Positions 1-55,000 of a DNA stretch of 55,000 nucleotides are shown here, piece by piece (position 1 is the stretch's first letter; the number at the start of each line of letters is the position of its first letter). The notes below the pieces were generated by a model. The model worked only from the letters and a program-made list of their open reading frames with translations, made no database searches and was not told where the DNA came from. Source of the stretch: Pyrinomonadaceae bacterium (GTDB lineage: Bacteria; Acidobacteriota; Blastocatellia; Pyrinomonadales; Pyrinomonadaceae). Made by a program: the position numbers and the translations under genes. The stretch is taken from the NCBI GenBank assembly GCA_025054715.1, contig JANWYH010000001.1, forward strand, positions 1-55,000, given 5' to 3'.

Positions 1-710
1 GTTTTTATTCTTTCAAGATTTTTCGGATTATCAAGATTTTTTAATAACTCGCGGGACTTTCTAACAGCTTCTCTAGAACGTAACATTCGTAGTGACTCAG
101 AAAGTGCTTCTAAAACTTTTTTAAGTTTTTTCTCGTCGTGTCTTTGAAGAACTTCAGTTAAAAGCTTTGCATTTCCAGTTTCTTTGAACTGTCGCGTGGC
201 AGTAATCCAGTCGAAAAGCTCAATAAATGGTGTAAGGTCAAAAACAGGAACTCGATTTTCTGCATCTTTTGCTTCAAAAGCTCCATATACGACTGCCTCG
301 AGCTTGATATTCTTTGTCTCTCTTAGTAGTGCTATGACAAGAAGACAAATTAAAGGTATTGATCGAAAAGCGTGAGTGATGTCGAAAACAACTGATTCTC
401 CTTCTTTAAGTGATGACGAGATCTTGTCAAAAATTTCCCAAAGCTCCTCTTCACTCTTGCCACCTTTTATCTCTTGTTCTTCGATATGCTTATTTTTTAG
501 TTTCTCCTTTATTTGCTCAATGTAGGTTTTCGAATCAGAGTCTCTTTTTGCTTCTTTCGATTCGGCTGTGTAGAAAACAATGATTCGTTCAGGGTCGAAA
601 AATTTGGCTGCAGCTTCTACAAAAAGATGAGTTTTGAGTTTCTCACCTTTGTAAGAGTATTCGCACTCTAGATAACTGCCTTTTCCTATAAAGCTTACTA
701 GGGCAGTCAT
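1..710 (-). CDS. CRISPR-associated CARF protein, TM1812/DxTHG family (partial, C-terminus beyond window)
   Basis: The reverse strand is open from an ATG at 710 to the window edge, giving 236 codons without a stop. The N-terminus (MTALVSFIGKGSY), an ELWEIFD segment and the block DITHAFRSIP at residues 110-119 match the Csx1/TM1812 family, whose hallmark is DxTHG; here the Gly is Ala. A further block, VYGAFEAK followed by PVFDLTPFIELFDWITAT, is also typical of the family. These proteins carry a CARF Rossmann domain that binds cyclic oligoadenylate made by type III CRISPR (Cas10) complexes. Many have a C-terminal HEPN ribonuclease, which would lie outside this window. Type III cas genes are therefore expected to the left. 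A good promoter sits only 7 nt upstream of the ATG. The family call is firm; the effector domain is unseen. Confidence 0.85.
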   Translation of the reverse strand, partial: MTALVSFIGKGSYLECEYSYKGEKLKTHLFVEAAAKFFDPERIIVFYTAESKEAKRDSDSKTYIEQIKEKLKNKHIEEQEIKGGKSEEELWEIFDKISSSLKEGESVVFDITHAFRSIPLICLLVIALLRETKNIKLEAVVYGAFEAKDAENRVPVFDLTPFIELFDWITATRQFKETGNAKLLTEVLQRHDEKKLKKVLEALSESLRMLRSREAVRKSRELLKNLDNPKNLERIK

Positions 711-717
711 TAGCTTT

Positions 718-746
718 GTTATAAACTCTTTCTAACTTAAAAGCAA
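718..746 (-). promoter_or_regulatory. promoter of the CARF gene, near-leaderless
   Basis: On the minus strand TTGCTT (746-741), a 17-nt spacer and TATAAC (723-718) form a sigma70-like promoter. The -10 box ends 7 nt before the ATG, so the predicted transcript starts at or next to the start codon and has no room for a Shine-Dalgarno. Confidence 0.5.
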
Positions 747-866
747 GAACTTACGAACGGATGAGTTTTACATAAGAGGATCAAATTTCAGATTCTTTTT
801 CTACGAGGGGTTTTTTGAATGCATCGATCGTGATGTCGGGACGATAAAGGTTTTAGCGCGGATTTA

Positions 867-2531
867 TTAGGCATAGCTGTTTTCCCCATTTTTTGGTTCT
901 TTTAATGGCTTTTGAGATAAATTTGGGAATTCGATCGTTACGGTAGTGCCTTTATTTTGAAGACTGCTTACATGAATGCTACCCCCGTGGTCTCGCACTA
1001 TTTGATACACAATTGAAAGCCCTAGACCTGTTCCCCCTGTGGTTGATTTTGAAAATGGCTCGAAAAGGTTTTCAACTTGCTCGGGGGACATTCCACAGCC
1101 GGTATCACTGAAAGCTACTTGGATTCTTTGATTTATGAGTCTTTTGATTTGAACAGAGATTATGCCTCCATCAGGCATGGCTTTTATTGAGTTTTGTGCT
1201 AAATTCCAGAATATCTGTTTGATCTGAGTAGGATCGCCAAGAATATTTGGTTCTTTTTCTGAACAGGAAATTTCAAAAATATGTTTTGCAGTAACCTCAG
1301 GGCTATGTTTGATAAGCGCGAATACTTCTTTTATTGCCTCTGCGAGATTTACCTCTGAAAAATTTGTAATTCTTGGGCGGGCGTAAGCTAAAAAGTTAGT
1401 TATTATCTGATTCAGGCGATTTGATTCACGCAAGACTATCTCCATTAGCGAATTTTGTGGAGAATCTTTAGAAACGGTGGACTGAAGAACCTGAATGGCT
1501 CCCGAGATAGCTCCTAAAGGATTTCTTATCTCGTGTGCAAGCCCTGCAGCAATGCGACCAACAGCGGCAAGCTTTTCTTTGCGTCGAATACTTTCTTCCA
1601 TTGCTCGGATTTCAGTTAGGTCTTGAAAGGTTATTATGAGTCCAGAGATTTCATTATCTTCTGAAAATAATGGCGAAAGGTGGTAGCCGACATGAACAGC
1701 AAATCCTTCTGGTGTAATTATATCACCTTCGAATCGGTGCAATTGTTCACCCTTTTCTATTGCTTTCAGCGTTAACGCAACTGCGTCTTCTAGGTTACCA
1801 AATAGCAATTCAATTCTTTTGCCTTTCATCTCGTCGGCTTTATAGCCAGTTATGTCTTCAGCCGCTTTGTTGAAGATGTAGATTTCTCCCTTTAAGTCAA
1901 TTACGACTAAACCTGAACGTATTGATTGAACGATTTTTTCATGTAATGCTTTCAAGTCAGCTAAGGTTTTTGTGGTTTCTTTAAGTTTTAATGCAGAGAT
2001 TCGGCGTTCAGCTAATCTTACTGAAAGAAGAGTGACTACAAGCAAGGCTATTACTTGGAATCCTATTATCTGAAGCGTTCTAGGATCGCCTTGTAAAACG
2101 CCAAAAGAGTCAATGTAACCAAGAAAAACTGCTAGTGAAAGGGATGCAAAAAGAATAGTTGAGAATAGAGAAAGAGTTAGAACTTCTTTGGGAAGCAAAA
2201 AGAAACTGGAGATGCTCATTAAAATAATGTAAAGAGCAAGATAAGGTGAAGTTGCGTCTCCTGTTTGCCAGACAAGCCAAGTTATGAGAATCGAGTCTAT
2301 GAAAAATTGGATCAAGGTTTGCCATTTATAGTTTTCAACAAAACGCAAAATGAAAAAATAAACTATTGTAAGACATACGTAAATTAAGAAAAAGAAAAAA
2401 AACTCTCTGGGGAAACCATCAAAAGAAAACCTTAGGTGTCCGTTTCGCCAAAACCACGTAGTGATGAGGATGATAAGCGAAATCATTAAACGTCCGATTA
2501 TGAGGTTTTGCAGCTTGTTCTTATCTTGCAT
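867..2531 (-). CDS. membrane sensor histidine kinase, PilS/NtrB-like
   Basis: The 554-residue protein begins with about six hydrophobic membrane segments (residues 9-180). A PAS domain follows (about 195-310, with FNKAAEDITGY), then a HisKA dimerisation domain with phospho-acceptor H333 in LAHEIRNPLG, then an HATPase domain. ATP-binding boxes are visible: N box NLAQNSIKAM (443-452), DTGCGMS (476-482) and GGTGLGLS (499-506). The order of membrane region, PAS and kinase resembles PilS of type IV pilus control or NtrB/AtoS sensors, which normally pass phosphate to an NtrC-type regulator. No response regulator lies beside it here, so its partner is elsewhere or off-window. It is divergent from aconitase, with a 78-111 nt gap depending on the aconitase start. 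The kinase call is certain; the signal is unknown. Confidence 0.93.
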   Translation of the reverse strand: MQDKNKLQNLIIGRLMISLIILITTWFWRNGHLRFSFDGFPREFFFFFLIYVCLTIVYFFILRFVENYKWQTLIQFFIDSILITWLVWQTGDATSPYLALYIILMSISSFFLLPKEVLTLSLFSTILFASLSLAVFLGYIDSFGVLQGDPRTLQIIGFQVIALLVVTLLSVRLAERRISALKLKETTKTLADLKALHEKIVQSIRSGLVVIDLKGEIYIFNKAAEDITGYKADEMKGKRIELLFGNLEDAVALTLKAIEKGEQLHRFEGDIITPEGFAVHVGYHLSPLFSEDNEISGLIITFQDLTEIRAMEESIRRKEKLAAVGRIAAGLAHEIRNPLGAISGAIQVLQSTVSKDSPQNSLMEIVLRESNRLNQIITNFLAYARPRITNFSEVNLAEAIKEVFALIKHSPEVTAKHIFEISCSEKEPNILGDPTQIKQIFWNLAQNSIKAMPDGGIISVQIKRLINQRIQVAFSDTGCGMSPEQVENLFEPFSKSTTGGTGLGLSIVYQIVRDHGGSIHVSSLQNKGTTVTIEFPNLSQKPLKEPKNGENSYA

Positions 2532-2588
2532 AAATTTACATCAAGAAGTTATCAGAATTCGAAGATGTTTTGCAATAGTAGTTTGAAT

Positions 2589-2607
2589 TTGCCTGGTTTC
2601 TAGGCAA
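2589..2607 (+). promoter_or_regulatory. small hairpin in the aconitase leader
   Basis: TTGCCT and AGGCAA form a 6-bp hairpin with a 7-nt loop, just upstream of the first possible aconitase ATG (2610) and 36 nt before the preferred ATG (2643). The loop is not the CAGUGN loop of an iron-responsive element. Function is unknown; it could be chance. Confidence 0.25.
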
Positions 2608-2642
2608 TAATGATTTTTAAATATTTTCGAAGTTGGGACTAT

Positions 2643-5399
2643 ATGAAGCATAACCTTTTCAAAACTAAACAAACTTTCAAGACTGGTGACGGACGGGATG
2701 GTCAGTTTTACTCGCTTCCGCAGCTAGAAAAAGAAGGCATAGGCAGAATTTCGCGTCTACCCGTTTCAATTCGCATAGTACTGGAATCGCTTTTGAGAAA
2801 TTTTGATGAGGGTGAGAAGATAAGCGAAGATCACATCAGAAAGCTTGCAAATTGGGGACCTAATGATGAAAGGACTGATGAGATTCCATTTATTGTTGCT
2901 CGTGTAATTTTACAAGATTTTACGGGTGTTCCATTGCTTGTTGATTTGGCTGCAATGCGTTCAGCTGTTTCGAGAATGGGTCGTGACCCAAGGCTTATCG
3001 AACCACTTGTTCCAGTTGATTTGGTTGTCGATCATTCGATTCAGGTTGATTATGCAGGTTCTCAAGAAGCTTATCAAGCAAACTTGGAGAAGGAATTTGA
3101 GCGCAACGCTGAGCGCTACCGTTTCTTAAAGTGGGGAACTCAAGCTTTTAACTCATTTAGAGTTATTCCGCCAGGTGTCGGAATTGTTCATCAGGTAAAT
3201 CTTGAGTATCTGGCAAAAGGAGTTTTTGAACGTGATGGAGTTTATTTCCCTGATACTTTGGTTGGCACGGATTCTCACACGACCATGATAAATGGTTTAG
3301 GAATTGTTGGTTGGGGCGTAGGTGGAATTGAAGCCGAAGCAGCGATGCTAGGTCAGCCAATGTATTTTTTAACGCCTGATGTCGTTGGAGTTCATCTGAA
3401 AGGTCGCCTGCGAGAAGGAGTTACAGCTACAGATTTGGTTTTAAGAATTACCGAGATGTTGCGTCAAGCAAAAGTAGTTGGTAAATTTGTTGAGTTTTTT
3501 GGTGAAGGTGCTAGAAATTTACCGGCGACTGACAGAGCCACGATTGCTAACATGGCTCCTGAATACGGTGCCACTATGGGCTTTTTCCCTATTGATGAAA
3601 GGACTCTGGACTATTTCCGTGCGACCGGAAGAAGTGAAGAGCATGTCGAAACCATAAAGAACTATTTTGAAGCACAAGGAATGTTCGGGATTCCTCTCGA
3701 AGGCGAGATAGATTATTCGACAGTTCTTGAACTTGATCTATCTTCGATCGAACCCTCCGTAGCAGGACCGAAACGCCCACAAGACAGAATTTCTCTTTCT
3801 GAAGTTAAATCAAAGTTTAGGGAGCTTTTTTCAAAGCCGATAACGGAAAACGGTTACAATAAGCCTGCTGAAGAACTGACAAAGCGCTTTAAGGTTGAAC
3901 TAAGCACTAATGGGCAAGAATCTAGACGACTGCCGCTTTATGGCGAAAAATTGCTCAATGTCGCACAGACAGAAATTGGACACGGAGATATTTTGATAGC
4001 TGCTATCACCTCTTGCACAAATACTTCTAATCCCAGCGTCATGCTTGCGGCAGGCATTCTAGCAAAGAAGGCTGTTGAGCGAGGTTTGAAAATTTCTCCT
4101 AAGGTAAAGACTTCTCTAGCTCCTGGTTCTCGTGTTGTAACTAAATACTTGCAGAAGACAGGGCTTCAAAGCTATCTCGATAAACTCGGGTTCAATCTAG
4201 TAGGTTACGGTTGCACAACATGTATAGGGAATTCTGGTCCGTTGCACCCAGCAATTGAGAAAGCTATTGTTGAAAATGATATAATAGCCTGCTCGGTTCT
4301 TTCAGGAAATAGAAATTTTGAAGCACGTGTGCATCAGAACATAAGAGCAAATTTTCTAGCTTCGCCACCGCTTGTTGTAGCATACGCTATTGCAGGAACA
4401 GTCAACATAGACCTCGCAAGAGAGCCTATAGGAAAAGACGCACAAGGGCAAGATGTTTTCTTAAAGGATATCTGGCCAACAAGCGAAGAAATACAATCAA
4501 TTTTTAACGAAGCTTGTAGAGCCGAAGATTATAAGGAAATTTACAGTAGGCTTTCTGAGTTTAATCCTTTGTGGAACAAAATTCCATCACCGACAGGGCT
4601 GATATATGAATGGGATGAGAACTCAACGTACATCCAAGAGCCGCCTTATTTCGAGGATTTCTCGATGGAAGACGGAGAGTTTGAAGATATTTTAGGCGCC
4701 AGAGCGCTGGCAATTTTTGGCGATTCTGTAACAACCGATCACATTTCACCTGCAGGTGCTATTAAGCCTGATTCACCTGCCGGGCGGTACTTGCAAGAGA
4801 AAGGGGTTCATCCGAAAGACTTCAATTCATACGGATCAAGGCGAGGAAATGACCGCGTGATGCTTCGTGGCACTTTTGCAAACGTTAGAGTAAAGAATTT
4901 AATGGTTGCACCAAAAGAAGGTGGATATACGATTTATCAGCCAGATGGGACCGAAATGACGATCTATGATGCAGCAATGAGATATAAGGCGGAAGGTGTT
5001 CCCACTTTGGTATTCGCAGGTCAAGAGTATGGAACCGGAAGCTCTAGAGACTGGGCAGCTAAGGGAACAAAACTTATGGGTATAAGAGCCGTGATTGCAC
5101 AAAGCTTTGAGAGAATACACCGCTCGAATCTTGTCGGAATGGGTGTTCTTCCTTTACAGTTCTTAGAAGGCGATAGCGTTCAATCACTTGGAATCACCGG
5201 TCAAGAAACTTACGATATTCTTGGGCTAGCAGGAAATGAGGTAAAACCACGTCAGCTTGTTACATTGCGGATAAATCGTCCAGATGGTAAAACTCAAGAA
5301 ACTAAATTAGTTCTTCGTATTGATACGCCTATTGAATTGGAATACTACAAAGCAGGTGGAATTCTACCTTACGTTTTAAGGCAGCTTCTTAAAGTTTGA
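2643..5399 (+). CDS. acnA: aconitate hydratase A
   Basis: It interconverts citrate and isocitrate in the TCA cycle using a [4Fe-4S] cluster. Length (918 residues from ATG 2643) fits the AcnA/IRP1 family. Cluster cysteines are seen in SCTNTSNPS and [13 protein letters not shown] (Cys469, Cys535 and Cys538 if counted from the upstream ATG at 2610). Other family blocks are [26 protein letters not shown] in the swivel region and [16 protein letters not shown] prefer the start at 2643 because the protein then begins [12 protein letters not shown] like other AcnA proteins and is preceded by a GGGA stretch; the in-frame ATG at 2610 adds eleven residues. It is divergent from the histidine kinase and is the only TCA enzyme here apart from the E2 at 34.6 kb. 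Confidence 0.96.
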
Positions 5400-5460
5400 T
5401 AACCAGAATTTGATTGCTCGGTTTGTTTGAAGCGTTTGCAGAGTGTAAAATTAAGGTTTT

Positions 5461-6438
5461 ATGAGTCAAGAAGAAAGAGAGCCCTTGAATCTTATACTTG
5501 AAGACTTCAAGCTTCACCTGGTATCTTCGGCCGAACTTGTAAAATCACGTGAGCCTTTAGGGGAGGAAAATAAGTTAAAATTTGCGCAAGAGAACGAAGA
5601 GAACGACTTACTCGAAGAGCTTGAATCTGGACAGCTACCCGCGCTTCCGCCGAGGAATAGAGCGCAACTTCAAATTCAATCACCTAATAAAGTGCGCTTT
5701 TACTGGTCTTTGAAATCTAACCCTTTTTCAACTTTGGAGAAAATATTAGGTGATAAAGCTTTTCATTATAGATTAGTCGCGAAACTTATAAACCAAACCG
5801 AAAAACTTGAAAAGATTTTTCCCATAGACGTTGCGGGTTCAGCATGGTTCGATGTTGATTCTGATTCGACTTATCAAGTTGAGGTAGGATTTTTTGCTCC
5901 TGGAAGACCCTTTATAAGACTTCTTTTTTCAAATGTAGTGCAAACACCACGAAATGCTCCTTCTAAGTTTTTCGATTGGTCAGCAGAGTTTGCAATTTCA
6001 ACAAAAGACTTCGTGCGAGTTTTGGATGTGACAGGTTTCAAGCAAGATGCTATTGAGCTTGCGCTTTCTTCTGACGACTTAGATGACGCTTCTGCAAAGA
6101 ATACCTTTATCAGCATATCAGGCACCGAGGATATGTCTTTCGATCCTTTAGAAATCCGATATGCTCTTTTTGCTTTAGCTTCAGGTTTGTCTCTAGAAGA
6201 CTTACGTGGACGCGTTTCAGCGGAATTTTTCGCATTTTTGCAAAGATTAGCTCTAGAAATGGGCGAGGCGTCTTTGGCCAGCAGAATTAAAACCACTATT
6301 TCAGAAAGTTTCGGAATTTCGCAAATAGAGGAAGAGGAAATCTCCCAAGAAACTTTTGGGGCTAGCTTAGTCGAATTTCGTAGACGCAAACCATCAAGAA
6401 GATTACCGAAAATTTCTCCTGTTAGCTCGCTTCGTTAG
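5461..6438 (+). CDS. DUF4912 domain protein
   Basis: A 325-residue soluble protein with no signal peptide. After an acidic, low-complexity N-terminal 70 residues, the middle (about 75-185) resembles DUF4912. It has an aromatic strand (VRFYWSL), a GSAWFDVDSDSTYQVEVGFF block and SNVVQTPRNAPSKFFDW, matching the family pattern of a Tyr-Trp strand, a small-molecule-like sandwich and an SN.V.TPR motif. The C-terminal part is helical and charged and ends in a basic tail. DUF4912 genes are often next to GH57 (DUF1957) glucan-branching enzymes, as here, so a role in polysaccharide binding or glycogen metabolism is a reasonable inference. No catalytic residues are recognisable. Confidence 0.7.
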   Translation: MSQEEREPLNLILEDFKLHLVSSAELVKSREPLGEENKLKFAQENEENDLLEELESGQLPALPPRNRAQLQIQSPNKVRFYWSLKSNPFSTLEKILGDKAFHYRLVAKLINQTEKLEKIFPIDVAGSAWFDVDSDSTYQVEVGFFAPGRPFIRLLFSNVVQTPRNAPSKFFDWSAEFAISTKDFVRVLDVTGFKQDAIELALSSDDLDDASAKNTFISISGTEDMSFDPLEIRYALFALASGLSLEDLRGRVSAEFFAFLQRLALEMGEASLASRIKTTISESFGISQIEEEEISQETFGASLVEFRRRKPSRRLPKISPVSSLR

Positions 6439-6748
6439 GCTCTTAATGTAATCTTGAAAACTGTAACATAAGCACTTAATTAGCGAAGTTTTTTCTTTTT
6501 AGGCAAGAACGCTCTTTGCCCTGTGAGCTGGAGACGGCTTGTCTATTGAAAAACTACGAGGAATCAACGAGGAAACATCTCCTATAAAGTCAAATGTGAT
6601 GGGTTATTTGCCTTAGGTTTTAACATAACCAATTTAGGTCAATTCTTGTGTGGAAAATTTCTAGTTTGCACAAGGCAGATTAGAAAATGAAGTTTTGTAG
6701 TAGTATTTTTCTTTATTCAACGGGCTGTGCTAGTCTTTTGAGAAAGAT
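6439..6748 (+). other. 310-nt non-coding leader before the GH57 gene, possibly structured
   Basis: I see no gene. Several complementary segments occur: GGCAAGA/TCTTTGCC (6502-6520), GGTTAT/ATAACC (6602-6607 with 6625-6630), and TGCCTT in that hairpin's loop (6609-6614) with AAGGCA downstream (6672-6677). The last pairing competes with CTTGTG/CACAAG (6645-6650 with 6669-6674). A hairpin whose loop pairs downstream resembles the layout of the two RNA copies at 19.5 and 46.7 kb, and a TGTAGTAGT string also occurs here. However, I cannot align the primary sequence with those copies. It could be a regulatory leader or simply promoter DNA. Confidence 0.3.
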
Positions 6749-8332
6749 ATGTCTGTTGGGTATTTCTGTTTAATTTTACATGCGCACTTGCCGTTTGTCC
6801 GTCATCCTGAATACCCTGAATTTCTCGAAGAGGACTGGCTTTATGAGGCCATAACAGAAGTTTACTTGCCTTTGATTTTTATTTTTCAGAACTTGCACAA
6901 TGCGGGCGCCATGCCGCGAATTGCGATGAACATCTCTCCTTCACTTTGCGAGATGTTAGCCGATGAACTACTTCAAGAAAGATACACTCGTCATCTTGAA
7001 AATCTGTTTGAGCTTTCCCATAAAGAACTTTCAAGAGTCAGCCGGGAAGCACCTGAATTTTTGCCTGCAGCTAAGATGTATTTTGAAATTTTTAGCGTTT
7101 CGATAGATTTGTGGAATAATGTTTATAATCGCAATTTGATAAATGCTTTTCGACAACTTCAGGATGTCGGAGTTCTTGAAATAATAACCTGTGGAGCAAC
7201 ACATGGCTTTCTTCCATTGATGTCAACTACTCAAGCAAAACGTGCTCAGATCCAAGTGGCGGTTAGGAATTATGAAAAACATTTTGGGAGAAAGCCTCGA
7301 GGTATATGGTTGCCTGAATGCGCTTACGAGGAAGGACTTGAGAATTTGCTAAAAGAAGCCGGGCTTGAGTATTTTGTAAGCGACACTCACGCAATCCTTT
7401 ACGGCACCCCGCGCCCTCGTTACGGTGTTCATGCACCCGTAAGATGCCCGAACGGGATCGCTACTTTTGCAAGAGATGTTGAAACTTCGCAGCAAGTTTG
7501 GAGTGCTGAGGTTGGGTATCCGGGCGATCCAGTTTATCGTGAATTTTATCGAGATATTGGTTGGGAACTACCTATCGAATATCTAAAACCTCATCTTCAC
7601 AGAGATGGAAACCGCCGTCATCTAGGGCTTAAATACTATCGCATAACAGGGAAAACTGAGAACAAAAAGCCTTATATTCCGCAACTGGCGCGCGAAAGAG
7701 CGGCTCAACATGCTTCTCATTTTCTCGCTGAAAGAATTCGTCAGTGTTACGAACTTAGAAACTTATACAATGGGCATAAACCTCTGATAGTTTCTCCTTA
7801 CGACGCCGAGCTTTATGGGCATTGGTGGTTTGAAGGACCGCAATTCCTCGACTTCTTTTTCCGAAAACTGCATTATGATCAAAAGGAAATCGAAGTAGTA
7901 ACTCCTGGCGATTATTTAGACCTAGGCATACAAATTCAAACTCAACAGCCTTCGGCTTCCAGCTGGGGTGAACGTGGTTATTACAGGGTCTGGCTCAATG
8001 AGAGAACCGATTGGATGTATCCGTATCAACACGACGCAGAAAAGAAAATGTCTGAGCTTGCGCGCTATTACGTAAACCCAAGTGAACTTGAACGACGTGT
8101 TTTAAACCAAATGGCTCGTGAGCTTTTGCTTGCACAGTCAAGCGATTGGGCTTTTCAGATTTATCAAGGAACAACTGTAGAATACGCTAGCAGAAGATTT
8201 CGCTCTCATATTCATCGCTTTTATCTACTTGCAAAACAACTCGAAAATAAAGAAATTAACGAGGAACTGCTTGTCGAGATAGAAAGGCGCGACAATATCT
8301 TTCGGGAAATGGATTATAGGGTTTATGTCTGA
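6749..8332 (+). CDS. GH57 1,4-alpha-glucan branching enzyme (DUF1957 C-terminal domain)
   Basis: It forms alpha-1,6 branches in glycogen-like glucans. The five GH57 motifs are readable in order: HAHLPFVRHPE near the N-terminus, GATHGFLPLM, WLPECAYEEG with the nucleophile at Glu190, SPYDAELYGHWW with the acid/base at Asp352, and SSWGERGYYRVWL. The length of 527 residues and the positions of the two catalytic residues agree well with the characterised Thermus-type GH57 branching enzyme. A helical DUF1957 domain closes the protein. There is no signal peptide, so it is cytoplasmic. It follows the DUF4912 gene on the same strand, a common pairing, but a 310-nt gap makes independent transcription possible. 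Confidence is high for family and reaction. Confidence 0.92.
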   Translation: MSVGYFCLILHAHLPFVRHPEYPEFLEEDWLYEAITEVYLPLIFIFQNLHNAGAMPRIAMNISPSLCEMLADELLQERYTRHLENLFELSHKELSRVSREAPEFLPAAKMYFEIFSVSIDLWNNVYNRNLINAFRQLQDVGVLEIITCGATHGFLPLMSTTQAKRAQIQVAVRNYEKHFGRKPRGIWLPECAYEEGLENLLKEAGLEYFVSDTHAILYGTPRPRYGVHAPVRCPNGIATFARDVETSQQVWSAEVGYPGDPVYREFYRDIGWELPIEYLKPHLHRDGNRRHLGLKYYRITGKTENKKPYIPQLARERAAQHASHFLAERIRQCYELRNLYNGHKPLIVSPYDAELYGHWWFEGPQFLDFFFRKLHYDQKEIEVVTPGDYLDLGIQIQTQQPSASSWGERGYYRVWLNERTDWMYPYQHDAEKKMSELARYYVNPSELERRVLNQMARELLLAQSSDWAFQIYQGTTVEYASRRFRSHIHRFYLLAKQLENKEINEELLVEIERRDNIFREMDYRVYV

Positions 8333-8372
8333 AAAAGCATCTTAGCTAAACATTTTTACGTCTATTTAGAAT

Positions 8373-9149
8373 ATGCGGTTCAAGCTTCTTATTCTAATTT
8401 CAATTTTTGCGCTAACGTTTTCGGTCCCTGCTCAGGGAATAACGAAAATTAATTTGAGTAAAGAAGAAATTGACCGAATAATAAGGGCTTTTACGGAAAA
8501 AGAAAAAGAATTTCGAGAGGCTCTAAAAAATTACGTTTTCAATAGAAGTGTTACGATACAAACCATAGGTCTTGGTGGAAATGTTACAGGAACGTATAGA
8601 AGGGATTCATTTATGACTTTTACAGATGACGGAAGACGATTTGAGCGAATAATTTATTTTCCTGTTTCCACACTTAAAGAGATAAGCGTTACACCGGAGG
8701 ATTTAGAGGATTTAGGCGGTGTTAACCCCTTTGCTCTTGAGCCGGATGTTATTCATCTTTACAACTTTACTCTCGTTGGTAAAGAAAAAATAGACGAGCT
8801 TGATCTATATGTTTTTGATGTTACGCCGAAGGTAATTCCTGATCCAAAAAAGTCAAAACAGAGGCTTTTCACCGGCAGAATTTGGGTTGACGATCGTGAT
8901 CTTCAAATAGTTAAATCAAAAGGCAAAGGCATCCCTGAAACCAAAAACAACAAATTCCCGATCGTTGAGACTTGGCGTGAAAACATTGATGGAAAATACT
9001 GGTTTCCTGCCTTTTCTTCTTCTGATGATGAACTGGTTTTCGATAATGGGCAAGTCGTCCGAATCCGCATGCGTGTCAAATACTATAACTATAAGAGAAC
9101 AAGAACCGATGTTAGAATTCTCGATGATGATACGGATAAATCAAGATAA
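8373..9149 (+). CDS. exported protein of the outer-membrane lipoprotein-sorting (LolA-like) superfamily
   Basis: 258 residues with a signal peptide (MRFKLLILISIFALTFS, cleavage near VPAQG). The mature part is rich in beta strands, with a FTGRIWVDDRDLQIVKSKG segment and a late WRENIDGKYWFPAFS stretch. These are typical of the large LolA/LolB-fold proteins annotated as outer membrane lipoprotein-sorting protein in Acidobacteriota. No lipobox is present, so it is probably periplasmic. The function of this subgroup is not established and its substrate is unknown. The gene ends directly against the convergent PilZ gene: the stop ends at 9149 and the opposite stop begins at 9150. Confidence 0.6.
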   Translation: MRFKLLILISIFALTFSVPAQGITKINLSKEEIDRIIRAFTEKEKEFREALKNYVFNRSVTIQTIGLGGNVTGTYRRDSFMTFTDDGRRFERIIYFPVSTLKEISVTPEDLEDLGGVNPFALEPDVIHLYNFTLVGKEKIDELDLYVFDVTPKVIPDPKKSKQRLFTGRIWVDDRDLQIVKSKGKGIPETKNNKFPIVETWRENIDGKYWFPAFSSSDDELVFDNGQVVRIRMRVKYYNYKRTRTDVRILDDDTDKSR

Positions 9150-9515
9150 CTACTCATCATTTTCAACCGAATCTTCACTTTGCTCTGCAACTATTTGAGA
9201 AGCGTAGAGCCAGACTTTTTCTTCCCAATCTTTTGTAACCTCATTTAGCATTAGTGCGCATTTTGGATGCGAGACGTTGCGTTCAAGGCGCAAAACGCAA
9301 GCTTTTACATGAATAGGTTGTTTTGAATGCTCCGTCACTATTAGATCAACCTCGCTTCCGACTTCAGGCAACTTTTGCGGTAAATACACTAGCACGCCTT
9401 TTAAGCCTACGTTCTCTGTTAACCCTTCTTCCGTAAATCGCTGCCCATTTTCTATCCATTCGACTCTTACAGGAAAGGAAACGGCGTATCTTTGTCTTAG
9501 ACGACGTTCTTGCAT
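9150..9515 (-). CDS. PilZ domain protein
   Basis: 121 residues from ATG 9515. The N-terminal ERRLRQRYAVSFPVRV carries the RxxxR c-di-GMP arginine motif. The second PilZ motif (D/NxSxxG) is represented by ENVGLKG, where the usual Ser is Gly, so ligand binding may be weak or altered. The ATG at 9515 is preferred over a TTG at 9536: a strong promoter with its -10 box only 6 nt upstream would leave the TTG untranscribed. Single-domain PilZ proteins act as c-di-GMP effectors in motility, pili or polysaccharide export. It faces the LolA-like gene with zero spacing. Confidence 0.75.
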   Translation of the reverse strand: MQERRLRQRYAVSFPVRVEWIENGQRFTEEGLTENVGLKGVLVYLPQKLPEVGSEVDLIVTEHSKQPIHVKACVLRLERNVSHPKCALMLNEVTKDWEEKVWLYASQIVAEQSEDSVENDE

Positions 9516-9521
9516 GAGAAA

Positions 9522-9549
9522 ATAATAGATTAACAAGCGTTTGTTTCAA
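9522..9549 (-). promoter_or_regulatory. promoter of the PilZ gene, leaderless type
   Basis: TTGAAA (9549-9544), a 16-nt spacer and TATTAT (9527-9522) each match consensus at five of six bases. Only 6 nt separate the -10 box from the ATG, so transcription should start at about the A of the start codon. Confidence 0.55.
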
Positions 9550-9710
9550 AAGAAAATCGAAATAAATTAAGACCGAGTTTCTGTAAATAATTGATTTTCA
9601 ATGGTTTAATAACTGTTCTAGACAATACTGACTTGATTTGTTACTATAGTAAATGTTTTGTGAAGGCCGAAGGCTATCGGCTTAGAAGATTGAAAAAGGA
9701 GATTTTTGTG

Positions 9711-10193
9711 ATGAAAGGTTTTGCTCGAAGAAGTTTTTTCATGAGCTTGGCGGTTTTAATCGTCAGTTTTTCTGGTGTTCAGCCGCAAGTTCAGGAAGGA
9801 GAGCTTCGAGAGAGTGGTGAAAAATTGGTTGTCGAAAATGTTTCTGCACCAGAGTCAGAAAGTAAAGAAAAATTAGAGGCAATTGAAAAAGCTGTTATGA
9901 AAGGCGATAGAAACGCCACTAGAATGTTTGTAGCTACTGCGTATTGCTTAAAGGGAAAAACTGCTTCTGGCAGTTATGTTCGTCGTGGTATTATAGCGGC
10001 AGACCCACGGGTGCTTCCGTTAGGTTCTGTAGTTCAGATAAATGCAGGAGCTTATAGCGGTTCATACGTTGTGGCAGATACGGGTGGTAAGATCAAAGGT
10101 AATAAGATAGACATCTGGGTTTCAAAATGCTCAGAAGCTTTGCGTTTTGGAAGAAGGCTTGTGAAACTGACTGTAATAAGCAAGAGAAAATAA
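9711..10193 (+). CDS. 3D-domain protein (RlpA/MltA-like double-psi barrel), exported
   Basis: 160 residues from ATG 9711, which has a good Shine-Dalgarno (AAAGGAG about 9 nt upstream); an in-frame ATG at 9591 lacks one. The N-terminus (KGFARRSFFMSLAVLIVSF) looks like a signal sequence. The C-terminal 90 residues hold the 3D domain, named after three aspartates: IIAADPRVLPLGS, VVADTGGKIKG and NKIDIWV. This barrel occurs in cell-wall-active proteins such as MltA and in spore or resuscitation factors. The aspartates suggest a peptidoglycan-cleaving or -binding role, which is inferred. A rho-independent terminator follows 27 nt after the stop. Confidence 0.8.
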   Translation: MKGFARRSFFMSLAVLIVSFSGVQPQVQEGELRESGEKLVVENVSAPESESKEKLEAIEKAVMKGDRNATRMFVATAYCLKGKTASGSYVRRGIIAADPRVLPLGSVVQINAGAYSGSYVVADTGGKIKGNKIDIWVSKCSEALRFGRRLVKLTVISKRK

Positions 10194-10220
10194 TCTTTAC
10201 AAAGTTCCGTAATTCTAAGC

Positions 10221-10247
10221 AGCCGATTCTTTAGGATCGGCTTTTTT
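10221..10247 (+). terminator. rho-independent terminator of the 3D-domain gene
   Basis: AGCCGAT (10221-10227) pairs with ATCGGCT (10236-10242) around an 8-nt loop, followed by a run of five Ts. It separates the 3D-domain gene from the glycosyltransferase, whose ATG is 13 nt downstream. Confidence 0.8.
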
Positions 10248-10260
10248 CTTACTTCGAGAG

Positions 10261-11436
10261 ATGACAGAAGTAGCTTTTCTGGTTTTTGCAGTTTCAATAT
10301 CCATTTTATGGCTTTTAGGTTTTTTATGGACTAGTTACACTATTTTGAGCCAGAAGCCCTTAGAACCAGAGCTTGATGAAGTCATAACTACGGAATTTGT
10401 TTCTGTCGTAGTGCCGGCTCGTAATGAGGCTAATAGAGTATTGGAAAAAAGTATTTCTTCAATGCTTTCGCAAGACTACAAGAGTTTTGAGGTTATAGTT
10501 GTCAACGATCGCTCAACTGATGGAACTGGCGAGATTCTGCAAGAACTTGCAAAAAGGGATTCAAAATTGAAGATAATCGACGGAAAAGAGACAGAATCGG
10601 GATGGCTCGGGAAGCCTTTTGCTCTTCAGCAAGGTTTTGAGAAAGCCCGTGGGGATTGGGTCTTAATAACTGATGCAGACATAATTTTTTCACCATACAC
10701 CGTAAAAACTTCTGTTAAGTTTGCTAAAGAGAACAATCTTGATGCTCTCACACTTCTCCCTAGAATAGTTCACGGCTCTTTCTGGGAAACGCTTTTCATG
10801 CCTGTTTTTGGATGGTTTTGTTTATTGGCAATGCCGCCTCAGTATGTAAACGATCCGAATCGTAAAGAATCAATGGGAATAGGAAACTTTTTTCTTTTTC
10901 GCAAAGGTGTTCTTGATGAGCTTGGCGGCTTTGTGCTTGTCAAGGATGAGGTTGCTGAAGACCTCAAAATGGCAGAGATTCTAAAACGTAGTGGCTTTAA
11001 GATGAGATTAGAGTATGCACCGAATCTAATTGAAACTCGTATGTATTCCAGTTTGAAGGAAATTTGGGAGGGCTTTACGAAAAATCTTTTCTCAGGGGTA
11101 AAGTTTTCTTTTGTAAAGTCAGCTATTAGCTGTGTTTTTATATTGCTCTTTGGAGTTTTGCCTATAGTTTTTGCTGTCCTTTTTTTGTTGATGGGAAGTT
11201 ATGCGCTCGCTTTCTGGTTCTTCTTGATATACTTTTTTCAAGTTTTAACATTTGCCGTCATACATTTGAAGTGGCAAGGAAACATTTTGTATGCTTTTTT
11301 AACGCCTCTCGGTCTTATGTTATTTTTGTTGATTCTTGCAAACTCTACGGTCAGAATTGCTACAGGTAAAGGTGTTACTTGGAAAGGCAGAAAAATTTAT
11401 GAAAAAGGCGGTGTGAGACCGCCTGTTTTAAGGTGA
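10261..11436 (+). CDS. membrane glycosyltransferase family 2 (HpnB/CrtQ-like)
   Basis: 391 residues. A membrane segment lies at residues 5-28, then a GT-A catalytic domain with SVVVPARNEANRV, VVNDRSTDGT and the metal-binding DAD in LITDADIIF, then three or four hydrophobic segments near the C-terminus (about 285-370). The GWLGKPFAL block and RMYSSLKEIWEGFTKN resemble hopene-associated HpnB and carotenoid CrtQ glycosyltransferases. It probably transfers a sugar to a lipid acceptor at the inner membrane; the acceptor is not identifiable and no hopanoid gene lies alongside. The last codons contain an intrinsic terminator hairpin. Confidence 0.8.
   Translation: MTEVAFLVFAVSISILWLLGFLWTSYTILSQKPLEPELDEVITTEFVSVVVPARNEANRVLEKSISSMLSQDYKSFEVIVVNDRSTDGTGEILQELAKRDSKLKIIDGKETESGWLGKPFALQQGFEKARGDWVLITDADIIFSPYTVKTSVKFAKENNLDALTLLPRIVHGSFWETLFMPVFGWFCLLAMPPQYVNDPNRKESMGIGNFFLFRKGVLDELGGFVLVKDEVAEDLKMAEILKRSGFKMRLEYAPNLIETRMYSSLKEIWEGFTKNLFSGVKFSFVKSAISCVFILLFGVLPIVFAVLFLLMGSYALAFWFFLIYFFQVLTFAVIHLKWQGNILYAFLTPLGLMLFLLILANSTVRIATGKGVTWKGRKIYEKGGVRPPVLR
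11406..11429 (+). terminator. terminator overlapping the end of the glycosyltransferase gene
   Basis: AGGCGGT (11406-11412) and ACCGCCT (11418-11424) form a 7-bp GC-rich stem with a 5-nt loop, flanked by five As and by GTTTT. It lies within the last coding codons; the stop is at 11434-11436. It could act in both directions between the glycosyltransferase and the convergent bacilliredoxin gene. Confidence 0.6.
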
Positions 11437-11463
11437 TTTTGGAAAGTTGATAGGCTGTGTAAG

Positions 11464-11907
11464 TTAGTTTGAAGCTGCGTTTGAAGCGGAGCAGAATTGT
11501 TCGAAAGCATCTATTAGTTCTTGTGCAATTTGCACGGGATGTTTGCCTTCTAAGTCTTTTCTTTCAAACATTTTTAGCAACTTACCGTCTTTTAGAAGTG
11601 CTATTGAAGGTGAAGATGGCGGGTAAGGTTTGAAGTATTCTCTTGCCTTTTCAGTAGCATCTATATCGGCTCCGGCAAAAACGGTTATCGCCCTGTCTGG
11701 CTTTACGCTTGACTTTTGCAAGGCTAGAGCGATGCCCGGACGAACGCCGGCTGCTGCACATCCACAAACCGAGTTTACTACCACCATTAGAATTCCTTTT
11801 GTATTTTCTATTGCTTCGACAACTTGTTCCGGTGTCCTTGTTTCTTCGATTCCGATCTGTGTAAGCTCTCGACGCATTCCTTGAATCATTATTTCTGGAT
11901 AAGGCAT
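11464..11907 (-). CDS. bacilliredoxin, BrxA/BrxB (DUF1094) family
   Basis: 147 residues, close to the usual length of the family. The active site CGC (NSVCGCAAAGVRPG) sits in a thioredoxin-like fold with a cis-Pro type segment near PYPPSSPSIALLKDG. Start ATG 11907 has a strong Shine-Dalgarno (AAGGAG, 7 nt spacing). In Bacillus these proteins remove bacillithiol from S-bacillithiolated proteins after oxidative stress. Presence here suggests bacillithiol is used as low-molecular-weight thiol, but the biosynthesis genes (bshABC) are not in the window. It is a single gene, divergent from the ROK kinase. Confidence 0.88.
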   Translation of the reverse strand: MPYPEIMIQGMRRELTQIGIEETRTPEQVVEAIENTKGILMVVVNSVCGCAAAGVRPGIALALQKSSVKPDRAITVFAGADIDATEKAREYFKPYPPSSPSIALLKDGKLLKMFERKDLEGKHPVQIAQELIDAFEQFCSASNAASN

Positions 11908-11970
11908 ACTTTCATCTCCTTTGCTTATAAAAACTTTACTTTTTTATAAAGTATCAGATTTTTTCAGCAC

Positions 11971-12000
11971 TTACAAGTTTATTATTGACTTTGTTATGAT
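11971..12000 (+). promoter_or_regulatory. promoter of the ROK kinase, near-leaderless
   Basis: TTACAA (11971-11976), an 18-nt spacer and TATGAT (11995-12000). The -10 box ends 11 nt before ATG 12012, giving a leader of only about 5 nt. This is the same 18/11 geometry as the psd promoter at 39669. Confidence 0.45.
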
Positions 12001-12011
12001 TGGTTTCAGAT

Positions 12012-12947
12012 ATGAAAGTGGTTTTTGCGCTTGATTTAGGTGGGACTAATTTGAGAGCTTGTCTGGTGGATTCTGAAGGAAATATTCTTTGGCGGAAAAG
12101 AACGGAAACACCACGAGCTTCATTAGAAGTTTTAGTTGACCGAGTGGGTTTTCTGCTTAAGGAATGTAATCAGCACAATAACTGCGAAATTAAGGCAATT
12201 TCAATAGCTGCTCCAGCTGCTTTGAACGCCGAGAAGGGAATGATTTTGAAAGCACCTAACTTGCCTTATTTGGACGGAGTGAAAATTTGTGAAATTTTAG
12301 AAGATAGTTTCAAGCTTCCTTGTTTTCTTGAAAATGATGCAAACGCTGCAGCAATAGGTGAGCAAGCTTTTGGTGCAGCTGTTGGGAAGGAAGCTTTTAT
12401 AATGATTACGATTGGAACAGGAGTGGGAGGAGCTATATTTGTTCGTAACGAAATATGGCGTGGTTTGGATGGAACGGCTGGAGAAATCGGTCATATCTGC
12501 GTTGAACCTTTAGGTGTGCCTTGTGGTTGTGGTTCGAGAGGTTGTCTTGAGCAGTATGCATCTACATCCGCTGTTGTGAGGATGACGAAAGAGATGCGGT
12601 TTAAGTATCCTGAATCCCGGCTTCATAGTCGGCTAGTTTTCTCCTCAAAAGAAGTTTACGAAGCTGCTGTCGGGGCAGATGAGTTAGCATTGAAGGTATT
12701 TGAAAAGATGGGATTTTATCTCGGGATAGGGCTTGCCAGTTTAATAAATGTGTTGAATCCTGAGGCTATCGTAATAGGTGGTGGCGGTAGCAACGCCTGG
12801 GATGTTTTCATTTCGCATACAAGAGAGCAAATTCAAAAAAGAGCTTATAATGAGCCAGCCGAGCGTGCCACGCTATTGAAAGCTACTTTGGGAGATGATG
12901 CAGGCGTTTTAGGCGCTGCGAGGATTGCTTTTGAAGAGTTGTTTTAG
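12012..12947 (+). CDS. ROK-family sugar kinase (glucokinase-like)
   Basis: 311 residues from ATG 12012; a TTG at 12000 lies inside the probable -10 box. It phosphorylates a hexose, most likely glucose, with ATP. It has the phosphate-binding DLGGTNLRACLVD, the substrate/catalytic LENDANAAAIGE, TIGTGVGGAIF, the ROK signature ending GEIGHICVEPLG and a zinc-binding CGCGSRGCLEQYAS. The carboxy end has GGGGSNAWD and GDDAGVLGAA, as expected. No sugar transporter or regulator adjoins it, so the exact substrate is unproven. The following gene starts within a few nt, suggesting co-transcription with the winged-helix and trmH genes. Confidence 0.9.
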   Translation: MKVVFALDLGGTNLRACLVDSEGNILWRKRTETPRASLEVLVDRVGFLLKECNQHNNCEIKAISIAAPAALNAEKGMILKAPNLPYLDGVKICEILEDSFKLPCFLENDANAAAIGEQAFGAAVGKEAFIMITIGTGVGGAIFVRNEIWRGLDGTAGEIGHICVEPLGVPCGCGSRGCLEQYASTSAVVRMTKEMRFKYPESRLHSRLVFSSKEVYEAAVGADELALKVFEKMGFYLGIGLASLINVLNPEAIVIGGGGSNAWDVFISHTREQIQKRAYNEPAERATLLKATLGDDAGVLGAARIAFEELF

Positions 12948-12952
12948 ATTTT

Positions 12953-13423
12953 TTGCCATTTTCTGTGGTAAAGTTAGAATCTTCAGATTTTTATCGCTAT
13001 TTTGGTGAACTCAAGATGGATGCTTATCGTTTCGTTTTAACGAAGCTTTACGAAGCGGCTGGTGGCAGAGATACTAAACCGGTTGATTTCAGAGAGCTAC
13101 TCAAGCAAATCGGTTATTACAGTAGCTATGCAGATATTTTCGAGCGTCTTTCTCGTGAGGGCTGGATTGCAGAAGATGAAAAAAGGCCTCATCACGTCAG
13201 AATAACTCATTGGGGAATATCGGAAGCGAAAAAGATGTTGTCAGGTGCTGCTGAGTCTAATCTTGCTACATTAAAAAAGAACGTAAATCAAGCCGTTGCT
13301 ACGGCAAAGGAGATAGTCGTATTGTTGGAAAGCTTTGACAATTCAAAGGATGCACTCATAGAGATTGAAAGAAAGTTAACCGAAATCAACAATCTGATTG
13401 CAAAGATCAAATCGAATATATGA
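12953..13423 (+). CDS. small winged-helix-like protein with C-terminal coiled coil
   Basis: I do not recognise a named family. Residues about 22-95 look like a winged-helix domain (DAYRFVLTKLYEAAG, then FERLSREGWIAEDEK and HVRITHWGISEAKKML). The last 55 residues are a heptad-rich coiled coil. Start is uncertain: the reading frame is open from a TTG at 12953, but ATG 13016 is also possible and neither has a clear Shine-Dalgarno. It follows the ROK kinase by 5 nt and overlaps trmH by 4 nt (ATGA), so it belongs to that operon. A DNA- or RNA-binding role is inferred only from the fold impression. Confidence 0.6.
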   Translation: MPFSVVKLESSDFYRYFGELKMDAYRFVLTKLYEAAGGRDTKPVDFRELLKQIGYYSSYADIFERLSREGWIAEDEKRPHHVRITHWGISEAKKMLSGAAESNLATLKKNVNQAVATAKEIVVLLESFDNSKDALIEIERKLTEINNLIAKIKSNI

Positions 13424-14148
13424 AACCTTTCAAGTGGTTTCTTGAAGGAAGAGACCTTAGCTTTAAGGAAAAAGAAAGACTTTGGGATTATCTGTCTAGT
13501 TACTTGACCACGAGACGCCGCAGCCTTTTTGAAAAGGTTGTAAAAGAGAGAACTTTGTTCGTTACAGTAGCAGTTGAAGATGTGTATCAGGAAAGAAACG
13601 CAAGTGCTGTTGTAAGAAGTGCAGAATGTTTCGGCATACAGTCGGTTCACATAATCGAAAATAAACATGAATACAAGATAGCAAAAGGGATTGCGAAAGG
13701 CGCAGAAAAGTGGCTTGATGTTTATCTTTACGACAAGCCGGGCAATGATAATACGGCTACATGTTTAGAAAGGCTAAAAGAGCTTGGGTATTGTTTAGTC
13801 GCTGCTTCGCCTCATGAAGAAGATTGCTATATTGGTGATTTAGAGTTGAATCAACCTGTCGCATTCATAATGGGAGGAGAAAAGGAAGGACTTTCACAGA
13901 CTGCTTTACGGATGGCAGAAAAGTTCGTAAAAATTCCTATTTATGGATTTACAGAAAGTTACAACATATCGGTTGCTACTGCAATAATCCTCTATGAAAC
14001 AACTAAAAGATTGCGTAGTGGTGAAGACGATTCGTGGCGACTCAATAGGGAAAAGCAGTTGGATTTGATGATAACTTGGGCTTTGAAAAGCATATCAAAT
14101 CCGACGTTAGTTTTAGAAAGGTATTTTCAAGAGCTAGACTCTTTCTGA
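13420..14148 (+). CDS. trmH: tRNA (guanosine-2'-O-)-methyltransferase, TrmH/SpoU family
   Basis: 242 residues. It methylates the 2'-OH of G18 in the tRNA D-loop using S-adenosylmethionine and a knotted SPOUT fold. Motif 1 is NASAVVRSAECFGI, motif 2 is AFIMGGEKEGLS, and motif 3 is KIPIYGFTESYNISVAT, where the usual SLNVS reads SYNIS. The C-terminal extension after the SPOUT domain is characteristic of TrmH rather than TrmL or RlmB. It overlaps the upstream gene by ATGA, so translational coupling is likely. TrmH is favoured over other SpoU members by overall length. Confidence 0.88.
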   Translation: MKPFKWFLEGRDLSFKEKERLWDYLSSYLTTRRRSLFEKVVKERTLFVTVAVEDVYQERNASAVVRSAECFGIQSVHIIENKHEYKIAKGIAKGAEKWLDVYLYDKPGNDNTATCLERLKELGYCLVAASPHEEDCYIGDLELNQPVAFIMGGEKEGLSQTALRMAEKFVKIPIYGFTESYNISVATAIILYETTKRLRSGEDDSWRLNREKQLDLMITWALKSISNPTLVLERYFQELDSF

Positions 14149-14209
14149 AGTTCTAGCGGAAATGCAGCCTCGTAAGAACGAATCTTAGGGAAATGCTTTT
14201 GAAAAATTT

Positions 14210-14821
14210 TTATGGGCAGAAAGATGCCAGGATTTTCTGAATTTTTTGCGCTTGATATGTTCGTTTTTGCCTTTCTGCTATGAAGATAGCCCGCAAATTT
14301 TCTACCGCTTCGTTAAGCTCATCGTTTATTACAATGTAATCAAATCTTTCGTAAGCCTTTACTTCCTTTTTGGCATTTGCGAGCCTAGTTTTCAGACTTT
14401 CTTCAGTTTCTGTTGCGCGCGTCATTAACCTGTTGCGTAAGGTTTCAAAAGAGGGAGGCATTATGAAAATGCTTACCGCTTCGGGTTTTATTTTCTTTAT
14501 TGAATCTGCGCCTTGAATATCAATTTCTAAGATAACGTCATATCCTTTTTGGATTTTATCTTCTACTTGTGTTCGTGAGGTTCCGTAAAGATGCCCGTGA
14601 ACTTCGGCATATTCAAGAAATTCGCCTTTTTCAATCAAATTCAAAAACTCTTCATGGTTTACGAAAAAATAATCTTTTCCGTTTTCTTCGTTCTGGCGCT
14701 TTGGTCTGGTTGTAAAGGAAACGGAACAAGTTACTTTTGGGACGGTTCTTAAAATTTCGCGTATTAAAGTTCCTTTACCGCCACCTGAAGGAGAGCTTAT
14801 GATGAAAAGTTTTCCGGGCAT
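14210..14821 (-). CDS. gmk: guanylate kinase
   Basis: 203 residues. It phosphorylates GMP to GDP with ATP. It has a P-loop SSPSGGGKGT (residues 9-18), the GMP-binding SFTTRPKRQNEENGKDYFF and EFLEYAEVHGHLYGT blocks, and ILEIDIQGADSI. The ATG abuts the stop of the ETF-QO gene exactly (TAA then ATG), so it is probably translated from the same message. This is an unusual neighbour; gmk more often lies with rpoZ, which is absent here. Confidence 0.96.
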   Translation of the reverse strand: MPGKLFIISSPSGGGKGTLIREILRTVPKVTCSVSFTTRPKRQNEENGKDYFFVNHEEFLNLIEKGEFLEYAEVHGHLYGTSRTQVEDKIQKGYDVILEIDIQGADSIKKIKPEAVSIFIMPPSFETLRNRLMTRATETEESLKTRLANAKKEVKAYERFDYIVINDELNEAVENLRAIFIAERQKRTYQAQKIQKILASFCP

Positions 14822-16522
14822 TTACATTCCTTTGTAATTCGGTCCACCGCCACCTTCCGGCGTAACCCAGTTAATTATTTGATATGGGTCAATAATATCG
14901 CAGGTTTTGCAATGAACGCAGTTTGTAAAGTTTATTTTTAGTTCTTTGCGTCCTGTTTTCTGGTTAAATTCCATTTCATAGACTGCGGCTGGACAGAAGC
15001 GTTCACAGGGGTTGCCGTATTCCTCGACGCATCTAGTCGCACAAATTTCGGGATCAAGTATGTGCAGGTGCGGTGGTTGATCTTCATTGTGAGCGACAGA
15101 GCCGTAATATACGTTTGTTAATTTGTCGAATGTGAGTTTTTTGTCAAACTTCAAATCTTCGTATCTTTTATTACCATTCTTTACTTGGTCGAGCTTTAGC
15201 ATTCTTTCATGACCTGCTTGATGACTTTCGCGGTCAATGAAGCCCCAAGCGAAACCGCCTGACAAAAATTGCAAACCGGCATTTATCAATGCTGACCAGC
15301 GTCCTCGCTGAAAAGCTCCATGGAAATTACGCACCGGGTGAAGTTCATCGTAAAGCCATGAATTATTTACTTTGCGCTCGTAATGCCTTAAAACGTTGCT
15401 TGAAAAATCGTTCTTTATTAAAGCTTCTAGGATAGTTTCGGCTGCTAGCATTCCTGATTTCATTGCAGTATGAATTCCTTTTAGTCTTTGGCTGTTAAGA
15501 AAGGAAGCCGTATCGCCGACAAGCAAAACACCGTCCGCGTAAAGTTGTGGCATTGTATGCCAGCCACCAGCATTTATGGTTTTTGCACCGTATTTTATTA
15601 GTTTGCCGCCTTGCAGAATCCTTGAAATTGCTGGATGGGTTTTGAATTTTTGAAATTCTGCATGCGGGTCAATCATGGGATCGAGATAATCAAGCCCAGT
15701 TACATAACCTATGCTAACTATGTTATTTTTCATGCCATAAATCCATCCGCCACCGTAGGTTTGAGAGTCTGAGGGAAAACCAAGCGTGTGGACGACGTGT
15801 CCTTCTTTAAAGCTGCCAGCAGGCACTTCCCAAAGTTCTTTGATGCCTAGCGAATAAACAGCAGGCTCTCTATCTTTGTCAAGTCCTAACCTAGATATTA
15901 GTTGCTTTGCCAGTGAACCGCGCGGACCTTCGCCCAAAACCGTAACTTTTGCTAGTAAATCAACTCCTGGTTCATAGTTTGCCTTCGGTTTTCCATCTTT
16001 GCCAATACCTTTTTCTCCTATTCTTACGCCTATTACGGCGTCGTTTTTGTCGTAAAGAATTTCAGTTGCTGGAAACTCGGGAAATATATTTATGCCGGCC
16101 TGTTCGCATTTTTCGGCTAACCACTCACAGATGCGGCTTAAGCTAACTATGTAATATCCGTGATTACGAAGAGGTGGAGGCGTTATCGGAGATTCAAATT
16201 TCATTTTTTCTGTAAGATACCAAAAGGCATCGGATTTGACTTCTGTGTCAATCGGGCAGCCTTGTTCTAGAAAATCCGGCATCAATTCCTTTAGAGCTTT
16301 TGGGTTCATCACTGCTCCTGAAAGTATATGAGCTCCTACGGAAGAACCCTTCTCAACTATTGCTATTTCAACGTCTTCTATTTTCTCGCTCTTTTTGATG
16401 CCTGCTTCAACTTCTTCATTATGTTTTCTGATGAGATTCTTCAGATGAAGTGCGGCAGCAAGATTTGCTGGACCTGCACCAACAAAAACTATATCCATTT
16501 GGATTTGTTCTCTTTTGACCAT
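14822..16522 (-). CDS. electron transfer flavoprotein-ubiquinone oxidoreductase
   Basis: 566 residues, typical of ETF-QO. It passes electrons from reduced ETF (fatty-acid and amino-acid oxidation) to the quinone pool at the inner membrane. The N-terminal FAD site is IVFVGAGPANLAAALHL. The middle contains VLLVGDTASFLN, GIHTAMKSGMLAAE and GGGWIYGMK. The C-terminal ferredoxin-like cluster ligands are in RFCPAAVYEM and NCVHCKTCDIIDP, and the protein ends with the conserved PEGGGGPNYKGM. EtfA and EtfB are not in the window. It forms a two-gene unit with gmk. Confidence 0.95.
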   Translation of the reverse strand: MVKREQIQMDIVFVGAGPANLAAALHLKNLIRKHNEEVEAGIKKSEKIEDVEIAIVEKGSSVGAHILSGAVMNPKALKELMPDFLEQGCPIDTEVKSDAFWYLTEKMKFESPITPPPLRNHGYYIVSLSRICEWLAEKCEQAGINIFPEFPATEILYDKNDAVIGVRIGEKGIGKDGKPKANYEPGVDLLAKVTVLGEGPRGSLAKQLISRLGLDKDREPAVYSLGIKELWEVPAGSFKEGHVVHTLGFPSDSQTYGGGWIYGMKNNIVSIGYVTGLDYLDPMIDPHAEFQKFKTHPAISRILQGGKLIKYGAKTINAGGWHTMPQLYADGVLLVGDTASFLNSQRLKGIHTAMKSGMLAAETILEALIKNDFSSNVLRHYERKVNNSWLYDELHPVRNFHGAFQRGRWSALINAGLQFLSGGFAWGFIDRESHQAGHERMLKLDQVKNGNKRYEDLKFDKKLTFDKLTNVYYGSVAHNEDQPPHLHILDPEICATRCVEEYGNPCERFCPAAVYEMEFNQKTGRKELKINFTNCVHCKTCDIIDPYQIINWVTPEGGGGPNYKGM

Positions 16523-16602
16523 TTCTTGAACCTCAATGAATGATGATTCAGTTTTTAGGTAAGTATAGCAAAAATTAGGTTATGACTTAAAGCATAAAAA
16601 CT

Positions 16603-17145
16603 TCATTTTATCTTTCTTTGCGCCAATTGAAAAACTTCGTCAAAATAATTTTCAAGTTTTTCATTGGTGCCTCTTAAGCGTTCAACGACGCTTTTTGCCC
16701 ATTCGATATAATCGATTTTCTTTTGTTTTGACCAGTTTTTAGGTGAAGAGTTCATTATGTCTTTTATGTTGCTTATCTTATCGGCTAATTTTATTTGTTT
16801 TGCTCCAGGAGAGAGTAGATGAGCGCGTTCTATCTGAAGTCTTTTTCGCTCGCTTTCTTTTAGAGTTTTATCGTCAGATACTTCAATAACGTAGTTACAG
16901 ACTTTTTCGCCAAAAGTTTCTTTGATTTCTTCTTCTGTCGTTTCGGTGTCCTCGAGCGTGTCATGAAGTATAGCAGCAGCGAGTATGTCTTCATCCGTAA
17001 CTTCACCTATGTTTGCTAAGATACTTGCCACTTCAAGAGGATGATTTATGTATGGCTCGAAGCCATCTTTTCTTTTTTGACCTGCGTGTTTCTTAGCTGC
17101 AAAGCTTGCAGCTAGGAGAATTTTTGCCATTGGATTTGTCTTCAT
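16603..17145 (-). CDS. RelA/SpoT-type HD hydrolase (small alarmone hydrolase, MESH1-like)
   Basis: About 180 residues: a stand-alone HD domain without synthetase, TGS or ACT domains. Metal ligands appear in KKHAGQKRKDG...INHPLEVA and in the HD motif AAILHDTLEDTETT. The latter has the ED pair needed for (p)ppGpp pyrophosphate hydrolysis, and KLADKISNIKD is also typical. Stand-alone proteins of this type (SAH/MESH1) degrade ppGpp or NADPH. An in-frame TTG at 17163 adds six residues; the ATG at 17145 is preferred without strong evidence. It is divergent from the amidohydrolase gene. The family is clear; the in vivo substrate is not. Confidence 0.85.
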   Translation of the reverse strand: MKTNPMAKILLAASFAAKKHAGQKRKDGFEPYINHPLEVASILANIGEVTDEDILAAAILHDTLEDTETTEEEIKETFGEKVCNYVIEVSDDKTLKESERKRLQIERAHLLSPGAKQIKLADKISNIKDIMNSSPKNWSKQKKIDYIEWAKSVVERLRGTNEKLENYFDEVFQLAQRKIK

Positions 17146-17215
17146 CAGACCGTTGTTTTCCAACTTTCTAATTTTGCATTAGAATGATCAAAGAACACAA
17201 CGAAAAAGGAGAGCT

Positions 17216-18871
17216 ATGAAGCATATTTTCGGTTTTCTTTTGATTTTGTTTTTCGCTTTTTACGTTCAGTCGCAAAGATTTATGGCGGATTTGGTTGTTA
17301 TAAACGCGAAAGTTAGAACTATGGACGAATCAAAGTCTGAAGCGCAAGCTCTTGCGGTTTCAGGCAACAAGATAATTATTGTTGGGACAAATGAAGAAGT
17401 AAAGCCCCTAGTAGGCGAAAAGACACGGGTTATAGATGCTCAAGGCAAGTTGATTTTGCCAGGATTTAATGATGCTCATCTTCATTTCATGGAAGGCGGT
17501 GCGTCGCTTGCCTCGGTTGATTTGCGAGATGCAGCAAGTCCAGAAGAATTTGTTCGCAGAATAAAGGAATATGCTGAAAAACTTCCAAAAGGAAGGTGGA
17601 TTCTTCAAGGGAATTGGGATCATGAAAAGTGGTCGCCAAGCATTCTGCCGACAAAGGAAATGATAGATCCTGTAACACCTAATAACCCTGTTTTTATTCA
17701 ACGTCTCGATGGACACATGGCTCTAGCAAATAGTCTCGCACTGAAATTAGCTGGAGTCGATAAAAATACTAAAGATGTGGAAGGAGGCGAGATTGTAAGA
17801 GATGCTGAAGGTAACCCTACAGGTATTTTGAAAGATGCGGCGATGAATTATGTTTATCGAGTTATTCCCGAACCGTCTTTTGAGGAAAAACTCGAGATGG
17901 CTGAGGCTGCAACTAATTATGCGGCATCACTTGGAGTCACGAGCGTGCAGGACATGTCTGCTGGAACAGACGTCGGAGTGTATCAAGAACTTTTACGGCG
18001 AGGAAAGCTAAAAACAAGAATCTATGCTGTTTCTCCACTTCCTGATTGGGAAAGGTGGAAACGGACAGGGATTCAATATGCTTTTGGCAATGAAATGCTT
18101 CGAGTGGGCGGACTTAAGGGCTTTGCTGACGGGAGTCTGGGCGCTTCGACGGCTTGGTTTTTCGAGTCTTATCTCGATAGACCTAATTATACAGGACTTG
18201 CCTCTGACGAAATGCCAAAAATGTATGAGAGAGTAAAAGGTGCTGACAAAGCTGGACTTCAGGTGATGATTCATGCTATTGGGGATCGGGCAAATGATGA
18301 GATTTTAAAGATTTACGAAGCAGTTGAAAAAGAAAATGGTAGTAGAGATAGAAGATTTCGCATCGAGCACGCTCAACATCTCAACGAAAATCTTATAAAG
18401 CGATTCGCCAAACAACGCGTTATAGCTTCAATGCAACCTTTTCATGTTATAGACGATGGTCGTTGGGCATGGAAGAGACTTGATGAAAAACGCCTAAAGG
18501 GAACTTATGCTTTTCGTTCTTTGCTTGATTCAGGCGCTATACTCGCTTTTGGAACGGATTGGCCTGTTGCACTCCTAAATCCTATGATGACCATATATGC
18601 AGCAGTTACCCGCCGAACTCTTGATGATAAAAACCCCAATGGTTGGATTCCAGAGCAAAAAATTACCGTTGAGGAGACGGTAAAAGCATATACGTTAGGC
18701 TCGGCCTATGCTGAGTTTCAGGAAAATGTTAAAGGCACTATCTCGGTGGGAAAGCTGGCTGATTTTGTGATGCTTTCTGAAGATATTTTCACTATAAATC
18801 CGGTTGATATTCCTAAAGTAAAGGTTTTGTTGACGGTTGTAGATGGTAAAATAGTTTACGAGGCGAGGTAA
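17216..18871 (+). CDS. exported amidohydrolase, YtcJ-like (Amidohydro_3)
   Basis: 551 residues with an N-terminal hydrophobic signal ([19 protein letters not shown]), so it is probably periplasmic. The urease/amidohydrolase barrel shows the metal site [13 protein letters not shown], a late [13 protein letters not shown] and the closing [13 protein letters not shown]. The metal-binding cap QGNWDHEKW and [12 protein letters not shown] are typical of YtcJ-like proteins. The substrate is unknown for most of this family (N-formyl or other amides). A good Shine-Dalgarno (AAAGGAG) precedes the ATG. The DUF4920 gene follows after 5 nt and is likely co-transcribed. Confidence 0.85.
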
Positions 18872-18876
18872 AAATT

Positions 18877-19437
18877 ATGAGGAAATTGATCATTCTAGTT
18901 ACGATTCTTTTTGGTTTTTCTCTTGGTTTTACGCAAGAGACTATCGAGAAGAAAAAGCCTACAGAGGCTGATAAAGTAGCAAATTTTGATGAAAGAGGCT
19001 TTATTAAACGAGGTGCTCCCATAGGAGATGCAAAAAAGGTTTCTTTGGGAGAATTGATTAAGAAGCCAGAGAAGTATTCTAATCAAACCGTTCTTGTGGA
19101 GGGTTTGATTGTTCGATCCTGCAAAAAGGAAGGTTGTTGGGCTGAGCTTGCACCAATTCAGAGAGGAAAATCGCAATCCGTGCGCGTAAAAATGAAAGAT
19201 CACGCCTTCTTTATACCGCTTCAGTCCGAAGGTTTACTTGCAAAAGTTCAAGGTAGAGTTATTGTGAAGGTCTTATCAAAAGAACAGGTAAAGCACATGA
19301 TAGAAGAAGACGGAGCTAGATTTGAAAAAATCAATCCAGATGGCACAGTTACAGAAATTACTTTTGAAGCTGACGGAATTGAATTAAGAAAACCCGATGC
19401 GAATACAACAAAAAGAAGAAGTAGGAAAAATAGCTGA
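18877..19437 (+). CDS. exported DUF4920 protein
   Basis: 186 residues with a signal peptide (MRKLIILVTILFGFSLGFTQ). The core GAPIGDAKKVSLGELIKKPE, then VLVEGLIVRSCKKEGCWAEL and a VRVKMKDHAFFIPL strand, matches DUF4920. The two cysteines in CKKEGCW are a family hallmark and could bind metal or form a disulfide. The fold is probably OB-like. It lies 5 nt after the amidohydrolase. The function is unknown. The C-terminus is basic (KRRSRK). Confidence 0.75.
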   Translation: MRKLIILVTILFGFSLGFTQETIEKKKPTEADKVANFDERGFIKRGAPIGDAKKVSLGELIKKPEKYSNQTVLVEGLIVRSCKKEGCWAELAPIQRGKSQSVRVKMKDHAFFIPLQSEGLLAKVQGRVIVKVLSKEQVKHMIEEDGARFEKINPDGTVTEITFEADGIELRKPDANTTKRRSRKNS

Positions 19438-19518
19438 CTTTTAAATTAAGCAAAGGGAAGATTTAGGCAATAAACAAAGAATACAAACAAAGAAGCCTGA
19501 GAGAGATGAAACAGATTT

Positions 19519-19847
19519 TACTGAAAAGTCTTAGCAAGAATCCATTGACTCAAGAGCTCGTAAGCTGAAGGAGAGCAAGGCATGGGCGGGATGCAGAAAA
19601 GATGGCGAGTTTGCTTAAGGTAGCCCTTAGCTTTCCTGTTCTTGAGGGATATTTTGTGATAGGTTTTTCTTTAGTAGGGAAACGTTTAGCAGATTGGAAT
19701 TAGCAAAAAAATTAGTTCCTGCCAATGCAGGGACTATGGCTGACCTTAATACCGCCAGTCAGGGAGAGGTCAGCTTAAAAATGGCGGAATACAAATACCC
19801 TGACCTAAAGTGTAGTAGCATTCGAGCACTTTAGTTAACTAGAGGAG
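19519..19847 (+). ncRNA. structured RNA element, copy A, upstream of the SOD gene
   Basis: No ORF fits this gap (19438-19847). From about 19519 to the Shine-Dalgarno it aligns with 46663-47002. Helices seen: TTAAGG/CCTTAG around a TAGC loop (about 19615-19630); a 10-bp hairpin 19713-19722 with 19727-19736; and P2, GCTGACCT (19739-19746) with AGGTCAGC (19767-19774). The P2 loop holds CCGCCA (19752-19757) and GTCAGGG (19758-19764), complementary to TGGCGG (19782-19787) and CCCTGAC (19798-19804). A final 8-bp hairpin pairs 19805-19812 with 19827-19834. Helices differ from copy B by compensatory changes. A cis-regulatory leader is the best inference; a separate small RNA is possible. The preceding 80 nt (19438-19518) are purine-rich with no gene. 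Confidence 0.7.
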
Positions 19848-20537
19848 ATGAAAAGACGAGAAGCTATAACTTCGATTTTAACTTTAGGAGCAGGCGCTTT
19901 GGCTACTGGTTCTGGAATTTTTAAGGCAGAAGCTCGAGAGGTTCAAACTACTTATAAATTTAGCACTTACACACCTTTGACATATAATTTCGATGGTCTT
20001 AAGGGTCTCGACAAAGACATGCTCGAACAACATTACGCGCTTTATCGTGGTTACGTAAACAACACGAACAAGGCTCAATCAATAATGGCTGAGATGCTTG
20101 CTGCTGGAAAAGCTGATACTACGGAATTTTCTGAAGTTCGTCGCCGCCTTGGTTTTGAATATGCAGGAATGCGATTGCATGAATACTATTTCGGTATGCT
20201 AAAACCTGAAGGCTCACCCGTTGACGAAAAACTAAAAAGGGCGGTCTCAGCTTTTTGGGGAAGCTGGGAGAACTGGATTGCCGACATTACGAGAACTGCA
20301 ATGATGCGCGGTATCGGTTGGGCAATTTTATACTATGATCCTGTTACTAAGGGGTTGCAGAATTTCTGGATTGATGATCATGAAAACGGCAATCCACCAG
20401 GATTTGAGCCTATTTTTGTTTTGGACGTTTGGGAACATGCATACATCAAACAATTTGGCGCTGGCGGGCGTCGTGCATACATTGATGCTCTTTTGAAAAA
20501 CGTAGATTGGTCAGTGATAGCCAAAAGATTGCCTTGA
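19848..20537 (+). CDS. exported Fe/Mn superoxide dismutase
   Basis: 229 residues. A twin-arginine-like leader (MKRREAITSILTLGAGALA) indicates export to the periplasm. Metal ligands are His62 (LEQHYALYRGY), His111 (RLHEYYFG), and Asp193 and His197 (FVLDVWEHAYIKQFG), with the ENWIAD and FWGSW blocks of the family. The second-shell HH pair after the first ligand in classical SODs is replaced by YR and one residue is missing, so Tyr69 would serve as the gateway tyrosine. This start is fixed by the signal peptide, although AGAGGAG abuts the ATG with no spacer, which is unusual. It is preceded by structured RNA copy A. Confidence 0.88.
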   Translation: MKRREAITSILTLGAGALATGSGIFKAEAREVQTTYKFSTYTPLTYNFDGLKGLDKDMLEQHYALYRGYVNNTNKAQSIMAEMLAAGKADTTEFSEVRRRLGFEYAGMRLHEYYFGMLKPEGSPVDEKLKRAVSAFWGSWENWIADITRTAMMRGIGWAILYYDPVTKGLQNFWIDDHENGNPPGFEPIFVLDVWEHAYIKQFGAGGRRAYIDALLKNVDWSVIAKRLP

Positions 20538-20544
20538 ATTTGTA

Positions 20545-20567
20545 GGGACTTTCTGAGTGAAAGTCCC
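20545..20567 (+). terminator. strong hairpin after the SOD gene, probable terminator
   Basis: GGGACTTTC (20545-20553) and GAAAGTCCC (20559-20567) form a perfect 9-bp stem with a 5-nt loop, 8 nt after the SOD stop. No T-run follows directly; a T-run occurs about 17 nt later. It may work as a terminator or as a 3'-end stabilising structure. Confidence 0.55.
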
Positions 20568-20620
20568 TCTGAATCAGAAGACTTCTTTTTTGAATGGACT
20601 TATTCTTTGTGCATTTGGTT

Positions 20621-21055
20621 ATGCCTTACTTAATTGATGGGAATAATTTGATGAGGTCTCTGCGAATCGAAAATCGTAGAGAGCTGTTGGAGAAGCTTTT
20701 TACGTACAGTCAAAAGAAAGGCAGCAAAATACAGGTAGTTTTTGATGGCTCTGCTGAAAGGTTTTTCCCTGATGGTTCAAGCTACAAGGGGATAAAGATA
20801 TTTTACGGTATGAAGGATGCCGACGCCAGAATAAAAAAATTGGTCGAAGCTTCAAAAGATCGTCGGAGTTTTATTGTTGTGACTAATGATCTTACTCTTT
20901 CTGATTACTGCCGATCTTGCGGAGTCAGAACGATCCGTATCCAAGAATTTATCTCGATTTTTGAAACCGAAAGGCAAGAAGAACAAAAACCCGATTTTAG
21001 TTCAAAAGAGCTTAAGGAATGGATGAGATATTTCGGCATTGATGAGAACGAATAA
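20621..21055 (+). CDS. NYN-domain ribonuclease, YacP/Rae1-like
   Basis: 144 residues from ATG 20621. The N-terminal PYLIDGNNLM holds the first acidic catalytic residue. It is followed by QVVFDGSAERFFPD, DADARIKKLVEA and FIVVTNDLTLSDYCRSCGV, the pattern of the YacP-like NYN/PIN nuclease family (PF05991); B. subtilis Rae1 cuts mRNA in the ribosome A site. I prefer 20621 because the domain starts immediately there; ATG 20594 would add nine residues, and a TATTCT -10-like box lies between the two. It is a single gene. Confidence 0.8.
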   Translation: MPYLIDGNNLMRSLRIENRRELLEKLFTYSQKKGSKIQVVFDGSAERFFPDGSSYKGIKIFYGMKDADARIKKLVEASKDRRSFIVVTNDLTLSDYCRSCGVRTIRIQEFISIFETERQEEQKPDFSSKELKEWMRYFGIDENE

Positions 21056-21144
21056 TTTTTCGATGTGAAAGCTAAGACAGTGCGCTGGAATTCTTTGCTT
21101 AACTGAAGTTAACTGTGATAACCTAACCCTTTCGTGGAGAGATT

Positions 21145-21588
21145 ATGAGTAGCCAACCTACAGTTTCAGAGATTTTTCGTAGAGCATTGGAAATAAGAAG
21201 AGAAAAGCCTGAAGCATCTTACGATGAGATAAAAGCTCAAATCGTAAAGGAATTCAGTTCAGGAGAGTTTCCTCCCGTGTCAAAGCTTTCGATACCTGAG
21301 TATGATAATATCGCACCGGAAGAGGATTGGACTGCTGGATTGCCTGTAATACTGCGCGGTATTCAGATGAAAGATTGGAATGAGATTGCTCACGGAATCA
21401 TCATTATTCTCGACCAGTTAGAAAATTATCCGAAGCAATCAGGTCGCGAAGATGATCCAAGAAAAGAATGGCGAAATCGCCAAAAAGGCATCGAAGAAGT
21501 GACCGAAAAAAACCTGTCTAAATGGATGCCTGAAGAGTTAATGGAACTTGCCCGAAAGAGCGTTATCAAATCGAGGCAATCCAAATAA
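21145..21588 (+). CDS. hypothetical protein, 147 aa
   Basis: I do not recognise a family. The start at 21145 is supported by GGAGAG about 5 nt upstream. The protein is soluble, charged and mostly helical. An N-terminal helix-turn-like stretch (VSEIFRRALEIRREKPEASYDEIKAQIVKEF) could be a small helical domain. A DWTAGLPVILRGIQMKDW segment and a C-terminal KWMPEELMELARKS helix follow. The next gene begins 38 nt after the stop and is probably co-transcribed. Confidence 0.6.
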   Translation: MSSQPTVSEIFRRALEIRREKPEASYDEIKAQIVKEFSSGEFPPVSKLSIPEYDNIAPEEDWTAGLPVILRGIQMKDWNEIAHGIIIILDQLENYPKQSGREDDPRKEWRNRQKGIEEVTEKNLSKWMPEELMELARKSVIKSRQSK

Positions 21589-21625
21589 ACCTTTGCCTTT
21601 GTCGCTAAATCCAACAAGTTTAGTT

Positions 21626-23857
21626 ATGCTTGGCGAGAAACTAGCAAGTTTTGTTGCTTTGCTGTTGTTCTTCTTTTCATTACCGTTGACAGTTTGCTGT
21701 CAGAAGAATTCTTCCGTAGAAGAACAAGAGCTTCTGAAACAACTAAGGGATTTTTCTTTGAAATCACAACTACCACCAGAAAGTTTGCTTGAGGAAATAG
21801 AGCGGAAGCTCAGAAAAAAGCAATCGGGTGTGATTGTTAATCTTCTGAGAGCTTATGTTCTTTTGCAAAGCAAAAAAACAGAGCTGGTTCTCAAAGTTTT
21901 AGACTTGGAGGCTATCGAAAAAAATACTTTGCTTGGAGATTATGGATTGTGGCTTTACGGGAAGGCTCTTAAAGAGACTGGAAGGATGAAAGAAGCTGTA
22001 GAGATTTTCAACAGATTGATAAAAAATTATCCTCACTCTTTACGCATAAAAGATGCAAAGTTGCTAGCATCTGAAAGTTTGCTGCAGTTAGGAATGCCGT
22101 CTGAGGCACTATCCTCGATAGAAGATTTGGTAAGAGAGAATGAGCCGTCAGCTCTATTGCTTGCAGCTAGAAGTTACAGGGCTTTGGGAGATATACAAAG
22201 AGCATGGAAGTTTTATAGGTTGACTATTTGGCAAGGTTTAGATAAGGACGAATCAATAAAGGCATCGACAGAATTATCTTCCATGGGACTTTCGTCTGAT
22301 GTCCAAACGCAAGAAGAAGCCTTGATGAAGGCTGATAAGTTATTTGAGGCAAAAAGATATGAGGAAGCTTTAAGAGCATACGGCGAGGCTTCTAGTTTTG
22401 CGGAACTTCCCGAAGCGGCAAGGCTCAAAACGGTAATTGCATTGTCTAGTCTTAGAAGATTTGAGGAGGCTCAAAATGCTCTCTACAACCTTCCTTTATC
22501 AGTTAGGGATGAAGCTTATTATTACCTTGCAATCAGCTACGCATCAGCTAGGAGATGGAATGAGGTAAGAAGATTAGTCAGTGAAATGATGAATGCCTTT
22601 CCAAAAAGCATTTGGACGGCAAAAACGCTCGTGTCCTTAGGATTTGCCGCTCGTGATGCGAAGAATAAACTTGAGCAGAAATACTACATGCAGCTTGCGG
22701 TTAGTAACTTTGCAGGTTCTGCCGAAATAGCAAAGGCTCACTTTGAACTTGCATGGCTTGAACATGAGGCGAGTAATTTTCAAGTTTCATCGTCAATGTT
22801 TATCGAGCATCTTGCAAAATACGTTGACAAAGATAGCTCTTTTAGAGGTAAAGCAGGATACTGGGCGGCAAGAGATTCTGAAAAGATAGGGCAGCTGGCA
22901 AGAGCTTGTGCTATTTATGAAGCTTTAATTTACCGATACCATGCGAACTGGTATGGCTATCTAGCCGCGGCAAGGCTAGAAAATCTCAAGAAGTCAGCTA
23001 AATGCACTGCTTTTGCAAAAGACTCTCTTCTCGAACAAGCTCTTAGAAACCTTAAAACTGTTGACATAGCTTCTGAAAACATAACTCCAAAAGAAGAGCT
23101 ACGAATAACTCGTTCTGAACAGCTCAGTCTTGTCGGCCTTTTTGATTGGGCGTTAGATGAGCTTCAGCAAGCCTCGAGAATGACTCCTAGAAGCCCAAAA
23201 TTGAATCTTGCAATTGCTAATTTTTATCGTCTCAAAGGTGATAACACAAATGCGCTTTTAGCATTAGCCCGTAGCTATCCTGATTATGCTCAGATGTTTC
23301 CAGAGGAGTTAAGCAAACAAGAATGGGCTATTTTCTATCCTCTTGAGCATTGGGACAGAATCAAGTTCTGGGCTTTACAAAGAAACCTCGATCCTTATCA
23401 AGTAGCCGGTTTAATTCGACAGGAATCGGTTTTCAACCCTCGCGCAAAGTCTTCGGCAAATGCTTATGGACTTATGCAGCTTCTCATACCAACGGCGAGA
23501 AGCGTTGCTCGAAAATACGGAATAGATGCCGTAATAACCGAAGAAACTTTGTATCAACCCGATCTAAACATTGCGCTTGGAACTGCCTATCTTCGTGAGA
23601 TGCTTGATAGATTCGGTCGAATTGAATACGCTGCTGCCGCTTATAATGCCGGTCCTGCTCGCATCCCGCAGTGGCGATCAAGGCTTCCTGCAGAAATAGA
23701 CGAATTCGTTGAGGCCATACCCTTTAGCGAAACTCGTGGTTACGTTCAAGGTGTTATTCGTAACACGGCGCAGTATCGTCGTCTTTACGACGAAAATGGT
23801 AATTTTCGTCCAAACGTTGGCATTAGGAACTCTCGCGAACGTGTAGTCAGCTTCTAG
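21626..23857 (+). CDS. soluble lytic murein transglycosylase (SLT) with TPR superhelix
   Basis: 743 residues from ATG 21626. It has a signal peptide ending in a lipobox-like LTVC, so it may be a periplasmic lipoprotein. Residues about 40-560 form a long TPR-like helical ring, as in Slt70. The C-terminal SLT domain has catalytic Glu600 in IRQESVFNPRAKS, then YGLMQLLIPTA and AAAAYNAGPARI, and ends with GYVQGVIRN. It cleaves peptidoglycan between MurNAc and GlcNAc, leaving anhydro ends. An in-frame ATG at 21548 overlaps the preceding gene and gives no signal peptide at the N-terminus, so 21626 is preferred. Confidence 0.9.
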   Translation: MLGEKLASFVALLLFFFSLPLTVCCQKNSSVEEQELLKQLRDFSLKSQLPPESLLEEIERKLRKKQSGVIVNLLRAYVLLQSKKTELVLKVLDLEAIEKNTLLGDYGLWLYGKALKETGRMKEAVEIFNRLIKNYPHSLRIKDAKLLASESLLQLGMPSEALSSIEDLVRENEPSALLLAARSYRALGDIQRAWKFYRLTIWQGLDKDESIKASTELSSMGLSSDVQTQEEALMKADKLFEAKRYEEALRAYGEASSFAELPEAARLKTVIALSSLRRFEEAQNALYNLPLSVRDEAYYYLAISYASARRWNEVRRLVSEMMNAFPKSIWTAKTLVSLGFAARDAKNKLEQKYYMQLAVSNFAGSAEIAKAHFELAWLEHEASNFQVSSSMFIEHLAKYVDKDSSFRGKAGYWAARDSEKIGQLARACAIYEALIYRYHANWYGYLAAARLENLKKSAKCTAFAKDSLLEQALRNLKTVDIASENITPKEELRITRSEQLSLVGLFDWALDELQQASRMTPRSPKLNLAIANFYRLKGDNTNALLALARSYPDYAQMFPEELSKQEWAIFYPLEHWDRIKFWALQRNLDPYQVAGLIRQESVFNPRAKSSANAYGLMQLLIPTARSVARKYGIDAVITEETLYQPDLNIALGTAYLREMLDRFGRIEYAAAAYNAGPARIPQWRSRLPAEIDEFVEAIPFSETRGYVQGVIRNTAQYRRLYDENGNFRPNVGIRNSRERVVSF

Positions 23858-23901
23858 TTACCGATCAAGGGAATGTAAAATAGTAAAAAGGGAGGTTAAG
23901 G

Positions 23902-24555
23902 ATGAAAGTCTGTGCAGTGGTTTTTCTAGCGTTATTTTCTATTTCGGTTTTTGCTCAAGGCGAGAAGGCACCTATTGAAGAAAGGGAGATCGAGTATAAA
24001 AACTGGGTTTTTAGGTCTGTGGAGGATGATAAAGAAATTCGGCTGAGTGATTTCCTGAAAGGTAAAAAACTTGTTCTCGTTGTTTATTTTGCGCCGTGGT
24101 GTCCAAATTGGCGCTATCAAGCTCCATTTACGCAAAAAATGCATGAGAAATATGAATCGAAAGGCTTTGGTGTGATAGGTGTTGGGGAATATGATTCTCG
24201 AAAAGCCATAGAAGAAAATGTCAAAAGTTTGAATTTAACCTTTCCGGTGGTTTATGAGTCTGACTCTCGCGAAGCAAGGCAAAAAACGACGCACTACGAG
24301 TATAGAAAGAAAGCAGGTGATAAAAGAAATTGGGGTTCGCCGTGGAATATCTTTATAGATACTGCAAATCTGAAAGGTGACGGCGAAATTTTAGTTGATA
24401 GAGCATATGTCGTCAATGGTGAGCTTATTGAAGAAGAAACCGAAAAATTCATTCAGAAGAAACTAGGTTTGAGTGAAGAAAGCAAATTGGAGCGAGGAGC
24501 AAAAAGAATTGAAGCTTGTGAATCAGATAAGGTTCCCGTATTAAGAAAGCCCTAA
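23902..24555 (+). CDS. exported thioredoxin-fold protein with a single active-site cysteine
   Basis: 217 residues with a signal peptide (MKVCAVVFLALFSISVFAQ) and a strong Shine-Dalgarno (GGGAGG). The redoxin/AhpC-TSA fold is shown by LVLVVYFAPWCPNWRYQAPF and the later FPVVYESDSREA. The usual CxxC of TlpA proteins is WCPNW here: the resolving cysteine is missing, so it cannot act as an ordinary dithiol oxidoreductase. The catalytic partner or function is unknown; a peroxidase-like or structural role is possible. It follows the lytic transglycosylase by 44 nt and converges on the TPR protein with a 4-nt gap. Confidence 0.72.
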   Translation: MKVCAVVFLALFSISVFAQGEKAPIEEREIEYKNWVFRSVEDDKEIRLSDFLKGKKLVLVVYFAPWCPNWRYQAPFTQKMHEKYESKGFGVIGVGEYDSRKAIEENVKSLNLTFPVVYESDSREARQKTTHYEYRKKAGDKRNWGSPWNIFIDTANLKGDGEILVDRAYVVNGELIEEETEKFIQKKLGLSEESKLERGAKRIEACESDKVPVLRKP

Positions 24556-24559
24556 ATTT

Positions 24560-25930
24560 TCAAGGCGTTCTTTCCATTAGAAAGCTATTACTAGCGTTGA
24601 ATCCGAGCCAACAGAGAAGACTTAGAGTTGAAACAGCCCAACCGAAATCTATTAGCCAATCATCGGTCAATATGCCGATGAGTATCGCTGCAAAGCCTAA
24701 TAGAGCAGTTTTAAGGGAAATTTTTTTTGCCACTAAAACATTTTTTAGCCAGTTCATTCGGGCAATCTCTTTTTCTGCGTAATCATAATCAGTATCCAAT
24801 CTAGAAAAGTATTTGGCTTCGCTCTCAGCCCACTTTTTCAAAGATTTATGTTGAGTGAAATAACTTGCCATTGAAAAGTAATGGACTGCTTGTTTTAACT
24901 TACCTTCTCTTAGCGCTATCTCGGCTAGTCCACAGGCAGATCGAAAATCTCCGTCAACAGAAAGGTCTAAAACCTTTTGGAAAGTTTTTCTTGCGTTTTT
25001 CAAATCTCCGAAAAGATAGTAGCTTTCAGCTATTAGGCTTAAAAGTCTTTTGTCTTTCTTGGCATGCATTTCTGCTAATTTCAGGGCTGCAATAGCTCGC
25101 CTTTTCAGTTTGGAATTTTTTTCAGAATCGGCGAATGAAAAAAGGCAGCGAGCATAATCGAATATGAGACCAGCATCACTTGGATTTAAAAAGAGGCTTC
25201 TTCTAAAGCACTCTAGAGCACGTAAGAGGTGACCCGAAAGCTTGAGTTGATTTCCTATTTTGCACAATCGGTCAATCTTTTCTGGCTCTACAGTTACAGG
25301 ATATAAATTGCTACAGTTTTTTCTATGGTTTTTTTCACGTAGTATTTTGTCTATTAGTTCTTCGAGAAATTCATCCGAAGGAAGTCCTAGTCTTTCAGAC
25401 TCAAGCTCCAGTCTTTTTGGATCGACTAAAAAATGTTTAATTTCTATGGTTTTCAAATCAAGAGCTTCCTCTGGTAGCTTTAAAGCCAAAGCCTTTATGA
25501 ATTTCCTGTAACTTTTATTCGTGGAAAGAAGAACAAATTCAGCCTTTTCTCCTCTTACCATAGTTCTGTAACGATAAAAGACTTTGCTACCACTTCTAAA
25601 AACGCGAAGAGCTACGGTCTCAACTTTATTTATTTCCTCTAATCTTAGGGCTGTTCGTTTTGAGTTTAGAAAAGCCCAGATTTTCGGGAAAATGCCAGTT
25701 CGTCGAATTTTGTTTCCATCAAAGACAAATTTGTCAGTAAGTAAAAGAAAAGGCACGACAAAAAACGCCAGAGCCAGAGAGAGCAGTGCTAGTTGATCTC
25801 TTTCTAAGTAGATAAGGAAAGAAGCGACAAATAAAATTAAAAAAATGGAAGACAAATATCCATTTGAAGGGGCACAAAGCTTATAGATTTCGTTTTCGAT
25901 TGCTTTTTCGTGCCTAAGCTCGCACCTCAC
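24560..25930 (-). CDS. TPR membrane protein with PH-like N-terminal region
   Basis: 456 residues from a GTG start. Two membrane segments at about 26-65 are followed by a beta-rich region resembling a bacterial PH/YdbS-type domain (about 65-150). A stretch of TPR-like helix pairs follows (about 215-385: RALECFRRSLFLNPSDAG, then YYLFGDLKNARKTFQKVL). Two more membrane segments lie near the C-terminus (about 405-450). I do not recognise a named family. It probably anchors a protein-interaction platform at the inner membrane. It lies downstream of the suf operon on the same strand but is separated by 111 nt, so linkage is uncertain. Confidence 0.6.
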   Translation of the reverse strand: MRCELRHEKAIENEIYKLCAPSNGYLSSIFLILFVASFLIYLERDQLALLSLALAFFVVPFLLLTDKFVFDGNKIRRTGIFPKIWAFLNSKRTALRLEEINKVETVALRVFRSGSKVFYRYRTMVRGEKAEFVLLSTNKSYRKFIKALALKLPEEALDLKTIEIKHFLVDPKRLELESERLGLPSDEFLEELIDKILREKNHRKNCSNLYPVTVEPEKIDRLCKIGNQLKLSGHLLRALECFRRSLFLNPSDAGLIFDYARCLFSFADSEKNSKLKRRAIAALKLAEMHAKKDKRLLSLIAESYYLFGDLKNARKTFQKVLDLSVDGDFRSACGLAEIALREGKLKQAVHYFSMASYFTQHKSLKKWAESEAKYFSRLDTDYDYAEKEIARMNWLKNVLVAKKISLKTALLGFAAILIGILTDDWLIDFGWAVSTLSLLCWLGFNASNSFLMERTP

Positions 25931-26041
25931 AAATTTAAGAATAGACGTTTAACAGTTTCTGTGCAAGAAGTCGCTATCCTTTACAAGTTACAAGTGGATT
26001 GATACTTGTTTGGTTTTCGTAGATATATGGGAGTCGTTTGC

Positions 26042-26491
26042 TTATTCAGTAGAGGCAGTTTTTTCGTTGTTCAAAGCCGCTCTTAATGTATGCCAGCTTA
26101 AGCTTGCACATTTTACTCTTGCAGGAAATTCTAAAACTCCTGCAAAGACTTTTAACTTTCCAAGATGATTTTCTTCCACTTCAACATCCATCTTGCCTGT
26201 TACCATTTTGTGAAACTCTTCAAATAGCTTTTCAGCCTCTTTGATGCTTTTTCCTTTAACTGCTTGAGTCATCATCGAAGCGGATGCTTTTGATATTGCG
26301 CATCCTGAACCGATAAAAGAAATATCCTCTATAATTTCACCGTTTAATCGCAGATATAGTTTTAATTGGTCGCCGCAAAGCGGATTGTTTCCTTCTGCTG
26401 TTCTGTCGGCATTTTCAATTTCACGAAAATTTCTCGGATTTTTGTTATGGTCAAGTATAACTTGCTGATATAGTTCGTTTAATTCCGACAT
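26042..26491 (-). CDS. sufU: SufU iron-sulfur scaffold / zinc sulfurtransferase
   Basis: 149 residues from ATG 26491. In-frame codons up to 26512 would overlap sufS and are less likely; with 26491 the gap to sufS is 4 nt. It begins MSELNELYQQVILDHNKNPRN as in SufU. Conserved cysteines sit in GNNPLCGDQ, GSGCAISKAS and VKCASLSWHT; these bind zinc and accept sulfur from SufS in Gram-positive systems. The SufU insertion between the second and third cysteine (FHKMVTGKM) distinguishes it from IscU. It is the last gene of the suf operon. Confidence 0.93.
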   Translation of the reverse strand: MSELNELYQQVILDHNKNPRNFREIENADRTAEGNNPLCGDQLKLYLRLNGEIIEDISFIGSGCAISKASASMMTQAVKGKSIKEAEKLFEEFHKMVTGKMDVEVEENHLGKLKVFAGVLEFPARVKCASLSWHTLRAALNNEKTASTE

Positions 26492-26495
26492 AGCT

Positions 26496-27731
26496 TTAAG
26501 AAAAAATCTCAATAGTTTTCTTGACAGCTTCTACTAGTTTATCAATTTCTTCTTTTGTGTTGTAAAAAGCAAGTGAGACTCTTGCAGTTGCAGGCACATT
26601 GTAGAAATCCATAACTGGTTGTGCGCAATGATGACCAGCTCGAATAGCGATACCGTATTTATCGAGAATTGTGCCTATATCGTGTGGGTGAATTCCATCA
26701 ATGACGAAAGAAATTACGGAAGCTTTTTCTCTCGCATTTCCGATGATTCGCACACCTTCGATTTCACAAAGGCTTTTAGTTGCGTATTCAAGAAGCTCTT
26801 TTTCGTATTCGCAAGCGGCGTTGAAATCTATTGAGTCTAAGTAGTCAATTGCCGCACCTAGCCCAATTGCGGGCATTATTGGTGGAGTTCCTGCTTCAAA
26901 TTTTTCGGGTATTGCAGCATATTTTGTCTTTTCAAAGGTTACGCGCCGAATCATACCACCGCCGGTTTGGTAAGGAGGCATTTTTTCGAGCCATTCTTTT
27001 TTTCCATAAAGAACACCTATTCCTGTCGGAGCGAAGACCTTATGACCTGAAAATGCGTAAAAGTCTGCATCTAAATCCTGCACATCAACTTTTAAGTGAG
27101 GCACGGCTTGTGCTCCATCAACACATACTGGAATGTTGAATTTATGAGCGATTTTAATCATTTCTTTTATAGGGTTTATTGTTCCTAATGCGTTTGAAAC
27201 GTGAGTAATTGCAATTATTTTCGTTCGTTCACTTAGAAGGCTTTCGTATTCCTCCAAAATTAGCTCTCCGTTCTCGTTCATTGGTATTATCTTTAACTTA
27301 GCTTTGCGTTCTTCGGCAACGACTTGCCAAGGGACTAAGTTTGCGTGATGCTCCATTTGGGTAATTAAAATTTCGTCGCCTTCCTGGATAAAGGCTTTAC
27401 CAAAAGAGTATGCAACTAAGTTTATGGCTTCGGTACAGCCACGAACGAATATGCATTCAGAAGGATCGCGAGCATTTATGAAACGTTTTACTCTTTCACG
27501 TGCTGCTTCGTATGAGTTGGTTGCTTTCTGAGAAAGATAGTGAACCCCTCTATGAATATTTGCATGCTCTTGGCTAAGGTATTTGCTGATTCTTTCAATT
27601 ACTACTTTCGGAACTTGCGAAGAGGCTGCGTTATCAAAGTAAACCAATGGCTTTCCACCTACGTTTTCAGAGAGGATCGGAAAGTCCTGCCGAATTTTCC
27701 ACACGTCAAAAAAACTTACTGCTTGCTTCAT
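26496..27731 (-). CDS. sufS: cysteine desulfurase SufS
   Basis: 411 residues. PLP-dependent group II desulfurase that releases sulfur from cysteine for Fe-S assembly. PLP lysine is Lys231 in FSGHKVFAPTG, the catalytic cysteine is Cys369 in RAGHHCAQP, and PLP-binding HVSNALGT and VDGAQAVPH are present. The start overlaps the end of sufD by 4 nt, so it is coupled. With sufU it forms the SufSU transpersulfidation pair. Confidence 0.96.
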   Translation of the reverse strand: MKQAVSFFDVWKIRQDFPILSENVGGKPLVYFDNAASSQVPKVVIERISKYLSQEHANIHRGVHYLSQKATNSYEAARERVKRFINARDPSECIFVRGCTEAINLVAYSFGKAFIQEGDEILITQMEHHANLVPWQVVAEERKAKLKIIPMNENGELILEEYESLLSERTKIIAITHVSNALGTINPIKEMIKIAHKFNIPVCVDGAQAVPHLKVDVQDLDADFYAFSGHKVFAPTGIGVLYGKKEWLEKMPPYQTGGGMIRRVTFEKTKYAAIPEKFEAGTPPIMPAIGLGAAIDYLDSIDFNAACEYEKELLEYATKSLCEIEGVRIIGNAREKASVISFVIDGIHPHDIGTILDKYGIAIRAGHHCAQPVMDFYNVPATARVSLAFYNTKEEIDKLVEAVKKTIEIFS

Positions 27732-29026
27732 AGTCTCACGCTCAAACGATTCAAGAGTGCCTCATCTAGAGTCGCTTTTACAGATTCTAGTTCGATTTTG
27801 TTAATAATTTCTTCTGCAAAACCGTATGTTAAAAGGTTCTTTGCGAGCGAGGCTGGCAAGCCGCGGCTCATCAGATAAAAAATTTCTTCTTCTTCGAGCT
27901 GACCGACGGTTGCACCATGAGAACACTGAACATCGTCGTTGAAAATTTCCAGTTGTGGTTTTGTGTCAATTCTTGCATTGCTTGAAAGTAATAAATTTTT
28001 GTTCGATTGGTGAGCGTCGGTTCCTTTTGCTCCTTCACGGACAAAAATTTTACCATTAAAGACCACACGCGATTTACCGTCAACAATGCCCTTATAGTTC
28101 TGCCTCGATTTACAGTTTGGATGAAGATGGTCAATTACCGAATGAGTATCAGCAAACTGTTCTCCTGAAGTTAAGTAAAGACCGTCAACAAAAACTTCGG
28201 CTTTTTCTTTTGTGAACTTAGCGGATATTTCATGACGTGACCATTTTGCACCAAGTGTAATATTGGTTGAGTCATATATGCTTTCTTCACCAATTTCAAC
28301 ATCTGTCGTTGTGATATGGAAGGCGTTGTGGGATTCTCTCTGAATGCGATGATGCTTGAGAGTAGCTCTGTCTTCAAGGCTTATCTCTATAACGGCGTTT
28401 GTAAAATATCGGGCTTGCTCGCTCCTTAAATAAGACTCTATCAGTGTAGCTTCCGCTCCTTTTGCAACCAGTATCAAGATTCTGGGAGTTGCAATTACAT
28501 TTTCAGTCGAAACAAAAAGTATTTGTATGGGGACGGATACTTTCTGATTTTCTGGAATATGCAGAAACAAGCCATTTTCAATAAAAGCAGTATTAAGGGC
28601 AGTGAATCCGTTTCTTTGATATTGAACCTGCTTGGTTAATTTTTCCTCCAGAATTTCGTTGTTTGTTTTTAGAGCTTCGCTGAAGCTAAAAATCTCAATG
28701 TTACTTGCAGCTTCTAAGTTTGAAAGTTCCCTTATAAATTGTCCATTAAAGAAAACGAGGTAGCTTCGTTGAGTTTCTTTGTAGATAAGATTCTCAAGCT
28801 GTGTACTAGGTTTTTTTTCAACGGAAAGCGAAAATTGCTCACGTGTAATGGGTGCAGTATTGGTATATTTCCATTCTTCATCTTCGGGGGTCGGAAAACC
28901 ATTTTGAGAAAAGTACTCGAAGGCTTTCAGCCTTAAGTCTTTGAGCCAAGCGGGTTGGGTAGATTGAGAGAAACTTTTTTGAAAAAGCTCCTCGTAGAGA
29001 TTTTGTTTCTTTACCTGCGTAATCAT
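27728..29026 (-). CDS. sufD: Fe-S cluster assembly protein SufD
   Basis: 432 residues. SufD forms the SufBC2D scaffold with SufB and SufC. It has the beta-helix core typical of SUF proteins, with HHRIQRESHNAFH, the late GTDAHQSNKNLLLS and the diagnostic CSHGATVGQLEEEEIFYLMSR. Shine-Dalgarno GAGGTG precedes the ATG. It lies between sufC (8 nt gap) and sufS (4 nt overlap). Confidence 0.94.
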   Translation of the reverse strand: MITQVKKQNLYEELFQKSFSQSTQPAWLKDLRLKAFEYFSQNGFPTPEDEEWKYTNTAPITREQFSLSVEKKPSTQLENLIYKETQRSYLVFFNGQFIRELSNLEAASNIEIFSFSEALKTNNEILEEKLTKQVQYQRNGFTALNTAFIENGLFLHIPENQKVSVPIQILFVSTENVIATPRILILVAKGAEATLIESYLRSEQARYFTNAVIEISLEDRATLKHHRIQRESHNAFHITTTDVEIGEESIYDSTNITLGAKWSRHEISAKFTKEKAEVFVDGLYLTSGEQFADTHSVIDHLHPNCKSRQNYKGIVDGKSRVVFNGKIFVREGAKGTDAHQSNKNLLLSSNARIDTKPQLEIFNDDVQCSHGATVGQLEEEEIFYLMSRGLPASLAKNLLTYGFAEEIINKIELESVKATLDEALLNRLSVRL

Positions 29027-29034
29027 TTTTCACC

Positions 29035-29784
29035 TCACGCTGCTTCCTTAATCCAGTCGTAGCCTTTTTCTTCTAACTTTAAGGCAAGTTCTTTGTTGCC
29101 GGATTTGACAATTCTGCCATCGGCCAGAACATGAACGTAGTCTGGTTCGATATAGTTTAGAAGTCTCTGATAATGTGTTACCAAGATGATAGCGTTTTCT
29201 TTGCTTCTCAAGGAGTTAACTCCGTTGGCTACGATTCTTAGAGCGTCTATATCAAGTCCTGAATCTGTCTCATCTAGTATTGCCAATTTGGGTTCAAGGA
29301 CAGCCATCTGCAAAATCTCATTGCGTTTTTTCTCGCCACCTGAGAAACCTTCGTTGACTGAGCGTTTTAGAAAGTCGGATCCCATTTCAACAAGTTTAGC
29401 TTTTTCCTTCAAGAGGTCATTGAATTCTATCGGATCAAGCTCTTCAAGCCCGAGATGTTTCATCTTTTCGTTGTAGGCTATGCGGAGGAATTGAGAATTT
29501 GAAACGCCGGGGATTTCAATCGGATACTGAAAAGCCATAAAGATTCCTTCTCTCGCTCGTTCGTCTGGTTCCATTTCGAGCAGGTTCTTGCCTTCGTATA
29601 AAATCTCTCCTTCAAAAACTTCATAACCGGGATGACCAGCTATGACTTTTGCGAGAGTTGATTTACCGGACCCATTTGGTCCCATGATTGCGTGAACTTC
29701 GCCCTTTTCGACCTTTAAGTTCAAACCCTTTAGAATCTTTATTCCTTCGATTCCTGCTTGCAGATTTTTAATTTCTAATAACAT
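29035..29784 (-). CDS. sufC: Fe-S cluster assembly ATPase SufC
   Basis: 249 residues from ATG 29784, which has GGAG 10 nt upstream; a TTG at 29793 would add three residues and lie 1 nt from that site. ABC-type ATPase with Walker [11 protein letters not shown]-loop [11 protein letters not shown], signature FSGGEKKR and Walker [13 protein letters not shown]. The GEKKRNE form and the DETDSGLD box are SufC-specific. It powers SufBCD scaffold remodelling. Confidence 0.97.
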
Positions 29785-29851
29785 CTTTTTCAAACTCCAA
29801 AGTGACTTGAGTAAACTCTTGGTTTGCCTTCTTCAAAATGAGATTTTTGTT

Positions 29852-31288
29852 TTATCCTACCGAACCTTCTAGTTTTAATCCTAAAAGCTTTTGAGCTTCA
29901 ACTGCGTATTCCATTGGAAGCTCACGGAAGACTTCCTTGCAAAAGCCGTTTATAATCAAGGAGACAGCGTCTTCTTGCTTAATGCCTCTTTGTTGCAAAT
30001 AAAAGAGCTGTTCCTCACTAATTCTTGATGTGGTAGCTTCATGTTCGACTTTTGCTGTGTTGTTCATTACTTCGATGTATGGAAATGTGTTTGCTCTACA
30101 TTTGTCACCTATTAGCATCGAGTCGCATTGAGTATAGTTTCTTGCATTCTCTGCCTTTGGAAGTATTTTAACAAGACCGCGGTAGGAGTTATTTGAGTAA
30201 CCTGCCGCTATTCCTTTTGATACTATAGTGCTTCGAGTGTTTTTGCCAATGTGGATCATTTTTGTTCCTGTGTCGGCTACTTGTTTGTTGTTTGTGAGAG
30301 CAACTGAATAAAATTCACCTATGGAGTTATCACCTTGCAAGATTACGGAAGGATATTTCCATGTTATGGCACTGCCGGTTTCAACCTGCGTCCATGAAAT
30401 TTTTGAATTTTTCCCTCGACAAGCGCCTCGTTTGGTGACGAAGTTGTAAATTCCACCTACTCCATTCTCGTCACCGGCGTACCAATTCTGAACAGTTGAA
30501 TACTTAATTTCGGCGTTATCAAGTGCAATTAGTTCAACCACGGCAGCATGAAGCTGGTTTGTGTCAAACTGAGGAGCGGTACACCCCTCGTTATAGGCTA
30601 CATAAGCACCTTCTTCTGCAATGATTAATGTTCGTTCGAACTGTCCGGATTCTTGAGTGTTAATACGAAAATAAGTCGAAAGCTCCATTGGGCAACGAAC
30701 ACCTTTCGGAACGTAAACAAATGAGCCGTCTGAAAAAACAGCAGAATTTAAGGCCGCATAAAAATTGTCATTTATGGGAACGACTGAACCGAGGTATTCC
30801 CGGACAAGATCGGGATATTCTCTTATCGCTTCCGAAATCGGCATGAAAATAACACCTATCTTTTTTAGCTTTTCCTTGAAAGTTGTAGCTACAGAGACAG
30901 AATCGAAGACAGCGTCCACAGCGACATTAGCCAACATTTTCTGCTCAGAAAGCGGTATTCCTAGCTTTTCAAAAGTGCGTAGAAGCTCTGGGTCAACTTC
31001 TTCAAGGCTGTTTTTTTTAGGCTTCTTCTTCGGCGCTGCGTAATAGGTTATGTCTTGAAAATCTATCTTCGGATACTCGAAATTACCCCATCGAGGCTCT
31101 TTCATCTTTAGCCATTGACGATAAGCCTTCAAACGGAATTCAAGCATCCATTCAGGCTCATCCTTTTTTTTGCTAATGAGCTTGATGGTTTCTTCATTTA
31201 ATCCCTTTGGTATTGTTTCCGTTTCTATCTGGGTAACAAAACCGTATTTGTATTCTCGATTTGCTAATATTTCCAATGCCTTCGTCAT
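29852..31288 (-). CDS. sufB: Fe-S cluster assembly protein SufB
   Basis: 478 residues. SufB carries the nascent cluster with SufC and SufD. Family blocks seen are [82 protein letters not shown] and [21 protein letters not shown]. The protein is the first structural gene after the Rrf2 regulator, separated by 8 nt. Confidence 0.97.
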
Positions 31289-31296
31289 AAAACTTA

Positions 31297-31761
31297 CTAA
31301 AAAATTCGATGAATCCTTTGAATCTGATGAAATTTCTGGTCAACCATTTTTTCGGGGGCAATAAGCTCCGCCAAAGTAATCTGCGAAAGAACGTTTCTTA
31401 TGATTTCGTGTAGCCCAACGATTACTGAGCGAATTCCACAGTCTTCTTTGTGAACGCAAATGTCAAGGACTCCTGTAAAGTTTTCACAATGGTTTTCTAT
31501 TCCTTTTTCTTCAAGAACCTTTATAACTTCGCTTAGCTTGATCTCCGAAGCCGGACGCGCAAGACAATAACCACCTTTTGTTCCTCTAGTGGCTTTAACA
31601 AAACCGGCCTTGCTTAAAAGCCACATCAGCTTTCCAGCGTTAGCTACAGAAATACCTTCACGCTCAGCTATTTGTGTTAAGGTTAAAGTCTCGCCTTCTT
31701 TAAGCAAGGCAAGTTGAACCAAGCAACGTAATCCGTATTCTTCTTGCGCTGATATTTTCAT
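31297..31761 (-). CDS. Rrf2-family Fe-S-sensing regulator of the suf operon
   Basis: 154 residues from ATG 31761, which has GAGAGG 7 nt upstream. The winged helix begins [18 protein letters not shown] and has a recognition-helix region with [29 protein letters not shown]. Three cysteines in the C-terminal loop ([19 protein letters not shown]) can ligate a [2Fe-2S] or [4Fe-4S] cluster, as in IscR/SufR. The position as first gene of rrf2-sufBCDSU implies autoregulation and control of the operon by cluster status, which is inferred. Confidence 0.9.
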
Positions 31762-31780
31762 TTTTCGGCCTCTCTTATAG

Positions 31781-31811
31781 AATCTCAAATCATTACTTTT
31801 ATGTCAAGATT
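31781..31811 (-). promoter_or_regulatory. suf promoter/operator region
   Basis: Read on the minus strand, TTGACA (31807-31802) is a perfect -35 box; the best TATAAG-like -10 is 22 nt away and a weaker GATTCT is 17 nt away. The same stretch has inverted arms AATCT (31781-31785) and AGATT (31807-31811), with CAT and ATG further in at unequal spacing. It is a plausible operator for the adjacent Rrf2 protein, placed over the promoter. Confidence 0.35.
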
Positions 31812-31875
31812 TGAAGTATCAATTGAATCAGTCTTTTTGTAGTTTTGAGCTTTTGATAGAATTTCCTAAAGAAAG

Positions 31876-32211
31876 ATGGAAGAGATTAGATTTGAAGATT
31901 TCGAGAAGGTTGATATTCGGGTAGGGAAAGTGATAAGTGTGGAACGTTTCGCAAAGGCGCGAAAGCCTTCATACATAATGAAAATAGATTTTGGCCCTAT
32001 AGGCATTAAGTGTTCCAGCGCTCAATTGACGGTATCATACAAACCGGAGGATTTATTAGGGAAGCTTGTGGTTGCGGTTGTCAATTTACCGCCAAAGAAC
32101 ATAGCAGGCTTTCTTTCAGAATGCCTAGTGACAGGTTTTCCTGATGAAGATGGTAAAGTTGTTTTATGTATTCCTGAAAGAGAAGTTCCTTTGGGGGCGA
32201 AGCTGTTTTGA
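31876..32211 (+). CDS. csaA: CsaA-type tRNA-binding / chaperone protein
   Basis: 111 residues, the exact size class of CsaA. The OB-fold tRNA-binding domain shows [55 protein letters not shown] and the ending VPLGAKLF. CsaA is a homodimer with export-related chaperone activity in Bacillus and resembles the C-terminus of MetRS. A TAGAAT box lies 13 nt before the ATG, so the leader is very short. It is divergent from the suf operon and followed by a strong terminator. Confidence 0.92.
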
Positions 32212-32219
32212 ATTTGTTT

Positions 32220-32265
32220 GGCTGAAAGTAGTCACTTTATTGTGGACTACTTTCAGCCTGTTTTT
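32220..32265 (+). terminator. rho-independent terminator after csaA
   Basis: A perfect 14-bp stem, 32220-32233 (GGCTGAAAGTAGTC) with 32245-32258, an 11-nt loop and a TGTTTTT tail, starting 8 nt after the csaA stop. The convergent peptidase gene ends 27 nt further on; on its strand no T-run follows the stem. Confidence 0.88.
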
Positions 32266-32291
32266 AGGCTAGGCAAAGCAATAATGGAAGT

Positions 32292-34460
32292 TTATTTGAT
32301 TTGCTGAAGTTTGAATTTATATTCTTTTGGTGGTTCAGCTCCGAGGAGGTAGCGGACAAAATAATCCCATCGGCGACGCATCATATAAAAATTATCTTGC
32401 CCGTAGCTGTGACGGGCGTTTGGGAAGATTATCAAGTCAAAGTCTTTATTTGCCTTTATTAGAGCGTCAACTACAAGATAAGTGTTGTACGGCGGAACGT
32501 TATCGTCCATACCGCCATGGGCTAGCAGAAGTTTTCCTTTCAGATTCTTCGCATAAACTTGATTTGCCTGATCGTCGTAATTGGTTTTCCCGGTTTTTTC
32601 ATCTTTAATCATCAGGCCGATGTATCTTTCGCCCCAGTCATCTTCGTAGTTACGATTATCGTGATTGCCGGATTGTGAAACTCCAACCTTGTAAAATTCA
32701 GGATAGCGAAACATTGCTGCTGCGGCAGCAAAACCTCCGCCTGAATGCCCCCAAATACCTACTCTTTCAAGATCAATAAATGAGTATTTTGCGGCAAGTT
32801 GTTTTATGCCTTCGATTTGATCAGGAATAGTGTTATCTGCCATGTTGCCATAACAAACGTCATGGAACGATTTTGATCTACCTGGATTGCAGGTTCCATC
32901 TATAACAATTACGATGAAACCAAGTTCTGCAAGTGCTTGATGATCTTGTCTTGCCGGAATAAAAGAACGTGAACCCACGCCGCCACCTTGTGGTCCAGGG
33001 TATATGTAGTTTACAACAGGATATTTTCGACTTGTATCTAGGTTTGTTGGTGTAAACATTAGCCCGTATAAATCCCATCTCCCATCGCGCGATTTAACCT
33101 TTATCGGTGTAGGAGGTTTCCAGCCGGCAGCTAAAAGTTTCGATATATCTGCTTTTTCAAGCGTCATTATCAGGTTTCCATCTAAATCGCGTAAAACTGC
33201 GATTGGAGGTTCATCGGGTTTTGAGTAACTATCAACGAAATATTTACCGTCAGGCGAGAGAAAAATCTGATGATTTGCGTTTTCTGGTGTTAACAGTTTA
33301 AGCCCGCTACCGTCGAAGTTCACACGATAGAAATGGCTAAAGTAAGGGTCTCTACCTTCTTCCTTACCATTTGCTTCAAAAAATATAACGCGATTTTGCT
33401 CATCTACTCTTAAAATGCGTGTTACGACCCATGAACCTTTGGTTATTTGATTTTTTAGGTTTCCAGTTTTTAGATCGTAAAGATAAAGATGCCCCCAGTC
33501 GTCTCTTTCTGAATACCAGATGAACTCATTTGACTCAGGTAAGTAACGCCAATTTGATTCGCCCTGACCTGATTCGTATTGTGTTGCAACGACTTCTTCA
33601 TAAACAGTTCTAACTTCTCCGGTTTCTGCATCTGCTATCCTTAAAGTTGCGCGTTTGTGATCTCTTGATGAAGAAACGAAGGCTAAGGTTTTCGAATCTT
33701 TGCTCCACTGAACATCAGTAAACTCGCCATCACAGGCTATATCGTCACAAAGGGTTGATCGGCGGTCGTCAGGTGGCATTTTTAGCCGAATAATCTTGCC
33801 GCTTTCAACATCAATGATTACTCTATGGATTTTGATAATTTCTTTGTCTTGAGGAAGAGGATATTTCCATGCTTCTAGTTTAGGAGCTCCAACGTTTGTT
33901 GTCACGAGATACATATCGCTTACATGTCTTTGATCTTGTTGGTAAGTGGCTATTTTTTGGGAGTCAGGAGACCATAAAACAATAGGACGATCGCTTTTAC
34001 GCCAACCTGCATTATCGGTTGCATAGCCGAAGTCTTTTATGCCGTCGGTTGTGAGCTGTTTTTCTTCTTTTGTTTGTAAGTCTCTAATCCACAGATTCCA
34101 GTCGCGGATAAAGACGGCTTTTTTACCGTCAGGTGAGATTGATTCATTTGGGGCTATTGATCTGGGTTGTTGCAGTGGAACAAGATCTGATAATTGTTTG
34201 CTAGTCTTTCTGGAAAGTTCCGATGGATTTACTAAAACGTATTCGGTGCCTTCAGGAGTTGAAACTTGATACCAGAAGCTTCCGTCGGGAAGCCAATTGG
34301 GCTTTACGTTGGAACGATAAACCAGTGGATTGACGTTGTAATTTAACCATCTTTCGGCTCTCTGGTAATCTTCGTTTGTTAATTTTTCAGGCTGATACTT
34401 TGTTTGAGAAAAAGAGGTAAAGGCAAAAAGGATAACGAAAACAGTGACTTTTTTCATCAT
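32292..34460 (-). CDS. exported S9B dipeptidyl-peptidase IV-like serine peptidase
   Basis: 722 residues from ATG 34460. The signal peptide (MMKKVTVFVILFAFTSFSQ) supports this start over an upstream in-frame codon at 34526. An eight-bladed propeller-like N-terminal region (about 60-430) has repeated LWSPDSQKIA, VQWSKDSKTLAF and LSPDGKYF strands. The alpha/beta hydrolase domain has nucleophile Ser573 in IWGHSGGGFA (the common form is GWSYGG), Asp652 in HGGMDDNVP and His684 in NARHSYG. DPP4-type enzymes release dipeptides from N-termini, often after proline. It is probably periplasmic and used for peptide scavenging. It is divergent from the E2 gene. Confidence 0.9.
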   Translation of the reverse strand: MMKKVTVFVILFAFTSFSQTKYQPEKLTNEDYQRAERWLNYNVNPLVYRSNVKPNWLPDGSFWYQVSTPEGTEYVLVNPSELSRKTSKQLSDLVPLQQPRSIAPNESISPDGKKAVFIRDWNLWIRDLQTKEEKQLTTDGIKDFGYATDNAGWRKSDRPIVLWSPDSQKIATYQQDQRHVSDMYLVTTNVGAPKLEAWKYPLPQDKEIIKIHRVIIDVESGKIIRLKMPPDDRRSTLCDDIACDGEFTDVQWSKDSKTLAFVSSSRDHKRATLRIADAETGEVRTVYEEVVATQYESGQGESNWRYLPESNEFIWYSERDDWGHLYLYDLKTGNLKNQITKGSWVVTRILRVDEQNRVIFFEANGKEEGRDPYFSHFYRVNFDGSGLKLLTPENANHQIFLSPDGKYFVDSYSKPDEPPIAVLRDLDGNLIMTLEKADISKLLAAGWKPPTPIKVKSRDGRWDLYGLMFTPTNLDTSRKYPVVNYIYPGPQGGGVGSRSFIPARQDHQALAELGFIVIVIDGTCNPGRSKSFHDVCYGNMADNTIPDQIEGIKQLAAKYSFIDLERVGIWGHSGGGFAAAAAMFRYPEFYKVGVSQSGNHDNRNYEDDWGERYIGLMIKDEKTGKTNYDDQANQVYAKNLKGKLLLAHGGMDDNVPPYNTYLVVDALIKANKDFDLIIFPNARHSYGQDNFYMMRRRWDYFVRYLLGAEPPKEYKFKLQQIK

Positions 34461-34470
34461 TAGGCCACCC

Positions 34471-34499
34471 CTTATAATTTTATTGACCTTAGAATTCAA
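34471..34499 (-). promoter_or_regulatory. promoter of the S9 peptidase, near-leaderless
   Basis: TTGAAT (34499-34494), a 17-nt spacer and TATAAG (34476-34471). The -10 box ends 10 nt before ATG 34460, predicting a leader of about 4 nt although a GGGGTGG string is present. Confidence 0.55.
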
Positions 34500-34557
34500 G
34501 CTAAACCAAATCTTTGTTAATTGCAAAATCAGATTTTCGTCTTCGTTTGAAAGACCT

Positions 34558-34563
34558 TATAAT
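34558..34563 (+). promoter_or_regulatory. -10 box of the E2 gene
   Basis: A perfect TATAAT lies 37 nt before ATG 34601, which leaves a normal leader of about 30 nt with GGAGAG before the start. No strong -35 is visible at 17 nt. Confidence 0.4.
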
Positions 34564-34600
34564 TTTTATTGCAAAAATCTTCGGTTTTTTTGGAGAGAAA

Positions 34601-36310
34601 ATGAGCGTAGAAGTTGTAATGCCTCAGATGGGCGAATCAATAGCAGAAGGAACGGTGTCGAAATGGTTGAAGAAAGTAGGCGAGAAAGTAGCAAAAGATG
34701 AGCCGATACTGGAGATTTCAACCGATAAGGTTGATGCGGAAGTTCCTTCGCCTGCCTCAGGTGTGATTTTGGAAATTAAGGTTAATGAAGGCGAAACTGT
34801 TCCTGTCGGAACCGTCGTCGCTTTGATAGGTGAGGAGAATGAAGCACCTAAAACAGAGGCAACGAAGCAAAGTGTGGCTGTTGCTGCTATCGAAAGCGAA
34901 AAAATCAAGGAAGTTCCTTCAGAGCCACAACGATCTGAAAAAAGCTTTGGTGCGGTAAGCGAGGTCGTAATGCCTCAGATGGGCGAATCAATAGCAGAAG
35001 GGACGGTGTCGAAATGGTTGAAGAAAGTAGGCGAGAAAGTAGCAAAAGATGAGCCGATACTGGAGATTTCAACCGATAAGGTTGATGCGGAAGTTCCTTC
35101 GCCTGCTTCGGGCGTGATTTTAGAGATCAGAGTTAACGAAGGCGAAACTGTTCCGGTTGGAACTGTCGTTGCTGTAATAGGAAAAGAAGGTGCTCAAGTG
35201 ACGGCGAAAGAGTCCAAAGAGGCTGAAATAACTGAATTTCATCAAGTCGCATCGGAGCAAGAAAAGGCAAATGTTGCTGTTGCTTCAATTAAGAGTGAAC
35301 AGAAAGAACGCGTCGAAGGCAATGGCAGTCAGATGACAGTCGAGGAACTACGTCGCAAAAAGTCTTCACCGCTTGTCAGAAGCATTGCCAAGAAGCATGG
35401 TATTGATATTTCAAAAATACAGGGCACTGGCGCAAGTGGACGTGTAACGAAAAAAGATATTTTGGCTTACATTGAATCTGGCGCCGCATTTAAGCCGCAA
35501 GATTTGATGGCAAAAGCTGAAAAAGCGCCCGTAGAAGCACCGAAAACCTCACTTCAAGTGGAAACGACAAAAGTCGAATATACACCGCCAGCGATTACTG
35601 CTTCTGTTGGCGATAGAGTAGAGCCGATGTCTGTGATGAGAAAGAAAATAGCCGAGCACATGGTCTTTTCAAAACGCACATCGGCACATGTTACGACCGT
35701 TTATGAAATAGACATGACGAATGTTGCTAGATTCCGCGATCAACACAAAGCGGAGTTTCAGGCAAGATATGGGACGAAGCTGACCTATATGCCTTTCATC
35801 TTTCAGGCAGTCGTTCAGGGTTTGCGGAAGTTTCCCATTATAAATGCTCAGGTATCTGGCGATCAGATAATTTACAAAGGCGACATAAATCTTGGCATGG
35901 CTGTAGCACTTGATTGGGGTTTGATTGTGCCGGTTATCAAAAAGGCGGATACTCTTTCTCTAGCGGGGCTTGCTTTAGCAGCAAATGATCTAGCTGAAAG
36001 AGCTAGGGCGAAGAAATTGACTCCGGACGAAGTTCAAGGTGGCACATTTACTGTGACGAATCCGGGAGTATTCGGAGGACTTTTCGGAACTCCGATTATC
36101 AATCAACCGCAAGTTGCAATTCTTTGTGTCGGGGTCATCGAAAAACGTCCTAAAGTGATTACGACACCAGAAGGAGACGATGTAATAGCTATTCGCCAGA
36201 TGGCTTACTTTGCCTTAACTTACGATCATAGAATCATTGACGGAGCGGATGCAGAGAAGTTTCTTTCTTTCATAAAAGAATATCTAGAAACGACGAAATT
36301 TAGTTTGTAA
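34601..36310 (+). CDS. 2-oxoacid dehydrogenase E2 (dihydrolipoamide acyltransferase) with two lipoyl domains
   Basis: 569 residues from ATG 34601 (GGAGAG upstream; the protein then begins MSVEVVMPQMGES as expected). Two N-terminal lipoyl domains carry lipoyl lysines Lys43 and Lys160 in STDKVDAEVPSPASG. A peripheral-subunit-binding domain follows (SPLVRSIAKKHGIDISKIQG), then the acyltransferase core with YDHRIIDG (His543, Asp547). GGTFTVTNPGVFGGLFGTPI resembles 2-oxoglutarate dehydrogenase E2 (SucB) more than pyruvate E2, so succinyltransferase is favoured but not proven. E1 and E3 are not adjacent. The two lipoyl domains are almost identical at DNA level. Confidence 0.9.
   Translation: MSVEVVMPQMGESIAEGTVSKWLKKVGEKVAKDEPILEISTDKVDAEVPSPASGVILEIKVNEGETVPVGTVVALIGEENEAPKTEATKQSVAVAAIESEKIKEVPSEPQRSEKSFGAVSEVVMPQMGESIAEGTVSKWLKKVGEKVAKDEPILEISTDKVDAEVPSPASGVILEIRVNEGETVPVGTVVAVIGKEGAQVTAKESKEAEITEFHQVASEQEKANVAVASIKSEQKERVEGNGSQMTVEELRRKKSSPLVRSIAKKHGIDISKIQGTGASGRVTKKDILAYIESGAAFKPQDLMAKAEKAPVEAPKTSLQVETTKVEYTPPAITASVGDRVEPMSVMRKKIAEHMVFSKRTSAHVTTVYEIDMTNVARFRDQHKAEFQARYGTKLTYMPFIFQAVVQGLRKFPIINAQVSGDQIIYKGDINLGMAVALDWGLIVPVIKKADTLSLAGLALAANDLAERARAKKLTPDEVQGGTFTVTNPGVFGGLFGTPIINQPQVAILCVGVIEKRPKVITTPEGDDVIAIRQMAYFALTYDHRIIDGADAEKFLSFIKEYLETTKFSL
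34616..34755 (+). repeat. lipoyl-domain direct repeat, unit 1
   Basis: This 140-bp segment of the E2 gene recurs 351 bp downstream (34967-35106) with a single mismatch (GAAGGAACGG versus GAAGGGACGG). The repeat keeps frame and spans the lipoyl lysine codon. Confidence 0.95.
34967..35106 (+). repeat. lipoyl-domain direct repeat, unit 2
   Basis: Second copy of the 140-bp unit at 34616. Identity drops sharply outside the unit (for example GCCTCAGGT versus GCTTCGGGC just after it), which suggests recent gene conversion or duplication limited to this stretch. Confidence 0.95.
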
Positions 36311-36339
36311 GCCTAGCAAAATGCTCAAGATTACTTGAA

Positions 36340-36366
36340 AACCTTGCATATTCGCAAGGTTTTTTA
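36340..36366 (+). terminator. rho-independent terminator between E2 and M1 peptidase genes
   Basis: AACCTTGC (36340-36347) pairs with GCAAGGTT (36354-36361) around a 6-nt loop, followed by five Ts. It lies between the convergent E2 and aminopeptidase genes; AAAA before the stem makes it partly bidirectional. Confidence 0.8.
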
Positions 36367-36382
36367 CTTTCAAAGCACTTAT

Positions 36383-38236
36383 CTAAAATCCAACAATCGC
36401 ATCAATGCTTGCTTGAGTTATAGGATGATAACCTTTTCGAGCAACGGAATAAATTTCCTTTGCAAATTTCTTGCCGTCAGGCGTTTTGACGAGCTCGACA
36501 TAGAGAGGGCGAACAAACTTTCTTCTACCTACGTTTGTCAAGAATTCCTTTAAGCGGTTTCGAGCGGGCTCATAGTTGTTACGAATTGACATGATAAGCC
36601 ACTGAAAAATTATCTCAGAATTACCAGTGTTTGTTAGCTTAAAGGCTTTGTCTAGTTCTTCCATTTTCTCGAAACTTAACTTTTCCGGCATAGCTCTTAA
36701 GAAATGGAGCCATTCATGAGTTGACCATTCTTTAGTGCTAATTTGCTTAGCAGAGATTTTTCCTTCTACAAAGGATTTTGCGAGGTTTTCTACTCTTGCA
36801 AAGTTCTCTGAATAAGGATTGGGCGCATTTTTTGGAATTCCCGGTTTTTCGAGCCATTCGTTTACTTCCTCGATTGAAACGATTCCTGGATAAGTTTCGA
36901 TTAGATTTTTCTTTAGGAAGTTGACGAAAGTCTGGGTTGTAATGCTTTGAAATGAGTGAGTGTTAAAGTATTTTTTCAGAAAAGGGTCGAATCTAGAGCG
37001 TCCAAACCTTTGTTCGAGCCAGCGCAAGAAAAGAGCCCCCTTTTCGTAAGGAACGCTTGAGAAGGCATCATCTGGGTCACGACCCTTTAAGTCTATATGA
37101 AGAATTTGATCGGAAGCAGGCAAGGATTTTAGTTCTTCTATGAGATTTTGTTTTCCAAGCATTGATTCCATTTCGCTTCTATTGCGACCGTAGATACTTT
37201 CGATTATTCGGCGTTCGATATAGGTTGTAAATCCTTCGTTAAGCCAAAAATCGCGCCAAGTAGCGTTTGTCACTAAGTTTCCAGACCAAGAATGTGCTAA
37301 CTCATGTGCAATTACAGAAACTAAACTTTTATCTCCCGCAATAATTGTAGGTGTTACAAACGTTAGCACAGGATTTTCCATGCCGCCAAAAGGAAATGCA
37401 GGTGGAAGAACAAGGATATCATATCTTCCCCAGCGATACGGTCCATAAAGTCTTTCAGCTGATTGCATCATTTTTTCTGTATCAGCAAACTCGGTTGCTG
37501 CTTTCTGGATAACTTCAGGCTCGGCAAAAACTCCGCATCTTTTACCAAGGGATTTGAAGGCTAAATTTCCTACGGCTATTGCGATTAAATAAGGCGGTAT
37601 CGGTCTTTGCATTCTGAAGCGGTAAATTCCATTACGAGATTTTATGCTTTGCAAGTTTCCTTCTGCGCTCATTACAGCTATCATTTCTCGAGGAGTGCGG
37701 ACCGTAGCCGTATATGTGATACGGATTTGGGGAGAATCCTGTAACGGGATGAAACTTCTAGCATGTATTGCTTGCGCTTGTGAATACATAAAAGGAAACT
37801 TTTTACCTACGGTCTGGTCGGGTGTAAGCCACTGTAAACCAGATGCTTGTGGACTCGTAGAATACGAGATGCGGACAAATTTTGTGTCTTGTGCTAGCTG
37901 AATTTCAAGGGGAGTACCAAGTGTCTTATCGGTTTCTCCAAGTTGAAATTTTGTAGTAGTGAATTTAACCCTATCCGCCGAGATTTCAGCAGATTTTATT
38001 TCTAAATCTTTTGTGTCAAGCATCAAGGATGAGCTTTGATTGAAACGCTCAAGCGTCAAAACGGCAAATCCTTCTATCTTTTTCTTTTCAAAGTTGACTG
38101 TCCAGTCGAGGTGGACATGTTTAACTCTTACCTCGTTAGGTCTAGCGTATGAATGGACGTCATCAGCCCAGTTTTGGGCGTAGGATGAGTAGAAAGCTAC
38201 AAAAATGAGAATGCTGCTTACCAGGCTCTTGACCAT
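36383..38236 (-). CDS. exported M1 aminopeptidase, leukotriene A4 hydrolase-like
   Basis: 617 residues with a signal peptide (MVKSLVSSILIFVAFYSSYA). M1 metallopeptidase motifs: exopeptidase GGMEN at 284-288, zinc HELAH at 311-315 and the third ligand Glu334 in WLNEGFTTYIERR. The C-terminal helical domain (about 490-617) and the LERFNQSS...LDTKDLEI N-domain resemble the LTA4 hydrolase/aminopeptidase B branch. It probably trims peptides in the periplasm, like the nearby S9 peptidase. Its ATG overlaps the end of the adenosyltransferase gene by 19 nt, so the two are probably co-transcribed. Confidence 0.9.
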   Translation of the reverse strand: MVKSLVSSILIFVAFYSSYAQNWADDVHSYARPNEVRVKHVHLDWTVNFEKKKIEGFAVLTLERFNQSSSLMLDTKDLEIKSAEISADRVKFTTTKFQLGETDKTLGTPLEIQLAQDTKFVRISYSTSPQASGLQWLTPDQTVGKKFPFMYSQAQAIHARSFIPLQDSPQIRITYTATVRTPREMIAVMSAEGNLQSIKSRNGIYRFRMQRPIPPYLIAIAVGNLAFKSLGKRCGVFAEPEVIQKAATEFADTEKMMQSAERLYGPYRWGRYDILVLPPAFPFGGMENPVLTFVTPTIIAGDKSLVSVIAHELAHSWSGNLVTNATWRDFWLNEGFTTYIERRIIESIYGRNRSEMESMLGKQNLIEELKSLPASDQILHIDLKGRDPDDAFSSVPYEKGALFLRWLEQRFGRSRFDPFLKKYFNTHSFQSITTQTFVNFLKKNLIETYPGIVSIEEVNEWLEKPGIPKNAPNPYSENFARVENLAKSFVEGKISAKQISTKEWSTHEWLHFLRAMPEKLSFEKMEELDKAFKLTNTGNSEIIFQWLIMSIRNNYEPARNRLKEFLTNVGRRKFVRPLYVELVKTPDGKKFAKEIYSVARKGYHPITQASIDAIVGF

Positions 38237-38790
38237 CTCTTCCCTTCCGTTTCTCTTAGTTTTGAGTCTATGCCGGCTTTTAGTTCAAGGTATCTGCCTA
38301 TGAGCCAAATCAGATCTGAAAGCCGATTTAGATAGACTATTACTTGAGGGTCAACCTTTTCGCCTGATTCGCTGAGACGAACAACGCATCTTTCTGCACG
38401 CCTACATACTGTTCTAGCTAAGTCGAAAGCGGCTGAAGGTGTATATTCTCCGGCCAAGCTCCAATCTGACAAAATTCCTTCTATCTGCTCGATGCGGTGA
38501 ACCTGATCTGTAAGTCTATCGAGCATCTCTGGTGTGACGTAAGGCGATGGGGCTTTATCAAAATCCGGATTAGCTACTGAGCCGGCGACTCGAAAAAGCT
38601 CGCGCTGGATTGATTTTACGAGCTCGTTTATTTGCTCGTCTTCACATATCGAACGAGCAAAGCCAAGACTAGCCCCCAGCTCATCAATCGTGCCGTAGGC
38701 TTCCACTCGAAGATTTGCCTTTGAGATTCTTTGCCCACCTATAAGCGAAGTGGTTCCTCTGTCACCTGTTTTCGTAGCAATGCTTCCCAT
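38218..38790 (-). CDS. cob(I)yrinic acid a,c-diamide adenosyltransferase, PduO type
   Basis: 190 residues. It transfers the adenosyl group of ATP to cob(I)alamin. The start MGSIATKTGDRGTTSLIGGQ is the ATP-binding motif of PduO-type enzymes; YGTIDELGASLGFAR and the DLARTVCRRAERCVV motif are also diagnostic. It implies use of adenosylcobalamin by an enzyme outside this window. It is the first gene of a short unit with the M1 peptidase. The promoter -10 box lies 6 nt from the ATG. Confidence 0.94.
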   Translation of the reverse strand: MGSIATKTGDRGTTSLIGGQRISKANLRVEAYGTIDELGASLGFARSICEDEQINELVKSIQRELFRVAGSVANPDFDKAPSPYVTPEMLDRLTDQVHRIEQIEGILSDWSLAGEYTPSAAFDLARTVCRRAERCVVRLSESGEKVDPQVIVYLNRLSDLIWLIGRYLELKAGIDSKLRETEGKRWSRAW

Positions 38791-38796
38791 ACTTTT

Positions 38797-38825
38797 ACAC
38801 TATTTTTTTAATTTGAAAAAAGCAA
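38797..38825 (-). promoter_or_regulatory. promoter of the adenosyltransferase, leaderless type
   Basis: TTGCTT (38825-38820), a 17-nt spacer and TAGTGT (38802-38797). Only 6 nt separate the -10 box from ATG 38790. The -35 match is weak. Confidence 0.35.
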
Positions 38826-38827
38826 AT

Positions 38828-39571
38828 TTAGAGCACTGGAACAAACTTTTCATTTACCTTTTCCCATAAAATTCTTGCTAGCTCCTTTCTATCTGGATTG
38901 TGAATAGGGCTTTCGCCAAATTTTAATACTGCTTCAAATCTCGGGATTTGAAAAAGCTTCCAAATATGCTCGATGAAGTTTTCGTCTCCCCACCAGCAAA
39001 TCGTGTTTGCTGGTGGATTATTATTTGGTGTGCGATAGGTTATTGCGACATAGTGAACTGGGAAGGCTGTTCTAGCAGGAAACTCCAAGAAAGAGGACCT
39101 AAACTTTAAAACTGATTCTCCTTTCGTGCTGGTTCCTTCTGGAAACACGATCACGCCTTCGCCGGCATTGAGTCGTTCAAGTATTTTTTCCCCAGCCCTG
39201 AGTATATCGCGACGGTTCTGGCGGTTTATGAAAATTGTCTCCATATCTTTTGCAATTTTACCTGCTAAAAACCAATCCCTTATTTCGCTTTTAGCAACAA
39301 AAACTCCATCAACAACCGATCGAAGAAGTGGTATATCAACGTATCCAAGATGATTCGAGATCAGAAAAAAAGGAGGTTTCGGTGGTTCTCCAATTACTTC
39401 TATTTTCATGCCTGCTATTTTCGCAAAAGACTTTGCCCAAAGCCTAAACATTATTTGTCGCCAGAAAGGTTTATTCGGAATGACTAACTTTCCTAGAAGC
39501 CAAATAAAGTAAAGCCCCAAGGTTACAGTAACAAAAACAATCAGGCGGATGATTACTAAAGCGTATCTCAT
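38828..39571 (-). CDS. 1-acyl-sn-glycerol-3-phosphate acyltransferase (PlsC family)
   Basis: 247 residues with an N-terminal membrane segment (about 5-28). The acyltransferase motifs are NHLGYVDIPLL (HxxxxD catalytic pair), INRQNRRDI and FPEGTSTKG. It makes phosphatidic acid from lysophosphatidic acid at the inner membrane. It is divergent from phosphatidylserine decarboxylase with a 138-bp gap, so two phospholipid genes sit back to back. Confidence 0.9.
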   Translation of the reverse strand: MRYALVIIRLIVFVTVTLGLYFIWLLGKLVIPNKPFWRQIMFRLWAKSFAKIAGMKIEVIGEPPKPPFFLISNHLGYVDIPLLRSVVDGVFVAKSEIRDWFLAGKIAKDMETIFINRQNRRDILRAGEKILERLNAGEGVIVFPEGTSTKGESVLKFRSSFLEFPARTAFPVHYVAITYRTPNNNPPANTICWWGDENFIEHIWKLFQIPRFEAVLKFGESPIHNPDRKELARILWEKVNEKFVPVL

Positions 39572-39668
39572 AGGGAAATTACAAAAAAATTACACTCGAA
39601 AAGTTTGCCATAGTCTCCTAGAAGAAAACAAATCTGCCGGGTAGAAAGACGTTTGTGAATTATTTCAG

Positions 39669-39698
39669 TTGTCTTATTTTGCGAGTTTTTCGTAAAAT
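39669..39698 (+). promoter_or_regulatory. promoter of psd, near-leaderless
   Basis: TTGTCT (39669-39674), an 18-nt spacer and TAAAAT (39693-39698). The -10 box ends 11 nt before ATG 39710, the same geometry as the ROK kinase promoter. Confidence 0.5.
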
Positions 39699-39709
39699 TT
39701 AAGTTCAAA

Positions 39710-40315
39710 ATGGTTCGAGAGGGCATACCTTTTGTTTTAGTTCCTTTGGGTTTGGCTTTTGTCTTCGCAGCTTTTGGGGTCTGGCTTGTCGTAGTGCCTT
39801 TGGTTATTTTGTCTGGATTTATGGCGTTTTTCTTCCGTGATCCGGAAAGGAAAACGCCTGAAGATGAGAATATAATCGTTTCAGCTGCCGACGGAAGAGT
39901 TACAAAAGTTGAGCAACTAGAAGATGGCAAGCTAGTAAGCGTTTTTCTTTCTCCTTTTGATGTTCATGTGAATCGTGCACCGATTAGCGGCAGGATTACG
40001 AAAATAAGCTATCAAAAGGGTAAGAAACTACCGGCGACAAGCAATCTATCGAGCAAAGTTAATGAAAGAAATTCCTTAACTATCGAGAATGAAAAGATGA
40101 TTGTTGTTTGCACGCAAGTTGCCGGTATACTGGCTCGTCGGATAGTTTGTTGGAAACACGAAGGAGAGAGGGTGAGAATCGGTGAGCGTTTTGGTTTAAT
40201 AAAGTTTGGCTCAAGAACAGATTTGCTGATACCTACTTCTACTGAAGTTCTGGTCAAAGTCGGTGATAAAGTAAAAGCTGGGGAGACCGTAATCGCAAGA
40301 ATAAAGAATGACTAG
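39710..40315 (+). CDS. psd: phosphatidylserine decarboxylase, short (archaeal-type) form
   Basis: 201 residues, matching the short PSD class. Two N-terminal membrane segments (about 5-45) precede FFFRDPER and VSAADGRV. SVFLSPFDVHVNRAPISG is a PSD hallmark. Autocatalytic cleavage should occur between Gly and Ser in KFGSRTDLLIP to create the pyruvoyl cofactor. It makes phosphatidylethanolamine. It overlaps the next gene by 8 nt. Confidence 0.93.
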   Translation: MVREGIPFVLVPLGLAFVFAAFGVWLVVVPLVILSGFMAFFFRDPERKTPEDENIIVSAADGRVTKVEQLEDGKLVSVFLSPFDVHVNRAPISGRITKISYQKGKKLPATSNLSSKVNERNSLTIENEKMIVVCTQVAGILARRIVCWKHEGERVRIGERFGLIKFGSRTDLLIPTSTEVLVKVGDKVKAGETVIARIKND

Positions 40316-41327
40316 GCGAAAAGGAAAAAAGATTTTGATAACAGGTGGAACAGGATTTCTAGGTAAGCATTTAGTTCAACGCTTTTTGGAGGCTGGAGCA
40401 AAGAATCTTCGAGTGATGGCCTCCCGTGTTCCTGAATGGATGAAAGATGCTGGAATAGAGCCATTTGAGGGGTCAGTCACTCGGCGAGAAGATGTGGCTA
40501 AAGCTACCCAAGGCGTAGAGGTGGTTTATCATCTTGCGGGCAAGGTTTCTTTTTCAAAAGACGGCGCAGCCGAGATGAACAAAATTCATGTAGAAGGAAC
40601 AAGACTGCTTTGTGAAGCAGCTAGGGAAAATGGTGTTAAAAATTTCATACTTGCTTCTTCTTCGGGAACTTCTGCAATCACGGAAGACGGAAAATTAGTC
40701 GATGAAACCTATCCTCAGCCGGTTGAGATTCTGATTAAGTGGCCATACTACGCGTCAAAGTATTATCAAGAAAAGACAGCTTTGAGATATTTTGACGGTA
40801 AAGGTTTAAGATTAGTGATTTTGAATCCGTCGTTGCTTTTGGGAAGTGGTGATGATCGTTTAAGTTCGACAAATGTTGTTTTAGACTTCATGGCGAGAAA
40901 GTTTCCTTATACTCCTTCTGGCGGGATAAACTTCGTTGACGTAAAAGACGCTGCTGAAGCTTTTTTTAACGCTTTAGAGCGAGGGCGAAATCGCGAGCGT
41001 TACCTGCTTGGAGCAGTCAATTGGACAGTTGAGGAGTTTTTCGAACGGCTGGAGATTCTAACTGGCGTGCGTGCTCCTACATTAAAGGTTCCAAAGAAAA
41101 TTGCAATAGTCGGGTCAAATGTGATCTCAAACATTTATAACGCTTTAGGAAGATCGGCTCCCTTTAATGCTTCCGAAGTTGAAATGGGTGAGTATTTCTG
41201 GTATTTCGATTCTAGCAAAGCAAAAAGAGAATTAGGATTTACAACTCGTGATCCGATGGAAACACTCCTAGATACCATCAAATACCTAAAAAAACACTTC
41301 CTAGCAGATGAAATTTTCTCAAACTAA
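40308..41327 (+). CDS. NAD(P)-dependent epimerase/dehydratase (extended SDR, HpnA-like)
   Basis: 339 residues. The Rossmann motif is ILITGGTGFLGKHLV, the active site has SSSGTSA and YYASKYYQEK (YxxxK), and NPSLLLGSGD is typical of extended SDRs. It resembles dihydroflavonol reductase-like or hopanoid-associated epimerase HpnA; the substrate cannot be read from sequence. Overlap with psd by 8 nt suggests an operon and possibly a lipid or cell-envelope substrate. It is followed by a 437-nt stretch without genes. Confidence 0.82.
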   Translation: MTRRKGKKILITGGTGFLGKHLVQRFLEAGAKNLRVMASRVPEWMKDAGIEPFEGSVTRREDVAKATQGVEVVYHLAGKVSFSKDGAAEMNKIHVEGTRLLCEAARENGVKNFILASSSGTSAITEDGKLVDETYPQPVEILIKWPYYASKYYQEKTALRYFDGKGLRLVILNPSLLLGSGDDRLSSTNVVLDFMARKFPYTPSGGINFVDVKDAAEAFFNALERGRNRERYLLGAVNWTVEEFFERLEILTGVRAPTLKVPKKIAIVGSNVISNIYNALGRSAPFNASEVEMGEYFWYFDSSKAKRELGFTTRDPMETLLDTIKYLKKHFLADEIFSN

Positions 41328-41764
41328 TTAATGTCTCGAGGTAGACTGTTTACAGACTCGTCTTTCAACTTAGAAGTGCGTCAAGTGCAAAAGCCGTTGC
41401 GGAGGACGGGGTGATGGAGCGTAGGTGTGTTTGATTGAGGGAAGGAAGGCACGTGTTTAGAGCATTTAGTGGGACTTTTGAGATGCTTAGTTGATGAATT
41501 CGTATAGCATCATGTGCTTGAGGGAGTAAAACGTTTAGGGATGAGAGCGATAAGACTCGGTCTAATGGAAAGAGTCAGAATTGTAGAAGAGTAGAAGAAT
41601 AAATTGAAGTTAAAGGAAGTTAACAGTAGGAGCTGAAGGAGGTAAAAGGAAGGCTTCGGAAAGACAACTCAGGAAAGTCATATCGTTTCAATTTCTAGTC
41701 CAGATTTTCAGTCCAAAGTGCTATACGGTGTTATAAGAAGAAGGTAATTTGGTAGATTAAAATG
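41328..41764 (+). other. 437-nt GA-rich non-coding block, possible structured RNA
   Basis: No ORF is credible on either strand. The + strand is strongly purine-rich, like the RNA-bearing gaps at 19.4 and 46.4 kb, and shares short words with them (AGCTGAAGGAG with copy A; GAAGTTAAAGG with the upstream part of copy B). Pairing potential: AGGCACGTG (41447-41455) with CATGTGCTT (41511-41519), enclosing GAGCAT/ATGCTT (41460-41465 with 41483-41488) and GATG/CATC (41493-41511, partly exclusive of the outer stem). The CCGCCAGTCAGGG signature is absent. It could be a diverged relative, another RNA gene or a decayed gene. Confidence 0.35.
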
Positions 41765-42070
41765 CTAGTTCTTTGAATTGTCTTCAATTATATCTGCCCA
41801 GATTTCTTCTTCGCTATCTTCTATGATTTCAATGTCGAAGATTCTTGTTTCTTCGTTTTCGCTGAGACTATTTAAGATTTCTTCTTGCTGGGCAAGTTTT
41901 GCTTCAGCTTGCTTTAGTCGTTCTGTTAGATATACGCATCTTTTTTCTAGCTCGGCCAAACGCTTTCGCCTTTCTCTATCCATTCTTTCGATGTAAATCA
42001 TGTAGAGGAACTGCATTCCGCATATACCGATTAGAGAAAAAAGAACGGCCATCAAAACATAAAAGGACAT
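41765..42070 (-). CDS. small membrane-anchored coiled-coil protein
   Basis: 101 residues: one N-terminal membrane helix (about 3-27), a charged coiled coil (about 30-72, [12 protein letters not shown]... [12 protein letters not shown]) and an acidic tail ([19 protein letters not shown]). This layout is seen in small envelope or division-associated proteins but I recognise no family. A TATAAT box is present on its strand about 25 nt upstream. It is divergent from the dienelactone hydrolase gene. Confidence 0.6.
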
Positions 42071-42163
42071 AAAAACTACGATACATTAGATTATACTCTT
42101 GACCTTATCAAAAGGAAAGCAGAAAATTTATGTAAAGTGAAGAAAATTTATCTCGGAGGGAAA

Positions 42164-43009
42164 ATGGTAAATAGACGCGAGTTTTTGGTTACTTCCATTT
42201 TGGCGGCAGGGACTTATGCCGTAGCAGTTGAACCAATTCATTCACAGACAAAGATAACTACAGATTCAAAAGGTTTAATTACGGGCGAGGTAAAAATTCC
42301 TGTTTCCGGTGGTGAAATTCCAGCCTATAGAGCCATGCCAGAAAAAAGAGGTAAGAAGTATCCTATAGTTTTGGTCGTGCATGAAATTTTTGGCGTTCAT
42401 GAGTGGATTCAAGATGTATCGAGAAGATTGGCAAAACTTGGTATGATGGCTATTGCGCCCTATCTTTACGCTCGTCAGGGAGATGTTTCCAAGCTTGAAA
42501 GCATACAGGAAATAGTTAGCAAGGTTGTTTCCAAAGTTCCAGATTCTCAAGTAATGAGTGATCTTGATGCAACGATCGATTGGGCAAAGGAGAATGGTGG
42601 TGATGGGAAGAAAGTTTCGATAACTGGGTTTTGCTGGGGTGGAAGAATTGTCTGGCTTTATGCAGCGCACAACCCTAGGCTTAAAGCAGGTGCGGCGTGG
42701 TATGGGCGCGTTGTTTCGCCGTCGCAAACTAATCCGCTACAACCTAAACATCCTATTGATGTTGCAAGTGAGCTTAAGGTGCCTGTTATAGGGCTTTATG
42801 GTGGTAAGGACGCAGGAATACCGCTCGATGGTGTTAGAAAAATGCAAGAAGAGCTTAAAAAAGGTAAGTCAAACTCCGAGATAATCATTTACGAAGATGC
42901 TGGGCATGGATTCCTCGCCGATTACAGGCAAAGCTATAACAAACAGGCAGCAGAAGATGCTTGGGGAAAGATGATAGAATGGTTCAAGAAATATGGAGCT
43001 TTGAAGTAA
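42164..43009 (+). CDS. exported dienelactone hydrolase family protein
   Basis: 281 residues from ATG 42164, with GGAGGG 4 nt upstream. The twin-arginine leader ([16 protein letters not shown]) supports this start over ATG 42137 and predicts Tat export. The alpha/beta-hydrolase triad is Cys in [12 protein letters not shown], Asp in [11 protein letters not shown] and His in [10 protein letters not shown]. Classical enzymes open dienelactones in aromatic degradation; many homologues act on other esters, so the substrate is unknown. The DUF6941 gene follows by 1 nt and then the FHA-ABC gene, forming an operon. Confidence 0.88.
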
Positions 43010-43010
43010 A

Positions 43011-43439
43011 ATGACGAAACAGAGTTTGCAACTTGTTTATACGATTTTGTGTGATGATGTTAGGTTGGAAGTAGGGAATAAAATTTCTCTGATGGGGATC
43101 TTTCAGAACATAATGGTTGAGCGTCTTCCTGTGTCAATAATAAAATTTGCAGTGGTTAATCATTGGCAAGGTCAGGGAAGGCATACGACTGAAGTGAGGA
43201 TTTTAACTCCGGATAAAAATAAACTGGTTGTTAGTTCTCAACCGACAGAAATTGAGTTGTCTTTAGGTGGTTTTACCGATAATGTGAGTTTCTTTGTGAA
43301 TGTGGTCTTTCCAGTTGCCGGGGTTTATTGGATTCAAACTCTGGCAAACTCAGTCATAGTAGAGGAAAAGCCTTTAATTATTACAGATGTTCATTCTCTT
43401 TCAAATCAGCTGGAGGAGGCATCTCAAGCGGTTAATTGA
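43011..43439 (+). CDS. DUF6941-type protein
   Basis: 142 residues, beta-rich. The pattern LVYTILCDDVRLEVGNKISLMGIFQNI followed by a barrel-like domain and GVYWIQTLANS matches the DUF6941 family as I remember it; its function is unknown. It starts 1 nt after the dienelactone hydrolase stop and overlaps the FHA-ABC gene by 4 nt, so it is translationally linked to that transporter and could be an accessory of it. Confidence 0.6.
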   Translation: MTKQSLQLVYTILCDDVRLEVGNKISLMGIFQNIMVERLPVSIIKFAVVNHWQGQGRHTTEVRILTPDKNKLVVSSQPTEIELSLGGFTDNVSFFVNVVFPVAGVYWIQTLANSVIVEEKPLIITDVHSLSNQLEEASQAVN

Positions 43440-46414
43440 TGAGAATAGTTTTGGCGGGGTTTAACAAGGAGGGACTTTTCGACCGAAAAGAGTTCAAAGA
43501 GCCTTTGATTCGCATAGGACGAGATGCTACCGTTTGTCAGATAGTTTTTAGCAGTGTTCTCTATCCGATGGTGTCACGGCAACACGCCGAAATTCGCTTT
43601 CAAAATAACCAGTGGCTATTGTCTGACGTTGGCTCTAGTTTTGGAACTTTTCTAAATGGTGAAAAAATCTATGCGGATTCACCGCTTAAGCAGGGAGACT
43701 TGATTCGTTTAGGTGAAGGTGGTCCTGTCATCAAGGTTTTGCTTCTTGAAGCGGTTGATAGTTCTGGAAAGATTCAAGAGAAACATACACCAATTTTAGT
43801 TGCCTTAGATGGTAAAACTTTCAGCATAGGTGCGGATGATTTTTGGTTAGGACGAGATCCTTCATGTGATCTAGTTGTAGAAGCTTCTGTCGTTGTAGTT
43901 TCTCGCCGTCATGCTAGGATAATTCGCCAAGATGGAAAGTTTCTTTTAGCGGACAATAACAGTTTTAACGGGACATTTCTTAACGGCAGAAGGATTTCTG
44001 AACCTTCAGAGCTTAATAGTAGTGACGAGATTCAACTAGGTTTCGGAGGGCCCATCTTTCGGTTCTACCTATCAAAAGAAGAAGTTTCTTTTCCCGCGAA
44101 GAGTCAAGAAGATGCCCGAAAAACAGTCGTTTTTCGGGCAAGTTTTGTTTCGCAGGAAATCAGCAAAAGGGAAGTCGCTGTTGAACCGACGCTTTTAATG
44201 AAGCTGAATTTTGGCAAAAAGAAAGAGTTAACTATTGGGAGAGAGGAAGGTAGTGATATAAAACTTGATGGTTTGCAAATTTCAAAGCGTCACGCCCGTT
44301 TATTTCTCTCAGACGGAAAGGTTTTCATAGAAGACTTAAATTCTACAAACGGGGTTTTTGTTAACGGTCAGAAAGTTTCTCGTAAGTTAGTTCGGTCAGA
44401 AGATTTGATTCAAATAGGTGTATTTTTGATAAAGCTAGATCAAGATGGACAAATCAGCGTATATGACACGAGAGCTAAGACGAGAATTGATATTATAGGT
44501 TTAACCAAGGATGTAAAAAGTGGTTCTAAGGTAATAAAATTGCTGGATGACATATCGCTTGTTGTAATGCCAAATGAGTTTATAGGGATTCTCGGGCCTT
44601 CTGGTGCTGGGAAATCAACCTTCATAAATGCCTTAAACGGCATGAGCCCTGCTTCGAAAGGAGTAGTGTTAATAAATAATCTTGATCTTTACCAGAATTT
44701 GAATGTTCTGAAGCAATCAATAGGTTACGTTCCTCAAGATGATATTATTCATCGAGAATTAACGGTTTATCGAACCTTGTATTATGTTGCAAAGCTGAGA
44801 TTACCTACGGACGTTTCGGGTCGAGAGATAAATGCAATAATAGATGAAGTGATGGAAATCACAGAACTATCTGAGCGACGTGATGTTCCTATAAATAGGC
44901 TTTCTGGCGGACAACGAAAAAGAGTTTCTATTGCTGTAGAGCTTTTAACGAAACCATCTGTTATTTTCCTTGATGAGCCCACGTCTGGGCTTGATCCTGC
45001 AACAGGAGAAAAAATAATGCTTCTGTTTCGTCAAATTGCTGAGTCAGGAAGAACAGTCATTCTAACGACTCATGCAATGGAAAATATACATCTTTTCGAT
45101 AAGCTAATTGTTTTGGTAAGAGGGAAACTAGTTTTTTATGGAAAACCGAAAGAAGCGATTTCTTATTTTGGAGTAAAAAGTTTCAAGCAACTGTACGATA
45201 AGCTAGAAGAGCCTGCTCAAAAGGAACTAAATAATACAGGGCGAAGTCCTTCGGAAATAATGGAGGAAGTTGCAGAAAAGTGGAGACAAAGATTTTTGCA
45301 AACACCACAGTATAGAAAAAATATTTATGAACCTTTAAGTCGTATAACCGCTCCAAACCGTGGGTTTATAAAGCTGAGAAGAAACCTAGGGTTAGTGCGG
45401 GCTCTAAGACAATGGTTTTATTTGTCTAGAAGGTATCTTGATATTCTGTTAAGCGACAAACTAAATCTTGCGATTTTGTTCTTGCAAGCTCCGATAATTT
45501 CCTTCTTAACTTTTCTTGTTGTTGACGATAATCAAACCAGAGATTTTTTGTATTTCGTTTTATCGCTTGTTTCTATATGGTTTGGCACTTCCGTTGCCGC
45601 TCGTGAAATTATTCGAGAAAAGACTGTTTACAAACGTGAGAGAATGTTTAATCTGGGACTTTTACCCTATGTTTTTTCAAAAGTTTTTGTTCTGAGTTTA
45701 GTTGTTGGCTTACAATGCCTACTTCTTTTCTTACCTCTTAAGCTTTTTAGTTTTTTAGATTTGACGAGCATGCCTGGAGAATTCTTTGGCATACCACAAC
45801 TTTGGGTTATGTTCTTGACGGCGCTGGTGGGAATAGCTTTAGGGCTTTTTGTATCAGCTGTCGTGAAGACTTCTGAAATGGCGACAAGTTTAGTGCCGTT
45901 GATTTTGATCCCGCAAATACTTTTTTCTGGGCTTGTTGGTGTTCCTAGCGGATTAAATAAGCTGATTGGAGTGGCAATGCCTGCAACTTGGTCTTTTGAT
46001 GCTATTAAGCGTTTTTCTGGACTTGACACACTCGAGCCTGAAGGAGCGAAAAGTAATGGGGAAACTCTAGGAAAAGGTTATTACAAGTGGGTTGAAGAAG
46101 AAAATGAAAGAATCATAGAAAAAGCTCGTCAAGATATGGAAAAATATAAGATCGATGCAGAACAGGTCTTTCGAGAATACGAGCGTAGTCTGCAAGAAAG
46201 CTTAACCAGAGAACAACAACCGCCGGCCGCGCCTCGCCTTAATAAGCCTCCTGACATACCAAATCCAAAGAAAATCGAGGAAAACTTGAGTCGTTTTGTG
46301 GTTTTTCTACATCCGTGGATGAATGAAGTTTTGAGTCAGGTTATTCTGTTGGTAATGTTTTTTGTGTTGATAGCTGCAACCGTGTTAGCTTTGCGTTTAC
46401 AGGATAATTTTTAG
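43436..46414 (+). CDS. ABC-2 (ABCG-type) transporter with three N-terminal FHA domains
   Basis: 992 residues in one chain. FHA1 (about 25-100, GRDATVCQI, SRQHAEI), FHA2 (about 135-210, GRDPSCDL, SRRHARI) and FHA3 (about 263-335, GREEGSDI, KRHARLF, NSTNGVFVNG) each keep the phosphothreonine-binding pattern. The ABC domain has Walker A GPSGAGKS (387-394), signature RLSGGQRKR (488-496) and Walker B VIFLDEPTSG. The C-terminal half has about six membrane helices from residue 675 on, with a charged loop before the last one. ABCG-like half-transporters normally dimerise. FHA domains imply control by Ser/Thr kinases, which are not in the window. ATG 43436 overlaps DUF6941; a second ATG follows immediately. 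Confidence 0.93.
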   Translation: MMRIVLAGFNKEGLFDRKEFKEPLIRIGRDATVCQIVFSSVLYPMVSRQHAEIRFQNNQWLLSDVGSSFGTFLNGEKIYADSPLKQGDLIRLGEGGPVIKVLLLEAVDSSGKIQEKHTPILVALDGKTFSIGADDFWLGRDPSCDLVVEASVVVVSRRHARIIRQDGKFLLADNNSFNGTFLNGRRISEPSELNSSDEIQLGFGGPIFRFYLSKEEVSFPAKSQEDARKTVVFRASFVSQEISKREVAVEPTLLMKLNFGKKKELTIGREEGSDIKLDGLQISKRHARLFLSDGKVFIEDLNSTNGVFVNGQKVSRKLVRSEDLIQIGVFLIKLDQDGQISVYDTRAKTRIDIIGLTKDVKSGSKVIKLLDDISLVVMPNEFIGILGPSGAGKSTFINALNGMSPASKGVVLINNLDLYQNLNVLKQSIGYVPQDDIIHRELTVYRTLYYVAKLRLPTDVSGREINAIIDEVMEITELSERRDVPINRLSGGQRKRVSIAVELLTKPSVIFLDEPTSGLDPATGEKIMLLFRQIAESGRTVILTTHAMENIHLFDKLIVLVRGKLVFYGKPKEAISYFGVKSFKQLYDKLEEPAQKELNNTGRSPSEIMEEVAEKWRQRFLQTPQYRKNIYEPLSRITAPNRGFIKLRRNLGLVRALRQWFYLSRRYLDILLSDKLNLAILFLQAPIISFLTFLVVDDNQTRDFLYFVLSLVSIWFGTSVAAREIIREKTVYKRERMFNLGLLPYVFSKVFVLSLVVGLQCLLLFLPLKLFSFLDLTSMPGEFFGIPQLWVMFLTALVGIALGLFVSAVVKTSEMATSLVPLILIPQILFSGLVGVPSGLNKLIGVAMPATWSFDAIKRFSGLDTLEPEGAKSNGETLGKGYYKWVEEENERIIEKARQDMEKYKIDAEQVFREYERSLQESLTREQQPPAAPRLNKPPDIPNPKKIEENLSRFVVFLHPWMNEVLSQVILLVMFFVLIAATVLALRLQDNF

Positions 46415-46662
46415 ATTGGAAGAAGGGGATAGAAAAAACTCGAGAAGAAGCTGCAACGGATTGGTTTTAGCTCAAGAGTGGATATGATACTACCGAGCAA
46501 AAGAATAGGGTAAGAGAGGTCTGAAAACTGTGTGGAATTACCAAGAAATCAAGAGCGTATGAACTGTGCTACGGCGAAGTTAAAGGGAGAGAAAGAAAGA
46601 CACAAAGAAAGGTTGAAAAAAGACAGTGATGCATACAAGCGAAAGCCCGTAAAGTTGTAACC

Positions 46663-47002
46663 TACTGAAAAGCCTTAGGTAATTCATTGGCTCGGGAGTT
46701 TGCGAGACGAAGAGAAGGAGCAAGCGATGAATGGAGAACAAAAAGAATGGCAGGTTGATAAGGTAGCCTTTACCTTTCCTATTTCTAGTAAGTTTTTCAT
46801 CCCTGATAGGTTTTTCAACGGAGATTTCTTTTTTCTAAAATGGTTAAAGGGAATTAGGATAGGATGGTAGCTCTTGTGCTTGGTGCAAGGGTTACGACTA
46901 ACCCTAATGCCGCCAGTCAGGGAAGGGTTAGCTTGAAAATGGCGGGATATAAATTACCCTGACTTAAACTGTAGTAGTCTTAAAACTTTATTTAACCAGG
47001 AG
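46663..47002 (+). ncRNA. structured RNA element, copy B, upstream of the TlpA lipoprotein gene
   Basis: Homologous to copy A at 19519-19847 from a shared TACTGAAAAG...TTAG box to the Shine-Dalgarno. Helices: TAAGG/CTTTA around TAGC (about 46759-46772); CCTAT/ATAGG (about 46778-46809); a 10-bp hairpin 46867-46876 with 46886-46895; and P2, CTAACCCT (46898-46905) with AGGGTTAG (46924-46931). The P2 loop holds CCGCCA (46910-46915) and GTCAGGG (46916-46922), complementary to TGGCGG (46940-46945) and CCCTGAC (46957-46963). GTAGTAG (46971-46977) is also conserved. The preceding 248 nt (46415-46662) are purine-rich with no gene and may be part of a longer transcript. Confidence 0.7.
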
Positions 47003-47009
47003 TTTGACA

Positions 47010-47552
47010 ATGAAAAAATTAGCCTTGATTTTCATGGTCTTTTTTGTTTTTAGCTGTTCCACGAAAAATTCTATCAACGATAAATCTTTGAGTAGAAAGG
47101 GTGAGTATCCTTCTTTGCCGGAAGTCATTTTAAATGCGGGACATAGGGGACTGGAAGGACAAACCATCAGGCTCGCTGACTATAGAGGAAACGTCGTTCT
47201 CGTGAACTTGTGGGCTACGTGGTGCGGTCCTTGTCGAAAAGAGATACCTGTTTTGGTTGAGTTACAAGAAAGATACAAAGATGATGGATTGGTTGTTGTT
47301 GGGCTTGACGTTGATGAAAGTGAAAGCAAGGAATTAATAGAGGATTTTGCAAGACAGATGAAGATAAACTACACGTTGGGTTGGATCGATGCTAAAAGTC
47401 AGAAAGAATTTCTAAAACTGAGTCGCTTCGAGGGAGTTCCACAGTCATTTTTAATAGGACGTGAAGGAGAACTTATGGCAATTTTTACCGGTGGAAGTGC
47501 GGAAACGATTTCAAAACTTGAAGACTTCGTTGGAAGGGCGGTTCGGGAATAA
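47010..47552 (+). CDS. TlpA/ResA-like thioredoxin lipoprotein
   Basis: 180 residues from ATG 47010, with AGGAG 7 nt upstream; a TTG at 47004 is less likely. A lipoprotein signal ([16 protein letters not shown]) anchors it in the envelope. The thioredoxin domain has the redox pair [21 protein letters not shown] and the cis-Pro loop [10 protein letters not shown]. Such proteins reduce periplasmic disulfides, for example during cytochrome c maturation. RNA copy B precedes it, and the ABC ATPase gene follows after 2 nt. Confidence 0.92.
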
Positions 47553-47554
47553 AA

Positions 47555-49045
47555 ATGCTTGAGTTAAGAAACATAACTAAAAGGTTTGGTAATGTTGTAG
47601 CAAATCGTGACGTTTCAATCAAAGTTAAGCCGGCTACGATTCACGCAATTGTAGGCGAAAACGGAGCCGGAAAATCAACCATTATGCGCATAGCCTTTGG
47701 TTTTTACAAGCCTGATGCTGGTGAGATTTTTTTCGATGGTAAAAGGGTAGAGTTCTCTAGTCCGCATGACGCTATTCGATTAGGAATAGGGATGGTTCAT
47801 CAGCATTTTACGCTAGTTGAAAACATGACTGTAACTGAAAACATAATTCTTGGAGCAGAAACAGGCAATTCCCTAGGACTTGATATAGAACGAGCTGAGC
47901 GGGAAATATCGGAGCTTTCCGAAAGATTAAAGCTAAAGGTCAACCCAAAGGCTTTGGTGGAAGACCTTTCGGTAGGGGAGCAGCAAAGAGTAGAGCTACT
48001 CAAGGCTCTTTATCGAAAAGCGAATTTTTTAATTCTTGATGAGCCAACGGCTGTTTTGACTCCACAAGAAATTGAGGAGCTTTTTTCCATTTTGCGCAGA
48101 ATGCGTGACGAGGGAAAGACGGTGGTTATAATTACTCACAAACTCGAAGAAGTTCTTGCCGTGTCAGATTATGTTACCGTTATGCGCGATGGGCAGGTGG
48201 TGGGCAATCTAAAAACCTCTGAAACAAATGCAAGGGAGCTTGCAAGAATGATAGTCGGTCGAGATGTTTTGCTAAGAGTTGAAAAAGTTCAATCAAACCC
48301 TGGAAATGAAGTTCTTAGAGTTGAGGATTTAGTAGTTGAATCAAAGCATGGCATTGCCGTTAGAGGAGTTTCGTTAAACGTTAGAGCAGGCGAGATTGTA
48401 GGAATTGCTGGGATAGAAGGTAACGGACAGACGGAGCTAATTGAGGCTTTGGCTGGACTTATTCCGGTCAAAGGAGGCAGAATTCTTTTCCTAGGCAAAG
48501 AAATAAGCAATCTAGGCGTTAGGGAGAGAATCGAATTAGGCATTGCTCACATACCTGAAGATAGACACAAGCGAGGACTTTTTTTGAATTTCGACTTAAG
48601 AGAGAATGCAATTCTTGGAATACACTATCGAAAACCGATTGTTTCAAATGGTTTGCTAGATTTACAGCGCATAGAAGAACATACTAGGCAAGTAATCCAA
48701 AATTTTGACGTTCGGCCTGCAAATCCGTTTCTAATTGCAAAGTCTCTTTCTGGTGGGAACCAGCAAAAGCTTGTTGTCGGTCGCGAAATTAGCCTTCAAC
48801 CAAAACTTTTGCTCGTATCTCAGCCTACACGCGGTGTTGATATTGGAGCAATCGAGTTCATACACAGAAAACTGGTAGAGTTAAGAGACAAAGGGTCTGC
48901 AATCTTATTGGTTTCTGCAGAATTAGAAGAAGTAAAGTCCTTAGCTGATAGACTTTTGGTCATAAGACAAGGAAGAATTGTGGGTGAAGTTGACCCATCT
49001 ACGGTTTCGGTTGAAAGATTAGGGCTCATGATGACAAGCGGTTGA
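47555..49045 (+). CDS. nucleoside/simple-sugar ABC transporter ATPase with two ABC domains
   Basis: 496 residues. Domain 1 has [24 protein letters not shown] and [11 protein letters not shown]; domain 2 has a degenerate Walker A ([14 protein letters not shown]), [15 protein letters not shown] and [11 protein letters not shown]. This pattern and [18 protein letters not shown] match the NupO/YufO subgroup that imports nucleosides with BmpA-type lipoproteins and NupPQ permeases. Neither permease nor binding protein is adjacent, since the next gene is cydB on the other strand. It therefore appears orphaned beside the TlpA gene, with which it shares a 2-nt junction. Confidence 0.9.
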
Positions 49046-49057
49046 AAATGAGGCTTC

Positions 49058-50059
49058 TTATTGGCTTTTGAAGATACGAAATAAATAGTAAATAGAAGGA
49101 AAGAGAACAATTGAGCCAATCATCAGACCTCCTATTAGAAGTTCAAGTGTTAGTCTTGGTGCGGCTGCAGACTGTATTGTGACGCTAGGTACTATTATGA
49201 AGGGGAATTGTGAAACTATACATCCTAGAATTATAAGGACAGTTTGCCCCGCAACAAAGATGCGAGCCTCACGAAATTTTCTCTTCCAGAGCGAAGCAAT
49301 GGCTCCGAAAATGCAGCTTGCCGTAGTAATGTGAAAATAAGTAGAATACCAACTTGATGTCATCCCTTCGTAAATCCTGGGAGCTTCTTCTTTTGCTAAA
49401 ACAAGAACTAGGAAGGCAATTGCTACTACGAAAATCTGTGATATCAATGCTCTAAGACGAAAGTCTTCCTGTAGTTGTTTAGAGTCTTTTGCCTCTAAGG
49501 TTAAATAAGTTGCCGCTAGAAGAGCGAACAGAGATAGAGTAAAAACGCCAGTAGCAAGTGGAAAAATTCCTAACCACGAATCAAAAAAGTTTGTCTTTAG
49601 TGTTCCTTCCTCATAGACAATCCTACCAGATACTATCGCTCCGACATTAACTCCTATGAAAATAGGTGTAATAATGCTAGAAATCGAAAATACGAGTCCC
49701 CAAAGTTTTTGAGTTCTTTCCTCAATGTTTCCGTAACTTCTAAAAGCAAAGCTAGCTCCTCTTAATACTATGCCAATTAACATTATTGTCAGTGGGATGT
49801 GCAAAGCAACGGATAAAATCGAGTAAGCTTTAGGGAAAGCAACGAAGAGGATTACCAAAGCTAAGATTAGCCAAATATGATTTGCTTCCCAAACAGGACC
49901 AATAGAATGTGAAATTAAGATTCTTTGTTCCTCTTTTCTTTCACCAAAAGCTAGCAAATCCCAGACGCCTCCACCATAATCAGCTCCACCTAAGAGTGCA
50001 TATATTATTATGGATACAACCAAAATAGCTGCTACCACTATTTCAGGTGACATTGACAA
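49058..50059 (-). CDS. cydB: cytochrome bd ubiquinol oxidase subunit II
   Basis: 333 residues with about eight membrane helices. YALLGGADYGGGVWDLLA near the N-terminus and GPVWEANHIWLIL are the CydB signatures. With CydA it forms a high-affinity terminal oxidase that reduces oxygen without pumping protons. The ATG overlaps the end of cydA by 17 nt. It ends 12 nt from the convergent ABC ATPase gene. Confidence 0.96.
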   Translation of the reverse strand: MSMSPEIVVAAILVVSIIIYALLGGADYGGGVWDLLAFGERKEEQRILISHSIGPVWEANHIWLILALVILFVAFPKAYSILSVALHIPLTIMLIGIVLRGASFAFRSYGNIEERTQKLWGLVFSISSIITPIFIGVNVGAIVSGRIVYEEGTLKTNFFDSWLGIFPLATGVFTLSLFALLAATYLTLEAKDSKQLQEDFRLRALISQIFVVAIAFLVLVLAKEEAPRIYEGMTSSWYSTYFHITTASCIFGAIASLWKRKFREARIFVAGQTVLIILGCIVSQFPFIIVPSVTIQSAAAPRLTLELLIGGLMIGSIVLFPSIYYLFRIFKSQ

Positions 50060-51389
50060 CTTCTCCTCCTTTCAATTCTCTTTCTTCAGTATTAGGACTG
50101 TTTGAGACTTCTTTGTAGATTAGCCACAAGACGACCATGAGAAGGAACACATACAAGATGCAGAAAAGCAAAAAGGGAACTACAAGATGAGGCATTGGAG
50201 TCACTGCTTCCGCCGTTTTCATAACGCCATATATTATCCAAGGTTGTCTTCCTACCTCAGTTACTATCCAGCCAGCTTCTATAGCTATGATTCCGGCTGG
50301 TGCGAGAATTACTAAGGTTCTTAAGAACCATCTGTTGTCAGGTAATTTCCAATTTTTCCAGAATAGAATTCCTGCCCAAATTGATGTGAGCATCATTGCT
50401 ATTCCTAAAAGCACCATAATTTGAAAAGAATAGCGGACAATTCCAACCGGAGGACGATTTTCCTTCGAAAACTCATTCAACCCTTTAACTTCTGCGTTGG
50501 GATCGCCGTAAGCAAGAAAACTTAATAGATATGGGATTTCAATCGAATACCTTATTTCTTCCTTCTCTTCATCAACTATACCACCTATCCTGAGGGGGGC
50601 TGATTTTACTGTTGTGAACTGAGCTTCCATTGCAGCTAGCTTAATCGGTTGATGTTTTGCAACAGCTTTTGCGCTTAAGTCACCGCTTATGGGCATCAAT
50701 AAGGAGGTAGTCCCACCTACGGCAAGAGCGATGCCTAAGGCTTTGCGATGAAAGATATTGTTTTTGTTTCGAAGAAGCATGTATGCATGTATACCAGCAA
50801 CTAGAAAACCCGTTGCAGCATAGGCCGCTAGTGTCATATGTAAGCAATGTGTGAAAGCCATTGGGTTTAACATTGCTTTTATTGGATCTATGTTGATAAA
50901 CTGACCATCTACAACTTCAAATCCTGTTGGTGAATTCATCCAAGCGTTTGCAATAACTACAAAGACACCAGAAAGCATGCCACTTATAGCAACCAAGATG
51001 CCCGAAAAAATGTGTGCTTTGGGAGAGATTTTGTCCCAACCGTAAAGATATATTCCGAGAAAAATAGCTTCCGTGAAAAAAGCAAATCCCTCTAGAGAAA
51101 ACGGCATTCCAATCACTGGTCCCGCATGCTCCATGAATTTTGGAAACAGCAACCCTAGCTCAAAAGATAAAACCGTTCCTGAAACTGCTCCTACGGCAAA
51201 GAGTATTGCCATACCTTTTGACCATCTCTTCGCTAGCGTTAGATAAACCGCGTTTCTTGTTCTTAGCCAAAGCCATTCGGCAACTACCACCAGAACAGGC
51301 AATCCTATTCCAACAGCTGCAAAAATTATATGAAATCCAAGAGAAATAGCCATTTGTAAGCGGGCTGCTAAAACGTCATCGAGAAGCAT
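50043..51389 (-). CDS. cydA: cytochrome bd ubiquinol oxidase subunit I
   Basis: 448 residues, the short-Q-loop class and closer in length to CioA-type oxidases than to the E. coli enzyme. Heme ligand His20 lies in SLGFHIIFAAVGIGLP. The conserved LEGFAFFTEAIFLGIYLYGW and GRQPWIIYGVMKT blocks are present, with about nine membrane helices. Start ATG 51389 has a strong Shine-Dalgarno (GGGGAGGA). No cydX or cydCD is visible. Expression under low oxygen is expected but no regulator site was identified. Confidence 0.96.
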   Translation of the reverse strand: MLLDDVLAARLQMAISLGFHIIFAAVGIGLPVLVVVAEWLWLRTRNAVYLTLAKRWSKGMAILFAVGAVSGTVLSFELGLLFPKFMEHAGPVIGMPFSLEGFAFFTEAIFLGIYLYGWDKISPKAHIFSGILVAISGMLSGVFVVIANAWMNSPTGFEVVDGQFINIDPIKAMLNPMAFTHCLHMTLAAYAATGFLVAGIHAYMLLRNKNNIFHRKALGIALAVGGTTSLLMPISGDLSAKAVAKHQPIKLAAMEAQFTTVKSAPLRIGGIVDEEKEEIRYSIEIPYLLSFLAYGDPNAEVKGLNEFSKENRPPVGIVRYSFQIMVLLGIAMMLTSIWAGILFWKNWKLPDNRWFLRTLVILAPAGIIAIEAGWIVTEVGRQPWIIYGVMKTAEAVTPMPHLVVPFLLFCILYVFLLMVVLWLIYKEVSNSPNTEERELKGGEVVNVT

Positions 51390-51554
51390 TTATGTTAATC
51401 CTCCCCGTTTTTTGGTTCTTAATGTGCTTGTGAAAAATTTCACTAAATGCTACATACATACAATAACAAACTTCGAAGTTAAGTTTCAACCTTTAGAGGA
51501 AAATTTTTATTGCGGATTAACTACAAAGTGATTTGAGTTTGTAAGAATGCGAAA

Positions 51555-53126
51555 TTATTTTCTAAAGCGTGTTACAAGTAATGTCGTTAGAAACGCCGTA
51601 AAACTTCCTATCAAAGCATACCAGGTCCAGGCTATTGGCGTTGTTTCTGGATAGAGTCCAAAGCGTTTGACAAATTCGAAGTAAAATAAAATGCTCATGA
51701 TCAAAACGCTAACGATCATTCCTATAAGGGCTTCCCTTTGACCGGCTTTTTTGATAAAAGAGCCAACAAGGAAAACACCTAAAATGGGTCCATTTATGAG
51801 AGAAGCTACGGACAGAGCAGAGTCGAGGGCTGATCTTTGTTGATTCATAAAGGATAAAGCTACGAGAATTTGTGCGATTCCTACTGTTAGGGTCAAGACA
51901 TGAGAAATGCGGAGGTAATGTTTGTCGTCTAGATTTGGTCTGAAAGGTTTATAGAGATCATTTACAGCGGTTGCTGCTATTGAATTCAGAGAACTTGAAA
52001 GCGCCGCTGCAAATATTGCGGCAACCACGAGTCCTGCAATCCCTGAAGGCATGTGTTTTGTTATAAAATCAGGGAAAACCCTATCGCTGTTTGCAAATGG
52101 AAAAGCTCCAGAAGCTGATTCGTATCCAGGTAAATTAAAAGGTTCATAAAAGGCGAAAAGCATAACTCCTATAAACAGAAATCCGATGAATTGTGCAAAG
52201 ATTATCAATCCTGAAGATAATAAGGCTAAAATGGCTAGTTTGGGCTTATCAGTGCAGAGGTATCTTTGAACCAGATATTGATCGGTGCCGTGCGTTGACA
52301 TAGTCAAAAAGCATCCACCTATCAAACCTGCCCAAAATGTGAAAGTTTTTGTTAGATCGAAAGGGATTGAAAAAGAAATAGTTTCAGTCAAAAACGGTAT
52401 TGGAAAGTTGTATGTGGTATTTCTGAGTCCCCAGTCAATCAAGTTAAACTTCTGAAACTGCTCACCGATATTTATGACTGAATAGATTCCTCCATTTATT
52501 TGGCTTGCTATTACCAGTGCGGCGGCCGTGGCTCCGCCGATGTATATAAGAAGTTGTAATACTTCAATCCATATAACGGCTTCCATTCCGCCGTAATATG
52601 TGAAGATTATCATTACGACACCAAGAACTACTATAGAGGCGGCTGTTACAACATTAGGGTTTACATCCGGCTGAAAAGCAGTATAGACGGCTGAAAGAAC
52701 TATTGCCGTTAAAAGTAGTCTAATGCCGTCTGCAATGTTGCGCATTATGACAAAAAGAGAGGATGCGAGCATTTTTACTTTTGTGCCGAAGCGCTCACCA
52801 AGTAGTTGATAGACAGTTTGGAGCTGACCTTTAAAGTATAGCGGAATGAAAAGAATCGAAATAACGATGCGCCCAAGCATGTAGCCGAAGACCACTTGTA
52901 AAAATTCAAAATTACCGCCTTTAGCGAAAACTATTCCTGGAACAGATATGAAGGTGATCGTAGATGTTTCTGTTGCTACAATTGACATCGCTATTGCCCA
53001 CCATGGAACACTTCTGTTTCCGAGGAAATAGTCTTCAGTGGTTTTTTGTTTTTTTGAAAACCAAACTCCAAAGAGAGTGATTCCTATTAGATAGCTGAAG
53101 ATAATTATTAAGTCGAAAAGGCTCAT
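51555..53126 (-). CDS. sodium:solute symporter (SSS family)
   Basis: 523 residues with about thirteen hydrophobic helices. The N-terminal YLIGITLFGVWFSKKQKTTEDYFLGNRS and WWAIAMSIVATETSTITFIS are typical of SSF transporters (sodium-coupled import of sugars, sialic acid, amino acids or similar). ALSSSLNSIAATAVNDLYKPF carries the conserved sodium-site region. The substrate cannot be assigned and no catabolic neighbour helps. It is separated from cydA by 165 nt and lies on the same strand. Confidence 0.9.
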   Translation of the reverse strand: MSLFDLIIIFSYLIGITLFGVWFSKKQKTTEDYFLGNRSVPWWAIAMSIVATETSTITFISVPGIVFAKGGNFEFLQVVFGYMLGRIVISILFIPLYFKGQLQTVYQLLGERFGTKVKMLASSLFVIMRNIADGIRLLLTAIVLSAVYTAFQPDVNPNVVTAASIVVLGVVMIIFTYYGGMEAVIWIEVLQLLIYIGGATAAALVIASQINGGIYSVINIGEQFQKFNLIDWGLRNTTYNFPIPFLTETISFSIPFDLTKTFTFWAGLIGGCFLTMSTHGTDQYLVQRYLCTDKPKLAILALLSSGLIIFAQFIGFLFIGVMLFAFYEPFNLPGYESASGAFPFANSDRVFPDFITKHMPSGIAGLVVAAIFAAALSSSLNSIAATAVNDLYKPFRPNLDDKHYLRISHVLTLTVGIAQILVALSFMNQQRSALDSALSVASLINGPILGVFLVGSFIKKAGQREALIGMIVSVLIMSILFYFEFVKRFGLYPETTPIAWTWYALIGSFTAFLTTLLVTRFRK

Positions 53127-53291
53127 GTTTTTTCAAATTCTGTTGAAGATTAGAAAGCCAATAGGAAATTCTTATATTGAAGCGGCATTTTAATCAAACA
53201 AGCAAAAGCTTTTTCTTGCCAAAAAGAAAAAATTGAGCTATAAAAGATAACAGTTTTTGAAGATTTTTAGCTAGGCAAAAGAGGTTAAATC

Positions 53292-54560
53292 TTGGAAACG
53301 ACATTGATTTCTGACAAGGCTAAGCAATTCGGTGATTCTAGACTTCTGTCTGAGCAGGAAACGGCTTTTAAACTAGGACTTTGGTTGTCTGGTTTGGATA
53401 GCTTCTTACGTCTTCAAAGCCATTCTTCTTCAAGGCAAGATGCGGTTTCTCGTGATTGGACTAGAGAGTTTAGCCTAGTAAATTCAGTCCTTTTGCTTTG
53501 CTCGAAGCTAAATCTACAGCTTTTGAGAAACTTCAATGAAGACAGCTACATAGGCTTTAATGAGCTTAATGATTTCTCGAGAGAGTTAATAGATGCGGCT
53601 TTGGTAAATGAAGCAATTTTGAGAGGGGCTCCGCTTAGGTTAGGTGAGTGGACGGCATGGAGTAACTTTCTGGCGGACAGGCTTAAAAGAAATGCTGCTT
53701 TTCATAAAATAATAGAGATAGCTGAAAAGGAAGGTGAGAAGTTTTTGCCAGAAAAGCTTGTATGGCTGATCGAAAATAAACCCATTCCCTTTGATTTGGA
53801 AACGGACTTAAGACTTCTTCTTCCTCGTTTCGCGAAAATTCTGAAATGGCTTGACGCAATAGGAGAAATTCTTGACAAAGATGAATTCTTAAAACCTACT
53901 GTTTTGCTTTTTGCTGACATACACGAAAAAACAAGAGAGTTGATGCGTTTCATTAACGAGTATCTTTTAAAGCATAGAAGCGAAGATGATGAGCTTTTTG
54001 CTGCTTTAGATTGTGCTGTTTATGCAATCTCAATAGAACTTAAAAAGGTTTACGATTACGAATTGGTTGGGTTTGCAGAAAGCCGTGAATCTCCGATAAT
54101 ATATGCTAAGGTCGAGACGGCTCATGGTTTACTAAATGATTCCTTTCAGCAAACTGCGGTTAATATAGCAAGACTGATTGATCCGAAAATTGAGGCTTCA
54201 GAGTTATTTCCGAACATAGATAGAAAACTTAAGCAATCTCTAAAATTAAGAGAAGACCTTTGGAGGGTTTTACAGGTTGTGAAGGCTGCTGAACAAAACT
54301 TGGAGAAGGTTGGGCTTCCAAAGCTTCACAGCACGCTTGATTACTTTTTTGACAATTCAATTAGATATCTTTTCTACAAAGATTTGGAAACTACAGAGAG
54401 ATTTATAGAAGAAGTAATGAACACCAAAGAGGCTCGTGACCTTGTGCCGATACTTCACCGTTTTGGAGCTTACCTTGAAACTTTATTTGAGCAAGTTAAT
54501 ATGAGAGCTGTTTTGACAAACCATCCTTTTGTTCCGCCAAAAGATGAGCTCTCACTTTGA
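53292..54560 (+). CDS. helical hypothetical protein, 422 aa
   Basis: I do not recognise a family. It starts at TTG 53292 with GAGG 7 nt upstream. The protein is soluble, acidic and almost wholly helical, with no signal peptide or membrane segment. It is rich in Leu, Glu and Lys, with long amphipathic stretches such as LREDLWRVLQVVKAAEQNLEK and a C-terminal HRFGAYLETLFEQVNMRAVL. It may be a helical-bundle scaffold. Its last 9 nt overlap the convergent outer-membrane gene. Confidence 0.7.
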   Translation: METTLISDKAKQFGDSRLLSEQETAFKLGLWLSGLDSFLRLQSHSSSRQDAVSRDWTREFSLVNSVLLLCSKLNLQLLRNFNEDSYIGFNELNDFSRELIDAALVNEAILRGAPLRLGEWTAWSNFLADRLKRNAAFHKIIEIAEKEGEKFLPEKLVWLIENKPIPFDLETDLRLLLPRFAKILKWLDAIGEILDKDEFLKPTVLLFADIHEKTRELMRFINEYLLKHRSEDDELFAALDCAVYAISIELKKVYDYELVGFAESRESPIIYAKVETAHGLLNDSFQQTAVNIARLIDPKIEASELFPNIDRKLKQSLKLREDLWRVLQVVKAAEQNLEKVGLPKLHSTLDYFFDNSIRYLFYKDLETTERFIEEVMNTKEARDLVPILHRFGAYLETLFEQVNMRAVLTNHPFVPPKDELSL

Positions 54561-55000
54561 AGCAGTAAAAACTTTTGGCGACTGGTAAGTTACACCAAAA
54601 TACACACCAGTTCGTGGACTGTATCGAGTAAGACCGAAAATTCCGGCAGTGTCAAATCTGACTTTAGAAACGGTAATCTGTGTTCCGATTCTTATCTCAG
54701 ACAGATTCTCTGTTCCGAGAGGAACATTATTTCTAGTGTTTGATCTTCCATTTATTTCCATCACGAGGTTAGCATTTTTACTGATGCGGACTACACCGGC
54801 TAATCCATAAAGCAGCAAGTCATTTTGAGTAAATCTTTCCAAGGGAGCAGTAAAGATTCCTATTCCGATGTTACCAAAAAGATTGAAATCTGGGGATTCT
54901 TTCCTTTTCCCGAATTTTTTCTGGAAGAGAAGCTTTCCAAAGGTGTTTATTTGATTAGTTCCGATTCCTTTTGCTTGGTTTGAGTTTGGAAGCTGTACAC
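54552..55000 (-). CDS. outer-membrane beta-barrel protein (partial, N-terminus beyond window)
   Basis: The frame is open on the minus strand from the right edge of the window to the stop at 54552, about 148 codons. It therefore runs well upstream of the apparent TTG start at 54842. The sequence has alternating polar/hydrophobic strands separated by turns (FNLFGNIGIGIFTAPLERF, LLLYGLAGVVRISKNANLVM, EIRIGTQITVSKVRF, GVYFGVTYQSPKVF), the pattern of a C-terminal outer-membrane barrel. The family cannot be named without the N-terminus. Confidence 0.65.
   Translation of the reverse strand, partial: VQLPNSNQAKGIGTNQINTFGKLLFQKKFGKRKESPDFNLFGNIGIGIFTAPLERFTQNDLLLYGLAGVVRISKNANLVMEINGRSNTRNNVPLGTENLSEIRIGTQITVSKVRFDTAGIFGLTRYSPRTGVYFGVTYQSPKVFTASK

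Follow-up and report, generated by a model that had tools for sequence, protein, structure and literature searches.

TnpB-only elements rely on TnpA in trans, and MITEs or orphan IS200/IS605-type ends are protein-less, multi-copy sequences that retain their ends. The TnpB reRNA of ISDra2 derives from the 3' end of tnpB together with the right end and takes its guide from the flanking DNA, and the motif TTGAT flanks the left end of the element (PMC8612924). We analyzed a window of 55,000 nucleotides, meaning the whole stretch presented above, in which one ORF-free sequence (copy A) very probably represents the right end of a miniature element that derives from an IS200/IS605-like (TnpB-type) transposon and encodes no protein. 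It resembles MITEs or orphan IS200/IS605-type ends in being protein-less and multi-copy, and departs from them in that all copies lie at the Shine-Dalgarno (SD) sequences of host genes. The likeness to the ISDra2 reRNA is one of architecture only, the left-flank motif being GAGG in Thermus relatives of our element rather than TTGAT; the predicted scaffold here is also longer, the genome appears to lack TnpB, and the guide function is putative. The nearest systems are the TnpB-related (TIGR01766) IS200/IS605-like elements of Thermus plasmids (pVV8 60677-62263 and pTT27 of HB27). With these the copies share right-end structures P_A, P_B and P_C plus terminal hairpins, a right end whose last bases are AGG, and a tnpB C-terminal tail that overlaps the RNA. 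The copies differ from them in lacking the tnpB core, in being AT-rich and in having an additional pseudoknot module, P1-P2-P3.

Copy A, the right-end (reRNA/omegaRNA-type) part of such an element, occupies positions 19518..19845 of the forward strand, an assignment made from its 12-copy family and its phage and Thermus homology. The right boundary and SD (TTAACTAG / AGGAG) fall at 19835..19847 (+), with the junction placed to within a few bases; relatives terminate in CCAGG or YAGG. The ATG at 19848 opens an exported Fe/Mn superoxide dismutase-like (SOD) host gene (19848..20537, +, from the ORF list). Copy B, the right-end part of the same element family, was delimited at 46662..46999 (+) by genome search, alignment and covariance model, and terminates in TTTAACCAGG. 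By eye only, a possible left end of copy B lies near 46613. The SD AGGAG at 46998-47002 serves the next gene, which encodes a TlpA/thioredoxin-like lipoprotein (47010..47552, +). Copies A and B are 66% identical over 385 columns, and the similarity to a locus 27 kb away that an earlier note had described, with its listed blocks, holds over the full length.

The blastn program identified nine copies in the 2.45-Mb genome, including both in the window. L024 and L025 came from a covariance model of the 3' core and the decayed copy L056 from a second such model, for a total of 12. The earlier note had copy A end at the SD of the SOD gene; 12/12 copies terminate at the SD of a same-strand gene. The downstream genes, named by reading their translations, encode SOD, a TlpA-like protein, a small membrane protein, GroEL, an MBL-fold protein, COX IV, a small ORF before NAD kinase, an amino-acid permease, a xanthine dehydrogenase FAD subunit, a LysM protein, PGAM and a secreted protein. 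L025 and L056 are among several decayed copies, and L024 is a deep paralog that retains the module. L003 and L006 are 95% identical overall and have diverged in their terminal hairpin loops and right boundaries, a pattern that suggests recent movement followed by local change. Because two of the 12 copies are this similar, the family appears to have spread recently. The genome has another groES-groEL operon (L035, G000:C11:87150-87700), which is without the element. A sigma-70-like promoter (TTGAC or TTGATG, 17 nt, TATxxT) was seen by eye 5' of the structured part in L002, L007 and L056, so the element may carry its own promoter.

The RNA fold was predicted from nine copies with RNAalifold, which gave two long hairpins (P_A and P_B), a hairpin P_C, a helix P1 and a terminal hairpin. 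In copy A, where all of these lie on the forward strand, P_A spans 19528..19621, with arms at 19528-19537 and 19610-19621 and a variable loop between them. The long-range helix P_B (19623..19712) has arms near 19623-19636 and 19690-19712; it is weakened in copy A and shows compensatory pairs in sister copies. P_C (TAGTTCCTGC / GCAGGGACTA, 19713..19736) is kept in L054, L064 and Thermus, relatives that are described below. P1 (19738..19775) pairs 19738-19746 with 19767-19775, and its loop contains the 5' arms of P2 and P3. P2 (19752..19787) pairs CCGCC at 19752-19756 with GGCGG at 19783-19787, while P3 (19758..19804) pairs GTCAGGG at 19758-19764 with CCCTGAC at 19798-19804. P2 and P3, two helices additional to those from RNAalifold, cross P1 and one another, making a pseudoknot. 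The terminal hairpin (19805..19834; CTAAAGTG at 19805-19812 with CACTTTAG at 19827-19834) adjoins the right boundary.

Under the structure formed by these helices 94% of cells pair, compared with 34-48% when it is slid, and changes on both sides were found at 7 pairs. Both sides changed in 4/8 pairs of P1, for which the L024 version reads GACAAGCC/GGCTTGTC, and one pair of P3 occurs as GC, CG, AU and GU. P2 is near-invariant across copies and hence lies outside the covariation test. The distant copy L024 has compensatory changes in P1, P3 and the terminal hairpin; the MAFFT alignment sets its terminal hairpin one column off, so the count of both-side changes there is too low. The terminal hairpin is compensatory in Thermus also. 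The earlier note was thus right to see a structured, duplicated RNA matching no known family, and the Rfam search that it had proposed gave nothing relevant at gathering or permissive thresholds. Single-sequence folds contained P_A, P_B and P_C-type hairpins in Thermus, L064, L066 and L054; phage folds recovered P_A, P_B and P_C, and the terminal hairpin appeared in folds of the Thermus elements. The P1-P2-P3 module was absent from the folds of the Thermus, L064, L066 and L054 relatives and is therefore a trait of this genome's lineage of the element. As judged from predicted folds, a pseudoknotted module of ~70 nt preceding the terminal hairpin is new relative to Thermus.

A pattern derived from P_C led to the phage contig L064. 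Two phage contigs and many Thermus plasmids have the same 3' structure fused to a gene for a TnpB-related protein (TIGR01766), the relatives with 37-44% identity being on Thermus plasmids. The L064 frame at 3-950 scored 66.5 bits against TIGR01766 (cut-off 32) and has RuvC-like motifs, and the C-terminal tail of this protein is encoded by the same RNA-like 3' end. A profile built solely from the phage and Thermus TnpB proteins had one match in the genome, copy L008 (E=1.7e-7), at C-terminal positions 408-513. The RNA therefore corresponds to the 3' part of tnpB together with the right end, and in L064, L066, Thermus and L008 the tail frame overlaps the predicted fold. The earlier note had reported no ORF in either copy; none is intact over A or B, and yet several sister copies have kept the C-terminal tnpB reading frame open. 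Six copies share one open frame, with 141/134/151 substitutions at the three codon positions, and this even spread marks it as a relic rather than a maintained protein. A region that was a decayed protein gene was what the earlier note had set against its own reading, and in part this is the case, as the stretch overlaps the 3' end of an ancestral tnpB-like gene. Pfam and NCBIfam gave nothing for the open frame alone. In L007 an open frame (1316-1873) crosses the entire element, continues into the permease gene that follows, and is either a tnpB relic or chance; a candidate N-terminal TnpB remnant in the same copy was not significant.

The protein machinery was not found in this genome. Searches of the genome, which is 99% complete, yielded no RuvC-core match to the phage/Thermus TnpB profile, no TnpB Zn-ribbon (PF07282), no Y1 transposase (PF01797) and no reverse transcriptase. 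A TnpB-family RuvC protein is present in the relatives L064 and Thermus; none was found here, and the copies are therefore filed as derivatives, not complete elements. With neither TnpB core, Zn-ribbon nor Y1 transposase found in the genome, mobility is taken to be historical. An IscB/HEARO origin was also considered: there was no gathering-threshold Rfam match, no HEARO for copy A up to E=10, and the downstream genes are host genes. The earlier statement that no transposase, reverse transcriptase or IscB/TnpB gene lies beside either copy was correct, yet the sequence itself is a tnpB-type transposon end.

Eight orthologous gene starts were compared with a same-genus genome, and none had the insert. 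The groES-groEL spacer is 34 nt there and 357 nt here. The element was absent from the seven further starts, the SOD ortholog also being without it, and spacers in three further shared operons are 17-48 nt in the same-genus genome versus 394-598 nt here. The R2 model matched none of 118 further genomes from the family, and a phylum sample of 396 genomes gave just two weak matches, L054 and L055. L054 is real, its alignment to L008 scoring 11.5 s.d. above shuffles; it abuts the stop codon of an antisense gene (StbA/ParM-like) rather than a ribosome-binding site. L055 was rejected as a family member and looks like a chance AT-rich match. DNA searches of plasmids and phages gave no match, and a pattern scan of genome contigs gave a single match, in a Rhizobium record, which was dismissed as chance.

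The insertion target was examined in Thermus, where the element spans TGCAAACAG to GACCAGG. The left end is T[GA]CAAACAG, directly preceded by GAGG in 14/15 loci and by GGAGG in 10, and the right end is [GA]CCAGG or AACCAGG wherever it was found. For two Thermus copies the joined flanks match intact DUF523/DUF1722 and VWA genes over 220/220 bases (100% and 99.5%). Insertion is thus 3' of GAGG with no duplication, and the right-end AGG is the element's own. The T. oshimai copy lies between AGAGAGGAGGAGG and TCAGGTG, at the SD of a YgiT gene, and places a new AGG 4 nt before the start codon, the same configuration as in this genome. The target looks like the SD consensus, with the right end supplying a new AGG. 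In L080 (T. parvatiensis pTP143) and L084 (T. thermophilus pHC11), Thermus left ends follow GGGGAGG/GGGAGG; neither locus has an annotated TnpB gene or, within the fetched stretch, a matching right end, and both are possible protein-less relics in Thermus too. A limited literature search, which is weak evidence, found no prior report of an SD-type target for TnpB elements.

The GAGG target is established in Thermus only, and the left ends in this genome are too decayed to prove an insertion motif. The left-end consensus was clearly above shuffles only in L004, L006 and L007, a circular result in that the consensus was drawn from these copies. In L006, the sole copy with an obvious AGAGG flank, AAAAAGAGG precedes the left-end consensus; B, L005, L025 and L056 have similar left flanks by eye only. 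The copies probably sit at gene starts at least in part because of an SD-like insertion target. GGAGG is not confined to SDs: of the 4 non-coding GGAGG sites in the window, 2 precede an ORF start by 3-14 nt. An SD-like target alone thus leaves 12/12 unexplained, and either selection or a longer target must contribute; a likely second factor is that harmful insertions elsewhere were lost.

The following scheme would account for these results. In intact relatives, the 3' end of tnpB and the right end would be transcribed as a scaffold RNA of ~250-300 nt (reRNA/omegaRNA type), with the flanking DNA as its putative guide; we know of no RNA-guided activity for this TnpB subgroup. In the past, the element may have been moved in trans by a Y1 transposase, landing at SDs, and SD targeting in this lineage would put copies at gene starts. 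Because the element brings an AGG in its right end, the gene behind it would still have a usable SD after insertion beside an SD, and the insertion would be tolerated. The folded end may have been retained because transposition and/or TnpB required folding. Since neither a TnpB core nor a Y1 transposase was found in the genome, the copies are now probably immobile, and their RNA probably runs as 5' UTR or intercistronic mRNA.

The earlier note had proposed a new cis-regulatory RNA class. A riboswitch or thermosensor acting through the SD of a stress regulon (SOD, GroEL, thioredoxin, rhodanese/MBL and others) would suit copies that all terminate at an SD, a fold kept with compensatory changes, and several stress or redox targets. 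However, the targets also include amino-acid permease, COX IV and PGAM, and such an RNA should be kept at orthologous genes across species, whereas the same-genus sites are empty and the wider sampling yielded nothing in 118 family genomes and two weak matches among 396. The empty sites and the homology to the 3' end of phage and Thermus TnpB-related transposons largely refute this class, and we consider it very unlikely. A retroelement or ribozyme (group I or II intron-like) inserted at SDs would explain the precise 3' end and variable 5' ends, yet the genome has no reverse transcriptase, copy A has no Rfam intron match even at a permissive threshold, and the sequence is already explained by TnpB homology; its probability is negligible.

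An exapted reRNA is somewhat less improbable than the cis-regulatory class, though still unlikely. The former transposon end would now be a host 5' leader, or the copies would supply guide RNAs for TldR-like regulation, the partner TnpB-like protein being encoded elsewhere or missing from the assembly. Protein-less copies do retain structure, the equal substitutions over codon positions in six copies place the constraint elsewhere than on a protein, and the module persists in the deep paralog L024. Against this, the genome lacks any RuvC-core match, several copies (L025, L056) are decayed, and conservation is equally expected if folded ends were needed for transposition. The best reading remains that the copies are parasitic orphan reRNA-type right ends. 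The family is a real multi-copy structured RNA, of a known kind (TnpB-type right ends) and in a variant placed at ribosome-binding sites.

These copies show how a mobile element can spread through operons and do little apparent harm, as it seems to target the ribosome-binding site and to restore one with its own right end. They add orphan scaffolds with an extra pseudoknot module, and a TnpB-type lineage whose SD-consensus-like flanking motif (GAGG/GGAGG) is a prediction for the TAM. They also call for caution: when an RNA occurs in duplicate ahead of unrelated genes, it can be a transposon end and not a riboswitch. It is unlikely that SD-targeting orphan TnpB guide-RNA ends have been adopted as structured 5' leaders or trans-acting guide RNAs; if they have, this bacterium would possess a transposon-built set of post-transcriptionally controlled genes.

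Follow-up and report, generated by a model that had tools for sequence, protein, structure and literature searches.

A knot of three crossing helices in the right-end RNA of TnpB-type insertion sequences, probably also a general mRNA leader

The structured RNA that ends just before position 19848 of the window (the whole stretch of 55,000 nucleotides analysed here, from a Pyrinomonadaceae bacterium) and its second copy further downstream, copies A and B below, are, judged by sequence comparison, the right ends of TnpB-type (IS607-like) insertion sequences lacking the nuclease gene. They contain a compact core of three mutually crossing helices (P2, pk1 and pk2) followed by a hairpin (P3), and this core also occurs elsewhere on its own, directly ahead of start codons. 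We consider it probable that the right-end RNA carries a separable knot whose predicted function is that of a general mRNA leader, serving stability or translation, and that a transposon has captured it. An earlier sequence-only reading had described the crossing pairings of copy A and missed that the RNA is a TnpB-type right end and its core a leader element before start codons; the RNA also extends further 5′ than the feature described there, with two long stems (PA and PB) before P1. The features of the window are as follows.

19526..19621, + strand: PA, long 5′ stem of the transposon right-end RNA, common with the Thermus relatives (alignment, L005 fold, Thermus alignment; limits approximate)
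19624..19712, + strand: PB, second long stem, its 3′ strand damaged in copy A (alignment and fold)
19713..19736, + strand: P1 hairpin, 10 bp, strands 19713-19722/19727-19736 (sequence, fold, copy comparison)
19738..19775, + strand: P2, stem 19738-19745/19768-19775, its loop holding the 5′ strands of pk1 and pk2 (sequence, covariation)
19752..19756, + strand: pk1 5′ strand CCGCC, partner GGCGG at 19783-19787 (sequence, covariation)
19758..19764, + strand: pk2 5′ strand GTCAGGG, partner CCCTGAC at 19798-19804 (sequence, covariation)
19783..19787, + strand: pk1 3′ strand GGCGG (sequence, covariation)
19788..19797, + strand: conserved A-rich linker, AATACAAATA in copy A (family alignment, linker lengths)
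19798..19804, + strand: pk2 3′ strand CCCTGAC (sequence, covariation)
19805..19834, + strand: P3 hairpin CTAAAGTGT/GCACTTTAG, strands 19805-19813/19826-19834 (fold, covariation)
19835..19847, + strand: right-end tail with AGAGG, abutting the start codon (in the family, TTAACCAGG plus 2-12 nt to the start)
19848..20537, + strand: ORF 3′ of copy A, superoxide-dismutase-like, below NCBIfam cut-offs (profile search)
46663..47009, + strand: copy B, whole right-end RNA, start approximate, with a core match to covariance model R1 at 46862-47000 (DNA and model match)
47010..47552, + strand: ORF after copy B, ResA/TlpA-like thiol-disulfide protein, below cut-offs (profile search)

A 221-nt direct repeat of 92% identity (34610-34830 and 34961-35181), also in the window, is unrelated to the RNA.

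A check of the sequence found P1, P2 and both loop-pairing segments of copy A where they had been reported, pk1 having been given as CCGCCA (19752-19757) with TGGCGG (19782-19787), and the paired substitutions between copies A and B at 19716/19733, 19719/19730 and 19742/19771 were correctly described. The extra P2 pair ascribed to copy B is indeed gained, beside the P2 loop, but copy B also has an A.C mismatch towards the base of P2. None of 200 shuffled sequences folds as well as the strand itself (z −3.5), and the strands of the core follow one another as P2a, pk1a, pk2a, P2b, pk1b and pk2b, with the P3 hairpin thereafter; the claim that the loop pairings cross each other and P2 thus stands (an A B C A′ B′ C′ arrangement), and covariation is seen in each of the three helices. 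Direct support for this fold comes from an alignment of 71 sequences made with a covariance model, R2, that holds no pseudoknot pairs, and it is this alignment that constitutes the covariation test, as the descriptor used to collect cores demands all three helices and its pair counts are therefore no test. Across P2, pk1, pk2 and P3, 97.1% of 2028 cells are standard pairs, and the complementarity whose loss in further homologues had been proposed as a refutation is accordingly retained; with the 3′ strands slid by 1–3 columns as a control, pairing is at most 48%. Two-sided changes are found in 25 of the 29 core pairs, a number that none of 500 shuffles equalled, and they affect 8 of 8 pairs in P2, 7 of 7 in pk2 and 1 of 5 in pk1, where four pairs are invariant and a C-G to G-C switch is present in 8 of the 71 sequences. 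The last two pk2 pairs vary compensatorily in copies beyond the two that had been compared earlier, from GG/CC to CG/CG, AG/CT or TG/TA. A smaller set of eleven sequences (nine from the window's genome, L022 and L028) has 11 of 39 pairs changed on both sides (0/500 shuffles), and 98.2% of helix cells are paired in the nine copies of the window's genome. The compact multi-pseudoknot, one of the two possibilities raised earlier, is thereby well supported.

The linkage to TnpB is supported directly by relatives of the element. In many genomes of the phylum to which L028 belongs (see below), a long reading frame extends into the RNA; in complete relatives, the last codons of a TnpB-related gene overlap the RNA, which reaches the element end (..TTAACCAGG), and the frame through the RNA (LVPADAGAMADQKPPV...) is the TnpB C-terminus. 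At L075 a 557-aa TnpB-related protein lies behind a 199-aa IS607 transposase, encoded at 3866-4465(-), which scores 230.8 bits with NF033518 (cut-off 110) and matches PF00239 and MerR, as members of the IS607 transposase family do; L076 and L077 have TnpB-related genes only. TIGR01766 scores above its cut-off in three relatives (67.5 bits for the L075 frame that overlaps the RNA), assigning them to the TnpB family, and both NF040570 (guided_TnpB, 52.7 versus a cut-off of 100) and PF07282 remain below theirs. L077 (G259) has three TnpB-type right ends, at 4179-4321, 6424-6567 and 12310-12452 (-), within a 17-kb ribosomal-protein/secY/adk/rpoA region, one of which accompanies a complete TnpB-related gene (560 aa) located between secY and adk. 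In the right-end RNA of L060 (G264:C10), a palindromic insert of roughly 50 nt (AATCGTGTTTCAAA...TTTGAAACACGATT), perhaps a second small mobile element, stands between PB and P1.

In the window's own genome, tblastn found only C-terminal TnpB pieces (query residues 391-556) at nine RNA-bearing loci and one N-terminal piece (residues 5-57) just upstream of one such locus, and the TnpB core model TIGR01766 had no match there at E ≤ 1 (controls positive in 9 of 14); it is because only such pieces, apparently of deletion derivatives, are present and TIGR01766 is unmatched that we read the window copies as nuclease-less right ends. In copy A, whose frame is broken, tblastn at E ≤ 10 finds nothing of TnpB; the probable tie of this copy to TnpB comes from aligning its DNA with that of the other copies and from the frame as read by eye. 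Several own-genome copies combine a broken frame with a core that still pairs, and decay is visible in PB of copy A, in P3 of copy B, and in L023 and L024. Among 113 of the 118 descriptor cores (three false ones and two with less than 100 nt upstream were left out), TnpB-related sequence lies at most 700 nt upstream of 50 of the 56 P1-bearing copies versus 7 of the 57 without a recognised P1. A structured RNA at the 3′ end of tnpB that reaches the element end corresponds to an omega RNA or reRNA, and by analogy with known TnpB systems the right-end RNA would act as the TnpB guide RNA. HEARO/IscB omega RNA and ribozymes were dropped as candidates for want of an Rfam match (in the RRXRR search for HEARO/IscB, the controls likewise gave no match), as was mobilisation by a Y1 transposase, none being found in the window's genome. 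The TnpB relatives described here score below the cut-off of a Cas12f/TnpB Zn-ribbon model, and the search with that model is blind to them.

The genome that contains the window (2.45 Mb in 23 contigs, 99% complete) has nine copies of the RNA according to blastn, which gave 15 rows with nine long matches, and eleven according to covariance model R1, built on the 3′ part, at E ≤ 2e-8; R1 returned 13 rows at E ≤ 1, among them L024 (E 0.009), which resembles a decayed copy, and a row at E 0.3 that resembles chance. R1 detected the RNA in none of the 161 further genomes searched from the class, and R2 in none of the 395 further genomes of the phylum sample. A pattern scan of named genomes gave 17 matches, of which the RNA model confirmed only L028, in a Hydrogenothermaceae MAG, the others being chance-like and mostly in GC-rich DNA. 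In the phylum of L028, which we infer to be the Aquificota, R2 found the RNA in 74 of 136 genomes at E ≤ 0.01, with up to 24 matches per genome. Given this abundance, and the absence of the RNA from class and phylum relatives, horizontal transfer is the most likely route by which the window's genome acquired it. Viral contigs gave 0 pattern matches, none of the 16 candidate stretches on them contained a TnpB relative, plasmids gave no DNA match to the RNA of L028, no Rfam family (RAGATH-18 included) matches the RNA above chance, and no description of it was found in the literature searched. The available portion of PMC4227106 lists 99 ncRNA candidates of A. aeolicus, some of which may be this RNA. 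The loci collected here are a non-random sample (about 30 taken by score; 20, 20 and 40 picked from match lists; and 10 more). Two right-end RNAs of the window's genome, L002 (C22) and L006 (C21), are near-identical from PA to pk2 and differ in P3 loops and flanks, a pattern that looks like gene conversion or recent copying. A further core of this genome (L022, C16:132192-132306) has no P1, PA or PB and precedes a gene read by eye as encoding a LysM-type protein; its P2, pk2 and P3 sequences have all diverged with pairing kept.

The placement of the elements was read from both flanks. Beside the conserved left end (..AACAGTTG..), the left flank carries AGGAG or AGGAGG in eight of ten TnpB-only elements, all read by eye, and TGGAGG or AGAGG in the remaining two. 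On the right, a start codon comes 2-12 nt after the GG of TTAACCAGG in 43 of 44 P1-bearing copies that have a recognisable end and an ORF of ≥50 codons. Taken together, these readings make the joined flanks AGGAGG-spacer-start, and by sequence the elements appear to sit in the ribosome-binding site and to offer an AGG of their own. GG is present both at the element end (..CCAGG) and at the target (flanks by eye), as is characteristic of IS607, and the landing site agrees with the GG exchange of IS607 (PMC6188088, PMC10711439) and the TAM AGGAG of the ISFba1 TnpB (PMC11061315), as far as the available portions of these sources describe them. In the window, copies A and B directly precede the superoxide-dismutase-like gene and the thiol-disulfide-protein gene, respectively; another own-genome copy lies between groES and groEL, and the genes downstream of the own-genome copies are unrelated to each other.

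The knot can be absent from such right ends and present without them. Relatives of TnpB on Thermus plasmids (among the matches listed, identity is about 43% with 87-91% of the query covered) have right ends that align through PA, PB, P1, P3 and the GACCAGG end, with P2, pk1 and pk2 absent. The right ends L118, L119, L120 (G208) and L121 (G204) retain a short P2 hairpin, pk1 and pk2a being missing together, and the full knot is present in other copies of G208. About 50 of the collected cores, in turn, have no P1, PA, PB or TnpB trace. These comparisons support the independence of the module directly, P2/pk1/pk2 and P3 being, as judged from the sequences, a separable unit.

Stand-alone copies are placed as 5′ leaders. 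The start codon follows P3 by 12-20 nt in 44 of 47 (median 16), compared with about 8% at random positions, where the chance control covered only about 12-20 nt and the start-codon picker looked 60 nt ahead; an SD-like stretch lies between P3 and the start codon in 40 of 47. These counts exclude the false descriptor hits L036, L037 and L117 and treat copy B as P1-linked, and of the loci set aside as unclear (L129, L138-L141, L153 and L177) six were usable, and in each of these the start codon follows P3 at 12-20 nt. Ten leader genes are typed by NCBIfam (acpP, trxB, mreB, Hsp20-type (below cut-offs), hfq, hpf, rplI, rplQ, rpmF and rpoA), gene names throughout resting on profile matches or on protein starts read by eye. 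By protein starts, the same gene recurs behind a leader in five genomes for acpP, in three each for trxB, mreB, hsp20 and hfq, and in two each for rpoA and a ribonucleotide-reductase-like gene. Between the acpP leaders L132 and L165, P2, pk1 and pk2 all differ and all still pair; in the two rpoA leaders P2 and pk2 have diverged, again with pairing kept. With a simple promoter-scoring scheme made for this analysis, a site above the 95th percentile of shuffles was found in 15 of the 57 copies without a recognised P1 (about 3 would be expected, and some eight of these 57 are unclear or belong to TnpB right ends) versus 4 of 57 P1-bearing copies. In the former the −10 box often ends 9-13 nt before P2, which would place P2 at the mRNA 5′ end, and, as promoter-like sites are seen in only 15 of the 57, many leaders may lie between cistrons.

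If the stand-alone copies are old right-end remnants, their leader role could be a by-product. In that case the knot would belong to the TnpB guide-RNA scaffold and its stand-alone copies would be functionless, a reading that we regard as unlikely though a genuine contender: about half of the collected copies do lie in TnpB right ends, right-end deletion derivatives are present in the window's genome, and remnants at start codons are to be expected of an element that lands on Shine-Dalgarno sites. Against it, the module is missing from the Thermus relatives and from L118-L121, and stand-alone copies recur before the same genes (most often acpP, then trxB, mreB, hsp20 and hfq), with compensatory changes separating L132 from L165 in all three crossing helices.

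The second possibility raised by the sequence-only reading, that P2 and the loop pairings replace one another, here as the states of a ligand- or protein-responsive switch, fares worse, and we hold it to be distinctly improbable. Its appeal lies in the leader position beside the ribosome-binding site and in the strongly conserved linkers, AATA and ATACAAATA among them, which could form a binding site. The alternative pairings are not conserved, however: P2a-pk2a and P2b-pk2b fall to 3 bp in L022 and L028, where the crossing set is intact, and P2a-pk2a is 3 bp in copy B too. The linkers are moreover short and nearly fixed in length, which suits a simultaneous fold, and the downstream genes lack the common pathway expected of riboswitch targets. 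The simultaneous knot, as a predicted fold, is much more likely than mutually exclusive states. Kissing hairpins formed by P2a-pk2a and P2b-pk2b were rejected because these pairings are lost in diverged copies, and an extra pairing of P1 with the tail (GGTTAG/TAACC) because it fails in GC-rich copies, as read by eye.

The chances are slim that the RNA is a self-cleaving ribozyme whose cut gives both the downstream message and the transposon transcript their 5′ ends. A multi-pseudoknot fold with conserved unpaired A-rich linkers, placed at cistron boundaries and used by a mobile element, would be in keeping with such an activity, but no Rfam family matches, no conserved candidate cleavage site was found outside the helices, and the promoter-like −10 box of some leaders already ends 9-13 nt before P2. 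Conservation of the reading frame (LVPADAGAMADQKPPV...) as a protein-coding remnant, rather than of an RNA, is largely refuted, for although the TnpB C-terminus frame is open in several copies, within the window's genome stops interrupt 4 of the 9 C-terminal matches that tblastn gave, the frame of copy A is broken, the helices of the nine copies stay paired, changes across the 71-sequence alignment follow base pairs, and the stand-alone leaders have no TnpB trace.

For the favoured explanation, a general leader captured by a transposon, the following mechanism is proposed. Placed at the 5′ end of an mRNA or at the boundary of two cistrons, the ABCABC pseudoknot and P3 would fold the RNA up to the ribosome-binding site and leave the Shine-Dalgarno stretch free, and the folded 5′ end would protect the message from 5′ decay and/or insulate the translation start. 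The transposon would land on a Shine-Dalgarno sequence (the AGGAGG left flank) and supply the leader together with a new AGG in its right end, such that the target gene could still be translated; an element that lands in ribosome-binding sites would profit from carrying the knot. A more specific version is offered tentatively, as a possibility to which we give less than even weight: the knot may be the general-purpose leader of a thermophilic phylum, bounding housekeeping mRNAs and blocking their decay, that was captured by Shine-Dalgarno-landing TnpB transposons, which restore leaders. It would then be a bacterial analogue of exoribonuclease-resistant RNAs, with each insertion returning a working leader. 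The family, absent from Rfam, brings a covariation-backed fold of three mutually crossing helices to the start codons of essential genes phylum-wide, and it ties an RNA-guided transposon lineage to host translation start through its Shine-Dalgarno target and the host-like leader in its right end. Message protection and start at high temperature, and the means by which transposons render insertions harmless, are thereby opened to test.

Among known systems, mRNA 5′ stabilisers and exoribonuclease-resistant pseudoknots are compact folds at or near mRNA 5′ ends, before the ribosome-binding site. The predicted knot shares with them a compact fold ahead of the ribosome-binding site, and differs from them in topology (three mutually crossing helices) and in phylum. 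The available portions of PMC11061315 and PMC10278001 describe IS200/IS605 omega RNAs that overlap the tnpB 3′ end; the RNA here likewise takes in the last codons of tnpB and extends to the end of the element, but its element has a serine rather than a Y1 transposase (L075), the ABCABC module is an addition, and its processing is putative. IS607-family elements cross over at GG, as given in the parts available of PMC6188088 and PMC10711439, and the serine transposase of L075 and the GG at right end and target conform to this; in contrast to that family as described there, the target here is a Shine-Dalgarno sequence, the right end carries a leader module and many copies have no tnpA. The closest likeness is to ISFba1, an IS607 TnpB element whose RAGATH-18-derived reRNA has, in the available portion of PMC11061315, two pseudoknots and the TAM AGGAG. 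According to the same portion, reRNAs of this type are independent of coding sequence with a 187-nt scaffold, the TnpBs average 390 aa, and RAGATH-18 is present in Rfam. By comparison, the RNA described here has no Rfam match and overlaps tnpB codons, its TnpBs are about 550 aa, and the RAGATH-18 reRNA pseudoknots are short and are described there differently from the present knot. Both, however, are right-end RNAs of IS607-type TnpB elements, and the AGGAGG left flank matches the TAM AGGAG.
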